A stretch of DNA of 64,000 bases from Nilaparvata lugens (taxonomy: Eukaryota > Arthropoda > Insecta > Hemiptera > Delphacidae), in contig NC_052510.1 of NCBI RefSeq assembly GCF_014356525.2, forward strand, positions 18,953,999 to 19,017,998, written 5' to 3'. The translations under genes were made by a program, and so were the position numbers. Below, piece by piece: positions 1 to 64,000 of this stretch (position 1 is its first letter; the number at the start of each line of letters is the position of its first letter). The notes under the pieces were generated by a model. It was not told the origin of the DNA. It did not search any database and worked only from the letters and a program-made list of their open reading frames with translations.

Positions 1-1050
1 GTTTCAAAACCAAGGATAACTCGTTCACCCCCAGTGATACGAATTTAGGAAAAATAACCGACAAGAAAGAAAATCCCCCAGGAGAATCCACCTTCAAATA
101 CAGTCGGCAATTCGACATTCAATATTCCATTCACTAAAATACAGAATAGAATATTAACCCTCTAGTTCACCACTATTGGGAGCGCCGCTCGGAACGCAGC
201 CGTACACAAACCCGTTCACCGAACAACTGCCTCTCTCCCAGGTCTTCTTGAAGCAGCACCCGGTCGCTGAAAATTAGGAGGCCGGGGGAAAAAAGATTGC
301 CGACCAATGGGAGTCTGAAAAGACGATCACGCCACTGGTCATGTGACAGGGTTTGACTCAGCTGCTCCTGATGTTAAGGGTGCAGCTAATGATGACAATG
401 ATACTAATTGCTACACTAAATCAGGCCGGTAAACAATATTTCTCACCAGAAATTACAAGAAGAATGATACCGACTCAACTCGGTAGCCGCTTATCGTTCT
501 GATGATACGGATGCTGCTAATGCAATACAAAATACGAGAACGCACAGAGTGGTAAACAAGATCTGGAAATTTCTGGTTAGATGAATCCGCTGCTGATGAT
601 TTAAAGGGGTTGACGGCGATGGTGATAATGCATATACACAACTACAAATCTAACAAAATATATCCGGCAGTCGATCCAATTCCTATTCTAAAACAGAATA
701 AATTCGCTAATTTCACACTAGACGACGGCTCTCTATCCGTCACAAAAATTCACTTTGTGACAACAGAAAGTACAAATCTAGTTCATCCATTATTATTTGA
801 AATGTAGAAGAGTCTAATTTTCAATGTTGAATTATTTTTTTAAATGTTTTGAATGTTTATTTGTTTAACCAACTCCATTATTGATATCGATTTTTATCCA
901 TTATTGATATAGAACTTATTCTGTGTTAACAATATAATTATTATAATAAGTAATAGTGATACTATTGAGCTGTTCGAGAAGAATCATTCAAGGATAGAAA
1001 ATGTAAAGTTCAAAGAAGATAAGAATGATAATATTGATGAAGAGATTATA
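1..1050. other. Left-edge intronic sequence of INO80, no exon recognised
   Basis: INO80 is transcribed leftward and its last visible exon ends at 1214 with a normal donor, so this stretch should be intron. About 160-360 is richer in GC than its surroundings, but I find no splice-bounded coding segment in it. The short open frames here resemble nothing I know. Confidence 0.5.
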
Positions 1051-1188
1051 CCTGGTGTTTCAAAAAGAATGACCCAATTTTAAACAGTTATATTCTACAT
1101 CCCAAACCAAACCAATTGGTTTGTGTGTACTTTTTTTGAAATAATATAACAGTTTAAAATTGAGTCATTCTTTTTGAAACAGCCGGTA
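1049..1188. repeat. Short TIR element (MITE), mariner-like, TA target duplication
   Basis: A near-perfect palindrome about 136 bp long. The left end reads CCTGGTGTTTCAAAAAGAAT and the right end is its inverted copy with a few changes, GAAACAGCCGG. Both are flanked by TA. The arms meet near 1110 and there is no coding capacity. TIRs of this type and a TA duplication fit the Tc1/mariner superfamily. It lies in an INO80 intron. Confidence 0.75.
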
Positions 1189-1213
1189 TATAATGAATTG
1201 AAAAAAGTTGTAC

Positions 1214-1329
1214 CTGAGGACTACCCCAATAAGGAACAACTTTGAAATCAGGAACAAATCGAGCCATTTCTTGTTGCCAATTATGAAGTGTCGAAGCGGG
1301 AGAAATAATCAGGAACGGGCCCCAGAAAG
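1214..1329 (-). CDS. INO80: INO80 coding exon ([13 protein letters not shown])
   Basis: This 116-nt exon has acceptor TTGCAG and donor GTACAA. It encodes [20 protein letters not shown] and the motif Ia region [14 protein letters not shown]. It is the last exon in the window. No further exon is found to its left. Confidence 0.93.
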
Positions 1330-4300
1330 CTGCAACATACAAAAATATTTATGAATACTTCGAGAGAGACGAGAAGTAGAAAAAATTACAATCAACATGC
1401 TTAATTTTACCATCGCATTCCACAACCAGAATTTGTGGATAATTTATAATTAAAAATTGGCTTTAATCTATCAATATTTAGAGCAAATTAACAATATTGT
1501 GGCACAAATGAACGAATGAAAGCACGCTAGTATACAAACAAATTAATATTTGTTTGCTTTATCCAACAGTTGCAAAAAACTCGGGCTTATCATTCTAAAT
1601 ATGTTCCTAATAATTAAAAACAATGATTCAAAAAACATACAATAAAAATAATAAATTATTCATCATTATTATTACTAGTAGTTCTGTGAACAGTAGACCT
1701 CGCGCTCAGTGAGTTACATTGACCAGTTGTTATGTTTTCTCAAAAATTAATAAATAATTTATCAATTAAAAATGTCTAGAAAAAATCCTAAATAAGCATA
1801 GAGCTTTCTGTCCTATATCGTACCGTGACTTGTCGTCCCGGAATGTGAGTGTGAGCGCTGTTATCAGGTCTGGCTGCAACTTTCTACAACGTTGATGGAA
1901 AGATACAATTTCCAAGATGTTCGATGTTTTTGAACGGGCAGTATTATAGTCAACTGTCTACTAACGTTAATGGAAAGATACATTTTCAAGATGTTCGATG
2001 TTTTTGAACGGGTAGTATTATAGTCCACTAGATAGCTGATTTATGATGAATAATTCTATAGTCTGATTTTTACGGTAATATTGGCGTATGAAGGAGGCTC
2101 CTTTTTCCTTTTATATTATTCTTGAAATGCAACATTTCCAAAAACCTTGTATATACGTCGACGCGCAATTTAAAAAGGAACATACCTGTCAAATTTCATG
2201 AAAATCTATTACCGCGTTTCGCCGTAAATGCGCAACATAAAAACATATAAACATTTAAACATCAAGAGAAATACCAAACCGTCGACTTGAATCTTAGACC
2301 TCAATTCGCTCGGTTAATTATCCTTATCAAGTGATCAAACTCGCTACTGAAAACCATAAACCAAGTATGGTCATGCTAAAGCTTCAATCTGTTTTATGAG
2401 AAATGATCACAATTCATAAATCTAATTGAGTTTTAATGAGAAATAAATTTATGATTAAATAAAATCATTTTTTGCTACTTACAATATTTTTCAGCTATAT
2501 GACAGAGAAATGCAATTGATTGAACTGTTTTTCCAAGACCCATCTCATCCGCCAGTATTCCATTTATTCCCTGAAATAAATAACGAAATGAGAAAAATTA
2601 CTTGTAAAATTATTTTACCAACTATATTGGATGAAGATTGATTCAATCAATTTAATCGAGATTACTAATCAATCATCTTATCTACGAAGTCACAAGAAGA
2701 AATATCAACAGTTTTATTGGACAAAGCAGTTTTTTCAAAATTTAAGTGAGAGATAAGTTATTTTTGTTTATTTATAAAAACATACAAGCAAACAGGATTC
2801 TTCTCAAAAATTAGTTCACACTAGTTCCATTGACTCGGGAATTGCTTCTCTTAATAAAAGTGTATTTCCCTAGCAATCGTATCACTTTCATTTTCCAAAA
2901 AAATCAACTTTCAAATAACATCTGCAACTTTGGTTCTTGGCAATCTTTGTGTCACACATAGACTTATTCACTGTAAAAGAAGAAGACGGCAGAGGACAAG
3001 CACACGTATTCACTAAATTTTAGACGTTTTTCACTTAATTTCACATTCAATGATCAAGTTTACGGTAAAATTTGCTGATAGGTGTTAGTATTGGGTATCC
3101 TGGCTTCTTCATGATTCCCCACTGTCTACTTCTATGCCAATTATATTCAAGGATTTGAGCAGATTGAAATAATTTGGTTTATTTTGAATACCTGATCATA
3201 GAGATTGGCCAGCCAGTTCATTCCTTTCAGTTGATAGCCTTTTAGAGACCCTTTGAATAAGGAAGGTTGGGGTCTTTCCTCATCAGGTCGATCCATTCCA
3301 ATGTCCTCCAATTTTTCTCCATGAAACTCCTTATTGAATGCACTCTGCACGTTTTTTCTAACAGTTTCTTTAACTGTCTCACTGAAACACAAAAATAAAA
3401 CATAATTTTATATTTCCTTTATCCATATAATTTATTCATGTAAGCGTACTATATTCAAGTCCAAACATCCGAAAATATTTCTCTGCCAATAAAAGCCATC
3501 CGCATGAATGAAATTCTAGTCCAAGTGCACCCATCGTACAAAATTAATAAACCAATTTAAATAATGATTGATTTCCAAGTATTTTAATACTTTACTTTTC
3601 GAACTAATTTTTTTCAAGTCCTACACTTGTGCATAAAAATAATTAGATTTAGGTAGATTCCGGAACAACGTATTTTATAAAGCTATTGTTTGAAGGAATA
3701 GCGTGAAAGAATGCAAAATATATAATACATAATACAGCCTAATAAATTTTTTTCTGCTTTAGCAAAAATAAACAAATGAGATGTACATCTGAACATATAA
3801 GTACAATTAGGCCTATTGTATAAGACGTAAAACGTTTTTCATTTCATTTAATAATACGACAATACTTTATAGGCTTTAGCCTATACTTGATAATACATAC
3901 AATTTTCCCAAGTAGGCTACAGCTCATGAGAAAGAGTTTCAAAATTTTCAAGAAATCGAGCGATCTATTATCTTAATGTGATTCCATCTCGATGAAAAAC
4001 TGAATTTATAATACATTCAACTATAAATATATTATTATATGGTATAATTTATCATCAAATATTGTAATATTTCTCGTACAAACCTATCATAATCATCGAT
4101 GGCAGCAAGTCTGGGATTTTTCTCCTCTTCAAGTTGACTGAGAATTCTCAATTGTTCTTCGGCACTCGCTCCACCCAATTTACGAGACATAAAATGAGCA
4201 TACAGCTCCGTTTGTGTTATCAAAAAGTTCAATTTTCGCTGCTGTCTTTTTGCCTACAACAGAAGTCAAAAATTGATTGAAAAACTGAAGTTTTACTGAT

Positions 4301-5627
4301 GAATAGCAGAAAGTCGAAATAAGAACTCTATCGATCAATCAAGAAATGAATATTGCGTATTAATGTACATTACACAATAAAAAGTAGCACCTTATAAAAA
4401 ACAGGTTTGAACATTAGAACATGTTGAAATACCGACCTCCATCAATTCCACGTCCATTTTCCTTTGTTCTTCTGCTTCTTTCTCCATTCGTTTTCGTGTT
4501 TCTCTTTCCACACGGTCACAACGCTTCCAGTAGGTCTGCATTTCTCTCGTCAATCGCTTCGCGCGCCAAACAGTTTCTTTCATGTTTCTCTGCGACTGGA
4601 TAACAAAACAATATTATGTTTTAAAATAAACAATAATTAACTGTGAAACATTCTATTTGAATCAATCAAATATTATTCTCAATCAACTTTTTCACCATAA
4701 ACATTATTTGTTATCAATTAATAACTTGTCTATAAATGTCTTTATTTCATTTCGTTATAGGCAGTATGGATGAAGCTAAAGGTAGATGTAAAAGCTACAG
4801 TATCTTTAACCAGAGACAAACGAATATCCGTAACAAGTATTCAGTTTCTATATGCTTTAGCCTAGCTGTAAATAGATTTTTTGTCATAGTCATTCAATTC
4901 CAGCTGTTTTACATCCATGAAATCAAGCCGGTAAACAGCTGATTGTAGAACAAATAAACATATGATTCTCTTTACAGCATACTGTACTGTAATAAAATCA
5001 TATATGTTTTCTTTACAGTCGAGTATGTTTCCTAGTTCCAAATTTGGAACAGCAAAACTGGTACGAAAACCGCCTTTTAGCGCTCCAGGTGGAAATTTTG
5101 TCAACTACAGTCAAGAAATTCTTGATTCGAAACTTGTAAACTAGGTTATGTTTATAGAATGCATGTAGTAATGTCAGCACAAGCAGGTAATGTTTTCTGT
5201 TTCTCAAATATTCTTTTCTGGATTATTATGACAAAAAATAGTGTAAGTTACTTGGACGTGAATGTCTTTTGCAGAGCTCGAATGAAATTCTAGTCTAGGC
5301 TGACGCCTCGACTGGAAACATCATTCTCGCCTGCAAAAGGGCCCTTCCCGTCCTTGTGACTTAAAATACTATTGAATAAAGGATAAGTATCAGTCAAAAG
5401 CCTCAAAACTCTCCATATTATAGAACGTTTTTGTGAAATTCGAGACGTAAATTCTACCTTTTTGTCTAGTACCATGAATCCTAGAATATTTTTTTACTTT
5501 CCTTGCCCTATTACCATAGGTAAGGAAAGTATTGCTTTCCAAAAAAATTAAGGTACCCTAATTTCAAGTTTTCTATACGTTTCAAGGTCCCCTGAGTCCA
5601 AAAACATGATTTTTGGGTGTTGGTCTG

Positions 5628-5660
<33 letters not shown>

Positions 5661-8600
5661 TGTGTGTGTGTGTGTGTATGTCTGTGAACACGATAACTCC
5701 ATTCCTAATGAACCGATTGACTTGAAATTTTAAACTTAAGGTCCTTATACCATGAGGATCTGACAATAAGAAATTCAATAAAATTGAATTCAAAATGGCG
5801 GATAATTACTAAAAAACCATGTTTTTCACGATTTTCTCGAAAACGGCTCTAACGATTTTCTTAAAATTTATACCATGGATAGCTATTCATAAGCCCTATC
5901 AACTGAAGTGAGTCTCATTTCTGGGAAAATTTCAGAAGCTCCGTAATATTATTGGGAAAAATGGCGGATAATCATAAAAAAACATGTTTTTCACGATTTT
6001 CTCAAAAATGACGACCGATTTTTTTCAAATTCATACCCTGTATAGTTATTTATCGGCTCTATTAACTGGAATGAGTCTCCTTTCTGGGAAACTAATGGGG
6101 GATCCACCCCATCCTTGGGAAATGGACTTTGTAGCCTCCTTCTCGTGCATGAGGTAGGTAGGTAGAGCAGTTCATAAAAAGAACACATAGTCGAGATATT
6201 TCATCTGTAGAACAGCTGTTTTGACGACTTTTAAAAAATATCGAAATTCACAATTCACACAAAGGAAAAAGTACTCTGAAAACAAATATACACATATACA
6301 GAAGTCTGATCGTAGTTTCAAATATGTTGCCGCCAATCGTCATTATGTTATTCCCCTAAATCATTCTCGTTTAAGAATGAGGCTTATAGTTCAATGAGCA
6401 AGGAAAGTTGTGTGAGTGTACCACACCCGATTTTAAAAATAAAACATGACTAGCTTTCGTGTAAGAATAACCTTGCTCAAGGTTGCTCTAAGAGCATTGA
6501 TCAAGTTGTTTTGAATAAATACAAAATTTTATCGTAAAATTGCCAAGCTAGAAGTTTTTAGCGATTGATTCTAGTTCTTTTTATTATTTGTTGCCGGACC
6601 CAGTAAATGGATGAGTGAATGAATCTGTTCTGGCAAAATCTTCATTAGGAAACAAACTTCAAGGATAAATATGTCTGTATCAAACTTATGAGTGATTTTT
6701 AAGAAATATGACATATTATAAATAGGACCTAAAGCATAAGTTAACAATAGCTAGGCTACTATACTTACAGGAAAAGTACAACATTAACATAAGAATTCCA
6801 AGGGAAGTTATCAGATGTATCAAGTATGAATATATGTCACTTAATTACGGTATGGTTTGTGAAAGATATACCTGCATAGCCTTCTGACGCCAGTAGCGCA
6901 TACAATACTGAGCAACTCTCCGACAACTGGTGAGAACTTCTTTGTGGTTAGTTGTTCTTGATCTTTGTACCTGAAAAAAAATATTCAAACAATTTTATTA
7001 CACAGAATTGTAGACAAAAAATTGTAAACAGTATCAATTAAAATTATTTCTACTAGTTTCATCAACTTGAACCCTCATGAAGAAACAAGAAACTTCAAAC
7101 ATTTCATTCATTTCAAAAAATAATCCAGTTTTTTAATTTACTTTTCAACAACTGATGCTGAATTCATGAGTAATTATTTTCTAGAATACAAAAATTTCCG
7201 AAAATGTTGCAAAACGATGCTTTATACGGATATCTTACCTTGCCTACTTCTTTCTTGGCCATAACTGACCAGATTTTCCGTCTCCTATAAGCCATAACTT
7301 CAGGATCTTTGTTTTGAGACTTTTTCTTCGATTTACTTCTACCACCCATTCCACTTTTGCCAGACATTGAGGGTTTTGCATCATGTAGGTAGAAGTCACG
7401 GCTGCCATCCATATCCTGAAATAATATATAAACAAATTAATTGATTTGCACACTTTACAAATTTCAAGTGCTGTAGGTCATCAAGTGGAAGTATCCAAGA
7501 TCCAACTCTAATGTTGATTCAGCATATCAATAATTTTATCATGCATTGTTTCAAGACTTATTTTCCAGGTTAAAAATTTTTTTATTAATTGGAAACATCA
7601 AGACAATTCTGATTAGGATACAGGGTACAATTACCATAAAAGACCAGACTTTTCAAAACACAACATAATCTTGGAACTTATGCTCTCACTAGGAATGAAT
7701 TGATAAAATTCATCACGTCAATAAAATAGAAGTACTATTATTCATTTAAGAAACGATAAAGAACAGTTTTTTTCGAAATGGCGAATTCCAGCATTTTTTT
7801 AAAAGCCGGAAAAAATTAATTTGATATTCAAAACGACATGAATGTTGTTCAGAACAAATTGGAATTTATGATAGTTCAAAAGCAGTTGATATGAATGAAT
7901 AATACAGAGATTTACTATCTCCGTATTTAATAACCTGTTTATGGATTAAAATTGGAGCATTGCTTAGGGTTCAAAAATGTGAATTAGATAAAGGTTTTTC
8001 CAAGACAATTTTTTCATGGGACAATATGAAGTTTAAAAATCAAAAATCTTTAAAGCCCGCTCCATCCATCTCTTGATTGGCATTGGCTCTTACTAAAGTG
8101 AAAAAATCGTTGTTAGCCATCTTCATTTTCAATAATGCTCCATAAAAATAATATTTTGAATTATTAAAAAAAATGTATTGCTGCTGTAACTGTTGGAATG
8201 TATATGTATTCCAAATTTTGTGATAAGAGCTATTGGATATTGATAAAATCAACGCTTGGGAACGCATTTTTGGACTCAAGAATAAAACAAATGTTACTTA
8301 CAAAAATAAATATATTGCTTTGATATCTTTAAAAAATGAAAGTGATAAAGTAATTTCAGTATGGAAATCACCTCTTTCATAATCTTCAAATGCCTTAGAG
8401 TTTGAAAATTATTTGGCATTTCAATAATTAGGACTATTGTTACAAGATATGGGAATTTATAAAGCAGCAATTTAGAAGGAATTTGGAAGTCCCGTTTCTT
8501 GTAGTCTCATCAATAAGATTTAATGAGCCCAAACAAGGCGTTTGGGTGATAAAAACTACGTAATTCGGCATTTTCTAAATTAATTCATTTTTATTAACTT

Positions 8601-11600
8601 CTACACTAATTGAGCAATTAGTATACGGTAACTGAGCATCACAGCACTGAGTGAATATTTCCTATGACATCAATATAATATATTTATTTTAAGGAGAATT
8701 TATTTGAAACCTATCTCACATGGCTCTCAAGACTGTGTGAGTTCACTTTTTCTTCTTTGATTTCCTTTTTAATTCTATCCCGTTTAGACGCGCCAGCTTT
8801 CCTTTTCTTTCTGCTTCCAACGACTGACATTTGGTGCTCTGGGAATTTGTCATAGTTGGAAAGCAAGCCGGCACCGTAATACTGATATTGACGATTCTGA
8901 AACAAAAATTAAAATATTACGATTGCATTTCATCGAGTCCGAATACAATTTGAATAAATAAACAAATACTTACACAGGGTTAAATACTGACTTGTGCGAT
9001 CTCTAGACTGTTCAAAACTGGTGACATAATGTACTGAGTTACATGCGATTTGTACAAGAACAAAGGTTAGAGGCCCTTTATGAACAGGTTCCACATTATG
9101 TATATTGAAACTAATTATTTTAATTTGACAAATGTTATAATTGGGCAAATACACGTGGCACCATCTAACACCAGTTTTAGAACTGTTTGACCAAGCTGAC
9201 AGCCATCTTCAAAGGTCAGGTACCACGATTTTCTAACTAAATAGTCAGCAGCACTTTGCGTTAAATGGCAATGAAATAAAAATATTCTTTATTAGACGGA
9301 GATAGGTCTTCTTAGTACTCTCTTATATTCAATCTTGATGAAATGGACAGCTTCATCAATGCATGAAATAAATGAATGAATCAATCGGTACAATTCATGA
9401 AAACACAGTATTGAAGTATGTTCCACCATTAAATAAAACTTGAAGTTGTAGTTCTTCAAAATTCACCAAACAGCTTGAAACAATCCATGTTTGAATATTA
9501 TTTTTTGTTCAAAGCAAATTATAGCTTGAAAATTAGAAAAAATAACTAAAGCTTGCAAATTATAGTAAGGTTTAATCTTACATCAGTCACGAATATTGAA
9601 GTGACATGCATTAAAATTCATTTTTTTTTTAATTTCAACTTTTTGACAGTTTCAAAAAATTTAAAAATCTTTCGGTAATATTCATCATCATTTGAGCAAA
9701 TTGCTGATTTCATCTTTGACCTACATCAGTATCAGGGTATGTTGTATTTCAGTATTTACTCTTGTGAAAGTTCATTTTATGAAATAATTTGTTACATCGT
9801 AGCTAGCTGATTCTGACACAAACACTGTATTGTTCTTAATAGTTATTAGTAAATTTAATACTGATTTCTGACCCAAGCACTGCATTTTTCTTAATAGTTA
9901 TTAGTATTTTCATTCAGTCTGTTGCCAGATCTAACGAATAACTCTTCGCTACTTTTATTGCAAATAATTTATTTATGTTTTTAATGGTAGAGCAAATTGT
10001 TGATAGCAACTTACCTCAGGATTGGTGTAGAATTTGCTCTGGTATTTCTTGTTGTACAAGTGCATTTTGAGCATGGTTTGCAAGTCTTCTTCGGTGATGG
10101 GAGTGTCGTCATCCTTGTCGTCTGACGAGTCGGATGAATCATCAACAAGGAGATCTTGTAGCCACGCCCGGTCCTCATTTACTTGCGCGAAATTGTACAG
10201 TCTCATGCGGTCGGACCGAAGATCTGAAATGATATCAATTATACAAACATTAAAATTTAGTAATAAATGTATATCAAGTTGAGTTACTTATAAATTATAG
10301 AAAATATTAATAAAAAGAATCAACAAATAAAATAAATACTGATAGTTGGGAGACATTATTCAAAGATGAGATAAAGTCAAGTCAATGTACAGGTTTTACT
10401 GTACCGTACGTTATAAGATGAAAACATTTAACTCACGTGGGCTACTTTTTAACAAATTAATAAAAACAATATACAAATCTTGAAGTACCCTTAATTTTTC
10501 AAAAACTTTAAAATAGTTCAACAACTAGTTTCGACCCTAACTTAGGTCATTTTCAAGTTGAAGTCATTTATTTTTAAATAAGTTTTTTTCAACTTGAAAA
10601 TGACCTAAGCTAGGGTTGAAGATAGTTGTTGAACTATTTTAAAGTTTTTAAAAAATAAAGGGTACTTCAAGATTTGTATATTGTTTTTATCAATTTGTCA
10701 TAAGATACTATATTTACTTGTCTGCATATCGGATGACACACAAAGTTCACTTAATACATCTTCTACATCACTACTATAGTCGAAAAACTTCTTTTAATTC
10801 TCAATTATGCCTTGAAAATATTTTGGAAAGCCGTTGGTTCGGTGTCTTTATCTCTTCTATTATATTTCTCAAATAAGCTATGCGTCTGCTACTAGATAAT
10901 ATGCTTTTGCTACTAGTTTATGCTTCTACTACTAGGTAATATGCGTTTGCTACTAGGTAATGTCAGTGTTGGACAGGTATCCAGTTGAGGAGCCGACTCT
11001 ACTAAATTTCATTTGTGGAAAAATGTATTCCCGGTGGTTCGGAGCCTCCATAAAGCTCTGGTCCACTTATCTCTTATCATCCTTCAAACACTGTTCCACT
11101 GTTCACCGAGCAGTTCTTGAATGATATGTACAGGGAAACGATATAGATATATGTAAAAAAAAGATTTTGGTTGGTAAAATTATCAGCTGGAAGTATGAAT
11201 AAGGTATTCAAATATGGCTTTTTCGATCAATATTCAATTTCAGCTATTATTTTAGAATAGAATAGAATAGGTTTTATTGTAACCGCTTCTGAGGTTTTCA
11301 GAAGCATTACCTCCGTCACAATGTACAGCAAATGTCACACATACAATACTATAATTGAAAAGATTAGTTCTGAAAGAACTACAATATCATGAAATATTAA
11401 TATCCAATTATGGGAATGTCAAAATAAATAACAAAGAGGAAGATTAAAAAAATATATATTCAACTATGAGATATTCTGACCTTGAGATACAATGCAGTCT
11501 CTTTTTCAAGATATAGAACAAGTGTGAATCAACCTCAAGTATTTTCAACTCATAACTTTGCAAAAAATTTTTTTTACATATCAATCAGTTGTTTTGCTGA

Positions 11601-14600
11601 GCAGACTGTAGCCAGTAGTTTGTGAGTGGTTAACACTCTCCCAAGCCCCCTGTGGATGTTGAGTGGAACATCGTACTCAAGAATGTGCTAAAAACCAGAA
11701 TTCACCCAAAGTATCCCTGCTTGTCGTAGAAGGCGACTAAAAGGGTACCCAAGGCAACTCCAGAAGTTGCCTTGCCTTCAAACCCATGGGATCTGCCCCA
11801 TCAGGGCAGTTTCGGAGGGGCAAAAAGAGAAGACCCAAGAGACCAAAGATGGGTGAAACTCCAGGCACAAATGTGGGTCAAGAGGCTGAGTCAAGAGTGG
11901 CAGGCGCCCTTGAAGCAATTTGGCCGTCCCTTCCTCAGCGGAAGGACCTTCAAAGAAGGCCAGGAGTGGAACTCACGTAGGTCACGAGGACTAATCAGTC
12001 TGAAGAGACAGCCAAGTATATCACACTGGATTGCGACAAGCAACCAGGTGATGAATGGGATGTTAGCATAGGGAAAACTCCTGGTTCTTTTAAAGGACAC
12101 AGGTATTGGTTTGCCTAGCTAACATACTACTTGGAAACACATTGGGCCATATGAATAAAATTGAGCATTTGCTTATACTTCTAAAATATGGAGCATTTGC
12201 TTCATTTTCTATGAATAAACGTGAGCAAAACCTTTTGCTCATGCTCATCAAAAAATAGTTTGAGCATTTGCTCAAAAGTAGAAGCTTCAGCTCAAAATTG
12301 TATGAATAAACTAGAACATTTGCTCAACTTTTGAAGCAAATGCTTCAAAAAAGGTAAGTCTAGTCTAGAGCAGCTTATCACCTTTTGCTCATAGTGAAAT
12401 GGCTCAACTAATTCGTATGAGGAAGAGGAAACTATACCAGATACGATCACAACTAATAGTTGAGAACTATAAAACTCCTTTTAGATTCAACCATGATATA
12501 TATCACCATTATCCCTACAAAAGAATAAATACAAAAGATAGCTACCTGATATAAAGATAGCCATCACAAAATAGGAAATAGGCATTTAAGAAGATGAGAG
12601 TGTAGACGATTATAAGAAGGCTATTGATATTATAAGAATATGCTGAAGATTATTATAGAGATGACATTTTTTCGAAGCATGGCCTAAAGCAAGGAGATGG
12701 AATTGCACCAATGCTCTTCAACTTGGCACTAGAGCATGCAATAAGGAGGACTTCAGTGGATAGGTGTGGAACACTGATGATGAAGTCAGTCCAAATACTA
12801 GGCTATGCAGATGATATTGGCATACTTGGTAGATCTATGATGGCTATGAAGAATGTAGCAATGGAGTTGGAGGAGGGTGCATCGGATGTTGGGCTGGAGA
12901 TAAACACTGGAAAAACAAAAGTATTGCTCCAGAGTAGACAGCATCGGAATAGACTCGGACAACGTATGGAATGTGGAGGGAAGCACTATGAAGTAGTTGA
13001 CAATTTCACTTACCTAGGGAGTTGCATAACGGATACTAATGAGGAACTCAAAGAAGTTCAAAAACGTATCACTGCAGCCAACCGCACATTTTTCTCCCTT
13101 GTATGCATATTCAAAGCTAGGAATGTACACCGTGAATGCAAGATAAAACTATATAAAAGCATTATAAGGACAGTGGTGTGTTACGGAAGTGAGACATGGA
13201 CAATGACAGCCAGAACAGCAGACCTGTTGAATGTATTTGAGAGAAAGATGCTGCGAAGAATATATGGACCGGTGTGTGAGGCAGGACAGCGGCGTATCCG
13301 TACTAATGCAGAGTTAGCAACACTCTACAGAGAACCCCCACTATCGGCCCACATAAGATTGATGCGGCTCCGATGGGCAGGACATTTGCAACGGATGCCA
13401 GATATACGTGTGCCAAGGAAAGTATTCGTGGGACAGCCTGGAGGAAGGAGACCTGTTGGAAGACCAAGAGAGCGATGGGAGGATAGAGTGGCAAAGGACG
13501 CTAGGGAAATGCTACGTTTGAGGAGATGGAAAGGTGCAGCAATGAATAGAGATGGCTGGAGGCAAAGTTTAATTGAGGCCAAAGCCCGATTTGGGCTGTA
13601 GCGCCATTGGAGAGAGAGAGAGTGACATTTTTTCACGTTATTATTTCAAAATTCTAAACTCAAATAACCTGAAACTCTATTCATAAATAGAAAAGAGAGA
13701 AGACGACGCAAACACAAGCGGTGCCCCCTACTTGCATATTTAGCGCTTCCGTGAGCTATAAAAAGAAAGTAAGGCTACAAAAGCGAATCAGCTGATGAAA
13801 AATCTTTGAAATACGTGAGCATTTGCTCCAGAGTTCAGGAGCATAAGGTAAGAGTATAAGGTAAAGCTTATTCATATAAAAATGAGCAAATGCTTTTGAT
13901 TCTACCTTTTGCTCATGAGCAGAACCTTATGCTCCATGCTCTTGCTCATGAGCATTTGCTCTGATTTTATTCATATGGGCAAATAAGCTTCGGTTGACGT
14001 GTGGGGTTCTTTGAACCTTTGGATCCTTGAATCCGTCCCTTCAAAAATAATAATAACACATAAAAATCCTAATTTTAATAAACAATTTAATTTTAAAAAC
14101 TATCAAATTTTATTTTAAAATACAAACACTTCACCAAACAATTTATAAAAATAGTTTTCTTACCATGTTTGGAAGAGACGATTCCATTCAAAGCACCTTT
14201 ACTATCGAGAAACTTCAGCACTTCGCTGTCAGAATCACTACTAAGGTCGTCGTTGCTGAAAGCAAAATAACACTTTGGTAATTAATTAGAACACCAATTT
14301 CAAAGTGAGTTGATACAAAATCAACAGAAATGATTGAATAGATTATTAATGTAGGCTATAGAATTCCAAAATCATCCTACAGATCAGTATCTAGAGTATC
14401 ATCCCACAATGAAGTAAGACAGGGATAACTGTATAACAATTCATCATCTAGCAGTAGTTAAAGTTTCTTCAAAGTTTGGACATTTTTAATTTAATATTTT
14501 GTAATTGATCTAATATAATTGAAAAGTATTTTTTAATTTAATAATGTTTTTTATTGGATTGTAAAATTTAGAGTGTCATTCAAAAATGTGAAAGTGACAC

Positions 14601-15827
14601 AACCTGCATACATTTGAACTAATGTATAAAATAGAATTGGTATGGAACCGTTTTGGGCTCAAGCCTGTGGTACTTTTCTGGAAGTTGTGTTATGTTAAAT
14701 GATTGAATAAATAAAAAGCTTAAATAAAACGGCAGTAAGCATGGTTTGTTTAATGAATTGCGCTTCTACATATCTGCACATTGATGAATGAGCTCTGAAA
14801 CCTTTTATTAGCCTAATGAGAGACGAGAGACATGCAAGCGACTATAGTCCATACAAAATTACTTTTGACTTGGAGGAATATGCGGCGCAGAGAAATGGAG
14901 GGAGATAAGCCAGTTACAGTGATGCATAGTGATAGGTAGAAGCGCAGTTACCAATTTGACTCAGTCAACTCACTGCTTTCGGAGAGGAAACATCCTTATG
15001 CGTATCATGAGCAGTTGAACACTCATTGGAAATTAGAGAACGCTGGTCGGTTTATATATCACGCCGCTGTACATTTCTCTGCTACGCATGTTCCTCCAAG
15101 TCAAAAGTAATTTTGTACTGACTATAGATGTTTTGATCAATTAATAATTGCGCAGTTTACCAATAATTCACAGCGTTGGTTTTTACAAAAAACAATAGCA
15201 ATCATTTTTAGTTTTTGTTTCTAAGATAAACAAGCATACATGATTACATATATGAGAAATTATTGAACTATGGTTTCTATTTGTTAGTGGGTATAGTTTG
15301 TATCTATCGTTGAAAACACTGCAAAATTAAACATGGTTATGTTAACAACCAAAGTCATTGATAACGTGCATGCACAGATTTCAATACTTTGAATGATAGC
15401 CTACCGAATAACAAGTAGCCTACTGGTAAGATCATGAGCTCATATAATTGGATTTTAGTTTGAATCATTCCATTTCATATCAACGAGATTCTTCTTGTTA
15501 TAATCATTGCTCAGTAATATAAATACATGAATAGCTTGCTATATATTGTCAAGAAAGATCATACAGGAATATGACTTCCTGAACCTTGGTAAACAAACGA
15601 TTATACCTTTCTTCATTCGGTTTTGGTACTCACTTATTATCATTTCCGTAGAGCAAACTCTCACAAGACGACAAAGCTGGTTGCAAATTGAGACTTCTTT
15701 CCAGTTGTTGATAGTAAAGTGGTTTGGCAATTTCAGAAGATTTTGCTATCTTTGAATGACTGTCATTTGCCGGCAAAGGCTTCTTGACGTCGCTTGCGTG
15801 CACCATTTTAGGTAACTCTTCATTCAT
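1214..15827 (-). CDS. INO80: Chromatin-remodelling ATPase INO80, N-terminal half (gene continues beyond left edge)
   Basis: INO80 is the catalytic ATPase of the nuclear INO80 nucleosome-remodelling complex, which slides nucleosomes and exchanges histone variants. Eleven exons are visible: 15827-15634, 14255-14164, 10223-10015, 8896-8720, 7415-7239, 6970-6872, 4595-4437, 4253-4084, 3381-3192, 2570-2483 and 1329-1214. They sum to 1671 nt (557 codons) with all phases agreeing. The N-terminus holds the family motif [15 protein letters not shown], an acidic stretch (residues about 120-150) and [13 protein letters not shown]. The basic DBINO region follows ([34 protein letters not shown]), then [17 protein letters not shown], Walker [10 protein letters not shown], and [19 protein letters not shown]. 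The remaining helicase motifs lie left of the window. The ATG at 15827 is preferred because the conserved N-terminal motif begins about 30 codons later and the exon's acceptor is just upstream, implying a 5'UTR exon. Confidence 0.95.
1882..2030. repeat. Two tandem copies of a ~74-bp unit
   Basis: The block containing AAGATGTTCGATGTTTTTGA and TATTATAGTC occurs twice, at about 1882-1956 and 1957-2030, with a handful of differences. A short relic of the same unit (CTGTCTACTAACGTTGAT) appears near 56430, so it belongs to a dispersed repeat. Confidence 0.65.
2036..2300. repeat. Dispersed repeat, possible RTE-type LINE 3' end (copy 1)
   Basis: This stretch matches 22165-22445 over its whole length. 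Both contain TGAATAATTC, CTGTCAAATTT, ATCTATT, a GCGTTTTGC/GCGTTTCGC core and the closing GTCGA-TTGAATCTTAGACC. The conserved end and variable start are typical of 5'-truncated LINE copies. Assignment to RTE is from memory of similar insect tails. Confidence 0.5.
2483..2570 (-). CDS. INO80: INO80 coding exon with Walker A
   Basis: This 88-nt exon has acceptor TTTCAG and donor GTAAGT. It encodes [20 protein letters not shown] followed by [17 protein letters not shown] is the ATP-binding P-loop of Snf2 ATPases. Confidence 0.95.
3192..3381 (-). CDS. INO80: INO80 coding exon (Snf2 domain entry)
   Basis: This 190-nt exon has acceptor TTTCAG and donor GTATTC. It encodes [20 protein letters not shown] and NWLANLYDQ, the entry of the Snf2 ATPase lobe 1 (the vertebrate form is [20 protein letters not shown]). 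Confidence 0.95.
4084..4253 (-). CDS. INO80: INO80 coding exon ([20 protein letters not shown])
   Basis: This 170-nt exon has acceptor TTGTAG and donor GTTTGT. The stretch [20 protein letters not shown] is identical to the strongly conserved DBINO core of animal INO80. The downstream loop ([20 protein letters not shown]) is shorter than in vertebrates. Confidence 0.95.
4437..4595 (-). CDS. INO80: INO80 coding exon (DBINO helix)
   Basis: This 159-nt exon has acceptor ATCCAG and donor GTCGGT. It encodes [20 protein letters not shown] and a long charged helix ending RKMDVELME. It joins in phase to [11 protein letters not shown] in the next exon, reproducing the DBINO signature. Confidence 0.92.
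5496..6430 (+). mobile_element. Non-autonomous element with ACTTTCCTTGC ends and internal (TG)n (copy 1)
   Basis: The element opens with ACTTTCCTTGC at 5496 and closes near 6410 with GCAAGGAAAGT. A further 20 bases (tgtgtgagtgtaccacacc) are also shared with the second copy at 20255-21918, which is inverted relative to this one. A TG microsatellite sits at 5631-5677 and motifs such as AAAATGGCGGATAA recur inside. No transposase is visible; the small open frames over the TG tract are chance. It lies in the INO80 intron between exons 4437-4595 and 6872-6970. Confidence 0.65.
6872..6970 (-). CDS. INO80: INO80 coding exon (start of DBINO region)
   Basis: This 99-nt exon has acceptor TTTTTTTCAG and donor GTATAT. 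It encodes [20 protein letters not shown] and on to YWRQKAMQ, the segment before the [10 protein letters not shown] helix. Confidence 0.9.
7239..7415 (-). CDS. INO80: INO80 coding exon ([18 protein letters not shown])
   Basis: This 177-nt exon has acceptor TCCTGAAA-side TTTCAG and donor GTAAGA. It encodes a serine/lysine-rich linker, then [19 protein letters not shown], matching the vertebrate LNARRRKVWLSIVKKELPK segment at the N-side of the DBINO region. Confidence 0.9.
8720..8896 (-). CDS. INO80: INO80 coding exon ([13 protein letters not shown], basic tail)
   Basis: This 177-nt exon has acceptor TTTCAG. It encodes [20 protein letters not shown] followed by a lysine/arginine-rich nuclear-localisation-like segment ([18 protein letters not shown]). 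I use the donor GTGAGA after SLESH because it keeps phase with the next exon. A second GT eight bases further on is possible. Confidence 0.85.
10015..10223 (-). CDS. INO80: INO80 coding exon (LYNFAQ to YTNPE)
   Basis: This 209-nt exon has acceptor TTTCAG and donor GTAAGT. It encodes [19 protein letters not shown], then a [13 protein letters not shown] acidic run and [21 protein letters not shown]. These align residue for residue in pattern with vertebrate INO80 (LYNFSKLKKSRKWL, EELHNMLRLHKYKK). Confidence 0.9.
10451..10699. repeat. Foldback MITE (arms ~105 bp)
   Basis: The left arm (10451-10562) and right arm (10588-10699) are inverted copies. They share AAACAATATACAAATCTTGA, the ACTTTAAAATAGTTCAACAA core and ACCTAA-TTAGGTCATTTTCAAG around a short loop. 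The transcript could form a long hairpin inside INO80 pre-mRNA. It is related to the element at 18241-18640. Confidence 0.8.
10879..10962. repeat. Minisatellite, ~21-bp unit, four copies
   Basis: Four imperfect tandem copies of a unit close to ATGCGTTTGCTACTAGGTAAT, with substitutions between copies. Confidence 0.75.
11262..12110. repeat. Non-LTR retrotransposon debris (5'-region-like)
   Basis: The stretch begins with a short AGAAT microsatellite. From about 11640 it carries text typical of insect LINE leaders (for example TGTCGTAGAAGGCGACTAAAAG), followed by a GC-rich portion with overlapping short frames and no recognisable domain. It is distinct from the LINE piece at 12674. Family assignment is uncertain. 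Confidence 0.4.
12674..13622 (+). mobile_element. 5'-truncated LINE insertion with 12-bp target-site duplication
   Basis: The sequence TGACATTTTTTC occurs at 12662-12673 and again at 13623-13634, bracketing a LINE piece that ends in a GA-rich tail. The piece starts mid reverse transcriptase, as expected from incomplete target-primed reverse transcription. Removing it restores a continuous TIR-element sequence. Confidence 0.85.
12678..13601 (+). CDS. Reverse transcriptase, C-terminal part (LINE)
   Basis: This is an open frame to a stop at 13601, read upstream of the ATG at 12711 to the insertion boundary. It starts in RT motif 4/B ([20 protein letters not shown]) and contains the catalytic YADD box at about residue 30 after that ATG ([12 protein letters not shown]). 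It continues through [14 protein letters not shown] and the thumb/tail ([47 protein letters not shown]). The endonuclease and the first RT motifs are missing. The frame is intact but cannot be functional as truncated. The clade (RTE-, L2- or CR1-like) is not settled. Confidence 0.88.
   Translation, partial: HGLKQGDGIAPMLFNLALEHAIRRTSVDRCGTLMMKSVQILGYADDIGILGRSMMAMKNVAMELEEGASDVGLEINTGKTKVLLQSRQHRNRLGQRMECGGKHYEVVDNFTYLGSCITDTNEELKEVQKRITAANRTFFSLVCIFKARNVHRECKIKLYKSIIRTVVCYGSETWTMTARTADLLNVFERKMLRRIYGPVCEAGQRRIRTNAELATLYREPPLSAHIRLMRLRWAGHLQRMPDIRVPRKVFVGQPGGRRPVGRPRERWEDRVAKDAREMLRLRRWKGAAMNRDGWRQSLIEAKARFGL
14164..14255 (-). CDS. INO80: INO80 coding exon (acidic serine-rich segment)
   Basis: This 92-nt exon has acceptor TTCAG and donor GTAAGA. 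It encodes [20 protein letters not shown]. Its phase joins the exon at 15634 and the exon at 10223, where the join gives [14 protein letters not shown]. Confidence 0.85.
14842..15126. repeat. MITE with ~40-bp inverted ends
   Basis: The left end CTATAGTCCATACAAAATTA and the right end, inverted CTATAGTCAGTACAAAATTA, continue into ACTTTTGACTTGGAGGAA on both sides. The element is about 285 bp with no coding capacity and sits in the first INO80 intron of the window. Confidence 0.8.
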
Positions 15828-15842
15828 GTTAAACTCCCAAAT
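15634..15842 (-). CDS. INO80: INO80 exon with start codon
   Basis: The acceptor (TTTCAG) is at 15843-15844 and the donor GTGAGT follows position 15634. The ATG is at 15825-15827, 15 nt into the exon. It encodes the N-terminal motif [17 protein letters not shown] shared with animal INO80 proteins. The bases upstream of the ATG are 5'UTR, so a non-coding first exon must lie further right, perhaps inside the span of the neighbouring gene. Confidence 0.85.
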
Positions 15843-16027
15843 CTGAAACCAAATTAGAATTAAGTAGCTTATAGTTACATTTCAGTAGCATATAAAATGT
15901 TCAATGCAGAGCAGGATGCTGTGATTCTGATTAGATTGTTAGCAAGAATTCAGTTTAGCTTTATCCTTCAGTTCAGTGCAGATTGGTGTTTTCACGGAAA
16001 CACCCAGCCATATGACTTGTATTCCAT

Positions 16028-17369
16028 TCAGCCACCAGTCTCGACAACTAGTGGGTTGATAGGTGTCCGAGGAAGTCTCAGGATTTTTGTTCTTATTGTG
16101 CTCATTTCACTATGATCGTCAGATTTTGGTGGTCGGCCATCAATTTTGACTGGCGCGACAACCAATGTTTCACTGGTGTCCCAGCGAGCTAAACAGTCAG
16201 CTACCAATAGTAAATCTTTCTTTGGCGACCAACTGGAGGCTGAATATAATACAAGCATAATCAATAATAAACATTATAACAGTCTTTAAAAATTGGCCAT
16301 AATGAGGTACTAAGGTGCGTACAGATATTCGCGGCGCGAACATGAGCAATTCACTTTTAATCAACTGATTATATCTGTATTTTTACAGAAACGGTAAGAT
16401 ACAGATATAAAAAGCTTGGCATCAGCTGATTAAAAGTGAATTGCTTATGTTCGCGGCGCGTAAATCTGTACGCACCTCTAGAACCAACATAACCTAAACA
16501 TGCACCACATTTTTACTTCATGACTTAAATTCCCACAGCAAAGTGGTCCCATTCAAAAAATGTGACCTAAGATCTGAAGTTTTGGTCTAGCATCCCAGAT
16601 TTGTTTTCAACAGGATGAAACAAAAAACATAGATTTTCAATGAAATTCAAAAACTAATACAACCAAACATTGAATAATTAAAGTTAGGTTGGTTGTTGCA
16701 AGCGCTTGTTGTTCTAGAAGCAATAAGCTATAGATCAAGCATATTTTTGAATGTGATGGTATGTTCAATAAGTGTAATTAGATAGTGTCTATTTCATTTT
16801 ATTGAAATCGCAAGTTTAATAAATGAAATGGATGAATGACTAGAACTAGTCATTCAAACAGAACATAACATAGTAAATCGGCTATTTGTCTGTTTACCTT
16901 CAATTGCTATCTCTCAGATACGCTATTCTGTTTTCATGGTTAAAAGTGCGACACAGTTGTTAAGACTTGTAGATTATTGATATAACAGCAATAAGAGAGT
17001 AACTCTTAGAACTAAATGTAAATTGGCAATTCGTTACAAACTTTGATAACTTACACACTATTCAAGTAATTTACTAAGAAAATATTGAGAGTACGTTGTT
17101 TACAAGAAATGAAACATCACGTTGATGCAATCATTGGGGATAATAATATTTTTAGTTATCCCACTTCACGTTTGTTGAAATATGGATAAGGGAACAAGAG
17201 TATTTGAAACGATGACATGATTTTCTTAGCAAATGGCAACAGCTGATACATTTTATATCTTGCTCTGGGATCCATACTTTGAGCATCGGCCATTTCGTAG
17301 CCTCGAACCCAAAACACGGAAACATCAAAGCTTCCTTCTTCCTTCAGATTCCGATAGATCACGCTCACA
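16028..17369 (-). CDS. Last two exons of an unrecognised protein-coding gene
   Basis: Exon 17369-17170 (acceptor TTTCAG, donor GTGAAG) encodes SVIYRNLKEEGSFDVSVFWV, RGYEMADAQSMDPRARYKMY and QLLPFAKKIMSSF. Exon 16239-16028 (acceptor TTCAG) encodes SSWSPKKDLLLVADCLARWD and ends LPRTPINPLVVETGG with TGA at 16028. The two join in phase (a proline codon is made across the junction), and codon use looks coding. I do not recognise the family; no domain motif is obvious. The stop lies about 186 bp before the INO80 start-codon exon, so the two genes are packed head to tail. Upstream exons should lie to the right but I cannot place them. Confidence 0.6.
16313..16477. repeat. 165-bp MITE, TSD CTA
   Basis: Ends AGGTGCGTACAGATATTCGC and its inverted copy (with AAATCTGTACGCACCT) extend inward about 55 bp each, through GCGGCGCG and GCAATTCACTTTTAATCA. 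The trinucleotide CTA flanks both sides (16310-16312 and 16478-16480). It lies in the intron of the unrecognised gene. Confidence 0.85.
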
Positions 17370-17925
17370 CTGAAAGATATAATTCATAACTTTTATAATT
17401 GATCATTTTATAAATTTTTTTACAAAATAACAGAAAATATTGATGATGATTCTTTTTTTAAAAATCTTGGCGATCAAGACAATGAGATTAACTAATATTC
17501 TTTATTCTCTTCTCAAAAATCCAAGTCAACTCGGAATTCACTATTTTACTTGTCGATTGTCGATCTTGCAAATATCGATTAATTTTGAGTATGGTCTCGA
17601 TATTTCCTATTGCTATTCTCATTGTCAAAATGTCAATGACTATCCTCACGATCAGAATCCTTGTAATAGTCGTCTATTCTTATAAGTATAATGATCATTG
17701 AAGACTCAAATCACGACAATCATTCAATGTTTTTTTTGTTGATAAGGTTGTATCGAGAGATCGATACTAGAAACGAGACAAGACACTATAATGGCTATCG
17801 AGTATCAATACTTTGTGCTTTAAGTAACAGGGAAAATCATTGATAAAGTGGGACAACGACAATGCTGGACATATTATTCAACTTAGAGGAGTTTTTGTTT
17901 CAGTTTATTCCTGGGTAGCCCGTAT
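17370..17925. other. No gene or repeat recognised
   Basis: AT-rich sequence upstream of the visible exons of the unrecognised minus-strand gene. One short frame (17440-17685) has no resemblance to a known protein. I see nothing I can support. Confidence 0.4.
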
Positions 17926-18069
17926 CTATAGTGAGGTTCACGTTAAAGCGGTAGTAAGGAAGATACCATAGCAGAAAAACGTTGAGAGATTGAGCTATCC
18001 GCTTTGATGACAAGGATAGCAATACCATTGCTAATTATCACTGCTATTATAACGTGTACCTCACCTATA
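17926..18069. repeat. MITE with CTATAGTGAGGT-type ends
   Basis: The left end TATAGTGAGGTTCACGTTA and the right end TAACGTGTACCTCACCTATA are inverted copies around about 100 bp of non-coding sequence. Confidence 0.7.
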
Positions 18070-18240
18070 ATAAGTGAGGTACATTATTATGGAAGTATTT
18101 GATTGACATTGGTGATGCTAATTCTTGTCTATCATTTGACAATGCAAATAGCATATTCTTTTTCTAGCTCTGAAATGTTGCCAGATCGGTTTTTAACAAT
18201 GTAGTTATAATGAAATATCAAATTTATGAAAATTGAATTT

Positions 18241-18640
18241 CCCTTTTATTAAAACATTCAAACGATTAGTTTCGACCTACTTTGGCCATTTTCAACTTGA
18301 AATTTAAAAAATAAACAAGTTGGTAATAGATAGTATATGCTCATATGCTTATTTCAATATGATTTATTTCTTCCTTATTCATTCTTTTTGGTTGAAGTTA
18401 CATGGTTTTAATCATATTTACTTTTAATTTTATCAAGAATAGGATTATCCAAGTCAAATTGAATTATATTTATTAAATTATTCCTACTCAATTTTGCAGT
18501 TTTTAAGATATAAAATTCTTCTTAATCATATAAACATAATATATTACCTAGTATCAACTTGTTCATTTTCACATTTTAACTTGAAAATGGCCAAAGTAGG
18601 TTGAAACTAGTCATTAAAATGTTTTAATAAAAGGGTACCT
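18241..18640. repeat. Foldback MITE related to the one at 10451
   Basis: Inverted arms share TTTTATTAAAACATT, ACTAGTTTCGACCTACTTTG and GGCCATTTTCAA-TTGAAA. The middle is longer than in the 10451 copy. The shared motif is ACTAGTTTCGACC followed by a run ending CATTTTCAA. Confidence 0.7.
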
Positions 18641-18978
18641 ACTACAAGTTTCAATTAATTTGAATAAAGTAGCCCATATAAGTCAAGTATTTCTAATGAA
18701 ATATCATTATTCAACAAGATAATCTCCAATCTCAATTATAAAAATTAATCAATCTATCATTTGAAAATGTATTCCTTGAGGAATAAAGTATAATTTATTA
18801 TTTAAAAAAAACTATAAACTGTTACATTACATCAGATATAACGGTATTGGCGGTTTTTGGATGAAAAACGGCAGTTCAGGATAAATATAAGGCAAATGAG
18901 TTTGTAGAGCTCAAATGAGCTGCAAACAAAAAAGGAGCTTGCTATATACAAGATGTTTACAGACTTGGCTGAATGACC

Positions 18979-20050
18979 TCACAAAAGAGTAGACCATAGG
19001 AGATGTGGTAGTGGAAAATATGCTTCCATCACATGTCCCATAAGCTTGACGAAAAAACAGCAAAAAACGAAAAATAGATTCATTTTCTTGGTCTCTTGTT
19101 GGATGTGGTTGGCCCAGCTAAGCATTGACTCCAGGATAAAGCCCAGCAGCATAACAGGTTCCAGATCATAAGGCAGGCTTTGCAACAAACTCAAGATGAT
19201 GTTTTGTGTCAAGCTCTCATAAAATTGGTATGATACCTACCAAGAACCATGAGGTTGAATACTCCTCAGATGCTATGCTGACATCTCCAACACCTCTGAA
19301 GGTCAATGCCTAATGAAAGCAATGACGTTTCATCAGCAAACAATGAAGTTGCATCAAGGTCTCTGCCCACTGCACCATATCATACTAGGACAGGTAGGAG
19401 AGGAGCCAATAGAGAACTTTGTGGCAGTCCAGTGTCAAGCCTTTTTGTTGGACTCATCTCATGCCCAATCAAAAGAGGGAAGGATCTGTTTTTTTCAGCA
19501 TATTGTTTACAAGCCTTACTGTATGTTGACATGGAATGACTTGCAACATTTTATATATTAGAGCTTCTCGCCAGACCATATCATCACAGACTGAATCCAC
19601 CTCAGGCTCTACAGGTGGCAGAAGTTGTGTTTGGAGAAGCTAGGATGTGGCTGGAAACAAATAAGCTCCAATTGAATCTTGGCAACACTCAGAGGCTTCT
19701 CTGTTCATTGGCACAACATAGCCCTGATCATAACAGTGTGTCCCTACTTGGATTTATCATCGATCCTAAGCTCAAAAGGAATTGCCACATATTGAGGGAC
19801 TGTGTAAGAGGCTGGCAAGAGTGTCCTATGTACTACAGAAGCTGACACAGCTGGTGAGCAGACCCTAACCGATTGTTGTCTACTATGCCCCCTTCCACAG
19901 CATCGTGGGTTATGAGCTGCAGCTTTGGGGTCATGCATCTGATTGCCAAAAAGTTTTAATAGTGCAGAAGAGAGCTGTCCGCATCATCATCTCCAGTGGG
20001 CCCTCTTTGTCAATCAACCAGGAAGTCCTGGTTGGTTGAAAGGGACTTCC
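18979..20050. mobile_element. Jockey-like LINE reverse-transcriptase fragments in opposite orientations
   Basis: On the minus strand about 19080-19212 encodes PVMLLGFILESMLSWANHIQ, and on the plus strand 19615-19990 encodes EARMWLETNKLQLNL, SVSLLGFIIDPKLK and, after frameshifts, YGLQLWGH-type text. Both are the same part of a non-LTR RT (the LLGF-D-L-W-HI box), so two truncated copies lie in opposite orientation. All frames are broken. Similar protein text occurs at 63383-64000. Confidence 0.65.
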
Positions 20051-20254
20051 TTGCGTTTGCAAGGTAGGGTACCTACTTCCCTGGAATTGATTATTTAATT
20101 ATTTAACAATAATTCTATTATACTTATCAACCTTCAATAACAGTAGTTCTGTGATCAGTAGACCTCGCGCAGTTATAAACAACAGCCTCCTCTAATACTG
20201 TCCATAAGAGTAAGTAAACTCTGTCGTGTTGTGACAGCAATATATAATAAAAAT

Positions 20255-21695
20255 CTGGTGTGGTACACTCACACAACTTTCCTTGCTCATTGAACTATAA
20301 GCCTCATTATCAAACGAGAATAATTTAGGGGAATAACATATGGTAATGACGATTGATGGCAACATATTTGCAGCTACGATATGTGTATATAAAATTGTTT
20401 TCAGAGTACTTTTTCCTTTATGTAAATTGTGAAATTCAATGATTTTTTTTTGAAATTCGTCAAAACAGCTGTTCTACAGATGAAATATCTTGACTATGAC
20501 TGTGTTCTTTTCATAAACTGCTCTACCTACCCACGGTATATGGAAGAAGAAAAAGTAAAAACCGTGTACCAACCTACCTCATGCACGAGAAGGAGGTTAC
20601 AAAGTCCATTTCTCAAGGATTGGGTGGACCCCTCATTAGTACCCCAGGAAAAAGACTTATGTCAGTTGATAGAGCTAATAAATAACTACACAGGGTATGT
20701 ATATAAAATTGTTTTCAGAGTACTTTTTCCTTTATGTAAATTGTGAAATTCAATGATTTTTTTTTGAAATTCGTCAAAACAGCTGTTCTACAGATGAAAT
20801 ATCTTGACTATGACTGTGTTCTTTTCATAAACTGCTCTACCTACCCACGGTATATGGAAGAAGAAAAAGTAAAAACCGTGTACCAACCTACCTCATGCAC
20901 GAGAAGGAGGTTACAAAGTCCATTTCTCAAGGATTGGGTGGACCCCTCATTAGTACCCCAGGAAAAAGACTTATGTCAGTTGATAGAGCTAATAAATAAC
21001 TACACAGGGTATGGATTTCAAAAAATTCGTTAGAGCCGTTTTTGAGAAAATCGTGAAAAAATGGTTTTTTAGTCATTTTTCTCAAGAATATTACGGAGCT
21101 CCTGCAATTTTCTCAGAAATGAGACTAATGTCAGTTGATAGGGCTTATAAATAGCTATCCATGGTATAAATTTGAAGAAAATCGTTGGAGCCGTTTTCGA
21201 GAAAACCGTGAAAAACATGGCTTTTTAGTCAGTATCCGCCATTTTTCTCAAGAATATTACGGAGCTCCTGAAATTTTCCCAGAAATGAGACTCATGCCAG
21301 TTGATAGGGCTTATGAATAGCTATCCATGGTATAAATTTGAAGAAAATCGTTGGAGCCGTTTTCGAGAAAAACATGGCTTTTTAGTCATTATCCGCCATT
21401 TTTCTCAAGAATATTACGGAGCTCCTGAAATTTTCCCTGAAATGAGACTTATGCCAGTTTATAGGGCTTATAAATAGCTATCCATGGTATGAATTTGAAG
21501 AAAATCGTTAGAGCCATTTTCGAGAAAAACGTGAAAAACATGGTTTTTCAGTAATTATCCGCCATTTTTTCCGCCATCTTGAATTGAATTTTATTGAATT
21601 TCCTATTGTCGGGTCCTCAGGGTATAAGGACCTTAAGTTTAAAATTTCAAGTCAATCGGTTAATCAGGAATGGAGTTATCGTGTTCACAGACATA

Positions 21696-21770
<75 letters not shown>

Positions 21771-21918
21771 TACACACACACAGACCAATACCCAAAAATC
21801 ATGTTTTTGGACTCAGAGGACCTTAAAACGTATAGAAAACTTGAAATTGGGGTACCTTAATTTTTTTTGGAAAGCAATACTTTCCTTACCTATGGTAGTA
21901 GGGCAAGGAAAGTAAAAA
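20255..21918 (-). mobile_element. Element with ACTTTCCTTGC ends and internal (CA)n (copy 2, inverted and expanded)
   Basis: This is the same family as 5496-6430 but inverted. It opens with ggtgtggtacactcacac and ACTTTCCTTGC and closes at GCAAGGAAAGT near 21913. The CA tract is at about 21700-21782. It is longer than copy 1 because of an exact 314-bp tandem duplication (20385-21012) and several further units of about 150 bp between 21010 and 21560. No transposase is visible. Confidence 0.65.
20385..21012. repeat. Exact tandem duplication, 314-bp unit
   Basis: The first unit starts with GTATATAAAATTGTTTTCAG at 20385 and the second at about 20699. Every landmark I compared is shifted by 314 bp with no difference, and the short frames within each unit translate identically. 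Confidence 0.85.
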
Positions 21919-22164
21919 TGGCTAATGACTAACTCGGCTGTTGGAGTTGATGTATTGACAATACAAGTTGTACTTAAAAAAAGTATTTATAAACAAGTAC
22001 TATGATCAAAAGCTAATTCATCTCAAGACATATTTGCAACTGTTAAGCCCGAGTTGAAAGCAGTTAAAGGTCGAGAGAAAATCTATATAAATGTTCCTTG
22101 AGTTATTAATTATTGCATGTGTCATCACATGCCAATATCAATTGATAATCCACTCGACTACAGA

Positions 22165-22445
22165 AGTACATACTGATTTATTATGAATAATTCAATAGTC
22201 TGATTTTTATAATATTATTATTAGCATATGAAGGAAACTCCTTTTCCTGTTTTATTATTCTTAAAATGCAAAATTTTAAAAAGCATTATGAAATTTATGT
22301 TTTCACCTGTCAAATTTTATGATAATCTATTGCAGCGTTTTGCTGTAGGCTAAATGTGAAACATATATATAAACACATACATAAATTTAATAAATAAATA
22401 CATACATAAAGAGAAATGCAAACCAGTCGATTTGAATCTTAGACC
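22165..22445. repeat. Dispersed repeat, possible RTE-type LINE 3' end (copy 2)
   Basis: This matches 2036-2300 (TGAATAATTC, CTGATTTTTA, GTCAAATTTTATGA, GTCGATTTGAATCTTAGACC). Confidence 0.5.
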
Positions 22446-24539
22446 ACACATTACTTGAACAATAATTATTATTATCGTCATTAGGAGTGAAAGCGACCAA
22501 TCAGAAGATTCTGGCTGTAGAAAAGAAAGGGCCAAGAATAAATTTTCTGTTTTGTACTGTCGGTGAAGTGTGAAAACGTCTTTTGATGTTGTCCCACTTT
22601 GACTATCAATTTCGACAGGGCTGCCAGCAGCATAAAAAATGTATCACACTTATATATAATTTCATATTCCATGAAAATTGTGCAATCATCAATTCTTTTA
22701 TCACCAATATCATCAAATATAAGTTTTTATGAATCACTCTTTTCAAGAATTAAACAACACTATTAGTGCTGAAACTAGTACAATCTCTGTTTTCAGTCCT
22801 GTCAGCCCCGTGGTAGAACTTCCTTTCCGTCAACTCACTTCCTGTTTAGAAGCATTTCCACAAGGAAAGAAAAAGCAAAGCTGTAGCAGCTTTGGTCAAT
22901 TGCAGCCATTTTGTGAGGTTGGCTGTTGTACTTTAATTCATTGAGTGCATTATTGATGTATAGTATATTTAGTTGCTGCTTTAAAACTCAACAGATCTTC
23001 TACTGATTACAAGGTAATAATATGTTTTTGTTTTTTTGTAGTTTCTTGAATGAGACATCCATTTTAATATTTCTAACATAAGATTATTAGCAGCTCTAAT
23101 AGCTGTTGAAAACAGCACATTTGCTTTGTGGCATTATTGAAATACTTGATTTAATAGATGAATCTCTTAGCCTTGGGTACAAACATTATACATTGTTATG
23201 GTGATTAAGAGGAGATGCTACAATAACTTATTTCTTGAATTGAAATCAAGGCCTAAAATTACAGTAGCTACTGGCGTGGTACTTTTTCAGTAAGGTTTAT
23301 AATAATCCTGTTGATTTTCTAAATTTGGCATTTGAATTTGTTAATATCCATAGCATTTTTTTTGAACAGCGCCTTTTAGTTCTTTTTTGTAATTTGTATA
23401 ACCTACTTTAGAGTTCAAAAGTTCAATGAATCTAAATTTAATTATGATTTTATGAGTTATTAATGTAATACTGCTAATTAATTCAGATATCTTTAATTTA
23501 ATGAACTACAGCTTTGTCATTACAAATTTAAAATATATTTTGTCCCTATCTATTCATGTCAAGTTATTGCTAAAAACCTGCGACGCTAAAATTGTCTGCA
23601 ATTTGCATTTTTCTTATAAAATAATGTGGGTCAACGCTCTTTCATCAGCTCAGAAAAGTTCTTCAAGGATAAGTGTTTACAACATTGATTATTGGTGCGG
23701 CCTGCATCGCAGTTAGTTTAAAAACTATTGGAAGCCTATTTATAATTATGGACCTTGGGTATGCCGTCCTTGACTGTCGAATAGCTTTTTAATGCAATTA
23801 TAAACGCTTTTAAAAGACCATATTATTGAATTCAGTTCAGGAAATGCGATATGTGCTTTTATGAGCGTGTTATGAAATGCGGATTATTTAGACCGCAAAT
23901 CGTAATGGCAATTTTTGCGCCTCAGTTTTTCTGCAGTATCTTATTAAGTAATACAGTAGTATTATACGAAGAATGTATGCAATTTAGATTAGCGTAGTAA
24001 TTTTCAGTAAAAATCTCAAGATTCCGTGTTTTTCTACCTACTATTTTATTTTCTCAAAGCACTTATCAGGCTGGCCTCTAACTTAATGTTTCACATGCTA
24101 AGACTGTCAGGCGAACAAATGAGTCTTCTCTGTTCACCTATATAGCAGTGGTTTTGCCTGAAAACTCACGTTATCACTAACAGTCGCTGTTCAGGTTTTT
24201 GACTGTTCAGTCGTAACTTGAACATTACTTCAGTGGCTAGCTTTACACACTTCTTTACATTTTTGAACATCCTTTCGATTGAACAATGACTTGTACTAGT
24301 CACTTTTTTAAGGCCTATTAATCAAGTTACCTTTAACTCAGTAAACTCTCAAAAACTCTTGAACGTGTACTTTAGGTGCATTTTAAGAGTATTATTATTA
24401 TTACATTTCATCGATATTCATCTTCTTCCAAATCTCCTACCTTCCTTCTGCCTTAAAGTGTGCTGTTTAGTATAGAAATGGAAGAGTTGTGTCGAAGAGC
24501 AGCTTAGTTATTGCTGACAGTTGTTTTATTTCATTTAAG
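22446..24539 (+). promoter_or_regulatory. Upstream region of the SR-protein gene; probable 5'UTR exon and promoter
   Basis: The first coding exons of the SR gene each begin right after an acceptor, so at least one non-coding exon lies upstream. A candidate donor, ATTACAAG|GTAATAATA, ends at 23012, after a moderately GC-rich stretch (about 22800-22940). A TATA-like string (CTATATAG, about 24139) followed by TTCAGTCG is an alternative promoter. None of this is decisive, and no other gene is seen here. Confidence 0.3.
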
Positions 24540-24663
24540 AATGGGCACCAGAGTATTCGTTGGTGGCCTAAGCTACCGGGTGCGAGAACGCGACCTTGAG
24601 AGATTCTTCCGGAAATATGGTAGAATCAAGGAGGTGGCCATGAAGAATGGATTTGCATTTGTG
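24540..24663 (+). CDS. B52: SR gene alternative first coding exon 1a
   Basis: The acceptor is TTTAAG at 24534-24539, the ATG is at 24541 and the donor GTAAGT follows at 24664. It encodes 41 residues beginning [20 protein letters not shown] and ending [12 protein letters not shown], the first half of RRM1. RNP1 becomes NGFAFV|EF. It differs from exon 1b at more than a third of positions yet keeps the fold residues, so both are likely under selection. Confidence 0.9.
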
Positions 24664-27600
24664 GTAAGTTGTAAGGATTACAATCATCTCATTCTATACC
24701 GTACCCTTTGTTCATTGCAGCATGGTAGGTTCTCGAGTGTATGTTGGTGGCCTTCCATATGGTGTCAGAGAGAGAGATCTAGAGAAATTTTTCAAGGGAT
24801 ATGGTCGAACTCGCGATGTTCTTCTCAAGAACGGTTACGGTTTCGTTGTAAGTACTAATAATTGCTATTTTTACATATATATCTACGTAAATGTCATCAG
24901 CAATTTATTTGGGAATGGGTCAATTTGAACTAACTATTGCATTTTGCAGTAGATACTATCCTACATTCAGTAAATAAATTCCCCTTGAATCCTTTAGAAA
25001 TTGAACAACCAAAATGAATGTTTTAAATCCCAAATTAACATTATTCTTATTATCTGGATAGCATAATATTTTTTATAACAGTTCCATAAAGATTGCTAGT
25101 CTGTATTTTATTTTTGTGAACAGTATTTTTTATTGAAAAATAATTTGTAAGTTATAGCCTACTAGGCCTACATGCGATGCGATACAGCTCTCTTCATCTG
25201 TATGCCATATGAATGAGCAATCAACCATGGTGATTCTCTTTCTTCTTTTTTGTAGTGCAATTTAGCCTTGATCTCCAATTTGACTACTTTTGTCTTCAAC
25301 TATATTTCTATAGTAATCGATTTTTAAGTCTTGTAATAATGCTTAATCTTAATTGAATTTTCTTCAATATTCTGACAATTTCTTCTAACGTTTTTGAATA
25401 TTAAAAGTCTCATTTGAGGACTGTAAGTTCTTTGCAAAGATTGCTATAGGCTATATTGAATGCAGTTTATTACTTTGACTTGACTGACTTTTAACTCGTA
25501 GAAAACTTTTAGAAAAGTTTTAAAAGTCTCAATGTCAATTATTGTTCGTAATGCATTTATAATTCCCTTTTTTACTTTGAGCTATGAAGTAAATCGTTAA
25601 TATTGCATGTTGTTTTTATTAAAAAATATGTCCTTTGAATCTTTACATTGAGTGTTTATTTTCACACCTGTTTGAAAAATATTTCAACCTACAATTGTGG
25701 ACTAAAATTTATTTTTTCTACTTCACTTTCCAAATTGCTAACTGTCTAACTGCTAATTCTAAATTAAGGAATTGGAAAAACCTGGCATTTTACTAAAGTA
25801 ATACTAGAATTATTATTCTTTTCTTGCATGTCTGTAAATTATTTTTTAAATATGATTTACCATTTACGTAATAATATAATAGTTTAGTATTAATCCTAGG
25901 CTATATTGTTGATCATGCTAGTGTGACCTTCTACTGTAAATTTTGTGATAAACAAAAAAACATTAACATTTAATTTTATTTCATTGTTTATTATCAGTAA
26001 ATACATTGAATGCGTGTTTTATTACACTATCAATTTGAATAATTTTTGTCACCATGAAAAATAGAAATTTTTATCTAATTTAGATTGGATAAAATTGATT
26101 AACTAAAATCTTGAATTGATTGAAATTTTTCAATGATGATATAAGATTAGTATGTATGATTTTTAACAATTTATGCACTGCAAATGTTCATGAAAATAAC
26201 GTTTCCATTATTTTGATATTTTGAACTACAACTGCTTGAATATTGTTAACGTCTTTTGTTTCTCTTTATCAAACAATCGCAAAGATATAGTAATGTAATA
26301 ATGAGTTTCTAAACAGATTAGTGCAATAAAATAAGATAATTATTAAAAATATTACAAAATCAATAAATCTGAGTAATTTGTCCGTAATCTAAAAAAATAT
26401 TGAATGTTTTATTTTTCTCTTTTCAGGAATTTGATGATTATAGAGATGCCGATGATGCGGTATATGAATTGAATGGAAAAGAATTACTTGGAGAAAGGTA
26501 CGTTATCATCAAATTCAATATCACTACTAAAATTATGCGTGACCATTATTTTCTGAACAAATCATTTTTATCATAATTATTGAACATTTTTTGGGACGAA
26601 AATTTATATGAGAGCAGTCATGATTATGTCAGCAGTTTCCAACAGGAACAAATTCCTGATTCTTCTAGTGTATTCTTCCTCTTTTGAAACTCAGTGCTAA
26701 ATCAAAATGGCACCGCATTTTGTAACAAATCAGTTGGAAGTTGTATAATTTATTTCTCTTAATGTAGCAAAAATGTAGAAAATTTATTTTTGGTGATTGT
26801 TTGTTTTTAATAACTCTGCTTGAACGTGAAATTCATATTGATTACAAATGATTTAAATCCAAAATATTTGAAACAGTTGATCGTTTCTATTTTTATCAAT
26901 ACTAAATTGCCATATTATTCTCCTTTTAATTGCAGTGCAGTCTGACTGTATTGGAACTAATGAATCTTTTATGTACAGTTCAATAATGTGTACCATGTCA
27001 GTTGTAATCTTGTAATTTATTAATTGTTCTGTAATCTTCCAATTGATTAATTATTTATTGTTATTGATACGAGAACTTTTCAAGTTTGGAACTGACCAAT
27101 TTGTAATTGAATTAAATTATTTTTTAAAATATTTTTTTTATTCAGGTTCTAGGCTGAAATTATCTGTATTAATTATTGGGATTATCCTAATTTTCTCAAA
27201 AAATGCAACTTTACTGAAGTGTTTTATTACTTGATGATCCGGAAATTTATTGATTTCTTCGGTTTGATAAAATTGCGTTTGAGCAGGGTTATTAAACTTA
27301 TATTTATTATTTCTTTGATTCATTTTATACTATATAAATGTTATAGTATTGAATTATCTAGAAACTATGAAGAGCCTAACAATCTAAAAAAATAACACAA
27401 TGATTTAGTTCTGATAAAACGGGTGCCCTAATTGGTACTTATCCAAACTATTTTTATTAAAGGTGCAAATCCTCAGCGACGACTCTTATGATTTTAGCCG
27501 CATGGCTGATTCTATGTAATCTATGGATAATAAACTCTATTTATCTATATAATTATTTAGACTACAGACTTGGAGCGACTAAAATCTTGGATTCGTTGCT

Positions 27601-30600
27601 AAGGAAGTATTGCTCCTTGAAAGTAGATTTTCTCGTGTCACTTAACTAATCCTTACAAGCTGTTGTAACAAACGATAGTATGCAATTTTTCTAGTTGAAA
27701 CTTCTAGGCAAGTTTCCCTAAATCCTTTAATGATTTGTGTTGTCAGTTTAAAATATTGTTAATATTTAAGAACTATATTTTACTTAGGATTTCTTTCTGG
27801 TACAATTTAATCACGCAACTTCACCTCCAAATTATCTCAGTTGAACACATCTAAACCAAATCTACTCTCAAAATTTCACGAAGCACCAATGTCTTGTTTG
27901 AAGCGCACGACTAAATTTAAATACTTACGAAAATACAGGGTGGGGCAGAGTGGACTCCCTGATATGATCGGTTAACTGTATAAAAACCATACAAGATTAT
28001 TACAAAAGCTTTTTATTCCTGAAATATAAATACAATTCAATTTATTTTTCATTAAGTTTTAAAAATGATATCGTCCAGGTGACGACCTTGACGAGCGATG
28101 CACATATTCAGGCGTTCCATGAAGTTTTCAAAAACTCTACGCAGCATATCTGGCGTTATTCCAGTGATAACATCAACAATTGCTTCCTTAAGGGCTTCCA
28201 AGGTCCTTGGTCGAACTTTGTAAACCTCAGATTTGAGGTAACCCCAAAGAAAATAATCGCATGGGCTTAGATCGGGGGAGCGAGGGGGCCATGAAACATC
28301 CCCTCGTAATGAGATCAAGCGGCCAGGAAACCGTTGTTGCAGAAGTTGGCGAGAGCGACGGGCGGTATGAGCCGTGGCACCATCCTGTTGAAACCAAAAG
28401 GCTTCCAAATTATTTTCCTCACCATACTCCTCAATTCTGGGGAAGAAAAAGTTCTCCAACATCTGACAATAGCGCACAGCGTTCACAGTAACGGTTGCAC
28501 CTTCCGATTCAAAAAAGTAGGGGCCAATTATGCCTATGGTGTCCTCACACTCTTTGGTTGTCCGACTGGTTTTCTAGGCAGTGCAGATCCTGTCGCCCGT
28601 ACACTTGTAATCCATTTCTTTATGGTTTTAGCATCGGGAACACTATCATGACGATTCAAACCAAACCGTCTACGAAATGCACGCTGGGTCGCCACCACAC
28701 TATCCTTATTTTTAAAGAACGTTTCGACTACAAAACCACGATGCTCGCCAGTCCACGGCATGGTGTCTACTAATAATGGCGTCTTTTCCCCCACCACATG
28801 GAACCTCTCCCACTCCGCTAACTCACGCGCGTACTCTTCAGTGACTGATTGAAACTAGGGAGTCCACTCTGCCCCACCTTGTATTATTAGAATATTTTGT
28901 TTTCAGTTTTAATAATTTTTGTGCGTGCTTTCAAGTATTAATGACAATTTTTATTATTGTCGATTGATTAAAGATTGTTGTAACAAAGTGTTGCAGTATT
29001 GTCAGAATTGTTGTCTGGTTGTGGGCGGGCATCTGGTCTGATGAGATGACGATAGATGCTGGTGACGTGGCGTTGCGTTGCGATGAGTAGGCCTATTAGC
29101 GGGGTATTGTGCGAAAGGTGGAGCGAATGTGTTCTGAGGTGATAGCAGCACAATAATCATTCCATTATATATTATTGTTATATTGCCGCTTCCCTCGTGT
29201 TCCTATTATTATTCGACATTATTCTGGTAGAAACTATTGAGATTTAAATTAGTTTTCTACATAAAAAATCATTAATTGTACTAGAACATATCTGAAGGCT
29301 CATAAACAACTGATTTACAAACTCATCCATTCTATGAAAATTCCAGTTTCTTCTTACATTTTTCAAGTTTTAGGCCTACTTGATTTTTCTTTTATATTGA
29401 ATGATGCTAAATCACTGTATTCCATAGTTTTTTGTTTTTTATTTAATTTTGATGTCTCAATATTTTCATTTCATTCACTTTTCTCTATCAATTTTACATT
29501 CCACATATCTTACATTATTAAAAGTAGTTGATACTATTTTCACTTTCTGATGACCCCATCCAAATTTAATATTCATACAGTATTGCTCTGGGCTTCACCA
29601 AAAATTTATTGATTCATTAATAATAATAAAACCACAATAATAGAATCATTGGATTGAAAAAAATCATCATTAATTATTTCCGGTATCAGCACATTCCTGA
29701 TTATAAATGAGCTTATTCCACTCGTTCAAGATAACATTCATCCAGACAGTTGATTTTGGTTGGTGCAACCAGCATTCTTATGTTCCAATGATGATATTAA
29801 TTTATCATCAATTTTTCCACTTTTTTATTACACTTGATGTTTATTGTTTACTGACGATCGAAACACTCTTAAAATACAATATCATTATTTCGTTGATTCA
29901 TTAAGTCAATTGAATGAAAGCCAGCAATTGCTAGTTCCAAGTAATTTTCAAGCAAATGCTATGATTCAAGTCAGCAGTATAATTGTAATTGTATAGCTAG
30001 AATCAATGACTAGTTGCTAGTCAATAGGTTCTAGTTTTTATTCAATCGACCCATTATGTAATACCTTAGATAGTGATTAAATTAATTTTCGCATTGGAAG
30101 GAACTAATGATGATTATTGAAAGGAATCTATTCTAAAACTGAACCTCTGTAAAAGAAATATAGAAAGGAAATAATGACTATTATTAAAAGGAATATTTTT
30201 CACTACTTGAGCTGTGGTGTTTTGGAATGAAGTGTGTGTTTTTAGTATTATTGTGCTGCGCGTGGAGTGTTGACTGGCTGCTGTGGACTAGAGGCGTTTG
30301 TTGTTGGTGTTCTAGGGTAATAGTGGAGCATGCGCGCGGCACGGCGCGACGCGGGGGCGGGGGAGAGCGCTACGGATCAAGTCGACGACCGCGATCCGCG
30401 TGGTACGACAAGTAAGTAGATGATCATTGTCGCTCACTCTGTGTCGCTGTTGTGTTGCAGAGTCTGTGTAGAGAGAGCGCGGGGCACGCCTAGGGGCAGC
30501 GATGTGTGGAGGGGCCTGGGGCGCAGTCGAATTTCGGGCCCACCCTCACGCCGCGGTCCCCCCAGTCCCCGGCGCGGATCAAGAGGGGACAGGTACCTAG

Positions 30601-33600
30601 CCACCAAACCACCCTACCTACCCCACCCCACACCCCACTAGTATACTATAGTTTCGGTAGTTTAATACAATACATCAATTATTCTTATTGTTATTTCGTA
30701 ATACATTTAGATTTTCCTAAACAATACAATTTGCAATAATGGCTAAATGCAAACAGTATAACATATTTTGGGTACTTTCCTTTTGAGGGGAACATTAATT
30801 TTAAGGGAAACTTTTATCAATGTGTCTGCCTCCATTTCTATATCAACGAATGGAAATATGAAATATATCGCAAAATCTCGATGTTTACAGATCAGAAGAT
30901 TGTAACACTAGAATGAAGACTGGGATGCACACATTCAATCCCTGGTCATTTTAACATCTACTTACTAGATATTTTTGAAAACTTGTTGAATTTGATTCTT
31001 CCATTGAACTTCGTAGTATTGCAAAGCGACTTTACATTATTAATTTCTATGTTGTGCTATTGAATTAAATTAGATAGCCTAAGTTTGATCTGTTGAACAA
31101 ATGCAGAAAAACTAAAGCTATGACTAAGATACTTCCTCCAAACATAGCTGAAGGTTATCATTTGTTGGTATCTTTGTAAACGTCTCATTAAGCACTATTT
31201 AGACTTATACATTATTTATTTAACTATTAAATAGCTTGATGTAACATAATTATTTAGAATGAGTTGAACTACCGAAACTGTAGTATTTCCTAGGATTTAA
31301 AACGATTGTGATAGCACAAAGGATTAATCCTTACTCAATTTCATTAGAAATCTCAATACTGCAGTATTGATATTGAGGATTCAGTTGAATAAAATCTATT
31401 CTAAACTAACATTTTCATTATTAGTTCAATAACTCGAAATGCGTCATTATTATAGATTTTATTTTTCAAGGAGACAGACGAGAGTAGAAGATTTTTGCTT
31501 ATCTCGTTTTTCCTTGAAGTCGTCATTAAAATTAGTTAGCTAATCTTCTCATTGACTAGGATTGATCGATTTATAATAATAATTATTCATTCGATATGGT
31601 GAATCAAACATTGAAATATTGAAACATCCATCTGATAACTGTCTATGCAGTTCGAATGAAAGGATTAATCTAGTAAAATCTCGGGCTTCCCTAATCCTTA
31701 TACTCTCCCCTTACATGCTACCTGTTTTTATATATTTTTTCAATATTACATCCTAATTTTTTAGTTAAATTCCTCTACCATACCACAACAATAAAGTGTT
31801 TAACAATTTAACTTGAGCTTATCCCTCCCAAGAAAGTGGGTTGTGGGGTAATATATTATTAGTTTTAAGTTTGTTGAAATGTATATTGATTTTCTAGTAT
31901 TTTAATGTGCTTTTTTGTCCATTTGAGTGGCCAACTATATTTCTTCTGACAGAAATTGAAAATGATTGTTAGTCATTGCGAACTGATTTATTGCTTATAT
32001 CAGATTTGCTTGTTTAATTTTTCAAATTCTATTTGTAACTTTATCATCTATATGGTGAGTTTCGATTTGTTGAAAAGGAATCTTTAACTAAATAGTTTTT
32101 TGATTATTCACTTCTCCATTCGAATACGTGATGAAAATCAGGTACGAAATTATGTCTGTGCTAGTTTTGCTCAAGATTTTATCATCAATATCTAATCCTA
32201 GGAAACAATTAGATAACTAGCCATAATAACTAGAGCAATTCTTGGAGAGTTTTATGAAAAGAACATGGTAAGACTCATACGTAAAAACTTTGATAATCAC
32301 ATAAGAAATTATTGTAATCATAATGGAAATGAATCTAGAGAAATTCGTTTGTCTGTCCAAGTATTAAATCAACTTTTAATATATGCAAGTGTTATAACTA
32401 TATGAATAATAATCTGTGTTACCACTGTCTATTGTGAACGCATTTTCTAACAATTTTCTTCTTTTTTTCTTCTTTCAGAGAGCCTGATCACCGCTATCAA
32501 GATAGGTATGTGTACTTTTCATTACTTTTACCAATTGTAATTATAATATAATTTCCGTAATGATCTAGTCGTACCTTGGAAAATATAACTACTATTATCT
32601 TGTATGTATGGACTTGTTTTGGGTTTAATATGTTCATGATGAGCAGTATCATCAAGCCCATAAGATTCACAGTAATCATAATCAACTGATCCTTTTGAAA
32701 CTAATAACAAACGTTGCAATCATTGAACTTCTTCAACATGACTTCGATTAAGTGTCTCATACATTAGTTTTTGTCCAATCGGTAATTTATTTCTGTAAAT
32801 GTTTGCCAATGTCATCAATGCAAGAAATCGTTTCCGTTCCATGAATATAAATCGAAATCTTCCGAATAATTTTGAAATGAATCTAATTCATAAATTTTGT
32901 TTCAGATATGGACCACCGACAAGAACTGAATACCGCTTGATTGTGGAAAATTTGTCGAGCAGAGTCAGCTGGCAGGTATGAACAACTTACTCAATTCACA
33001 TCATTTCATATTGGATATTTAAATTTCTATAGAAATATGAATCATCAAATTTCATCATTCAAATGCATGCAAAACATGGATTGACTAGCTTTTTAGGAAA
33101 ATAAAATTTCACACAGTCATTAAAAACCGTAAAATTATTCTCACATTGATGGATGTTGATTGAACTTGGATTTTTCCTATTCGACGTGAAGACCTGCCAC
33201 CGTCGACCGCCAGTGCTTTGCTCTGAGATCGTATACATGCCTAGGGAGTCTGATTGTATAGGGCGCCAAATGAAAAACGCAGAAGCACAAGAATTACCTT
33301 CAAGCCGGCGTCTTCTGGAGAAATTTGGATTGGAAACGATTCTATTGTTTTGAGGAAGATTGTTTTGGAGAAAGGCAGATCGCGATTTGACTCGCCAGGA
33401 AGCTTGGACCATGAGCATTTGATGTGATTGATGCCTGCATTGATGTATTTTGTGATGGGAAATCACAGAATGGAAAATGAGAATTGAATGAACGAGTGAG
33501 AGACTAAAGTTGGAAGCGAGATTTTAGAAGCAACGTTGATTACAAATATTACGATGATGTACATAAGATGTTGATCCAAAAATACGTTGACATGTTGGTA

Positions 33601-36600
33601 ACCTCTGCAGGGACATGGAACGATAATGCGCACTAGGATTGAATCCGGCGAGGAGGAAGACATTTCCGTAGTCCAACCTTTACGGGGGAATTGCTAAGTT
33701 CTATCAACTCCATCATATGTGTAGCGTTGAATTCACATTTATACTAAGTACTCGTTCAGTTATAGATATTCATTTGAAAATCTCATTGACTAGATATCAC
33801 ACTATGATTCATTCATAAGTTGCACATTTTAAACCTAGAAACCTTTGTTCCTTTCCTTGAAAAGAAGCACTGTTCCTTCCTTGTTTCCCGTTACCTTTGC
33901 AGCGTGAAACAAGGACTAGATGATGATGAGAGGTGTGGTGGAGTCAGTGACGTGGGGACGAACAATCCTGAGACGTGTGACACGCGGCATGACGTACCGA
34001 ACAACCCAAGGAGTCAACGCCTCTATTGTGGACCGTATCAAACAACCCAAGGAGTCTCTTGTGGCACGTACCGATCAACCCAACGAGAGACATCTGCAAC
34101 CAGAAACCAATTTCCTCGAAAACAACACAGATACCTTTCCTTGACTGATACCTAACCTAATTCTTACTCTGCCTCTAGTATTAAAATCCTAGCTAACATC
34201 TGTCAGTGTTGATCTCATCCTTTCTGATGATGAATTGATGCTTATTTGTATAAACATGACACTATTTTTTTCCCGAAGAGAGCCTAGTCCTCTTGGCGCC
34301 ATCGCCTCCAGGCACTCTTGCCATTATTGACTCGTGATGATGATGACAACCAACCACAGCCGAGGGTTTTAGGGCGTGGGGTCAGTAGACAGGTGGCAAC
34401 CAATGGCATGTGAGCGAATCTGGTTAAAGGCGTGGCTTATCTTGAAGAGATGCAACCTCACTCACTCACTCACTGTGAGCTGGAGCTGAGGCAGGCGGAC
34501 TCAGCCTCAAACGATGTCCCTCATCCAAATCCCCTGTTGTGTGCGTGCGTGCTGTTCCCGTTCCATTATCTGTGCGCTCTCCCCAGTGGTTCAAGGTAAT
34601 TACCGCTGCTATTCTTCACAAATTCATTTCATAAATCCCTCAACTATCTTTAGGACTGAATTGTTCTCATGCAGAATTCTCATACGTTGAATGAAACTTG
34701 CTATATTTGGAAAAAACCCAATTTCTAACACATTTGAATAAAATTTCTTCGAAGTAGTTAATAATAAAATAAACTCGAAGTAGTTAATTGATACTTTCGG
34801 GAATGCAGCTTATATTCATAAATCTTTGAATTAATTTTTTGAAGTTTTAATATTTAAAATTTTGACGATTTCAAATAATAGTCGAAAATCTGAGAAAAAA
34901 CATCTAGTTTTCTAAAGTATTTGAAATCATTTTCCGTCAATATTTGTAAAATGTAGAGTGGCATCACCCTTAGGCGTTATTTCCCTTGAAATATTCTACA
35001 AAGAAAAAAACGAGCTATAAATCAATAACTCGATAGTCCTGAAACATTGGTTCTCGGTTAACTGAATATTATTTACATAATCATGCTCAATAAATTCTTG
35101 GAAAAGATTTTTACTAAAAGCCCATAGGCTTTTTTAATGATAATTTTCAAGAACCATTGTTCTAATATTAATTTTGAATTGAATTCTCTGTGCGTTATAT
35201 TGTTCTTTTAAAATGTTTCAATTCCAAATGCGTGCCACTTATATCTACGGTTTTTTAAACATAACATGTACCAATGTGCTGATTCCTACAGCTAACCTCT
35301 TTAGAATATTACAATTACATATTAACAACCTCCCTTTGTAAGTACATAAATTGAATGATATTTGTCCAAATTGGAACTCCAAATATTCTATAACAACATT
35401 TTCAAATTTGTGTTGAAAATATGTCATAAACTTAGCAAGAACCTATCATGAGATTCTGCCTGGGAAAAGAGAATGTTGAATTTCTTGAAATCTATGATGA
35501 AGAAATATGAAAACACTACACTAGTTCATAGTACTTTGTTTCTTAACATGATTTGATTCCAATTCTATCAGTCTGAACTATTCCATGGTTCGTTCTTGTC
35601 ATCGCTCGTTTCGCCTCTGGATGTGGACCACCAACCTCTTAGATGATGATCTCTACTGAACGTTCGACCAAAATGGCAATTCTCTTTCACAAATCTTGGA
35701 CTGCTGATGATTTGCAACTGATGATGTTGATGGATTTTGAAAAGAAGTGAATCAGTATGGAAATTGATTTGAATCCAGAAAAAATCTTCAGAACCAAATG
35801 ATAAGATAACGAACAGAGATGTGGAATGAACGCAATCAGGATAATTTAGATGAAGAGAAAATTCTGCAGTCACGGACAAATAATTCTACCTCTGGTTCTA
35901 CGCTTGGATGGATTCCTACCTGCATGAGAAGAGGATCATGAAAAGTTGATGATTGGATAGTATTGGAGTTTTTTCGTGCTATTAAACAATTTGTAACTCA
36001 TATCTTGCCAATTCAGCAAAGAATTAATGTTTGAAAATGTTTCAACATTTTATGTCATAAAAATAGTTACTTATATAAATTTGAATAATCCCGAAAATAT
36101 CAGCTCTCACTCACTGTCCTACTGAATTTTATTGCTTTCACGTTCCATAAGCTGAATAAATTGTAACTGTCACTTCCAATTATAATACTAAGTAACTAAT
36201 GAATAAATAATAATTGTTTTACGATTTTATACATTGATAATTATGTAGCCAAGTAGATTGATTTTTCAAAATTAAAAAAGTTGAACGTTTTAATATTATA
36301 TTCTCCATGATGTGGGAAACAAAATCTTAATTCGCTTGTCATTAACTATAAAGAAGATTCATAGGAACTTTATCTACAATCGTATATGATTACTAAAGTA
36401 TTTATGTTTTATGCAGTGAACTAATGCAAATGCATTATCATTGAATAATATTACTATTATTGTTAACTTTCTACAAATATTATTACTATTTATAACTTTT
36501 TATAGTTTTAATTCTCTGAAAAAACAGTTGAAATAATTTCACAATAAATTTGAATAGAATCACTCAGAACATTCAACATTCTCTTTAATTCAGATCTGTA

Positions 36601-39600
36601 AACGGTAATAGCATGTTGCAAATTCAAGATACTGTTAATTGTAAAATTCAGTCGAATTATGCATCTTCTTGAAAGGAGTTTGATTTGGTAAAATATATAA
36701 ACTGATTTTTTTGAATGAATTTTTCATTAAGCTCTGTAAGTAATATGAGTTGATGGCACTGGGTTTTTTGTTTTAGACACTGGAGCTTTGCGCAGGTATC
36801 TTGTATGATATGTGGTTTTTTTATATTATCAGGATCATTCTTTAGGATAATATAATATATCAGTCCAGGCAATGATTGCTACAGTCAAATAAGAGGATGT
36901 AGAGGGAAAAGTTTGGAAGACAATAATTTTTGACCCAGCAGCTCTCTTTAAGGGTAGTATGGAGGATATCAAAAGTCAGCACCCCTACCCCTGTGTTTTG
37001 ATATGTTTGTACCACAGTGGATAGGGGCGGGGACTTTTGATAATTTTCACCTCTTTACAACCCTAAACAGAACTGCGGGGTTAAAAATTGTCTTACAAAC
37101 TTTTCCCTCTATAACTCATCGTTGACTGGACTATATTGTAGCTGTACTAAGTACCATTAGCTATATAGACTCTTGCTGCTGTTGGTTTTTATTATCAGTG
37201 ACTGAATTCCATTGAATTTCAATGATAGGCACACTTTAATATGGCATTTATAATCAGTTCTGTTGAATTCCTACAGATGGTTTATGTTATCGATTTTCAA
37301 TGAATATTACCCAAGTGGTTAATACCCATGTCTATTAAGGAGTCTATTTGGATTTGTGTTTTGTCTCTCAGTATGAGAAATTTTCTTGTAAAATGTTTTT
37401 TTTTACTTTTGAACCTATAAATCTGAATTCGATCAACACGTGCAAAATTTGAGAATGACATTGAAATTTTTATATATTTATTTTTCAATACAATCAGTTG
37501 GAAGTCAATAACTTTTTACATCTTGCATATTATTATAATCTCTTTTGAGTTTACTAATCTACTGGTTCTTTCTTAGATGTACACTTACAGTTTTTTCTGT
37601 CTTGAAAAATCTTGCAATATTTTGCAATGCATTTATTTGTGCTCTCTTTATTCTGGTGATGTTGTTTTCATTAATTATTGAATTCCTTATGTGTATTCGA
37701 ATGAATAAGATTTTGAGCAACAATGATACATTGGTGTTCTTTATCCTCTAATTGCGTATTCCTCTTGATTATGTTTTAATTGGAATTCAAAATCTTTTCT
37801 AACGGTTTATTGTGTCTTGCTCATAGGATTTGAAAGATTTCATGCGGCAAGCTGGTGAAGTGACCTATGCTGATGCACACAAGGATAGAAGGAACGAAGG
37901 GTGAGCTTTCCTTCGATATTTTTTCATTGTCAATTTGCATGTGATATTAGCATTTTTTAGGTTATACTTGTAACATATAATTGCCATCGGCAACAAGATA
38001 GTTACAATTTTTGCTTCAATCTTGATTTTCACTCCTCTTTCTTTCTCTTGAGAATTTTTTTTCTCAAATTTCAAAATATTCTACCCAACATTTTGTATTG
38101 TTCTTGTTGAATAATTATGAAAAGCGCAGATAGGGACAACTGATTGTATTTTGATGTCAAAATCTGAGAAAATGATCTGATATGCGTCAGCTTCTGTATT
38201 TTTCAAGTGTATGAACTGGAATGGTAGATTATGTTGGCTGAGTAAATTTGACAAATATTACTTGAAATCTATTTAAGTCCACTATTGGTTGATTGCCAGT
38301 CATTGAACCAAAATATGCAGTGCTATGAAGTCTTATCTGTCGATACAGTAGTTGAAATTATGCTTATCATCTTCGGATATAAGATAATAATTTGATGACA
38401 ACCTTTTCAACTGATTAACTAAACTACATAAGGTTTTGGATTCAATATATTATATGAATATCTGGCTCCTAGTAGATAAAATCATATTAGATTATTTGTA
38501 CTATTCACTTCAATTTTATCAAAGCACAATGATGAAATCAACAGATAGGGACAACTGATTGAATTTGATGTCAAAATCTGAGATTTTTATTTCCTGATGT
38601 GCTCATTTACAATAGGGTTCAGGATAGTTCAAATTGCATTTTAATATAATAAATAATGAAATTGCTCAATGTGCCAGTAATAAATGCTTATGAAGTTGAA
38701 ATGATGCTTACATCTTTCGAGTCAGTTCATTTTGAAGAAACCCTATTTAACTGGTTAATTTCATAAATTATATTTTCTCAACTCTTTCTAAATAAATTTA
38801 AGTTGATGGCTGTTGAGTCTATGAACATTTATTTGTAAAAGAACGCAGGTCCATAGGTTTTAGTTTTGATGCACGTATGATGAAATAATCAGATAGGGAC
38901 AACTGACTAACGTTGATGTCAAAATCTGAGATTTTAAAGTTCTGATGTGCTATAAGAAATGACAGTCATATTCTAATCGAACCACTATATTTTATTATCA
39001 TTACATGCCTATGTCTATGAAGCTAAAATGATATTTACATCTTTCGGGTCTGAGGAGTTTATTTGATGACAACCGTTCTACTGATTAACTTCATTGATTG
39101 TTCTGAAATTTAGTTAGGAACTCGGAAAGTACAAGCTCGTTCTCGAACCACTATATTACTCACACCGATTCCCTTCAAAATGCAATTAACGCACATATGA
39201 TGAAACCTTCAGATAGGGACAACTGATAACAAGTTGATGTCAAAATCTGAGAACTTAATTTTCTGATGTGCTATTTGTTCAATTTTATTTTTTAATAATT
39301 ATTGAAGTTGTAGCAGGCTAAATAGCATTATCTATGATAACAATGTTGTAATAAATTTATTTGAGAAGCTTAAATGATGCTTACATCTTTCGGGTCTGAG
39401 TTAATTTGATGACACCCTTTCAACTGATAAGCTTCTTTTGCTGAATTCTATGTAATTGGGGAACAATATTGACTTAATGAATTATGAAAATTTGATAATA
39501 ACTGCTATGAAGTTGAAATGATGCTTACATCTTTCGGGTCTGAGAACATCTGATGCCAATCTTTTGACTGATTAACTTCAAACGCTTTGTCTCTTAGAAT

Positions 39601-42600
39601 TCCATTCAGTAATTAATTGGACTTTGATAACTCTTCTCTATTTTTTTCCTTCAATATTGAAAATATAATGTATTCTTTAGAACAAACTATTTTTTATTTA
39701 TTCGATTAGAATAAAAAAATATTCAGTCTAATAAGCAAGCTACTTTGAATGTTTCATTATACAAAAGTCGATCAGAGTTTTTCAATGTAATTAAGATAAC
39801 TTACCACTTATTATCATTTATGCGATTCTTTTTATGAAGTTTGAATGATGCTTACATCTTTGAGTCTGTGACAACTTCTCAACTTTCTTCATAATATTGA
39901 TAATATTCTCTCATAATATTAATATTCTCCCATTCCGGGAGAAGTAAAAGAATTGATTTTAATAGGTGAGCTGTCTCTATCTCAAATCTTTCGGTGGTAA
40001 CAATTTCCCATTCGATGATAGCAATGTATTCATGCAATTGATTAATTATTCTCAATATATTCCTAGAACACAGTCATGTTCTGAAACTCACTGAAAGCAC
40101 GCATGATGAAACCAACAGATAGGGACAACTGACCACTGTTGATGTTAAACTCTGTGAGATCTCGAATTTCTGATGTGCTTTGAATAGTCGCAAGTGTCTT
40201 AGTTCATTGTAACCATTTACTCTTGTTTCACTTGATATTCTATCTGTTTATCTAAAAATTACTGATCTTCAAATGCGTTTGTGTTGTAATATTATCACGT
40301 GTTCACATGTTGCATATTATGCCTGTTGTTTCTACCTGCATTGTATCTATTGTCTATAAATAAATAAATGAATGAATTATGTTATAACTATAATTTCATA
40401 ATTCAATTTATACAGTTTCATATACTGTATGTCAATTGTTTATTCATATGAAAGTCTCATTATCCCACTTCACTCTCAACTGAATCCATGTGGAACATAT
40501 TATCCCTTTTACATTATTTGTTACTTGAATACAATTAGCCAATTTCCAACAAAACTATCTTGCACAACCATTGATAGATTTAATTTGGATTATTCATATC
40601 GATGAACGTGAAGAGAAATACCTATAGTTTTTATGTCATCAAACATCTTTTCTTGATTTTTTCACAATAATATAATTTATGTGGGAGGGTCGAAACATAC
40701 AGGAGCGGAGAAGGAAGTAATGTATGTATTGTTTACTTGTTGGTATTTTAAAGGATATAACATTCATAGATTTTGTTCAAATATTTCAGAACATAGTGGA
40801 GCGGCGAAGATAGGGTTAACAGTAGAAGGAAGATTAGATTAGGATCTATATTTCACTGAATATTTCAAGTGACCTTGGAGAATTTATATTATCGATTGAA
40901 GAATCTAATTTAATTAAATAAGTTATAAATCATAATTAAGTTATTCATTCAAGTATGTTACAATCTGACGTATAAACTAATTTACAATAATGACAGTATA
41001 GCTATTTATTCAACGATTTTACCTAGTATCGAAAATTATTCTCAGCTGTGAATAACAAATAGTGAGTAGGTTTTTGATTTTGTATTAATTTTTTTTAAAT
41101 AAGTGCAATATTTCTAAAGTTTTTAATTTATTGTGGTACATTCTGTGATTCATTTAAAGTATAAAATCAACCTTCAAAATTCGAAATTTTAAATCATCAT
41201 TCCTGGACCGAAAATCAAGTAACGAAGCAGTGTGTGATTACATAACCTTATCTTTTGGACAACATTAACATTTTATCAAAATTTTTGGAGAGAATAGTAC
41301 AGGCTCAGCCTAGTTTTTCCTCCAATGTCATAATTATATTATGATTATAGTATTTTATACAATAAATGAATGAATAATCACATTGAAAATTTAATGTAAT
41401 TTGAATATCGATTATCTAATATTGTGATGTAACTATATAATCGGTGGTGTTTCAACAAATAATTGACGACTCTGAGAAGGATATAAAATGATATGCTTGC
41501 AATGAACACACGACCGGACGCGGAGGTGGAAATATTTAGATGCATTATGCATTATTTTCAAAACTCAGCTACCTTCTCTGCTACACTCTGCCTTCGACGC
41601 TCCACTATTTTTTGGCCATTTCTGTATGATTGTAATTATTGAATTATCTTTGTTTTATCTTCTCCGATTTTTCCTTGGATTGGTCATCTTTCCCTTCTAT
41701 CATTTGTGTAATACTGTAGGATGTTAAATTAAGATGATTGCTCTATTAGGTTCAAATATTAATTGAGCAAATGACGCGCTACCTAATGATGAAAAATGTT
41801 CGACTTGATGTTTGATGGACATTGACTTGTGTTTCAGTGTGGTGGAATTCGCCACCTACTCTGATCTGAAGAATGCCCTGGACAAGCTGGACGACACGGA
41901 TCTGAACGGACGCCGCATCCGCCTGTTGGAGGACAAACGGCGGTCGCGTCGCTCTCGCTCTTCCAGCTCAAGGTCACGCTCTCGCTCGCGCTCCCGGTCG
42001 CGTCGCCGCTCAAGGTCAAAGTCAAGGTGATTATTGCTCAAACATTTGAATGCAGTCAATGCATGCTGAGATGCTCCCAGCAGCTACTAACTGTGTTGTT
42101 CTTTATCTGTGAACTTATCTTGGAAGAAATAGTTCTCATGTTAGTCTTACCGATTTGTTATCGTTGATGAGTATTAAATAAAAAGAGGTGTATTCGTCAC
42201 AACCACTCAGTATTGTGCCTGGCTTTCACGATTCAAGTAAGATGTTCTAGTTACTGGAAGCATGCTACTTAGACCGTGTAGACTCGTACTTGTACCTGTA
42301 AACTGTTCGAATACGTGTCCACACGGTTCAAATTACACCTGTTATTAATTTACTAGTAACTAGAACGTTTTTACTATTAATTAATTAGTAACTAAAAATT
42401 AGAATGGACTATTAATTAGTAACTAGAACGTTACTGGAATCGTAAAAACTAGTCATCAGCTTTGGGTTGTTTACCAGCAGCTCAAAGTTATCGTCCGGTT
42501 TCAACATTTAAACCAAAACCTAATCACTGTAAAATGTAAATTAATGAGGAATATTGTGTTGTGGTTCTATATTTCGAAATCAGAATTCATCGAATAGCTA

Positions 42601-45600
42601 TCAGAATTTTTCTCATTTTTAAACGATTTAGGGTTGGAAACTTGACATAAGTTGGGACAAAGTTTTGTTTTGTATTATCGAAATTTGAATAGAGAAAGAA
42701 ACGGGCCCGAAAGTGATGTTATCCAAACATGATAAACATGGCCACTCTTCATATATACCTCAGAAGTAGGTGTTCCCTGGCTTTCATTCAAAACTATGAA
42801 AACTGGGCGCCATCTCGCTATGTACTACCTACATTTATAACATTATTTACTTACTACATTTCACAACTTTCACTCGAAAGAAATAGTCTATTTAGAAGTT
42901 GGTTAGTCTTACCATTCGTTTCCGTGAAAAAATGAATGGACATTGTCACTATCATTTATTTATTGGAATATCGAGATGCTAGATTCATTTTTCTTGGTCA
43001 TGTATATTCATTGAAATGACTAGAAACTGTTACAACCAATTATTTATTGAGGTACTAGTCTCGGTTTTTGTGCGAATATCTTGCATGCTCTTCATATTGC
43101 ATCTTATTGAGGTGTAACAAGGGCTTTTCAAATGATTAACGTGGCGATCAATCTTTTTTTACAACTGTAAGATAATTTGCTTGAAAGAGAGTTACATCGA
43201 CTCCAATTCGCTTATTTACACGCTCTTCTAAATAAGCAGAGAGTGGAAATTTTGTGATTTTCTTCAACAGATAGAAGTCATGCATGTATTATTGCCACGT
43301 GCAAAATGTAATACTTGAGAACAATTTTCATGAAAAACTAACGTCCCTCATTTCAAGCTTGAAGATCGATTGGGAGGTGTCTCAGTTTTGGATTGTATCT
43401 GTAAAAATTTCCAACATGGGTTTCGTATAAAATGTAATGATGTGTAAGTTAGTTAATCACCAGTCACTATGAACATGATTGCATTTAATGTACAATAATT
43501 GTAAAAATGGCCAAATGTGGAACTAAATGTTGTTTCAGTCACGCACGGCCAGTCACTGAGTCTGAGTCGAAGCGGAGGTGAGTCAACTCACAACCACGTC
43601 TTACATTGGTTTTTACTCTGTTGCTTTTTTTAAACGGCTAGGAACCTACACTATTTAGGCCTACCATAAATTCTCATTTTTTTCTCCACCCCAACTTCTA
43701 CATTCCTTCTTGAGTCAGCAGAAGTGTTTTCAGCAGAGATGAAAGGTGGTAATCCCTTGATGAAAGAGATCCTACCCTTTCATTTATTAATGTGCTCCGC
43801 TCTTCTTCAATATCCCACGCATTTTTAACATTTCCTCTCATGAATGTTCGGTTCAACTGACATTTTTGAGTACTGTGATTTTTTTGAATAGTTTTGTCTC
43901 AATTCAGGAATTGTACTACATGCAGATGCATGGAATAGTTTTCTATTCCATTGATCAAGTCTCGCTGACTAGCATTACTACATGTAAATTTAGTCCTGTC
44001 TAAATCCAAAAATTAATATTTTTCTGGGATTGTTGTAAATTGATTCAATTTGGTTTCCCCAGTTTTTATAATAATTTCCAGTATGAAACAAATAGATTTG
44101 CGTGTTTCAATTGGAGTGTTTTTCTAAACGCAATAGGCACATCCTTATTATCCAAACCCTTCAAAAATATTAATTAGTTGCATTTTATGTTTCGCTTTCA
44201 ATTTTATGTGATTTTTGGCTTGAAAAATTGTTTGATACGTTGATCTGCTGTTATGTTTTGCTTTGCCTTCATTCATGATTTGTTTGCTCCTTGTTTTTGG
44301 TTTTGGTCTTGCTTTGCTTAAACGAAATCTATTCTGAACAAGCTTTCAATTTTTGTATTACTAACTGTTCAAGTCATCTTGTGAAATGACTATTCTAACT
44401 CGTCGCATTGTATTTGTCTTCTTTTATTCGTAATTTTATTTGCATATATCTGATTTTAGGAACGTGTTTAGTTGTATTATAGGGATAATAAGATGGTTCT
44501 TAGGAATGAGAAGTGACTGAACTATGAAAAGGACCTCTTGGTGTTCGTGGTTATACTGGAAATACGGGCCAATCAGAACGATTCTTATTTGCTGCTTCAC
44601 AACTGAAGCATGCTTTTCTAAAAATCCTAAACAAGTTTGTTTATTTATTTTTCCATATTGTACAATTATTTAAGTTTTGAAATTATACAACAATGCAATG
44701 TGAAGTTCTACTATTTGCAGGCTGAAGACTTGAAATAACATGTAAGAAGGGGTAAGATAAGGAGGGATAGGAGGTGATAATGCTATAAGTTACCGTAATC
44801 GCTTATCTTGGAAACAAAGTATAGTTTTCGAAGGTCATTGGAATTAAAATTTTGAAATTGAGTGAATTCAAAAATTGTACAATAGTTTTTGTAAACGGTA
44901 CTTAAAGCTTTATTTGTAGGAATATTGAAGAGTTTGCTATTCTAATTATGGTTGGGTGGAACTCGAGTATTAGGTCACGATTTAATGAAAAGAAACCGTC
45001 CTAAAGTTGATTGACTGGGAAGATGGTGATCATGTTTATTTGTAAGTTATAAGATTATTTGTTATGATAGGTTTTTCCATGTAGATTATTATTGATTTTC
45101 TTGTAGATTTTTACAATAATTATGATTCGACTAATATGTTTTCTATGATTTTTAGATCAAGAAGTCGCCACAGCTCGAAATCGAGGAGCTCAAGAAGCCG
45201 CTCCAAGTCACGTGCTCGCTCCAAGTCGGCATCCAGATCCAAATCTCGCTCCAAGTAAGTCATCCATTCACATTTCTCACCCCACCAATCGTAGATTTTT
45301 GTGCTTGAAGCATTGTGTTCGTTTTTATCTTATTTTTTCATGTTTTGTTATCTTCATTTTTGTTGTCCTGTAGAGTTCTACATATCTGTAAAAAGCTTTT
45401 TTCATAATTTTCAATCCCATGACAACCATTTCAGGTACTTTTTTTAATCGCTCCCAATCAGGAGGAAATCAATAAACCCTTTTTTTAAATGTCATATTTT
45501 TTCTTTGGACTTTTTTTACAGATCTCGTGAACATAGTAGGTCTCGCTCTCGGTCAAAGACACCTAACAAATCCAGATCTAAATCCAGATCTCAGTCTGTT

Positions 45601-47308
45601 TCTAAAGTGAACAGAAGTTCAAAGTAAGTTCTAATGATTTTTCTTTGGATGTTAACACAATTTTCGGAACAAATCGGCCTGGAAAGTTACTAAATGGGAA
45701 CAAGTTTCACACTGTTGACTTCCGAAGTCAAGTTACGGTACTCATGACTAATACAAACTAGTATCATTCATCTACATGTCTTCATATTAATTTTAAACTT
45801 CCTCTCACTATCTTTCAAAATGAACAGGACATTCTTGGTGTGTTTCTCAAATCTCATTTTCTTCATTTCATTCAAGAGTGGGTTATACATATTCATTTGG
45901 TTTTATTTTTCCATTACAATTTATTTATTTTTGGCTATTTGCTGTTGAATGTTAGAAATTTTTGTGAGAATGCTTTCGGTGGTCTCATATATAATCGATT
46001 CTTCAGAACTTCCTTGGCCAAGCGTGCTTGGCTAAGAGCGTTCTTGGAAATAGCTTATAAATTCTGCCCCAATTGTCTTACTTTCATTGTGGGTTCAATT
46101 TTGTTTGTAAATAAAAATAGAAATGGTGGTATAATTGAGTGGGTGGTATTATCTGTGTTTTTATCTTATCGCATCGTAACTTATCTTGAACTTGCAACTT
46201 GAAAAAATAATATGGTTAAAGGATTCTAGATTGTTTCATAAGTAGTATAAGTAGCATAAGTCTAGATATTTTCATCACAATTGCTAATAATGTCTTGGTT
46301 TATGTAATTCCAGTAATTAAACATATTTTAGTAATTTCATTGCTTCTAATGGACAAGCATTATTTCAACAGTATCAGCATACCGAACTACATTCCATCTC
46401 ATTTCAAACTTGAATAAATCAGTTGCACGCTATGATATCAAACGCATCTTCTGAAGGCATGTTTTGTGAAAATAATATTTTTTTTATTTGGATTAATATC
46501 AATTTCTTAGTAGGAACTACTATAATCCATTTCGTGATTTCTTTGCAAATTTCTAATGTCTATTATTAAATTAATCACTAGTAAGATATAAATCTCTCCA
46601 TTGAGATTCTCCATGGCTGTGCTGAAATATAATTTTTGTTTGAAAATTGATGTTTTTGAATAATTTTTCAGTTTGCCTGATTATTCATATAGCATCTTCA
46701 AAAGGCAAAACCTACGGTATATCCAGTTAAGAACTATACAAATTAGAATTTCAACTATGATCATTCTATTTATACAGTACATTTTTGACAATGGTCTCTT
46801 TCACTATTTAGGCAAAAGTAATCTATTGATATTGCTTTTCAAAATTCTATTCATCATTGATTAATGATTAACTAATATGGTTTATTCAGAGCATTTAGTA
46901 AAATTATGGCGGTTGTCAGTGCTTCCCATTACGTAAATTCGAGCAAATTCCCATTCACCAAACATCTGTTTGAACGGAAACGATTGAATGGAAATCGATG
47001 TAATGACAATAATTGACTCCCAATTACTGTTTGTCTCTATATTCCCTGTCTATAAGAAATAGATGCTTTACTTTCAACTATTTGAAGATGGAAGGTCGTT
47101 TTTGTTTATATTTAATATATTAGTTAGAATTCGAAATTATCTAATATAAATGATGCTTAGTTATTAGATCGTATTGGTTGGAAAACATAGATTAATATTT
47201 TTTGTTTTTGTGCACAGGTCCAGATCACAGAGCAAGGAAAAGTCCAAATCAAGAAGCCAATCGCCGGAGAGAAACGGCGACCACTCACCCGAACCAAAAG
47301 ATGATTGA
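24541..47308 (+). CDS. B52: SR splicing factor, B52/SRp55 type (SRSF4/5/6 homologue)
   Basis: This is a nuclear pre-mRNA splicing factor with RRM1, a glycine/arginine linker, a pseudo-RRM2 and an RS domain. Exons: 24541-24663 or 24722-24847 (alternatives), 26427-26497, 30316-30411 or 30461-30592 (alternatives), 32479-32505, 32906-32975, 37827-37900, 41838-42026, 43539-43577, 45156-45254, 45522-45623 and 47218-47308. With the second choice at each pair the sum is 1020 nt, 339 codons plus stop, with all phases matching. RNP2 is VYVGGL and RNP1 is NGYGFV|EF. RRM2 carries [21 protein letters not shown], and the QDLKD pseudo-RRM signature (here [19 protein letters not shown]) spans a splice junction. 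The RS domain runs from about residue 212 with SR/RS repeats and ends PEPKDD. The protein would shuttle between speckles and transcripts and bind purine-rich exonic enhancers. Confidence 0.97.
24721..24847 (+). CDS. B52: SR gene alternative first coding exon 1b
   Basis: The acceptor is TTGCAG at 24720, the ATG is at 24722 and the donor GTAAGT is at 24848. It encodes 42 residues beginning [20 protein letters not shown] and ending LLKNGYGFV. This is nearly the same as the N-terminus of fly B52, so it is the ancestral form. The intron between 1a and 1b is only 57 nt. Confidence 0.95.
26427..26497 (+). CDS. B52: SR gene exon 2 (rest of RRM1)
   Basis: This 71-nt exon has acceptor TTTCAG and donor GTACGT. 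It encodes [20 protein letters not shown] and LGE, with the split codon R completed by either exon 3a or 3b. Confidence 0.97.
27936..28881 (-). mobile_element. IS630-Tc1-mariner element, internally deleted, TA duplication
   Basis: TIRs CAGGGTGGGGCAGAGTGGAC and its inverse (one mismatch near the tip) are 25 bp long and flanked by TA (27934-27935, 28882-28883). The element lies inverted in the SR-gene intron between exon 2 and exon 3a. It holds two separated pieces of one transposase, so it is non-autonomous. Confidence 0.92.
28052..28797 (-). pseudogene. Mariner-family transposase with internal deletion
   Basis: The N-terminal piece (28797-28534) is a helix-turn-helix domain: [20 protein letters not shown] and [20 protein letters not shown]. 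The C-terminal piece (28530-28052) holds the second and third catalytic acidic positions: [13 protein letters not shown] and [20 protein letters not shown]. The segment carrying the first catalytic aspartate is gone and the reading frame changes at the junction near 28534, so no active enzyme can be made. Confidence 0.9.
30316..30411 (+). CDS. B52: SR gene alternative exon 3a
   Basis: The acceptor is TTCTAG at 30315 and the donor GTAAGT at 30412. It is 96 nt long and encodes [20 protein letters not shown] and a short basic tail ending [12 protein letters not shown] is the form seen in vertebrate SRSF4/6 at the end of RRM1. The GC content is much higher than in the flanking introns. Confidence 0.9.
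30461..30592 (+). CDS. B52: SR gene alternative exon 3b
   Basis: The acceptor is TTGCAG at 30460 and the donor GTACCT at 30593. It is 132 nt long, with the same phases as 3a at both ends. It encodes [20 protein letters not shown] and a longer RG/SP-rich linker ([16 protein letters not shown]). The intron from 3a is only 49 nt. Confidence 0.9.
32479..32505 (+). CDS. B52: SR gene 27-nt microexon
   Basis: The acceptor is TTTCAG and the donor GTATGT. It encodes EPDHRYQD between the linker exon and RRM2. Its length is a multiple of three and skipping keeps the frame, so it may be a cassette exon. Confidence 0.75.
32906..32975 (+). CDS. B52: SR gene exon: start of RRM2
   Basis: This 70-nt exon has acceptor TTTCAG and donor GTATGA. 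It encodes [20 protein letters not shown] followed by SWQ. The sequence is almost invariant across animal SRSF4/5/6 proteins. Confidence 0.97.
33903..34144 (+). promoter_or_regulatory. Candidate poison (stop-containing) exon region in the SR gene
   Basis: A strong pyrimidine tract and acceptor (TTCCCGTTACCTTTGCAG, ending 33902) precede CGTGAAACAAGGACTAGATG. Spliced after the SWQ exon, this reads six codons and then TGA. The region is rich in GATGATGATGAG and in three imperfect copies of a CAACCCAA-GGAG unit of about 40 bp, the sort of sequence SR proteins bind. I cannot choose a convincing donor. SR genes in animals commonly limit their own level through such exons. Exon status is inferred. 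Confidence 0.35.
34587..34595 (+). other. Candidate 9-nt in-frame microexon (or 3' end of a larger alternative exon)
   Basis: The acceptor TGCGCTCTCCCCAG is followed by TGGTTCAAG and the donor GTAATT. Inserted between SWQ and DLKD it would add W-F-K without changing phase. It could equally be the downstream edge of a longer alternative exon, because the 300 bp before it are unusually GC-rich. Confidence 0.3.
36861..37134. repeat. MITE with AGAGGGAAAAGTTTG arms
   Basis: Inverted arms share AGAGGGAAAAGTTTG, AAGACAAT and TTTTTAACCC/GACCC, with CAGTCCAG-like outer ends. It is non-coding and lies in the SR-gene intron upstream of exon 37827. Confidence 0.6.
37827..37900 (+). CDS. B52: SR gene exon: RRM2 centre
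   Basis: This 74-nt exon has acceptor TCATAG and donor GTGAGC. It encodes [20 protein letters not shown] and RRNEG. With the preceding Q it makes the pseudo-RRM helix signature. The intron that follows hosts the snoRNA array. Confidence 0.97.
38122..38186 (+). ncRNA. C/D-box snoRNA family A, copy A1 (C box deleted, probably dead)
   Basis: The guide AGATAGGGACAA and D' CTGA (38140-38143), C' TTGATGT and D CTGA (38177-38180) are present. Compared with A2-A5 the block from the terminal stem to the guide has lost about 16 bases, including the C box (AGCGCA runs straight into GATAGGG). Without a C box, binding of the core proteins is unlikely. Confidence 0.7.
38350..38420 (+). ncRNA. C/D-box snoRNA family B, copy B1 (decayed)
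   Basis: It keeps AGTT...AACT stem traces, TTTGATGA (C') and D CTGA (38411-38414). The C box is TTATGC, D' is lost and the guide has diverged (ATCATCTTCGGATAT). Confidence 0.5.
38523..38603 (+). ncRNA. C/D-box snoRNA family A, copy A2 (intact)
   Basis: The terminal stem is AGCACA (38523-38528) with TGTGCT (38598-38603). C box ATGATGA is at 38529-38535, guide AGATAGGGACAA at 38543-38554, D' CTGA at 38555-38558, C' TTGATGT at 38565-38571 and D CTGA at 38594-38597. All elements of a box C/D 2'-O-methylation guide are in the right order, on the host strand. The guide pairs over 11 bases with the conserved LSU rRNA segment TGTCCCTATCT. Confidence 0.88.
38692..38766 (+). ncRNA. C/D-box snoRNA family B, copy B2 (decayed)
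   Basis: GAAGTTG stem, C box ATGATG (38701-38706) and guide ACATCTTTCGAGT are present. D' reads CAGT, C' is degenerate and D is CTGG, so it is unlikely to be made. Confidence 0.6.
38870..38951 (+). ncRNA. C/D-box snoRNA family A, copy A3 (intact)
   Basis: Stem GCAC (38871-38874) with GTGC (38947-38950); C box ATGATGA 38877-38883; guide AGATAGGGACAA 38891-38902; D' CTGA 38903-38906; C' TTGATGT 38913-38919; D CTGA 38942-38945. The guide is identical to A2 while the sequence between C' and D has drifted. Confidence 0.87.
39019..39092 (+). ncRNA. C/D-box snoRNA family B, copy B3
   Basis: Stem GAAGCTAA/TTAACTTC has one mismatch. The C box is AATGATA (weaker than ATGATG), guide ACATCTTTCGGGT 39037-39049, D' CTGA 39050-39053, C' TTTGATGA around 39063 and D CTGA 39081-39084. 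It may be functional. Confidence 0.75.
39190..39272 (+). ncRNA. C/D-box snoRNA family A, copy A4 (intact)
   Basis: Stem GCACA (39191-39195) with TGTGC (39267-39271); C box ATGATGA 39197-39203; guide AGATAGGGACAA 39211-39222; D' CTGA 39223-39226; C' TTGATGT 39234-39240; D CTGA 39263-39266. Confidence 0.88.
39364..39436 (+). ncRNA. C/D-box snoRNA family B, copy B4 (intact)
   Basis: There is a perfect 9-bp terminal stem AGAAGCTTA/TAAGCTTCT. C box ATGATG 39374-39379, guide ACATCTTTCGGGT 39383-39395, D' CTGA 39396-39399, C' TTTGATGA 39405-39412 and D CTGA 39424-39427. The guide pairs over 12 bases with the LSU rRNA segment ACCCGAAAGATG. Confidence 0.88.
39509..39579 (+). ncRNA. C/D-box snoRNA family B, copy B5 (intact)
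   Basis: Stem GAAGTT/AACTTC differs from B4 by paired changes (C-G to T-A), which preserves the helix. C box ATGATG 39518-39523, guide ACATCTTTCGGGT 39527-39539, D' CTGA 39540-39543, C' CTGATGC around 39550 and D CTGA 39568-39571. Confidence 0.87.
39836..39881 (+). ncRNA. C/D-box snoRNA family B, copy B6 (truncated relic)
   Basis: GAAGTTTGA, C box ATGATG (39845-39850) and a damaged guide ACATCTTTGAGT are followed by CTGT. C' and D are missing, so it is not functional. Confidence 0.6.
40096..40179 (+). ncRNA. C/D-box snoRNA family A, copy A5 (intact)
   Basis: Stem AGCAC (40096-40100) with GTGCT (40175-40179); C box ATGATGA 40103-40109; guide AGATAGGGACAA 40117-40128; D' CTGA 40129-40132; C' TTGATGT 40139-40145; D CTGA 40170-40173. 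It is the last unit, about 1.66 kb before the next exon. Confidence 0.87.
41838..42026 (+). CDS. B52: SR gene exon: end of RRM2 and start of RS domain
   Basis: This 189-nt exon has acceptor TTTCAG and donor GTGATT. It encodes [35 protein letters not shown] and then alternating SR/RS residues. A nearby GTCAAA (after 42014) is a weaker alternative donor. Exonic GC content is far above the surrounding introns. Confidence 0.95.
42218..42455. repeat. MITE with TTACGATTC-CAGTAAC-GTTCTAGTTACT ends
   Basis: The left end CTGGCTTTCACGATTC...GTTCTAGTTACT and the right end (its inverse, ending GAATCGTAAAAACTAG) flank about 160 bp of non-coding sequence. Further inner copies of TTAATTAGTAACTA occur. Confidence 0.65.
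43539..43577 (+). CDS. B52: SR gene small exon (39 nt)
   Basis: The acceptor is TTTCAG and the donor GTGAGT. It encodes [12 protein letters not shown] with split serine/arginine codons at the ends. Its length is divisible by three, so it can be skipped without a frame change. Confidence 0.8.
45156..45254 (+). CDS. B52: SR gene RS-domain exon
   Basis: This 99-nt exon has acceptor TTTTAG and donor GTAAGT. It encodes [20 protein letters not shown] and [12 protein letters not shown]. Symmetric phase. Confidence 0.92.
45522..45623 (+). CDS. B52: SR gene RS-domain exon
   Basis: This 102-nt exon has acceptor TTTACAG and donor GTAAGT. It encodes [20 protein letters not shown] and [13 protein letters not shown]. 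Symmetric phase. Confidence 0.92.
47218..47308 (+). CDS. B52: SR gene last exon with stop
   Basis: The acceptor is TGCACAG. It encodes [20 protein letters not shown] and DHSPEPKDD, with TGA at 47306-47308. Confidence 0.93.
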
Positions 47309-47530
47309 GGGTTCAGCATGTGCTACTAATTCAGTTTATTATTGTGTATGAATGAGAGTGAATATGTATGATGTAATAATAATAATTGACAAGTACATTA
47401 TTTATATATATATGTATGTCAATGTGTTAATTTCAATTCTCAGTTATTTCTCAGCTCCATTATTATAATGTTTGATGAATCAGTGGTCGATAATAAATTG
47501 AATACCTGTTAGTGAATAAAGTAAGTTTAT
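47309..47530 (+). terminator. B52: SR gene 3'UTR and poly(A) signals
   Basis: AATAAA occurs at 47492-47497 and again at 47515-47520, 184 and 207 bases after the stop. Either could direct cleavage. Confidence 0.6.
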
Positions 47531-47728
47531 TTGGTTGGGGAGAATAGAATGCTGGTTGCAAGGGTCCATTGAGATGAGGGCTTTGGCCCAAAGTGTGTGA
47601 AATGCCACCACAGCCTTCTTGATGTGGTTATCAATATTCTTCTTCAGTTTCCATTTCCTATGCCGCAACTTGCATAACGTTTCAATAGAATGACACTTTG
47701 AACTGTAGGGTTCTTGATTAGCAGACAC
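47531..47728 (-). pseudogene. Possible LINE reverse-transcriptase scrap
   Basis: On the minus strand a short frame reads RHRKWKLKKNIDNHIKKAVV and AFHTLWAKALISMDP, reminiscent of the region after the palm domain in I/Jockey-type RTs. It is short and without catalytic motifs. Confidence 0.3.
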
Positions 47729-47729
47729 G

Positions 47730-49448
47730 AGTTCACTAATGAACTTTTAGAATACACACGTTTTTAGTATAAGTATTTAGTATTAATCTGAGGCTGTTGA
47801 AAAATCATGATGAATACTGCACAACAGTGCAAGCTCTTAAATAATGTATTCTGATGCATTAACTTGATGATGTATTAATAGAGTGTTATCTTCAACATAA
47901 TCGGAATTACTATTTCATCAAGTTTCAATAGTTGTGATCAAAGTCATTCAAGTGGGTGCTTTCATACTGCATCATATATCTGATTCGGTTTTCTAGAAAG
48001 GAAAGTAAGCAAGCCATTGCCTGTACTTTAAAAAAGTAAAAGTCTTCTTATTTTCCTTCTCCATTATACACAACTTGAGACTTTTTCTAAATAGATACGA
48101 CCAGGCAAAGCAATAGCAGATTGAATACCACTATACGAAAGTCCTCTTCAGTTTTTCTATTCCACTTTGTCATTCAATACTTATTTTACACTTGAATGAA
48201 AATTCTGATCAGAACAATTAGATATGTTGAGTATTTTCAGACACATTCTGCCTTTTCCAGTATTCATCTTGATTTTTCTCATTGAAATTTCACTTTCATA
48301 TTATTTCTTTGAGGGTAAAGCAAGTGCCTCCGAACAAGATTAGAGCAACTCTAGCTTGAAAGCATCAGTAGTTTCAAACTTCTTATATTCACTATTTACT
48401 TCATTAAAACTGTTTTCTTCAATCATTGAAATATCACAAACGTAATTTGTACGAAATTTGTGTCAATTCCTAATGAATGTATGTGTAATAGTAAAATTTT
48501 GAAATCGAATCTGCAAGTCATCCAATCTCGTCTATTCCTCCATTACTATTCTCAGTTATTTCAATACATTAGACTTTGTAAGGGTTGACCTCTATCTGAA
48601 TTTTAATCGTCTACAGTAGTTGTAATTTTCTATTCTATTTCTTGTAATATTAGCCTACACTTGATGAGAAAATGAGTGTTAATTATATAGATGTAGAGCA
48701 TATTTGTAAATACAGTACCAAACTTATTAGGAATATGAACTTAATTGATCAGTAAAAACGCCTCTGCTTATTCTAATCAATTCATCACTTGATCATTTAT
48801 TGTTTATCTATTTACTTAATTTGATTATCTTTGTATTTGGGTTGAGAGGATTCATTTTTATTCAGATTATTGAATTTAATTAGCTACATTTGATAAATTG
48901 ATAATACTAATACAGAGTCGACTGATTATTTGTAGTAGAAACAGTTTACTGATTCAACATCATTTGCAGGCTTATTTGTCTGCAAGATTCATTCGGAAGC
49001 GTCAAGTTTAGTTGAACTGTATTAATTGAATTTCATTTCGAGGATATTTTGTATCTGATTTTGTTAAAAAATTGCTTGAAACAGTTTTCGTTTAGTTTTT
49101 TATTAGAATGTAGGATCTTGACTATTGCATGAGTAGAGATGCTTTTGAATGGATCTTGAATTTCTATTCTTAATAAATTTATTATTTTATTCATCAATAA
49201 ATTGTATATTCAATTAATTTACCCTGACTTCTTCCTAGTGTTGAATGTAATTGGCATATAGGTACCTAACTAAAGTTTTAGTTTTGAAAAGTGGGATTCG
49301 ATCAGAATGATAGTACAATAGCCCAGTCAATGAATAGAGAAAAACAGGGATTTGTGCATCAAATTAGGGGAAAGCTGAATTTTTGCAGGGTGTTAGTATA
49401 CTAAGTACATAGCATGGAACCGAAGTATTCCCATCGTTAGGCTAGCTT
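47730..49448. other. Intergenic, nothing recognised
   Basis: AT-rich single-copy-looking sequence between the SR gene and the retrotransposon. No open frame with a recognisable domain and no RNA gene found. Confidence 0.4.
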
Positions 49449-49592
49449 GAAATTAATCCTCTCCAGAGTTCAAGCCATTTTTAAATCAAACAGTGGATGA
49501 AGACACTTCAAGACTACAGGGTTTATAGAGGATATAATGTGTCCTCAACCACTTCGAGAAATGGCTTGAATTCTGGAGAGAGGATAAATTTC
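49449..49592. repeat. Short TIR element
   Basis: GAAATTAATCCTCTCCAGAG, TTCAAGCCATTT at the left and its inverse AAATGGCTTGAA, TTCTGGAGAGAGGATAAATTTC at the right enclose about 75 bp. This is a MITE of unknown type. Confidence 0.6.
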
Positions 49593-50119
49593 TAGGCCAT
49601 GGAAAAATTCCCAATCAGTGAGGTTGATAAGTCTTATTTGAAACTAAACTTCGCAATTTTAATCACTAGAATAACGGTGACGCTCTTCTGATTCCCTAGT
49701 GACTGAATTTCTGAGAATAATGTAGGCTTAATAGGCCTACTATGAATATGAGATCTTGTGAGTGGGAATGAGGGGATAAATTGATTCTCACTTCTGGTTG
49801 GTGCTTAGGTCCAACTTAAATGGTTCCCAAATGCCACATACATTACATAATTATATTGTCCCAGTCTGCTGAAAGGTGCCTAATTCCTGATGTTGGTGGC
49901 CAGTCGATGGCCTATAATAGCCTGCAATTTAACCAGTGCCCAACTGCCCAATGAAGGTCGGCGTTGAGAAACCACGCATGACATTAGGCCAACACTGTCA
50001 TGATAATATATATATATATCGATACTGTGATATCGATATATTGATGTAACTATCGAGTATGTTTTGTATCGACTCTCGAATCATGAACTTTTATTTCGTG
50101 TGCTTGTGAGTTATGCTTA

Positions 50120-51653
50120 AGCCGCGTTTACACCGGAGTTGGCAACCAATGATTGCCGACATTTATCGGCAATTTTGAGTTGCACGCATTAAAACAACTG
50201 CAACTCGCATTGCCAACCGTAGTTGGAGACCGATTTTGCGAGTTGGCAATCGAAATTTGGTTTTCCGACCGGAGTCGGTAAAGATCAAAGGCGGTTGCCA
50301 ACCCCGGTTGGCAATGCGAGTTGCAGCGCTAACTTCAGTTGCAACTTGAGTCTGCAACTACCCCGCTACCCCTCCCGCCTGTTGGCTGAAGAAGCTTATT
50401 CCGTAATGAAGGAAATGGGGAGCAATTTGAAAAAAAGACGAATTTGACATTTTCGGTGATCTTGTTGCTTGTGAATTACGTAAATGTTCTGATAAAAGGT
50501 ATGTAGCACTTGCTAAGCGAAGAATTAGTGACATATTATTTGATGTGGAAATGCACGAATTTAATAGGCACCCACAATCAATTCTGGCTGTTCCAGTTCA
50601 CTGTCCCTACAGGAGTCGTCTTCATGCCCGGCTGGAAATCAGGAAGATAACTTTGAAAACTCCCCATCAACCTTGAACCCAGTGGTGGACACGTGGGGTG
50701 ATGACTTTTATGGGGGTGATGAAGATGCCAATACATTGACTAACTTATAACTTAGCTATAATGTAAGCTAAGCTATACATTACTCAAGCTAAGCTATATA
50801 TTTCTTGAGCTATAGAGTTCTTTGTTTAATTTGGAGTTTTTTTATGTATACATTTATTCCAATTTTATGAATTGTGTTACTTTGGAACATTAACTTAACT
50901 TTGTGTTCATATTTTATTAACAAGTCACTACCAGGTTGCAACTTTTTTGTCTAGATTTATTAACTAGATTTATTAACAATTAACTTTGTCTAGATTTATT
51001 TAGTAATTTTCTTTATTTGCTCACCTGTATGTTATCCTTCAGGAAACCTATAACAGCCTCACAAACCTCTGGCACTAAAATAGATATCGCACTTTTGGAA
51101 ACTTTAAACAATAACTGAGACTAGTATAAGAGTCGCCACTCGCCAAAAAGCGCAATGTAATAGCCAATCTTTCTCGCACTGGAATTGCTTTCCTGTAGTT
51201 AGTATCCTGTTTACTAATTATGTGTCCAATACCAACAATTAAACTTTCAAAATCGTCACTTGACATTCTTAAAAAGTTTTTACACTGCCATCGCATCTCA
51301 ATTCTCCCGTCAAAGGATCTGTATCATCTCGATTTAAATCATTTAAAAGATCGCTGCCGCTATACTTTGCTCTTGCCTGCAATGAAGGTCGAACCCAGTA
51401 TCTTCTCGGTTTTCTACATTTTGATAAAATAACACACGCTGCCGCAGCAAGAACAACCTCTTCAGCACTCGACATTCTACATACTGTCTGATTTTCTACA
51501 TACTGTAAAGTTTAGTTGCAAGTTGCAGGTTGCAGACCTAAAAACAAACTATGTGCCCAGGTTGCAAGTACAAGTTGCAGACTTCCATCGGCAACTAGCG
51601 TCTGCAATCGAAATTGGCAATTTTTTATTGCCAACTCCGGTGTAAACGCGGCT
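50120..51653 (-). mobile_element. PIF/Harbinger-type DNA transposon inserted in the 5' LTR (TSD TTA)
   Basis: A 26-bp perfect TIR starting AGCCGCGTTTACACCGGAGT is at both ends, with TTA duplicated at 50117-50119 and 51654-51656. The uninterrupted 3' LTR has a single TTA at the matching site, which proves the insertion. On the minus strand 51475-51269 and 51296-51075 encode the start of a Harbinger nuclease (RKPRRYWVRPSLQARAKYSG; NFLRMSSDDFESLIVGIGHI; KAIPVRERLAITLRFLASGD) but the catalytic part is absent, so the copy is non-autonomous. Confidence 0.95.
51075..51475 (-). pseudogene. Harbinger nuclease N-terminal remnant
   Basis: Two overlapping frames together give the family's N-terminal helical region (RRYWVRPSLQAR, FLRMSSDDFE, SKQDTNYRKAIPVRERLAIT, LRFLASGDSYTSLSY). 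A frameshift separates them near 51290, and the DDE catalytic core that should follow is missing. Confidence 0.85.
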
Positions 51654-51901
51654 TTAGTGCTTACTGAAATAAATATATCTTGGTGAATTAAACTTTGTGT
51701 TAATGATTAAACCTACAAACAATAAGTAACATAACATGGCGCAGTCGGTGAAAAGTGAGTTCCAGTAAATACTTAGTAATTAATCCAGTAAAAAATTGTC
51801 AGTTATGAAGTTCGCAAATCTAACCTCAACGGAAGTTGCAAACACGTTTTCATTCAGATCTTCAATTAGTGAACTTTGAGTAAATATTTCACTTTTTCGA
51901 T

Positions 51902-52197
51902 ATGGAATCGTTGAAACCTCCAAAATATTTTAGTTTCCAAGGCAACTTAGCTGAGAATTGGAAGATTTGGAAGCAAAAATTTCTACTGTACATGCTTGCA
52001 AGTGGTGGCGAAGGCAAGGACGAAGAAGTAAAAATAGCCATTCTTCTACATTGCATCGGAGAAGAAGCTCTTCAGAAATACAATACGTTTCAATTGACGG
52101 AAGCAGATAGAAAAATCCTACAAAAGACATTTGGAAATTTTTGAAAGTTATTTCATCCCAAGAAGCAACGAATCGGTGGAAAGACACATTTTCTTCT
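51902..52197 (+). pseudogene. Gag, N-terminal part (Gypsy element)
   Basis: It begins MESLKPPKYFSFQGNLAENW at 51902 and matches the capsid-like N-terminus of K02A2.6/Mag-type Gypsy gag (WKIWKQKFLLYM, KIAILLHCIGEEA). The frame stops at 52144 after a run of five T. Reading on in the next frame continues the expected gag text as far as the 5.9-kb insertion at 52205. The shift is therefore a one-base gain in a homopolymer, real or a sequencing error. Confidence 0.85.
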
Positions 52198-52204
52198 CTA
52201 GAAC

Positions 52205-55200
52205 CACAGAGAAGGATCAGAGGGAACATTCTTACCGACTATTGTTTTCGCCTAATGTGTAGTATCACTTATACCGGTAGAAAGCGCTTGTATACGCAAA
52301 TGACGATTTCTGTCTGAGCTTGATTAGTATTGTTGTAGGGGGACGTAGTGGGGAGTCATTGGCATCCTACACTTCCCTCTCCAACAAACCAGTTCACACC
52401 ACTCTCTCCCCCCAACAAAACAACTGCTGACAGGATTTATGGCTTGAGGCATGCATGCATGTCATTGTTTTGCTAATAATACATAGACTAGACATTCATT
52501 TTTCTTATTCTAATCACTTGCTACTCTCAACTCTCCAGATCGCATGAATGCTGCGTCTCCAGTGACAAAGAGGATTAATTTTTATTTCTAATCAACAAGA
52601 ACTAGAAAACAATAAGTGAATGAGTAGCCAGATAAACTGTTGTCCATTATAAAAATATAATATAATCCAAACTTTATTACATTATGTACTTCAATTCAAT
52701 AATTGAAAAAATTTAAATCAATCCATAATATTGCGATTTTGAACTTAAAAATTGAGAAAGAGCATGGAATAATTTTAATCATGACATGTTCTTGAGGTGC
52801 TGTGTAATGCAGCATTATATTTCTCTATTATTGTTCTAAAATGATTTTAATAAATGATGTCAAAACTGCTCATTAACAATAATATTGTTTCAGTTACTTT
52901 TTTTCATCGAATAGCCAAAGATTGTTAACCTTAATAATATTATTTCAGTTGCTTTTTGTTTTCATTGAATAGCCAATGGTTGTCAACCTTTTTCATGGAC
53001 TGTACCCATAGTGGAAAGTTCTAATTTTGCATATGAACTAAATGCTGTTAGGCTAGCCATCTAGCGGGAGATTGGGGAAGAGGGAGTACGGTAATTTGAA
53101 AATTCAATGAATTTCTCTCATTATAAACTTATAAGAGTTATAATCTTCTTAGCATTCAGTAAAATAACATCCAGTTTCATTGTATATTATAAGGAGGAAA
53201 TTGATTGATACTCTTTAAAATGATTTACCTACCCCTGTTATTATGTATGTGTATTTTTGTCGTAAATGTATTTCCTTTGCTTGATATAATACAAAATTAT
53301 AAGTAGAGCAATAAAGAGCAAAACTAAAATCGTAAATCGATTTTGAAATATCTTCATGACCTTTTAGAAGAAACTTTGTGGCTGAATCTGCTAATCAATT
53401 CCGACCGTGTTGATAAACTTGAAACGCAAAAAATGCTGTTGATTTTATCATTTTTATTCATAGTTCACTTGGACGCACGGTACAATTCAATCACTTGAAA
53501 ATATCAAGAGATTGAAGATATTCTCCTCATATTCACGATCTCGGTAGTTCTAAGATGGAAAACAGTAGTTGAAGATAAATAATAAGGTAACTGAGCTCCT
53601 ATAGGATAAAATTTAGAACCAATCATGAGTTTCTATGATGTATGATCCTCGTTTAAGAGACTCTTGATTAACAGTGGAATTGCGAAAAAATGGTAAAACT
53701 TTAATCGTCACTTTTTCAATCGGTTGCAACTTTCTAATGGTATTGAAATCGAAAGTATTGTTGATTGGAGTGAGAAGAGGAGGAAATTCCTCACATCCTT
53801 GACTAGATTTTGATTTTATATCTGAATTATTTCATAAGATATGCAGCATTGAATAAATAAATTGTCATTATTTTGTGTATGGAATATGGGTTGAAGTACA
53901 GTGTACACTCAACAAAAAATTTCCCATTTCTCTTGGGAACTTGACTCATGATATATGATTTCCAACTACCTTGACAAGCCGAAAAGAAAGAGCGTACGGG
54001 AAGATCCGAAAATTGTATCAAAAGTTATGAATGAAATTTCGATCCTTGAGGTGTCCTGAAAATCTTTGAGATAGAGCGTTCTACCTGTTCTCAGATTGTA
54101 GAGCACAAAATTACGCCTAGTAGGATGTTGAATTATACATTTTTGAATTGTGACAATCGGAAGATATTGTTGATTAAATACTATAAGATTTATCAAAATT
54201 GATTTTTCCATGAAATTTTACTCGTTTTGGAAAAACTGTAGGATAGAACTGATTGAAGTTAGAGAGGTCTGAATGATTTCATTTTATTCTGAATTTTATG
54301 TACAGTAAAAAAGGAGAGAGAGGATTTTTTTTGTCCAATGACTGGATTTTATTGTAATAGCTCAGAACTGGAAAATGAACCAGACATATTAGGTATTTGG
54401 GCCACTCTGTACAAGGAAATTTTGCATGCGAAAATTGGTTCTGGACTTCTCTTATGCATACAAACCCTAAAAAATCAGAACTACAATGAATATAAAATAT
54501 TGCCTCTTTTTCATGTCTAAATTGACTGGACTAATTATAATGTTATAACGTGAGTCACATCTGTGTGTATGTATGTGTGTTTGTGTGTGAATAGGCAGAC
54601 GTGTGTGAGTATAAATTTAATGTTAGTGAGTGTAGCGAGTTCTACTGTTCTCCGAACTAATAGTTATGAAACATTTCATAACCATATAAAGTAGAATACC
54701 CGTTTCCTGATTTTATGATACAATGGTAATTAAAAGATTTACTGTTATCTTCAAGGATTATAAATAGTTTTCCAAACGAAAATTTATAATAAAGTGATTG
54801 ACCATGTCACCTCAATTTAATTAATTGATTATAAATAATTTATTAATAATTTAGCAAATTAGGTGTGAATTAATTAATTAATAATTTAATTAATTGAGCA
54901 CCTCCGCTCTGTAATTGGCGCTTGTGCAAGTGTGCAGGACAAGTTTTGTAGGATAACTGCAGTGAACCATGATAACATGATTACAAACGCATCCACTCCT
55001 AGTAGGCCTAGACAATAAAATTTTTAGCACCTGGAATTAGGGATATTTTATTTTTCATTATATCACCTTCTGCTTCTCATACTGAGTCTAAAAGAATTGT
55101 TTTATCCACCTAATACGAAATTTAGTTTTATATTGTTTATCATATTGTATGTTGATATTCCAATACGCTCTCAACTGCAATGTCAAATAATGAGCTGTCT

Positions 55201-58143
55201 TTGTTTAAAATGAATGAATTGCCTTTCGTGACAGCTATTCTTTGTAAACTACCTTTGAACAGTTGCTCTAGTGAGCCAGGGTGTCAATTTGTAGATTGTA
55301 GATTCCAACCAGTTTGACACACGCACAACTGCCAACGCCCTTCTTGCAGAAAGGTGTTGCTGAAGCCTACGTGAACAATAGTATTTCAAAACATTGTTAT
55401 TCGAGGAGCTATTCACAAGTAATTGTCAATAAGGGCTTGTCTATTATAAACTGTAGGATGTTGAACAAACTAATATACAGTCGAACCTCTCTATAACAAA
55501 CCTCCAGCTAACGAAATCCTCTACACGACGAATTTTTACCTGGTCCCATGACATTTTAGAGTTTTTGCTGCTTATTTACCTCTATTTAACGAATTTCGGA
55601 CCTCTCAACAACAAAGTTTCTTCTTGACTTCAACATACAAAGTGTAGTGTGTATAGGAAGCAGACGGTCATTTTCAAGGAATTCTTTAGTTTCAGCAGAA
55701 AGGTCAATAGACTAAAAATAATGGCAATTCAGGTAGGAAGAAGATAGGGTGGTACGATATTATAGATCCATAGGATCGTGGCAGTTTTCTTGACAGAACC
55801 TCTCAATAACGAATACCTCTCAGCAGCGAATTTTTTCTCGGGATAATCGACTTCGTTATACAGAGGTTCGACTGTATTTTCATTTTCATAGTATTGCTTT
55901 TCGTAACATAAAGGACTGATGATTTCGAAGTATTTTCTATTCTGGTTGTGAATATAGATGTTATTATGGAATGTTGAATATTATTGTTTAACATTGGGCT
56001 CATATATTCTATTGGTATTCATGATAAATTAAGCTTGGTAAATATATTTTGTTCATTTATAGTGGTTTTGTATAGAATAATTATTGAACTAGCGTGAGTT
56101 TTAACTTTTGACTTACTGAAGGACAAAGTCGTTGTCCGTCTGTTTGTATGTTCTACAATAACTTTAAAAAGAATTGATCAATCTTCTCAAATTATGAACA
56201 CGTATTCTCCGAACCCTTTTACAGGTCAAGTTTGTTGGACAACAAATTGGACAACTCACTCTTTTGTCCTTTTTCAGGATATAAAAATAACATTGAAAGT
56301 GCATTAGAAAAAAATTGTTATGATCTATCATTTGGTCAGCTGAAGAATTCTTTGCATGCAATTACTACAGTTTTTCCATTCATTTATTCGTATCATCATC
56401 TGAGGTTATTTGGGAGCAAAGTTAGTAGACTGTCTACTAACGTTGATTTGGGAGCAATCACACACACTGACATAATATGATTTTAGCTGGTTCATTATAC
56501 TTTACAACTTTTGTATCAACAAAATGATATGGGTTGATATAATTATCAATTTGCGGTTTTGGCTATTTATTTTCTCTTGGAACTATGTATCGAAATCATG
56601 TATCAAACATTTAAAAAAATCTTTGAGTGTCAAAGATGTTGAAGCGACAGAGTAATATTTTTAGAGTAATTTTTCATTTCAAATAACATTCCCAATGGAA
56701 ACTGCTGTCAAATTATTATTGTAAGAGAAATATTTAGCAGCTTTAGTAATTTTCATAAACTCTGTATAATCAAAAGTTGAGGGTTTCAAAGATTACAATG
56801 CAAAACAGTTCTTGAACGAGTTCTCTGAACCACGGGGGTCACAAGTTCATACAGATAGAAAAAAGATAAATTCTTTTAACCGTATATTATCATAATATGC
56901 TAGAATAGTATCAGTAGTTATTAGTAATTTTTCATATAGTGATAGCTAATAGTGGTTATAGTAATTGCAATAATAATAATAGACTATTTATTATTTGAAA
57001 TAGCCTATTACTAAATAAGTTTCATAGAATGTGTAAATTATTTATTATGCAGATTTTTATATAATTTGCATTCATCAATTCCATTGAATTAAATTGAATC
57101 GTCATTCTGGGATATATTATGTCACACACTGTCAACAAATTTATTACTTTATATTTCTTTTCTATAAAATATATTATTGAAAGGAAATAAATTATGAAGG
57201 TTTCTGTTTTCTTCGTGATCTATTCATTATTTGAGTTTATGAATTTTGTACTCAGAAATAAATATGGCTGTCTAGCAAGTAGTCAAAAATAGAAAAAAGC
57301 ATGAAATATTTTTTCTGTATACCCAGTTTCCAGTAAGTTACAATTAATCCAGAAGATATAAAGAATAATTTTATTTGACTTTAATTTTATTAATGGACCA
57401 ATCATATGAATAGATGGTATGGTGATTTAATAATAAATTATTTGATTTGAAGTTTCACTTTGAATTGAAAAAAAAGTATAACAATAATTGATGGAGCCTC
57501 AATTTAATCATGATAAAAATTAATCTGGAAGGATCTCATTATCAGATTATTTAACAATGTGTAATAGAATTGACTCATTTATTTATTTATTTATGCATTC
57601 ATAGAAATAAAATAATTCCAAACTTATTAGGAATTATATTGGAAAAGGAACAACAGCTTTTATGTTGATATCAGCAGCATGAGATAATACTGAGAGGGAA
57701 ATTATGGAGTACTGTAGTATCACACAGAAAATATATTTTCCTTTCTCCTCTCTGAGAAGTTACTGTACTAGTGTGTGATTCACTGTATGGTGTGTGCATG
57801 TGTGCGTGTATGCGCTTCATAAAATTGAAAAGATAGCAGAGCAGAGCAAGCCGATCATCTACTAGTAATATTGGATAATTGCCAATCGTGACTTGTTTTT
57901 ATTTTGTTGAATGTGGATGTGGAATGATAATAGCGGAGCAAGGGGAGTAGGTGACAGAGTACTACAACTGTTGGAGGGGGATTTCTGAATTAGCGGGGAA
58001 GGCCTGTCGATGGTACTGATCTCTCGTAGCGAGTTGAAGAACTAACTGTTAGTCACCCATTTTACCCCCCTCCACACCCACTCCACACTGCTGGTCACCC
58101 ATTAAGCGAAACATTAGATGAGTTCTCTGATCTCTTCTCTGTG
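52205..58143. mobile_element. 5.9-kb TIR element inside gag, 7-bp TSD CTAGAAC, no transposase seen
   Basis: The left end CACAGAGAAGGATCAGAG and the right end, inverted CACAGAGAAGAGATCAGAG, form an imperfect TIR of about 22 bp. CTAGAAC is duplicated exactly (52198-52204 and 58144-58150). Deleting the element and one duplication copy restores gag in frame across the site. The interior is AT-rich, has only short open frames and contains a separate pogo-like MITE. Seven-base duplications are known for 1360/ProtoP-like P-superfamily elements and for Dada. I cannot assign it further. Confidence 0.85.
55476..55876. repeat. Pogo/Tigger-like MITE, TA duplication
   Basis: Ends CAGTCGAACCTCTCTATAAC and inverted GTTATACAGAGGTTCGACTG are flanked by TA. 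Sub-terminal AACGAA and CCTCTC motifs repeat inside. The length is about 397 bp and it is non-coding. It lies inside the 5.9-kb element, so it inserted after that element formed or was carried by it. Confidence 0.85.
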
Positions 58144-61100
58144 CTAGAACCCAAAATGAACATGAATCCTTCGATGATTTCTATACTTCCTTGCGTAAAC
58201 TTAGTGCATCATGTGGGTTTTGGGATTATGCTGGACAGTCTTTTGAAAGATAGAATAATTGGTGGAATAAAAAATAAAAACCTCCAAGATCGACTTCTAC
58301 GTGAAGAAGAACTCACATTGGAAAAGTGCGTGAAAATGTGCAGAACAGCTGAACTTGCTAATGAACAGTTGAAAACTCTCAATGAAAGTGTAGCTGCAGT
58401 GAACATTGTACATCGTGAGAAGAATAAAAACTACAACCAGAATCGTTCCGAAAATGTACCTAACTACAAATCAACCCAGAAGTTCCAGCAGCATGAGTCA
58501 AACAAAAGAAATGATCAACCTAGAGATGGCTTCAAGATGGGAAACCAAAGTCAACGCAGAACTATCCGAGATTGCAGTAGATGTGGCCAGGATCACCCAG
58601 AGCGAAATTGTCCTGCATTCAACAGGCAGTGCGCGGTATGCAAGAAAAGAGGACATTATGCGGTAAAATGTAGAAATAAGAAGAATAATATCAGTACGGT
58701 GAGTACAAATTCTGAAAACAATTTATTTTGTGGAACATTAACTTACTGTAAAGGTAAAGACTGGTATGCAACAATTACTTTGAATGAAAATAAAAAGGTC
58801 AATTTCAAGTTAGACACTGGAGCTCAGTGTAATTGTCTTCCAATATCTGAGTATAAAAAATTGAATTTGGGTACTTCAATTTGCAAGTCGAATAATACTC
58901 TATTCAACTATGATAATTCAAAAATAAAAGTTCTTGGTGAGTGTAAAGTATCTTGTAAAGCTGAAAATAATGTAAAGAAATCATTCATTTTCCAAATAGT
59001 AGACATAAGAGCACCTCCTATCCTAGGTAGAGAAGCTTGTGAAGAACTGAATTTAATCAAAAGAATGGATACAGTTTCTACAAATAGTAAGCCTAATAAC
59101 GTAATTGAACAAAATAAAGATATCTTTGAAGGTCTTGGTAAAATTAAAGATTTTGAATGTACATTGAATTTGAAAGAAAATGCTAATCCTAAAGTAGAAG
59201 CTACCAGAAAAGTTCCTATTTATTTAGAGGAAAAATTCAAACAGGAAATTGACAAAATGGTAAATGATGAAATCATTAGGGAAGTAGTTGAACCTACTGA
59301 GTGGGTGAATAGTATTGTCTTGGTGAAAAAACCCAATAATGAAATTCGCATTTGTCTCGATCCTCAGAATTTAAATAAAAATCTATTAAGAGAACGTTTT
59401 TACTTGCCAACATTTGAAGAATTAGCTAGAAAACTAAGTGGATCTGTCATGTTTAGTACATTGGACGCTAATCAGGCTTTCTATCAACTAAAACTTAGTG
59501 ATGACAGTAGTAAATATACTACTTTTAATACAAAATATGGTCGATTTTGTTTCTTGCGAATGCCATATGGTGTGTCCGTGGCATCAGAAATATTTCATAG
59601 ATGTTTTTCTAAAATCTTTGGTGATATCCCCGGTGTTTCAATTTTCATTGATGACCTAATTATTTACGGTAAGTCTGAAAAAGAGCACGATGAAATATTG
59701 CAAGTTGTATTACAAAGAGCTAGAGAATTTAATGTAACATTCAATGCAAACAAATGTAAATTTAAATTACAACAAGTCAATTACATGGGTCATATTATAT
59801 CAAAAGATGGTGTAAAAATAGATGATAAGAAAATCAAAGCTATTGTTGAAATGAAAAAACCTACTAATGTGAAAACTTTAGAAACATTCTTAGGTATGAT
59901 TACATACATTTCTAAATTTATCCCGAATTTGTCAAACAAAACTTCAATTTTGAGAAAATTACTAAAGAAAGATGTTATTTGGCATTGGACTTCTGAGCAT
60001 GACAAGGCATATGATGAGTTGATAAGCATATTAACTTGTAAACCAGTTCTTCAATTTTTTGATCCCAACAAGGAAATAGTATTGTCTGTAGATGCATGCA
60101 AGGATGGATTAGGTTGTGTATTACTTCAAAATAATTTACCGGTTGAATATGCATCCAAGTCATTGAACAGCACTCAACAAAATTATGCAATCATAGAAAA
60201 AGAAACATTAGCTATTCTGTTTGCATGTGAACGTTTCCATCAGTATATTTTTGGTAAACATGTAACTATAGAGAGTGATCATAAACCTCTTGAGAGTATT
60301 TTCAAAAAACCACTTAGTGAGTGTCCTGCTAGATTGCAGAGAATTCGTTTGAGACTATTGCAGTATGATTTTACTATTGTGTACAAACCTGGTAAGGATT
60401 TACTTATAGCAGATTGTTTGTCTAGAACACATTTCAATGCTTATGAAGATGATTCTCTTAGTGACGAAATTGAGTATCAAATATGTGTATTAACTGAGAA
60501 TAATGAATTTGTCCAAAACTATTATGATAAGTTAGTGATTGAAACAGCTAAAGATGAAACTTTGTGTAAAGTAAAGGATATGGTAAATAAGGGATGGCCT
60601 GACAGTATCAAACAGGTACCTTCTGATTGTCAATCTTACTTCAGATATAGAGAAGATTTGTATATAGCTAACGATTTACTATTCAAAAATGATGGTATTG
60701 TTGTTCCAACAAATATGAGAAAGGAAATGTTGAATATTTTGCATTATAATCATATGGGCATAGAAAAATGTAAGTTAAGAGCTAGGAATAGTATATTTTG
60801 GCCTGGAATGTCTAATGACATCAGTAATATGATTTCTACTTGTGAATCTTGCGCAAAATTTAATAATTGTAACAGAAAAGAGTCATTTGTAAGTAGAGAA
60901 ATTCCTGATAGTCCATGGCAAGAGGTAGGAATGGATCTTTTCAAACTTCAAGGAAAAAATTATGTTTTAATTGTTGATTATTTTTCCAAATATGTAGAGA
61001 TAGGATTATTACAAGACTTATCAACTGAATCTGTAATTACAATCATGAAATCTGCTTTTGCTAGACATGGCATACCAAAAATTGTATGGAGTGACAATGG

Positions 61101-61515
61101 TCCACAATTGAAGTTGAATAATACTATATTTAATAAATTTGTCGATGAATGGAAATTTGTACATAAAACGTCAAGTCCTGAATATCCTCAATCAAATGGT
61201 ATGATTGAAAGACAAGTAGGAATTGTAAAGAAAATGTTGAAAAAAGCTATCTATGATGGTAAAGATCCCTACTTAGCATTACTAGAATATAGATGCACAC
61301 CGTTATCAGCCAGTTTGCAATCCCCCTCAGAGTTATTGATGGGTAGAAAAATCGATCATTTGATGCCTAATTTGAATCAATTTGTAAATAGAGATAAGTT
61401 CAAACATGTTAGAGATAAGTTGAAAGAAAGTCAGGAACGTCAAAAATATTATTATGATAGAGGAGCGAGGAATAAAAAAACCATTGAACATTGGAGACCA
61501 AGTTTTTGTGAATAA
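58141..61515 (+). CDS. Gag-Pol polyprotein of Gypsy element (rest of gag, PR, RT, RNase H, IN)
   Basis: A 1124-codon open frame whose first codons lie in the neighbouring insertion; true gag text resumes just after 58150. Visible parts: capsid tail (LLKDRIIGGIKNKNLQDRLL, residues about 35-60), two zinc knuckles near residues 145-180 (CSRCGQDHPERNC, CAVCKKRGHYAVKC), protease LDTGAQ near 222, and RT with FIDDLIIYG near 502. RNase H follows around 645-760, then integrase with an HHCC finger (867-903) and catalytic D, D, E (near 930 MDLF, 983 WSDNGPQ, 1020 MIERQ). Two one-base gains in homopolymers break the full frame: one near 58217 (TTTT) and one near 61485 (a run of seven A), after which the frame ends early. 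Confidence 0.95.
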   Translation: MLEPKMNMNPSMISILPCVNLVHHVGFGIMLDSLLKDRIIGGIKNKNLQDRLLREEELTLEKCVKMCRTAELANEQLKTLNESVAAVNIVHREKNKNYNQNRSENVPNYKSTQKFQQHESNKRNDQPRDGFKMGNQSQRRTIRDCSRCGQDHPERNCPAFNRQCAVCKKRGHYAVKCRNKKNNISTVSTNSENNLFCGTLTYCKGKDWYATITLNENKKVNFKLDTGAQCNCLPISEYKKLNLGTSICKSNNTLFNYDNSKIKVLGECKVSCKAENNVKKSFIFQIVDIRAPPILGREACEELNLIKRMDTVSTNSKPNNVIEQNKDIFEGLGKIKDFECTLNLKENANPKVEATRKVPIYLEEKFKQEIDKMVNDEIIREVVEPTEWVNSIVLVKKPNNEIRICLDPQNLNKNLLRERFYLPTFEELARKLSGSVMFSTLDANQAFYQLKLSDDSSKYTTFNTKYGRFCFLRMPYGVSVASEIFHRCFSKIFGDIPGVSIFIDDLIIYGKSEKEHDEILQVVLQRAREFNVTFNANKCKFKLQQVNYMGHIISKDGVKIDDKKIKAIVEMKKPTNVKTLETFLGMITYISKFIPNLSNKTSILRKLLKKDVIWHWTSEHDKAYDELISILTCKPVLQFFDPNKEIVLSVDACKDGLGCVLLQNNLPVEYASKSLNSTQQNYAIIEKETLAILFACERFHQYIFGKHVTIESDHKPLESIFKKPLSECPARLQRIRLRLLQYDFTIVYKPGKDLLIADCLSRTHFNAYEDDSLSDEIEYQICVLTENNEFVQNYYDKLVIETAKDETLCKVKDMVNKGWPDSIKQVPSDCQSYFRYREDLYIANDLLFKNDGIVVPTNMRKEMLNILHYNHMGIEKCKLRARNSIFWPGMSNDISNMISTCESCAKFNNCNRKESFVSREIPDSPWQEVGMDLFKLQGKNYVLIVDYFSKYVEIGLLQDLSTESVITIMKSAFARHGIPKIVWSDNGPQLKLNNTIFNKFVDEWKFVHKTSSPEYPQSNGMIERQVGIVKKMLKKAIYDGKDPYLALLEYRCTPLSASLQSPSELLMGRKIDHLMPNLNQFVNRDKFKHVRDKLKESQERQKYYYDRGARNKKTIEHWRPSFCE

Positions 61516-61858
61516 AAATTCTTCTAAGGAAAGGGAAAAAGGATTGGTATTAGGATTAGCTGATAGACCAAGATCATATCAAGTTCAGTTAGAGTCAGGA
61601 CAAAGGGTTGAAAGAAACAGAAAACATTTGAATTCTTTCAAATCAAATACTCCATTTTATTTGCATGCCAATGATGATATCTATAATTCAGAAAATAATA
61701 ATGAAAATTCAGATATGAATACAAACGAAAATGAAATCATCCCATTTGCTTATGATGTTGCTGATGATAGAATTGATGAAACTGATAATAGTAAGGTGAG
61801 TGAACGTCCAAAAAGAAATATTAAAGCTCCTAAATATTTGAAAGATTATGTTTTGTAA
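61485..61858 (+). CDS. Pol C-terminal tail (after a frameshift)
   Basis: The frame continuing from the integrase reads KKPLNIGDQVFVNKN, then VERNRKHLNSF, and ends RPKRNIKAPKYLKDYVL with a stop at 61858. This is the usual tail of such Pol proteins, without a chromodomain. It is separated from the main frame only by the extra A near 61485. Confidence 0.88.
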
Positions 61859-61975
61859 AAGTATTTTATTGATTATATTATGTAAGAAAATTATGTTTAT
61901 GATATAAATTTCACTTGCAATATTGTGTTTAATTGAAAAATGAATTGAATGAATTTTGCTTTTGAAAAAGGGAGA

Positions 61976-62175
61976 TGTCATGATAATATATATATCGATA
62001 CTGTGATATCGATATATTGATGTAACTATCGAGTATGTTTTGTATCGACTCTCGAATCATGAACTTGTATTTCGTGTGCTTGTGAGTTATGCTTAGTGCT
62101 TACTGAAATAAATATATCTTGGTGAATTAAACTTTGTGTTAATGATTAAACCTACAAACAATAAGTAACATAACA
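61976..62175 (+). repeat. 3' LTR of the Gypsy element
   Basis: 200 bp, TGTCATGA...AACATAACA, with AATAAA (ACTGAAATAAATATATC) as a poly(A) signal inside. It is the uninterrupted reference for the split 5' LTR (49996-50119 plus 51657-51736). Confidence 0.95.
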
Positions 62176-62180
62176 AACAC

Positions 62181-63380
62181 GTTGCATAATACCACAGAAT
62201 TAATAATAGCAGTAGGTTATAAACAATAATTATAGGAGTTTTCTCTGATAATACCTAAAATAACCTTTCCAGTATTATTATTTTGTCAATATTCAGCCGT
62301 AAATGACCATCGATCCTTTCACATCGATAGCAGAAAAATCGGAAATTTTTTTATCGATGATAAGAGTATCAAGTAGCGATTCAAAGACATTGACAGTAAA
62401 TATCATTATTGAGGACAAAATTATTATATATACAATGAATATTGCTTGCTGTTCGAAATTTATATAATGAAATCAAATTATTATTTATCCTGCCAATATT
62501 GATAAAAATGATAATTATTTGATTGATTCAATCAAGTTATTGAAATATTTGTCAGCTCCGTCGAGCTCTTGATATCGATTCTATTCTATTCTTGATATCG
62601 ATGTTCAAAAAGTCGAAAACAAAAGAACTTGAAATCGAGATTTCTAGGTTTTGTTCGTGTTCCGTGTTGTAGTGTTGTGAGATTTTAGGTTATTTTGAAA
62701 AAAATAACATTCTAGATTTTGAAAGAAAATTAATTATTTATAAATTGAGTGTTCAACGTACGTACATTCATTTTATTTCTTAAATATAAATGTAAAACTA
62801 GAAATTTAATTTAATTGCTTACTACTTTTACAAGTTAAATGTTGAATCTAGAACAAACCACTCATTTTACGTGGGTTGCTATTATTGCTATGAACATGTG
62901 TAACATTTTTACTGGTTTTCGTTAAAATTTGTATGTTTTATAGTATCGAAGTTACCTAAAATTATTCTGCTAGAAAGAATATTCAGTTCAGATAACTAAT
63001 TTGATCTGAAGGTAGGCCTAGTTCTATTTTTATACTAAACTAATGTAATTTGAATAGCCCTACTTTCTTTCCTTTATACAGTAGGCAACGTTAGGTTATT
63101 GAGGATAATAAAGACCGCTGTGTAAATAACTTTGTTTAACAAAATTACTTCATACTTACTTACTTCTCTCCTTAGTCATGACCAGATAACTGGATTGACT
63201 GTGTCAGAAAGTAGACCTGACTTGGTCCTTGTCGTAGAGTTGACATATAACTATGTTCGTAATAAACCCTTATTTACGTTTATAAACTTAGTCAAACATA
63301 TAAAAAACATTTAAGAATAGTAATATTTAAACTTTTTCAAGATGACCTTGCCTGTATGCATTACATTAATTATCACTCGA
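62181..63380. other. Intergenic, no gene recognised
   Basis: AT-rich sequence. TTGTTCGTGTTCCGTGTTG near 62650 could be the start of a transcript but nothing coding follows that I can support. Confidence 0.35.
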
Positions 63381-63382
63381 CG

Positions 63383-64000
63383 TTAGCTGATGTTTCTAGT
63401 GGCTTCAAAGTATTCCTCCACTGAACAGAATGGAGACTCTATTAACCAGTTTTTGATTTTTGTTCTGAAGCTCCTGTCGTCCAAGTTCTTCACACTGTCA
63501 GATAAGGCGTTGTAAATCCTCAGGGCTAGTATTGGGAAACAATCCTTCTTCTTACGCAGTCTGCAGAAAGGGATGTCTATTTTCGCTTTTCCTCTGGTGT
63601 TGTAGGAGTGTCTGTCTTCTCTTCTTGTGAAATTATCCCTTGCGTGCAACAGGGAGATCCAGATATATTGATTGTATACCGTGAGTATTCTCAGCTTGAT
63701 AAAGATGGATCGGCAGTGGTCCAAGTATCCCGCCGAATCTAGGATCCTTAGAGCCTTCTTCTGCTGGAGCAGTACATCTTTACAGCCTGGAGCATGCCCC
63801 CATAACTGAAGTCCATAGTTGATATGGCTATGAAACAGCAAAATACACCTCCACCAGATGCTTCCTGGAGATTAATGGCTTCAGACGTCTCAGTAGGTAC
63901 ATCACTCTGGCTAGTTTCCTACAGATGTTATCAATGTGGCTACTCCAGCCAAGTTTAGCATCCAGTGTAAAACCCAGTAGCTTCACTTCTGTGAGATCGT
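63383..64000 (-). mobile_element. Jockey-like LINE, 3' part of reverse transcriptase (continues beyond right edge)
   Basis: From the right edge the minus strand encodes EVKLLGFTLDAKLGWSSHID and NICRKLARVMYLLRRLK. After a frameshift near 63840 it continues HINYGLQLWGHAPGCKDVLL and on to YNTRGKAKIDIPFCRLRKKK and a stop at 63383. These are the late palm/thumb and C-terminal boxes of a non-LTR RT. The same family text is found at 19615-20000. The frameshift makes it non-functional as read. Confidence 0.85.

Follow-up and report, generated by a model that had tools for sequence, protein, structure and literature searches.

A single intron of an SR-protein gene (37901-41837, 3,937 nt) harbours eleven C/D-box snoRNA units. 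They share the + strand and belong to two families arranged in the order A-B-A-B-A-B-A-B-B-B-A. We consider it highly probable that the array represents clustered intronic genes for box C/D snoRNAs, composed of two deeply conserved guide families and shaped by birth-and-death evolution. The parts of the array are ordinary; its packing and its host gene are unusual. The features below are numbered along the window, i.e., the whole 64-kb stretch of DNA that was analysed, and are scored with two covariance models, R1 (family A) and R2 (family B).

37827-37900, + strand: host exon upstream of the array, 74 nt, 24 residues plus GG, part of RRM2
37901-41837, + strand: host intron, GT...AG, 3937 nt, holding the entire array
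38108-38189, + strand: A1; weakened unit (R1 62.4 bits, E 2.6e-14, held out) that has its guide, D', C' and D but not the GCAC/GTGC stem; C box ATTATGA
38347-38426, + strand: B1; probable pseudogene (R2 44.6 bits, held out) that retains C' and D but not D', with an altered guide and the C box ATTATGC
38523-38606, + strand: A2; complete C/D snoRNA, the array copy nearest the dispersed copy; R1 104.3 bits (in model)
38689-38766, + strand: B2; probable pseudogene (R2 61.7 bits, held out) with intact C box and stem, a single change in the guide, altered C' and D, and no D'
38871-38954, + strand: A3; complete C/D snoRNA; R1 106 bits (in model)
39016-39096, + strand: B3; weakened unit (R2 96.5 bits, in model) whose C box, ATGATAT, departs from RUGAUGA at two positions; guide, D', C', D and stem intact
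39191-39275, + strand: A4; complete C/D snoRNA, top Rfam score within family A; R1 model member
39362-39439, + strand: B4; complete C/D snoRNA, C box ATGATGC, top Rfam score within family B; R2 model member
39506-39583, + strand: B5; complete C/D snoRNA whose C box is ATGATGC; the candidate exon at 39598 follows after 14 nt; R2 model member
39598-39965, + strand: weak candidate for a cassette ('poison') exon, with an acceptor of 6.3 bits, a donor (TAG|GTGAGC) of 10.9 bits and an in-frame stop following five codons
39833-39894, + strand: B6; probable pseudogene (R2 35.0 bits, E 9.1e-6, held out) that retains its C box and outer stem but has a shortened guide, an altered D' and neither C' nor D
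40096-40182, + strand: A5; complete C/D snoRNA; R1 99.6 bits (in model)
41838-42026, + strand: host exon downstream, 17 residues and then the start of the RS domain, its predicted end at AAG|GTGA

The eleven-unit array, with its two alternating families in one SR-gene intron, had been proposed in an initial annotation and is confirmed here by covariance searching of the Infernal type, which that annotation had put forward as a check. Seven copies went into the models, A2-A5 into R1 and B3-B5 into R2, and the search recovered all eleven units, including 4/4 of those held out. As the models were built without them, A1, B1, B2 and B6 are independent finds. No comparable match occurred elsewhere in the window, where the next-best scores were 17.4 bits for R2 and 19.1 bits for R1, the latter on the strand opposite A2. 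A suspected twelfth unit (a seventh B) near 39970 was dropped; an R2 match was absent there even with the filters off.

Judged from their terminal boxes, internal boxes and terminal stem, the units belong to the box C/D snoRNA class. A RUGAUGA C box together with a CUGA D box is found in A2-A5, and in B4 and B5 with C as the last C-box base, while the C box is weakened in A1, B1 and B3 and the D box is altered in B2 and lost in B6. Internal D' and C' boxes are carried by eight of the eleven units, the failures on D' being B1, B2 and B6. The terminal stem GCAC/GTGC is present in A2-A5, and the stem of B3-B5 has nine pairs with 26/27 cells paired; three of these nine pairs are changed on both sides among the three sequences, a number equalled in 41 of 500 shuffles. 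Guide and D' are identical in all five A copies. The earlier statement that exactly the boxes and terminal stems are conserved does not hold for B1, B2 and B6, in which D' is lost or altered and the guide altered, nor for A1, from which GCAC/GTGC is absent; A1-A4 also retain TCAAAATCTGAGA between C' and D. Six units are intact in every part, two are weakened (A1 and B3) and three are broken (B1, B2 and B6). The array is present as annotated, but it is not a set of eleven working genes: some eight copies appear usable, the other three dead.

The two families had also been annotated as rRNA modification guides, and their D' guides are indeed complementary to 28S rRNA. On the eukaryotic LSU rRNA contig L001, family A forms 11 bp and family B 12 bp of Watson-Crick pairing, with C2706 and G1142, respectively, as the fifth base from D'. 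All five A units match TGTCCCTATCT over 11 bp with C at +5, and three of the six B units (B3-B5; the B word is CATCTTTCGGGNCTGA) match ACCCGAAAGATG over 12 bp with G at +5; the predicted modifications are Cm (A) and Gm (B). Among the 497 CTGA sites in the window, an antisense run of at least 11 lies beside the box in ten, eight of which are array units, and when an antisense run of at least 9 is combined with a C box carrying no more than one mismatch, eight window sites remain, all of them in the array. The A target is retained in 28S fragments of the same genome (L005, 134 nt; L006, 39 nt), and both target stretches are present in published arthropod 28S primers. Upstream of D, no guide common to the copies was found against L001, a partial LSU contig: the runs reach 10 nt in A1 and A3, at different places, and 8 or 9 in the other tested units. 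Viral contigs scanned for an A-unit pattern and a 28S word gave no match.

In Rfam, family A matches snoMe28S-Cm2645 (RF00530; A4 36.7, A3 31.5, A2 30.6, A5 28.1 and A1 24.4 bits) and family B matches SNORD2 (RF01299; B4 36.9, B5 31.2, B3 25.0, B2 22.2 and B1 21.3 bits; B6 not listed). Since none of the eleven units reaches the gathering score (48 for RF00530 and 37 for RF01299), we name A Cm2645-like and B SNORD2-like. The matches of A4 (E 6.6e-5; 6.5e-4 in the whole-window search) and B4 (E 1.2e-4; 0.0012) are on the right strand with boxes in register; A2 also scores 28.2 bits against SNORD36 (cut-off 30). Family A resembles snoMe28S-Cm2645, whose relatives are presumably SNORD74/snR64, in its AGATAGGGACA guide, C and D' boxes and 28S Cm site, but differs in its score (36.7 bits against 48), in the C'-to-D part and in having five copies in one intron. 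Family B resembles SNORD2, the yeast relative of which we take to be snR39B, in its C box, its 12-bp D' guide with CATCTTTCGGG adjoining CTGA, its terminal stem, its length and its 28S Gm site. It differs in the score of B4, just below 37, in its several neighbouring copies and in its SR-gene host, the host gene of human SNORD2 being EIF4A2 (PMC10324135).

From these features we predict that, during or after splicing of the host SR pre-mRNA, C/D core proteins would bind the units and the bound units would be trimmed to RNAs of ~75-85 nt; binding of fibrillarin, NOP56, NOP58 and 15.5K and a stable RNA are the traits expected of the class. Family A would direct 2'-O-methylation of C in 28S ...ACUGUCmCCUAUCU..., the Drosophila Cm2645 site going by the name of the Rfam relative, and family B would direct methylation of G in ...ACCCGmAAAGAUG..., i.e., the SNORD2 site, with the guide upstream of D' being the one used in both.

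The copies probably stem from old local duplication, at least in part of A+B pairs. Family A has stayed nearly whole, half of family B is broken, and one A2-like copy lies in another gene. The array looks like a product of birth and death. Tandem amplification of an ancestral A+B pair, as initially suggested, is plausible in that it fits the order of the units and the B-to-next-A steps (176, 182 and 175 nt), but proof is not given by the run order (nine or more runs in 41 of 462 A/B orders, P = 0.089), by the A and B distance tables, which agree no better than 10 of 24 permutations, or by spacer homology, the spacers having one 15-nt word in common. The A-to-A spacing given as about 320-415 bp covers the steps of 415, 348 and 320, but not the last, of 905. 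The 1.085 Gb of the genome contain six exact sites of AGATAGGGACANCTGA, the guide-box word of family A, five in the 2 kb of the array and one in a dispersed copy (L007), whereas the same pattern read backward has none, so the clustering is not due to chance.

An unlikely alternative is that the array is mostly a graveyard of duplicates, in which one or two copies per family, maybe elsewhere, do the work and the likeness of the copies reflects shared origin or gene conversion rather than selection on many copies. The three broken B copies, the weakened A1 and B3 and the C box of the dispersed A2-like copy, altered to ATGATAA, are in line with such decay. However, six units are complete in every part, and gene conversion would need to end at the unit ends, since guide and D' are identical in 5/5 A copies while the spacers share one 15-nt word. 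Moreover, the exact A word occurs only once outside the array, in a count that covers family A and that diverged copies would escape. The initial annotation held that the copies are kept for dosage, which would mean that a high output of both guides is needed. We regard this as unlikely: six complete copies within one intron and an A guide identical in every copy would suit it, but three of the six B copies are broken, which points to redundancy, and single-copy intronic snoRNAs are enough for many sites in other animals.

The host, annotated initially as an SR-protein gene, has RRM_1 in both pieces and RS repeats at 41968 and in further exons, with SRSF6 the best match of its RRM2 among solved structures (PDB; E 1.9e-42). 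By its predicted protein, from which the splice sites were also derived, it is a B52/SRSF4-5-6-type SR protein gene with two RRMs followed by an RS domain. The first unit lies 207 nt past the 5' splice site. The last is 1655 nt ahead of the 3' splice site, well outside the mammalian C/D snoRNA optimum of ~70-80 nt, which speaks against the snoRNA-cluster reading. Flanked by the exons that carry DLKDF..NE and VVEF, the array intron fits SRSF5-type intron 5 in position by human numbering and is a putative counterpart of that autoregulatory intron in SRSF5 orthologs, a point missed in the initial annotation. The SRSF5-type intron contains an NMD cassette exon, for which 39598-39965 is a weak candidate here. 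SRSF5-type genes limit themselves via a poison exon or intron retention in that intron.

Autoregulation of intron 5 in SRSF5 orthologs is described in PMC4379411, and SNORD2 in human EIF4A2 is described as controlling splicing by hiding the branch point (PMC10324135). These precedents raise a role in cis, in which the units steer splicing of the host intron; the SNORD2 likeness of family B, the 14 nt between B5 and the candidate exon and the ...CTGATTAAC... of B5, which looks branch-site-like by eye, speak for it. We nevertheless hold this to be very unlikely: a splice-site pair as good as that of the candidate exon arose in 63 of 500 simulated introns, and pairing of the eleven units with the 5' and 3' splice-site regions was unremarkable (22 tests, best rank 19 of 200 shuffles). 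Even more remote is an array acting as a coupling device, with guide release tied to splicing of a self-throttling SRSF5-type intron. If this were so, B5, the end of which overlaps a possible branch site, would compete with use of a poison exon located between it and A5, a single intron would link ribosome modification to the level of the SR protein, and SNORD2-type branch-point masking would recur in an unrelated host gene.

In SNORD115/116 and SNORD113/114 there is one copy per intron, whereas the present units bear rRNA guides and lie in one intron. Those loci are described as imprinted tandem C/D arrays of orphan snoRNAs in which copies are gained and lost, and snoRNA clusters inside one intron are a known arrangement, according to the same review (PMC11028025). 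Drosophila hosts listed with several snoRNAs per transcript include Uhg1-Uhg8, lola, Arpc2 and dom (PMC13228274), and many fly clusters are reported to be spread over different introns of one host (PMC5932544). The present array resembles these and other eukaryotic clusters in its multiple snoRNAs per host transcript, but packs eleven units of two alternating families into a single intron, the host being a protein-coding gene. The initial annotation had regarded an SR gene as an undescribed host for such an array, and no such case was listed in the open-access literature searched. The locus records, side by side, the birth and death of two rRNA guides within a gene that, in other animals, is subject to autoregulated splicing. 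Vertebrate intronic C/D snoRNAs usually occur one per intron and are trimmed from the ends of the debranched intron, so with six to eight usable units per intron an extra step, such as internal cuts, or linked snoRNA chains would be expected, and the copies have diverged enough to tell these two outcomes apart.

The exons flanking the snoRNA array encode RRM1, RRM2 and RS repeats, and the best solved-structure match of RRM2 was SRSF6 (E 1.9e-42), which bears out the earlier assignment of the host as an SR-protein gene; several of the protein homologs (best 120 of 364) are named SRSF4, SRSF5 or SRSF6. The array intron is presumably 'intron 5' of SRSF5 orthologs by human SRSF5 exon numbering.

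37901-41837: array intron, between ...HKDRRNE and VVEFATYSD...

The initial annotation had counted eleven C/D-box units here, of families A (A1-A5) and B (B1-B6), in the order A-B-A-B-A-B-A-B-B-B-A. Covariance models were built from A2-A5 (R1) and B3-B5 (R2), with the terminal stem as the sole structure given, and the held-out copies were recovered: A1 by R1 (62.4 bits), and B1, B2 and B6 by R2 (44.6, 61.7 and 35.0 bits). The next-best matches in the 64-kb window were, for R1, one antisense to A2 with 19.1 bits and, for R2, one with 17.4 bits; with filters off, R2 gave no additional B unit in the intron, the next match reaching 10.3 bits. Since the held-out copies are recovered and nothing comparable occurs in the window, the count and the alternating order are correct. 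Exact matches to the 16-letter guide-box word of family A number six across the 1.085-Gb genome, and five fall in the array; the reversed pattern has none.

Six copies are complete (A2-A5, B4 and B5), with all boxes, guide and stem; the C box is ATGATGC in B4 and B5, ATGATAT in B3 and ATTATGA in A1, which is also without the GCAC/GTGC stem. The D' box is lost and the guide altered in B1, B2 and B6, together with altered C' and D boxes in B2 and missing C' and D boxes in B6. Three of the nine terminal-stem pairs are changed on both sides among B3-B5, a result from three sequences that was equalled in 41 of 500 shuffles. A further element, not a known box, is identical in four of the five A copies and sits between C' and D; it has no match common to the A copies in L001, a eukaryotic LSU rRNA contig.

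38157-38169, 38571-38583, 38919-38931 and 39240-39252: TCAAAATCTGAGA, in A copies

At the Rfam gathering cut-off, zero families were listed for the window. Below it, cmscan of the intron region (+ strand) matched family B to SNORD2 (best B4, 36.9 bits against a cut-off of 37) and family A to snoMe28S-Cm2645 (best A4, 36.7 against 48). Other C/D families matched the same units more weakly, and of these SNORD36, on A2, came closest to its cut-off (28.2 against 30). The '-like' names were therefore chosen: family B is SNORD2-like and family A Cm2645-like.

The D'-adjacent guides pair with L001 over 11 bp (A) and 12 bp (B), placing the fifth base from D' at C2706 and G1142, respectively, in L001 numbering. 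L001 matches LSU_rRNA_eukarya over the whole contig; it is filed under a gammaproteobacterial MAG although wholly eukaryotic LSU rRNA, and is therefore contamination of that MAG. Arthropod 28S primers reported for Harmonia (PMC5807316) and Ornithodoros (PMC9725135) include the same target stretches. In the insect's own genome the 28S word has five sites, two of them in 28S fragments, rather than a complete 28S, of 134 nt (L005) and 39 nt (L006), where the A target is intact; the other three (L002-L004) are without an LSU match. The two strands of the window together contain 497 CTGA sites, which served as a control. Ten of them adjoin an antisense run of 11 nt or longer, namely the guides of A1-A5 and B3-B5 and two sites elsewhere. 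A stricter filter (C box with at most one mismatch, run of at least 9) left eight sites, all in the array: seven are guides of units, and the eighth is B3's D guide when C' is taken as C.

The array units are most likely ordinary guide snoRNAs that would be freed from the host intron, with both expression and methylation predicted. Human SNORD2 can also act in cis on EIF4A2 by masking a branch point (PMC10324135); in 22 tests of the array units against the host splice-site regions, no unusual pairing was found. Among the matches listed in the open-access literature there was no case of B52, an SR protein or SRSF4-6 as snoRNA host, and no similar array among tandem or same-intron snoRNA clusters. 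An SR-gene host is thus 'undescribed' only in the sense of the open-access literature searched, where it was not seen.

The best exon-like pair in the array intron delimits a candidate cassette ('poison') exon at 39598-39965, between B5 and A5, which contains the broken B6 and has an in-frame early stop. Its donor scores 10.9, against 7.7-11.3 for the gene's real donors, and a pair as good arose in 63 of 500 simulated introns. Blocking NMD raises the level of B52 isoforms (PMC2689934).

39963-39971: intronic splice donor TAGGTGAGC, after B6 and before A5, equal in strength to the gene's real donors

The proposal that an ancestral A+B pair was amplified in tandem stands in part. Pair duplication is plausible because the step lengths fit it, the first three B-to-next-A steps being 176, 182 and 175 nt and the A-to-B steps 239, 166, 145 and 171, but run orders, distance tables and spacers fall short of proof. 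At least nine runs occur in 41 of the 462 possible orders of five A and six B, and for pairs 1-4 the agreement between the A and B distance tables is equalled or bettered by 10 of 24 permutations. The spacers flanking B3 have one 15-nt word in common (E 4e-5), and the remaining spacer matches have E of 0.011 or more. The step from B4 to A5 is 734 nt.

Units can also leave the array, given an A2-like copy on another contig.

L007:1481-1564 (own genome, contig C2): sixth A copy, a copy of A2 with flank

L007 matches 38518-38627 of the window at 88%, flank outside the snoRNA included. The copy has a changed C box (ATGATAA) and no B unit beside it in the 3 kb covered. It begins 13 nt after a GTGAGT on the same strand, which by eye looks like the end of a coding stretch of LRR type.

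Elsewhere in the window there is another snoRNA; some 120 nt downstream of it, a different gene on the minus strand has a likely 3' splice site.

14377-14454, minus strand: single C/D snoRNA with guide ACAGTTATCCCTGT, matched by snoR38 of Rfam at 42.6 bits against a cut-off of 45

Tandem ORFs of 105 and 96 aa at 20429-21033 have the same first ~90 residues and are a local duplication. Matches to microRNA families, under their cut-offs, lie on both strands of 10530-10620, a stretch that may be a mobile-element inverted repeat. Long gag-pol-like retroelement reading frames and a transposase-like fragment were seen by eye at 58141-61858 and 28052-28486.
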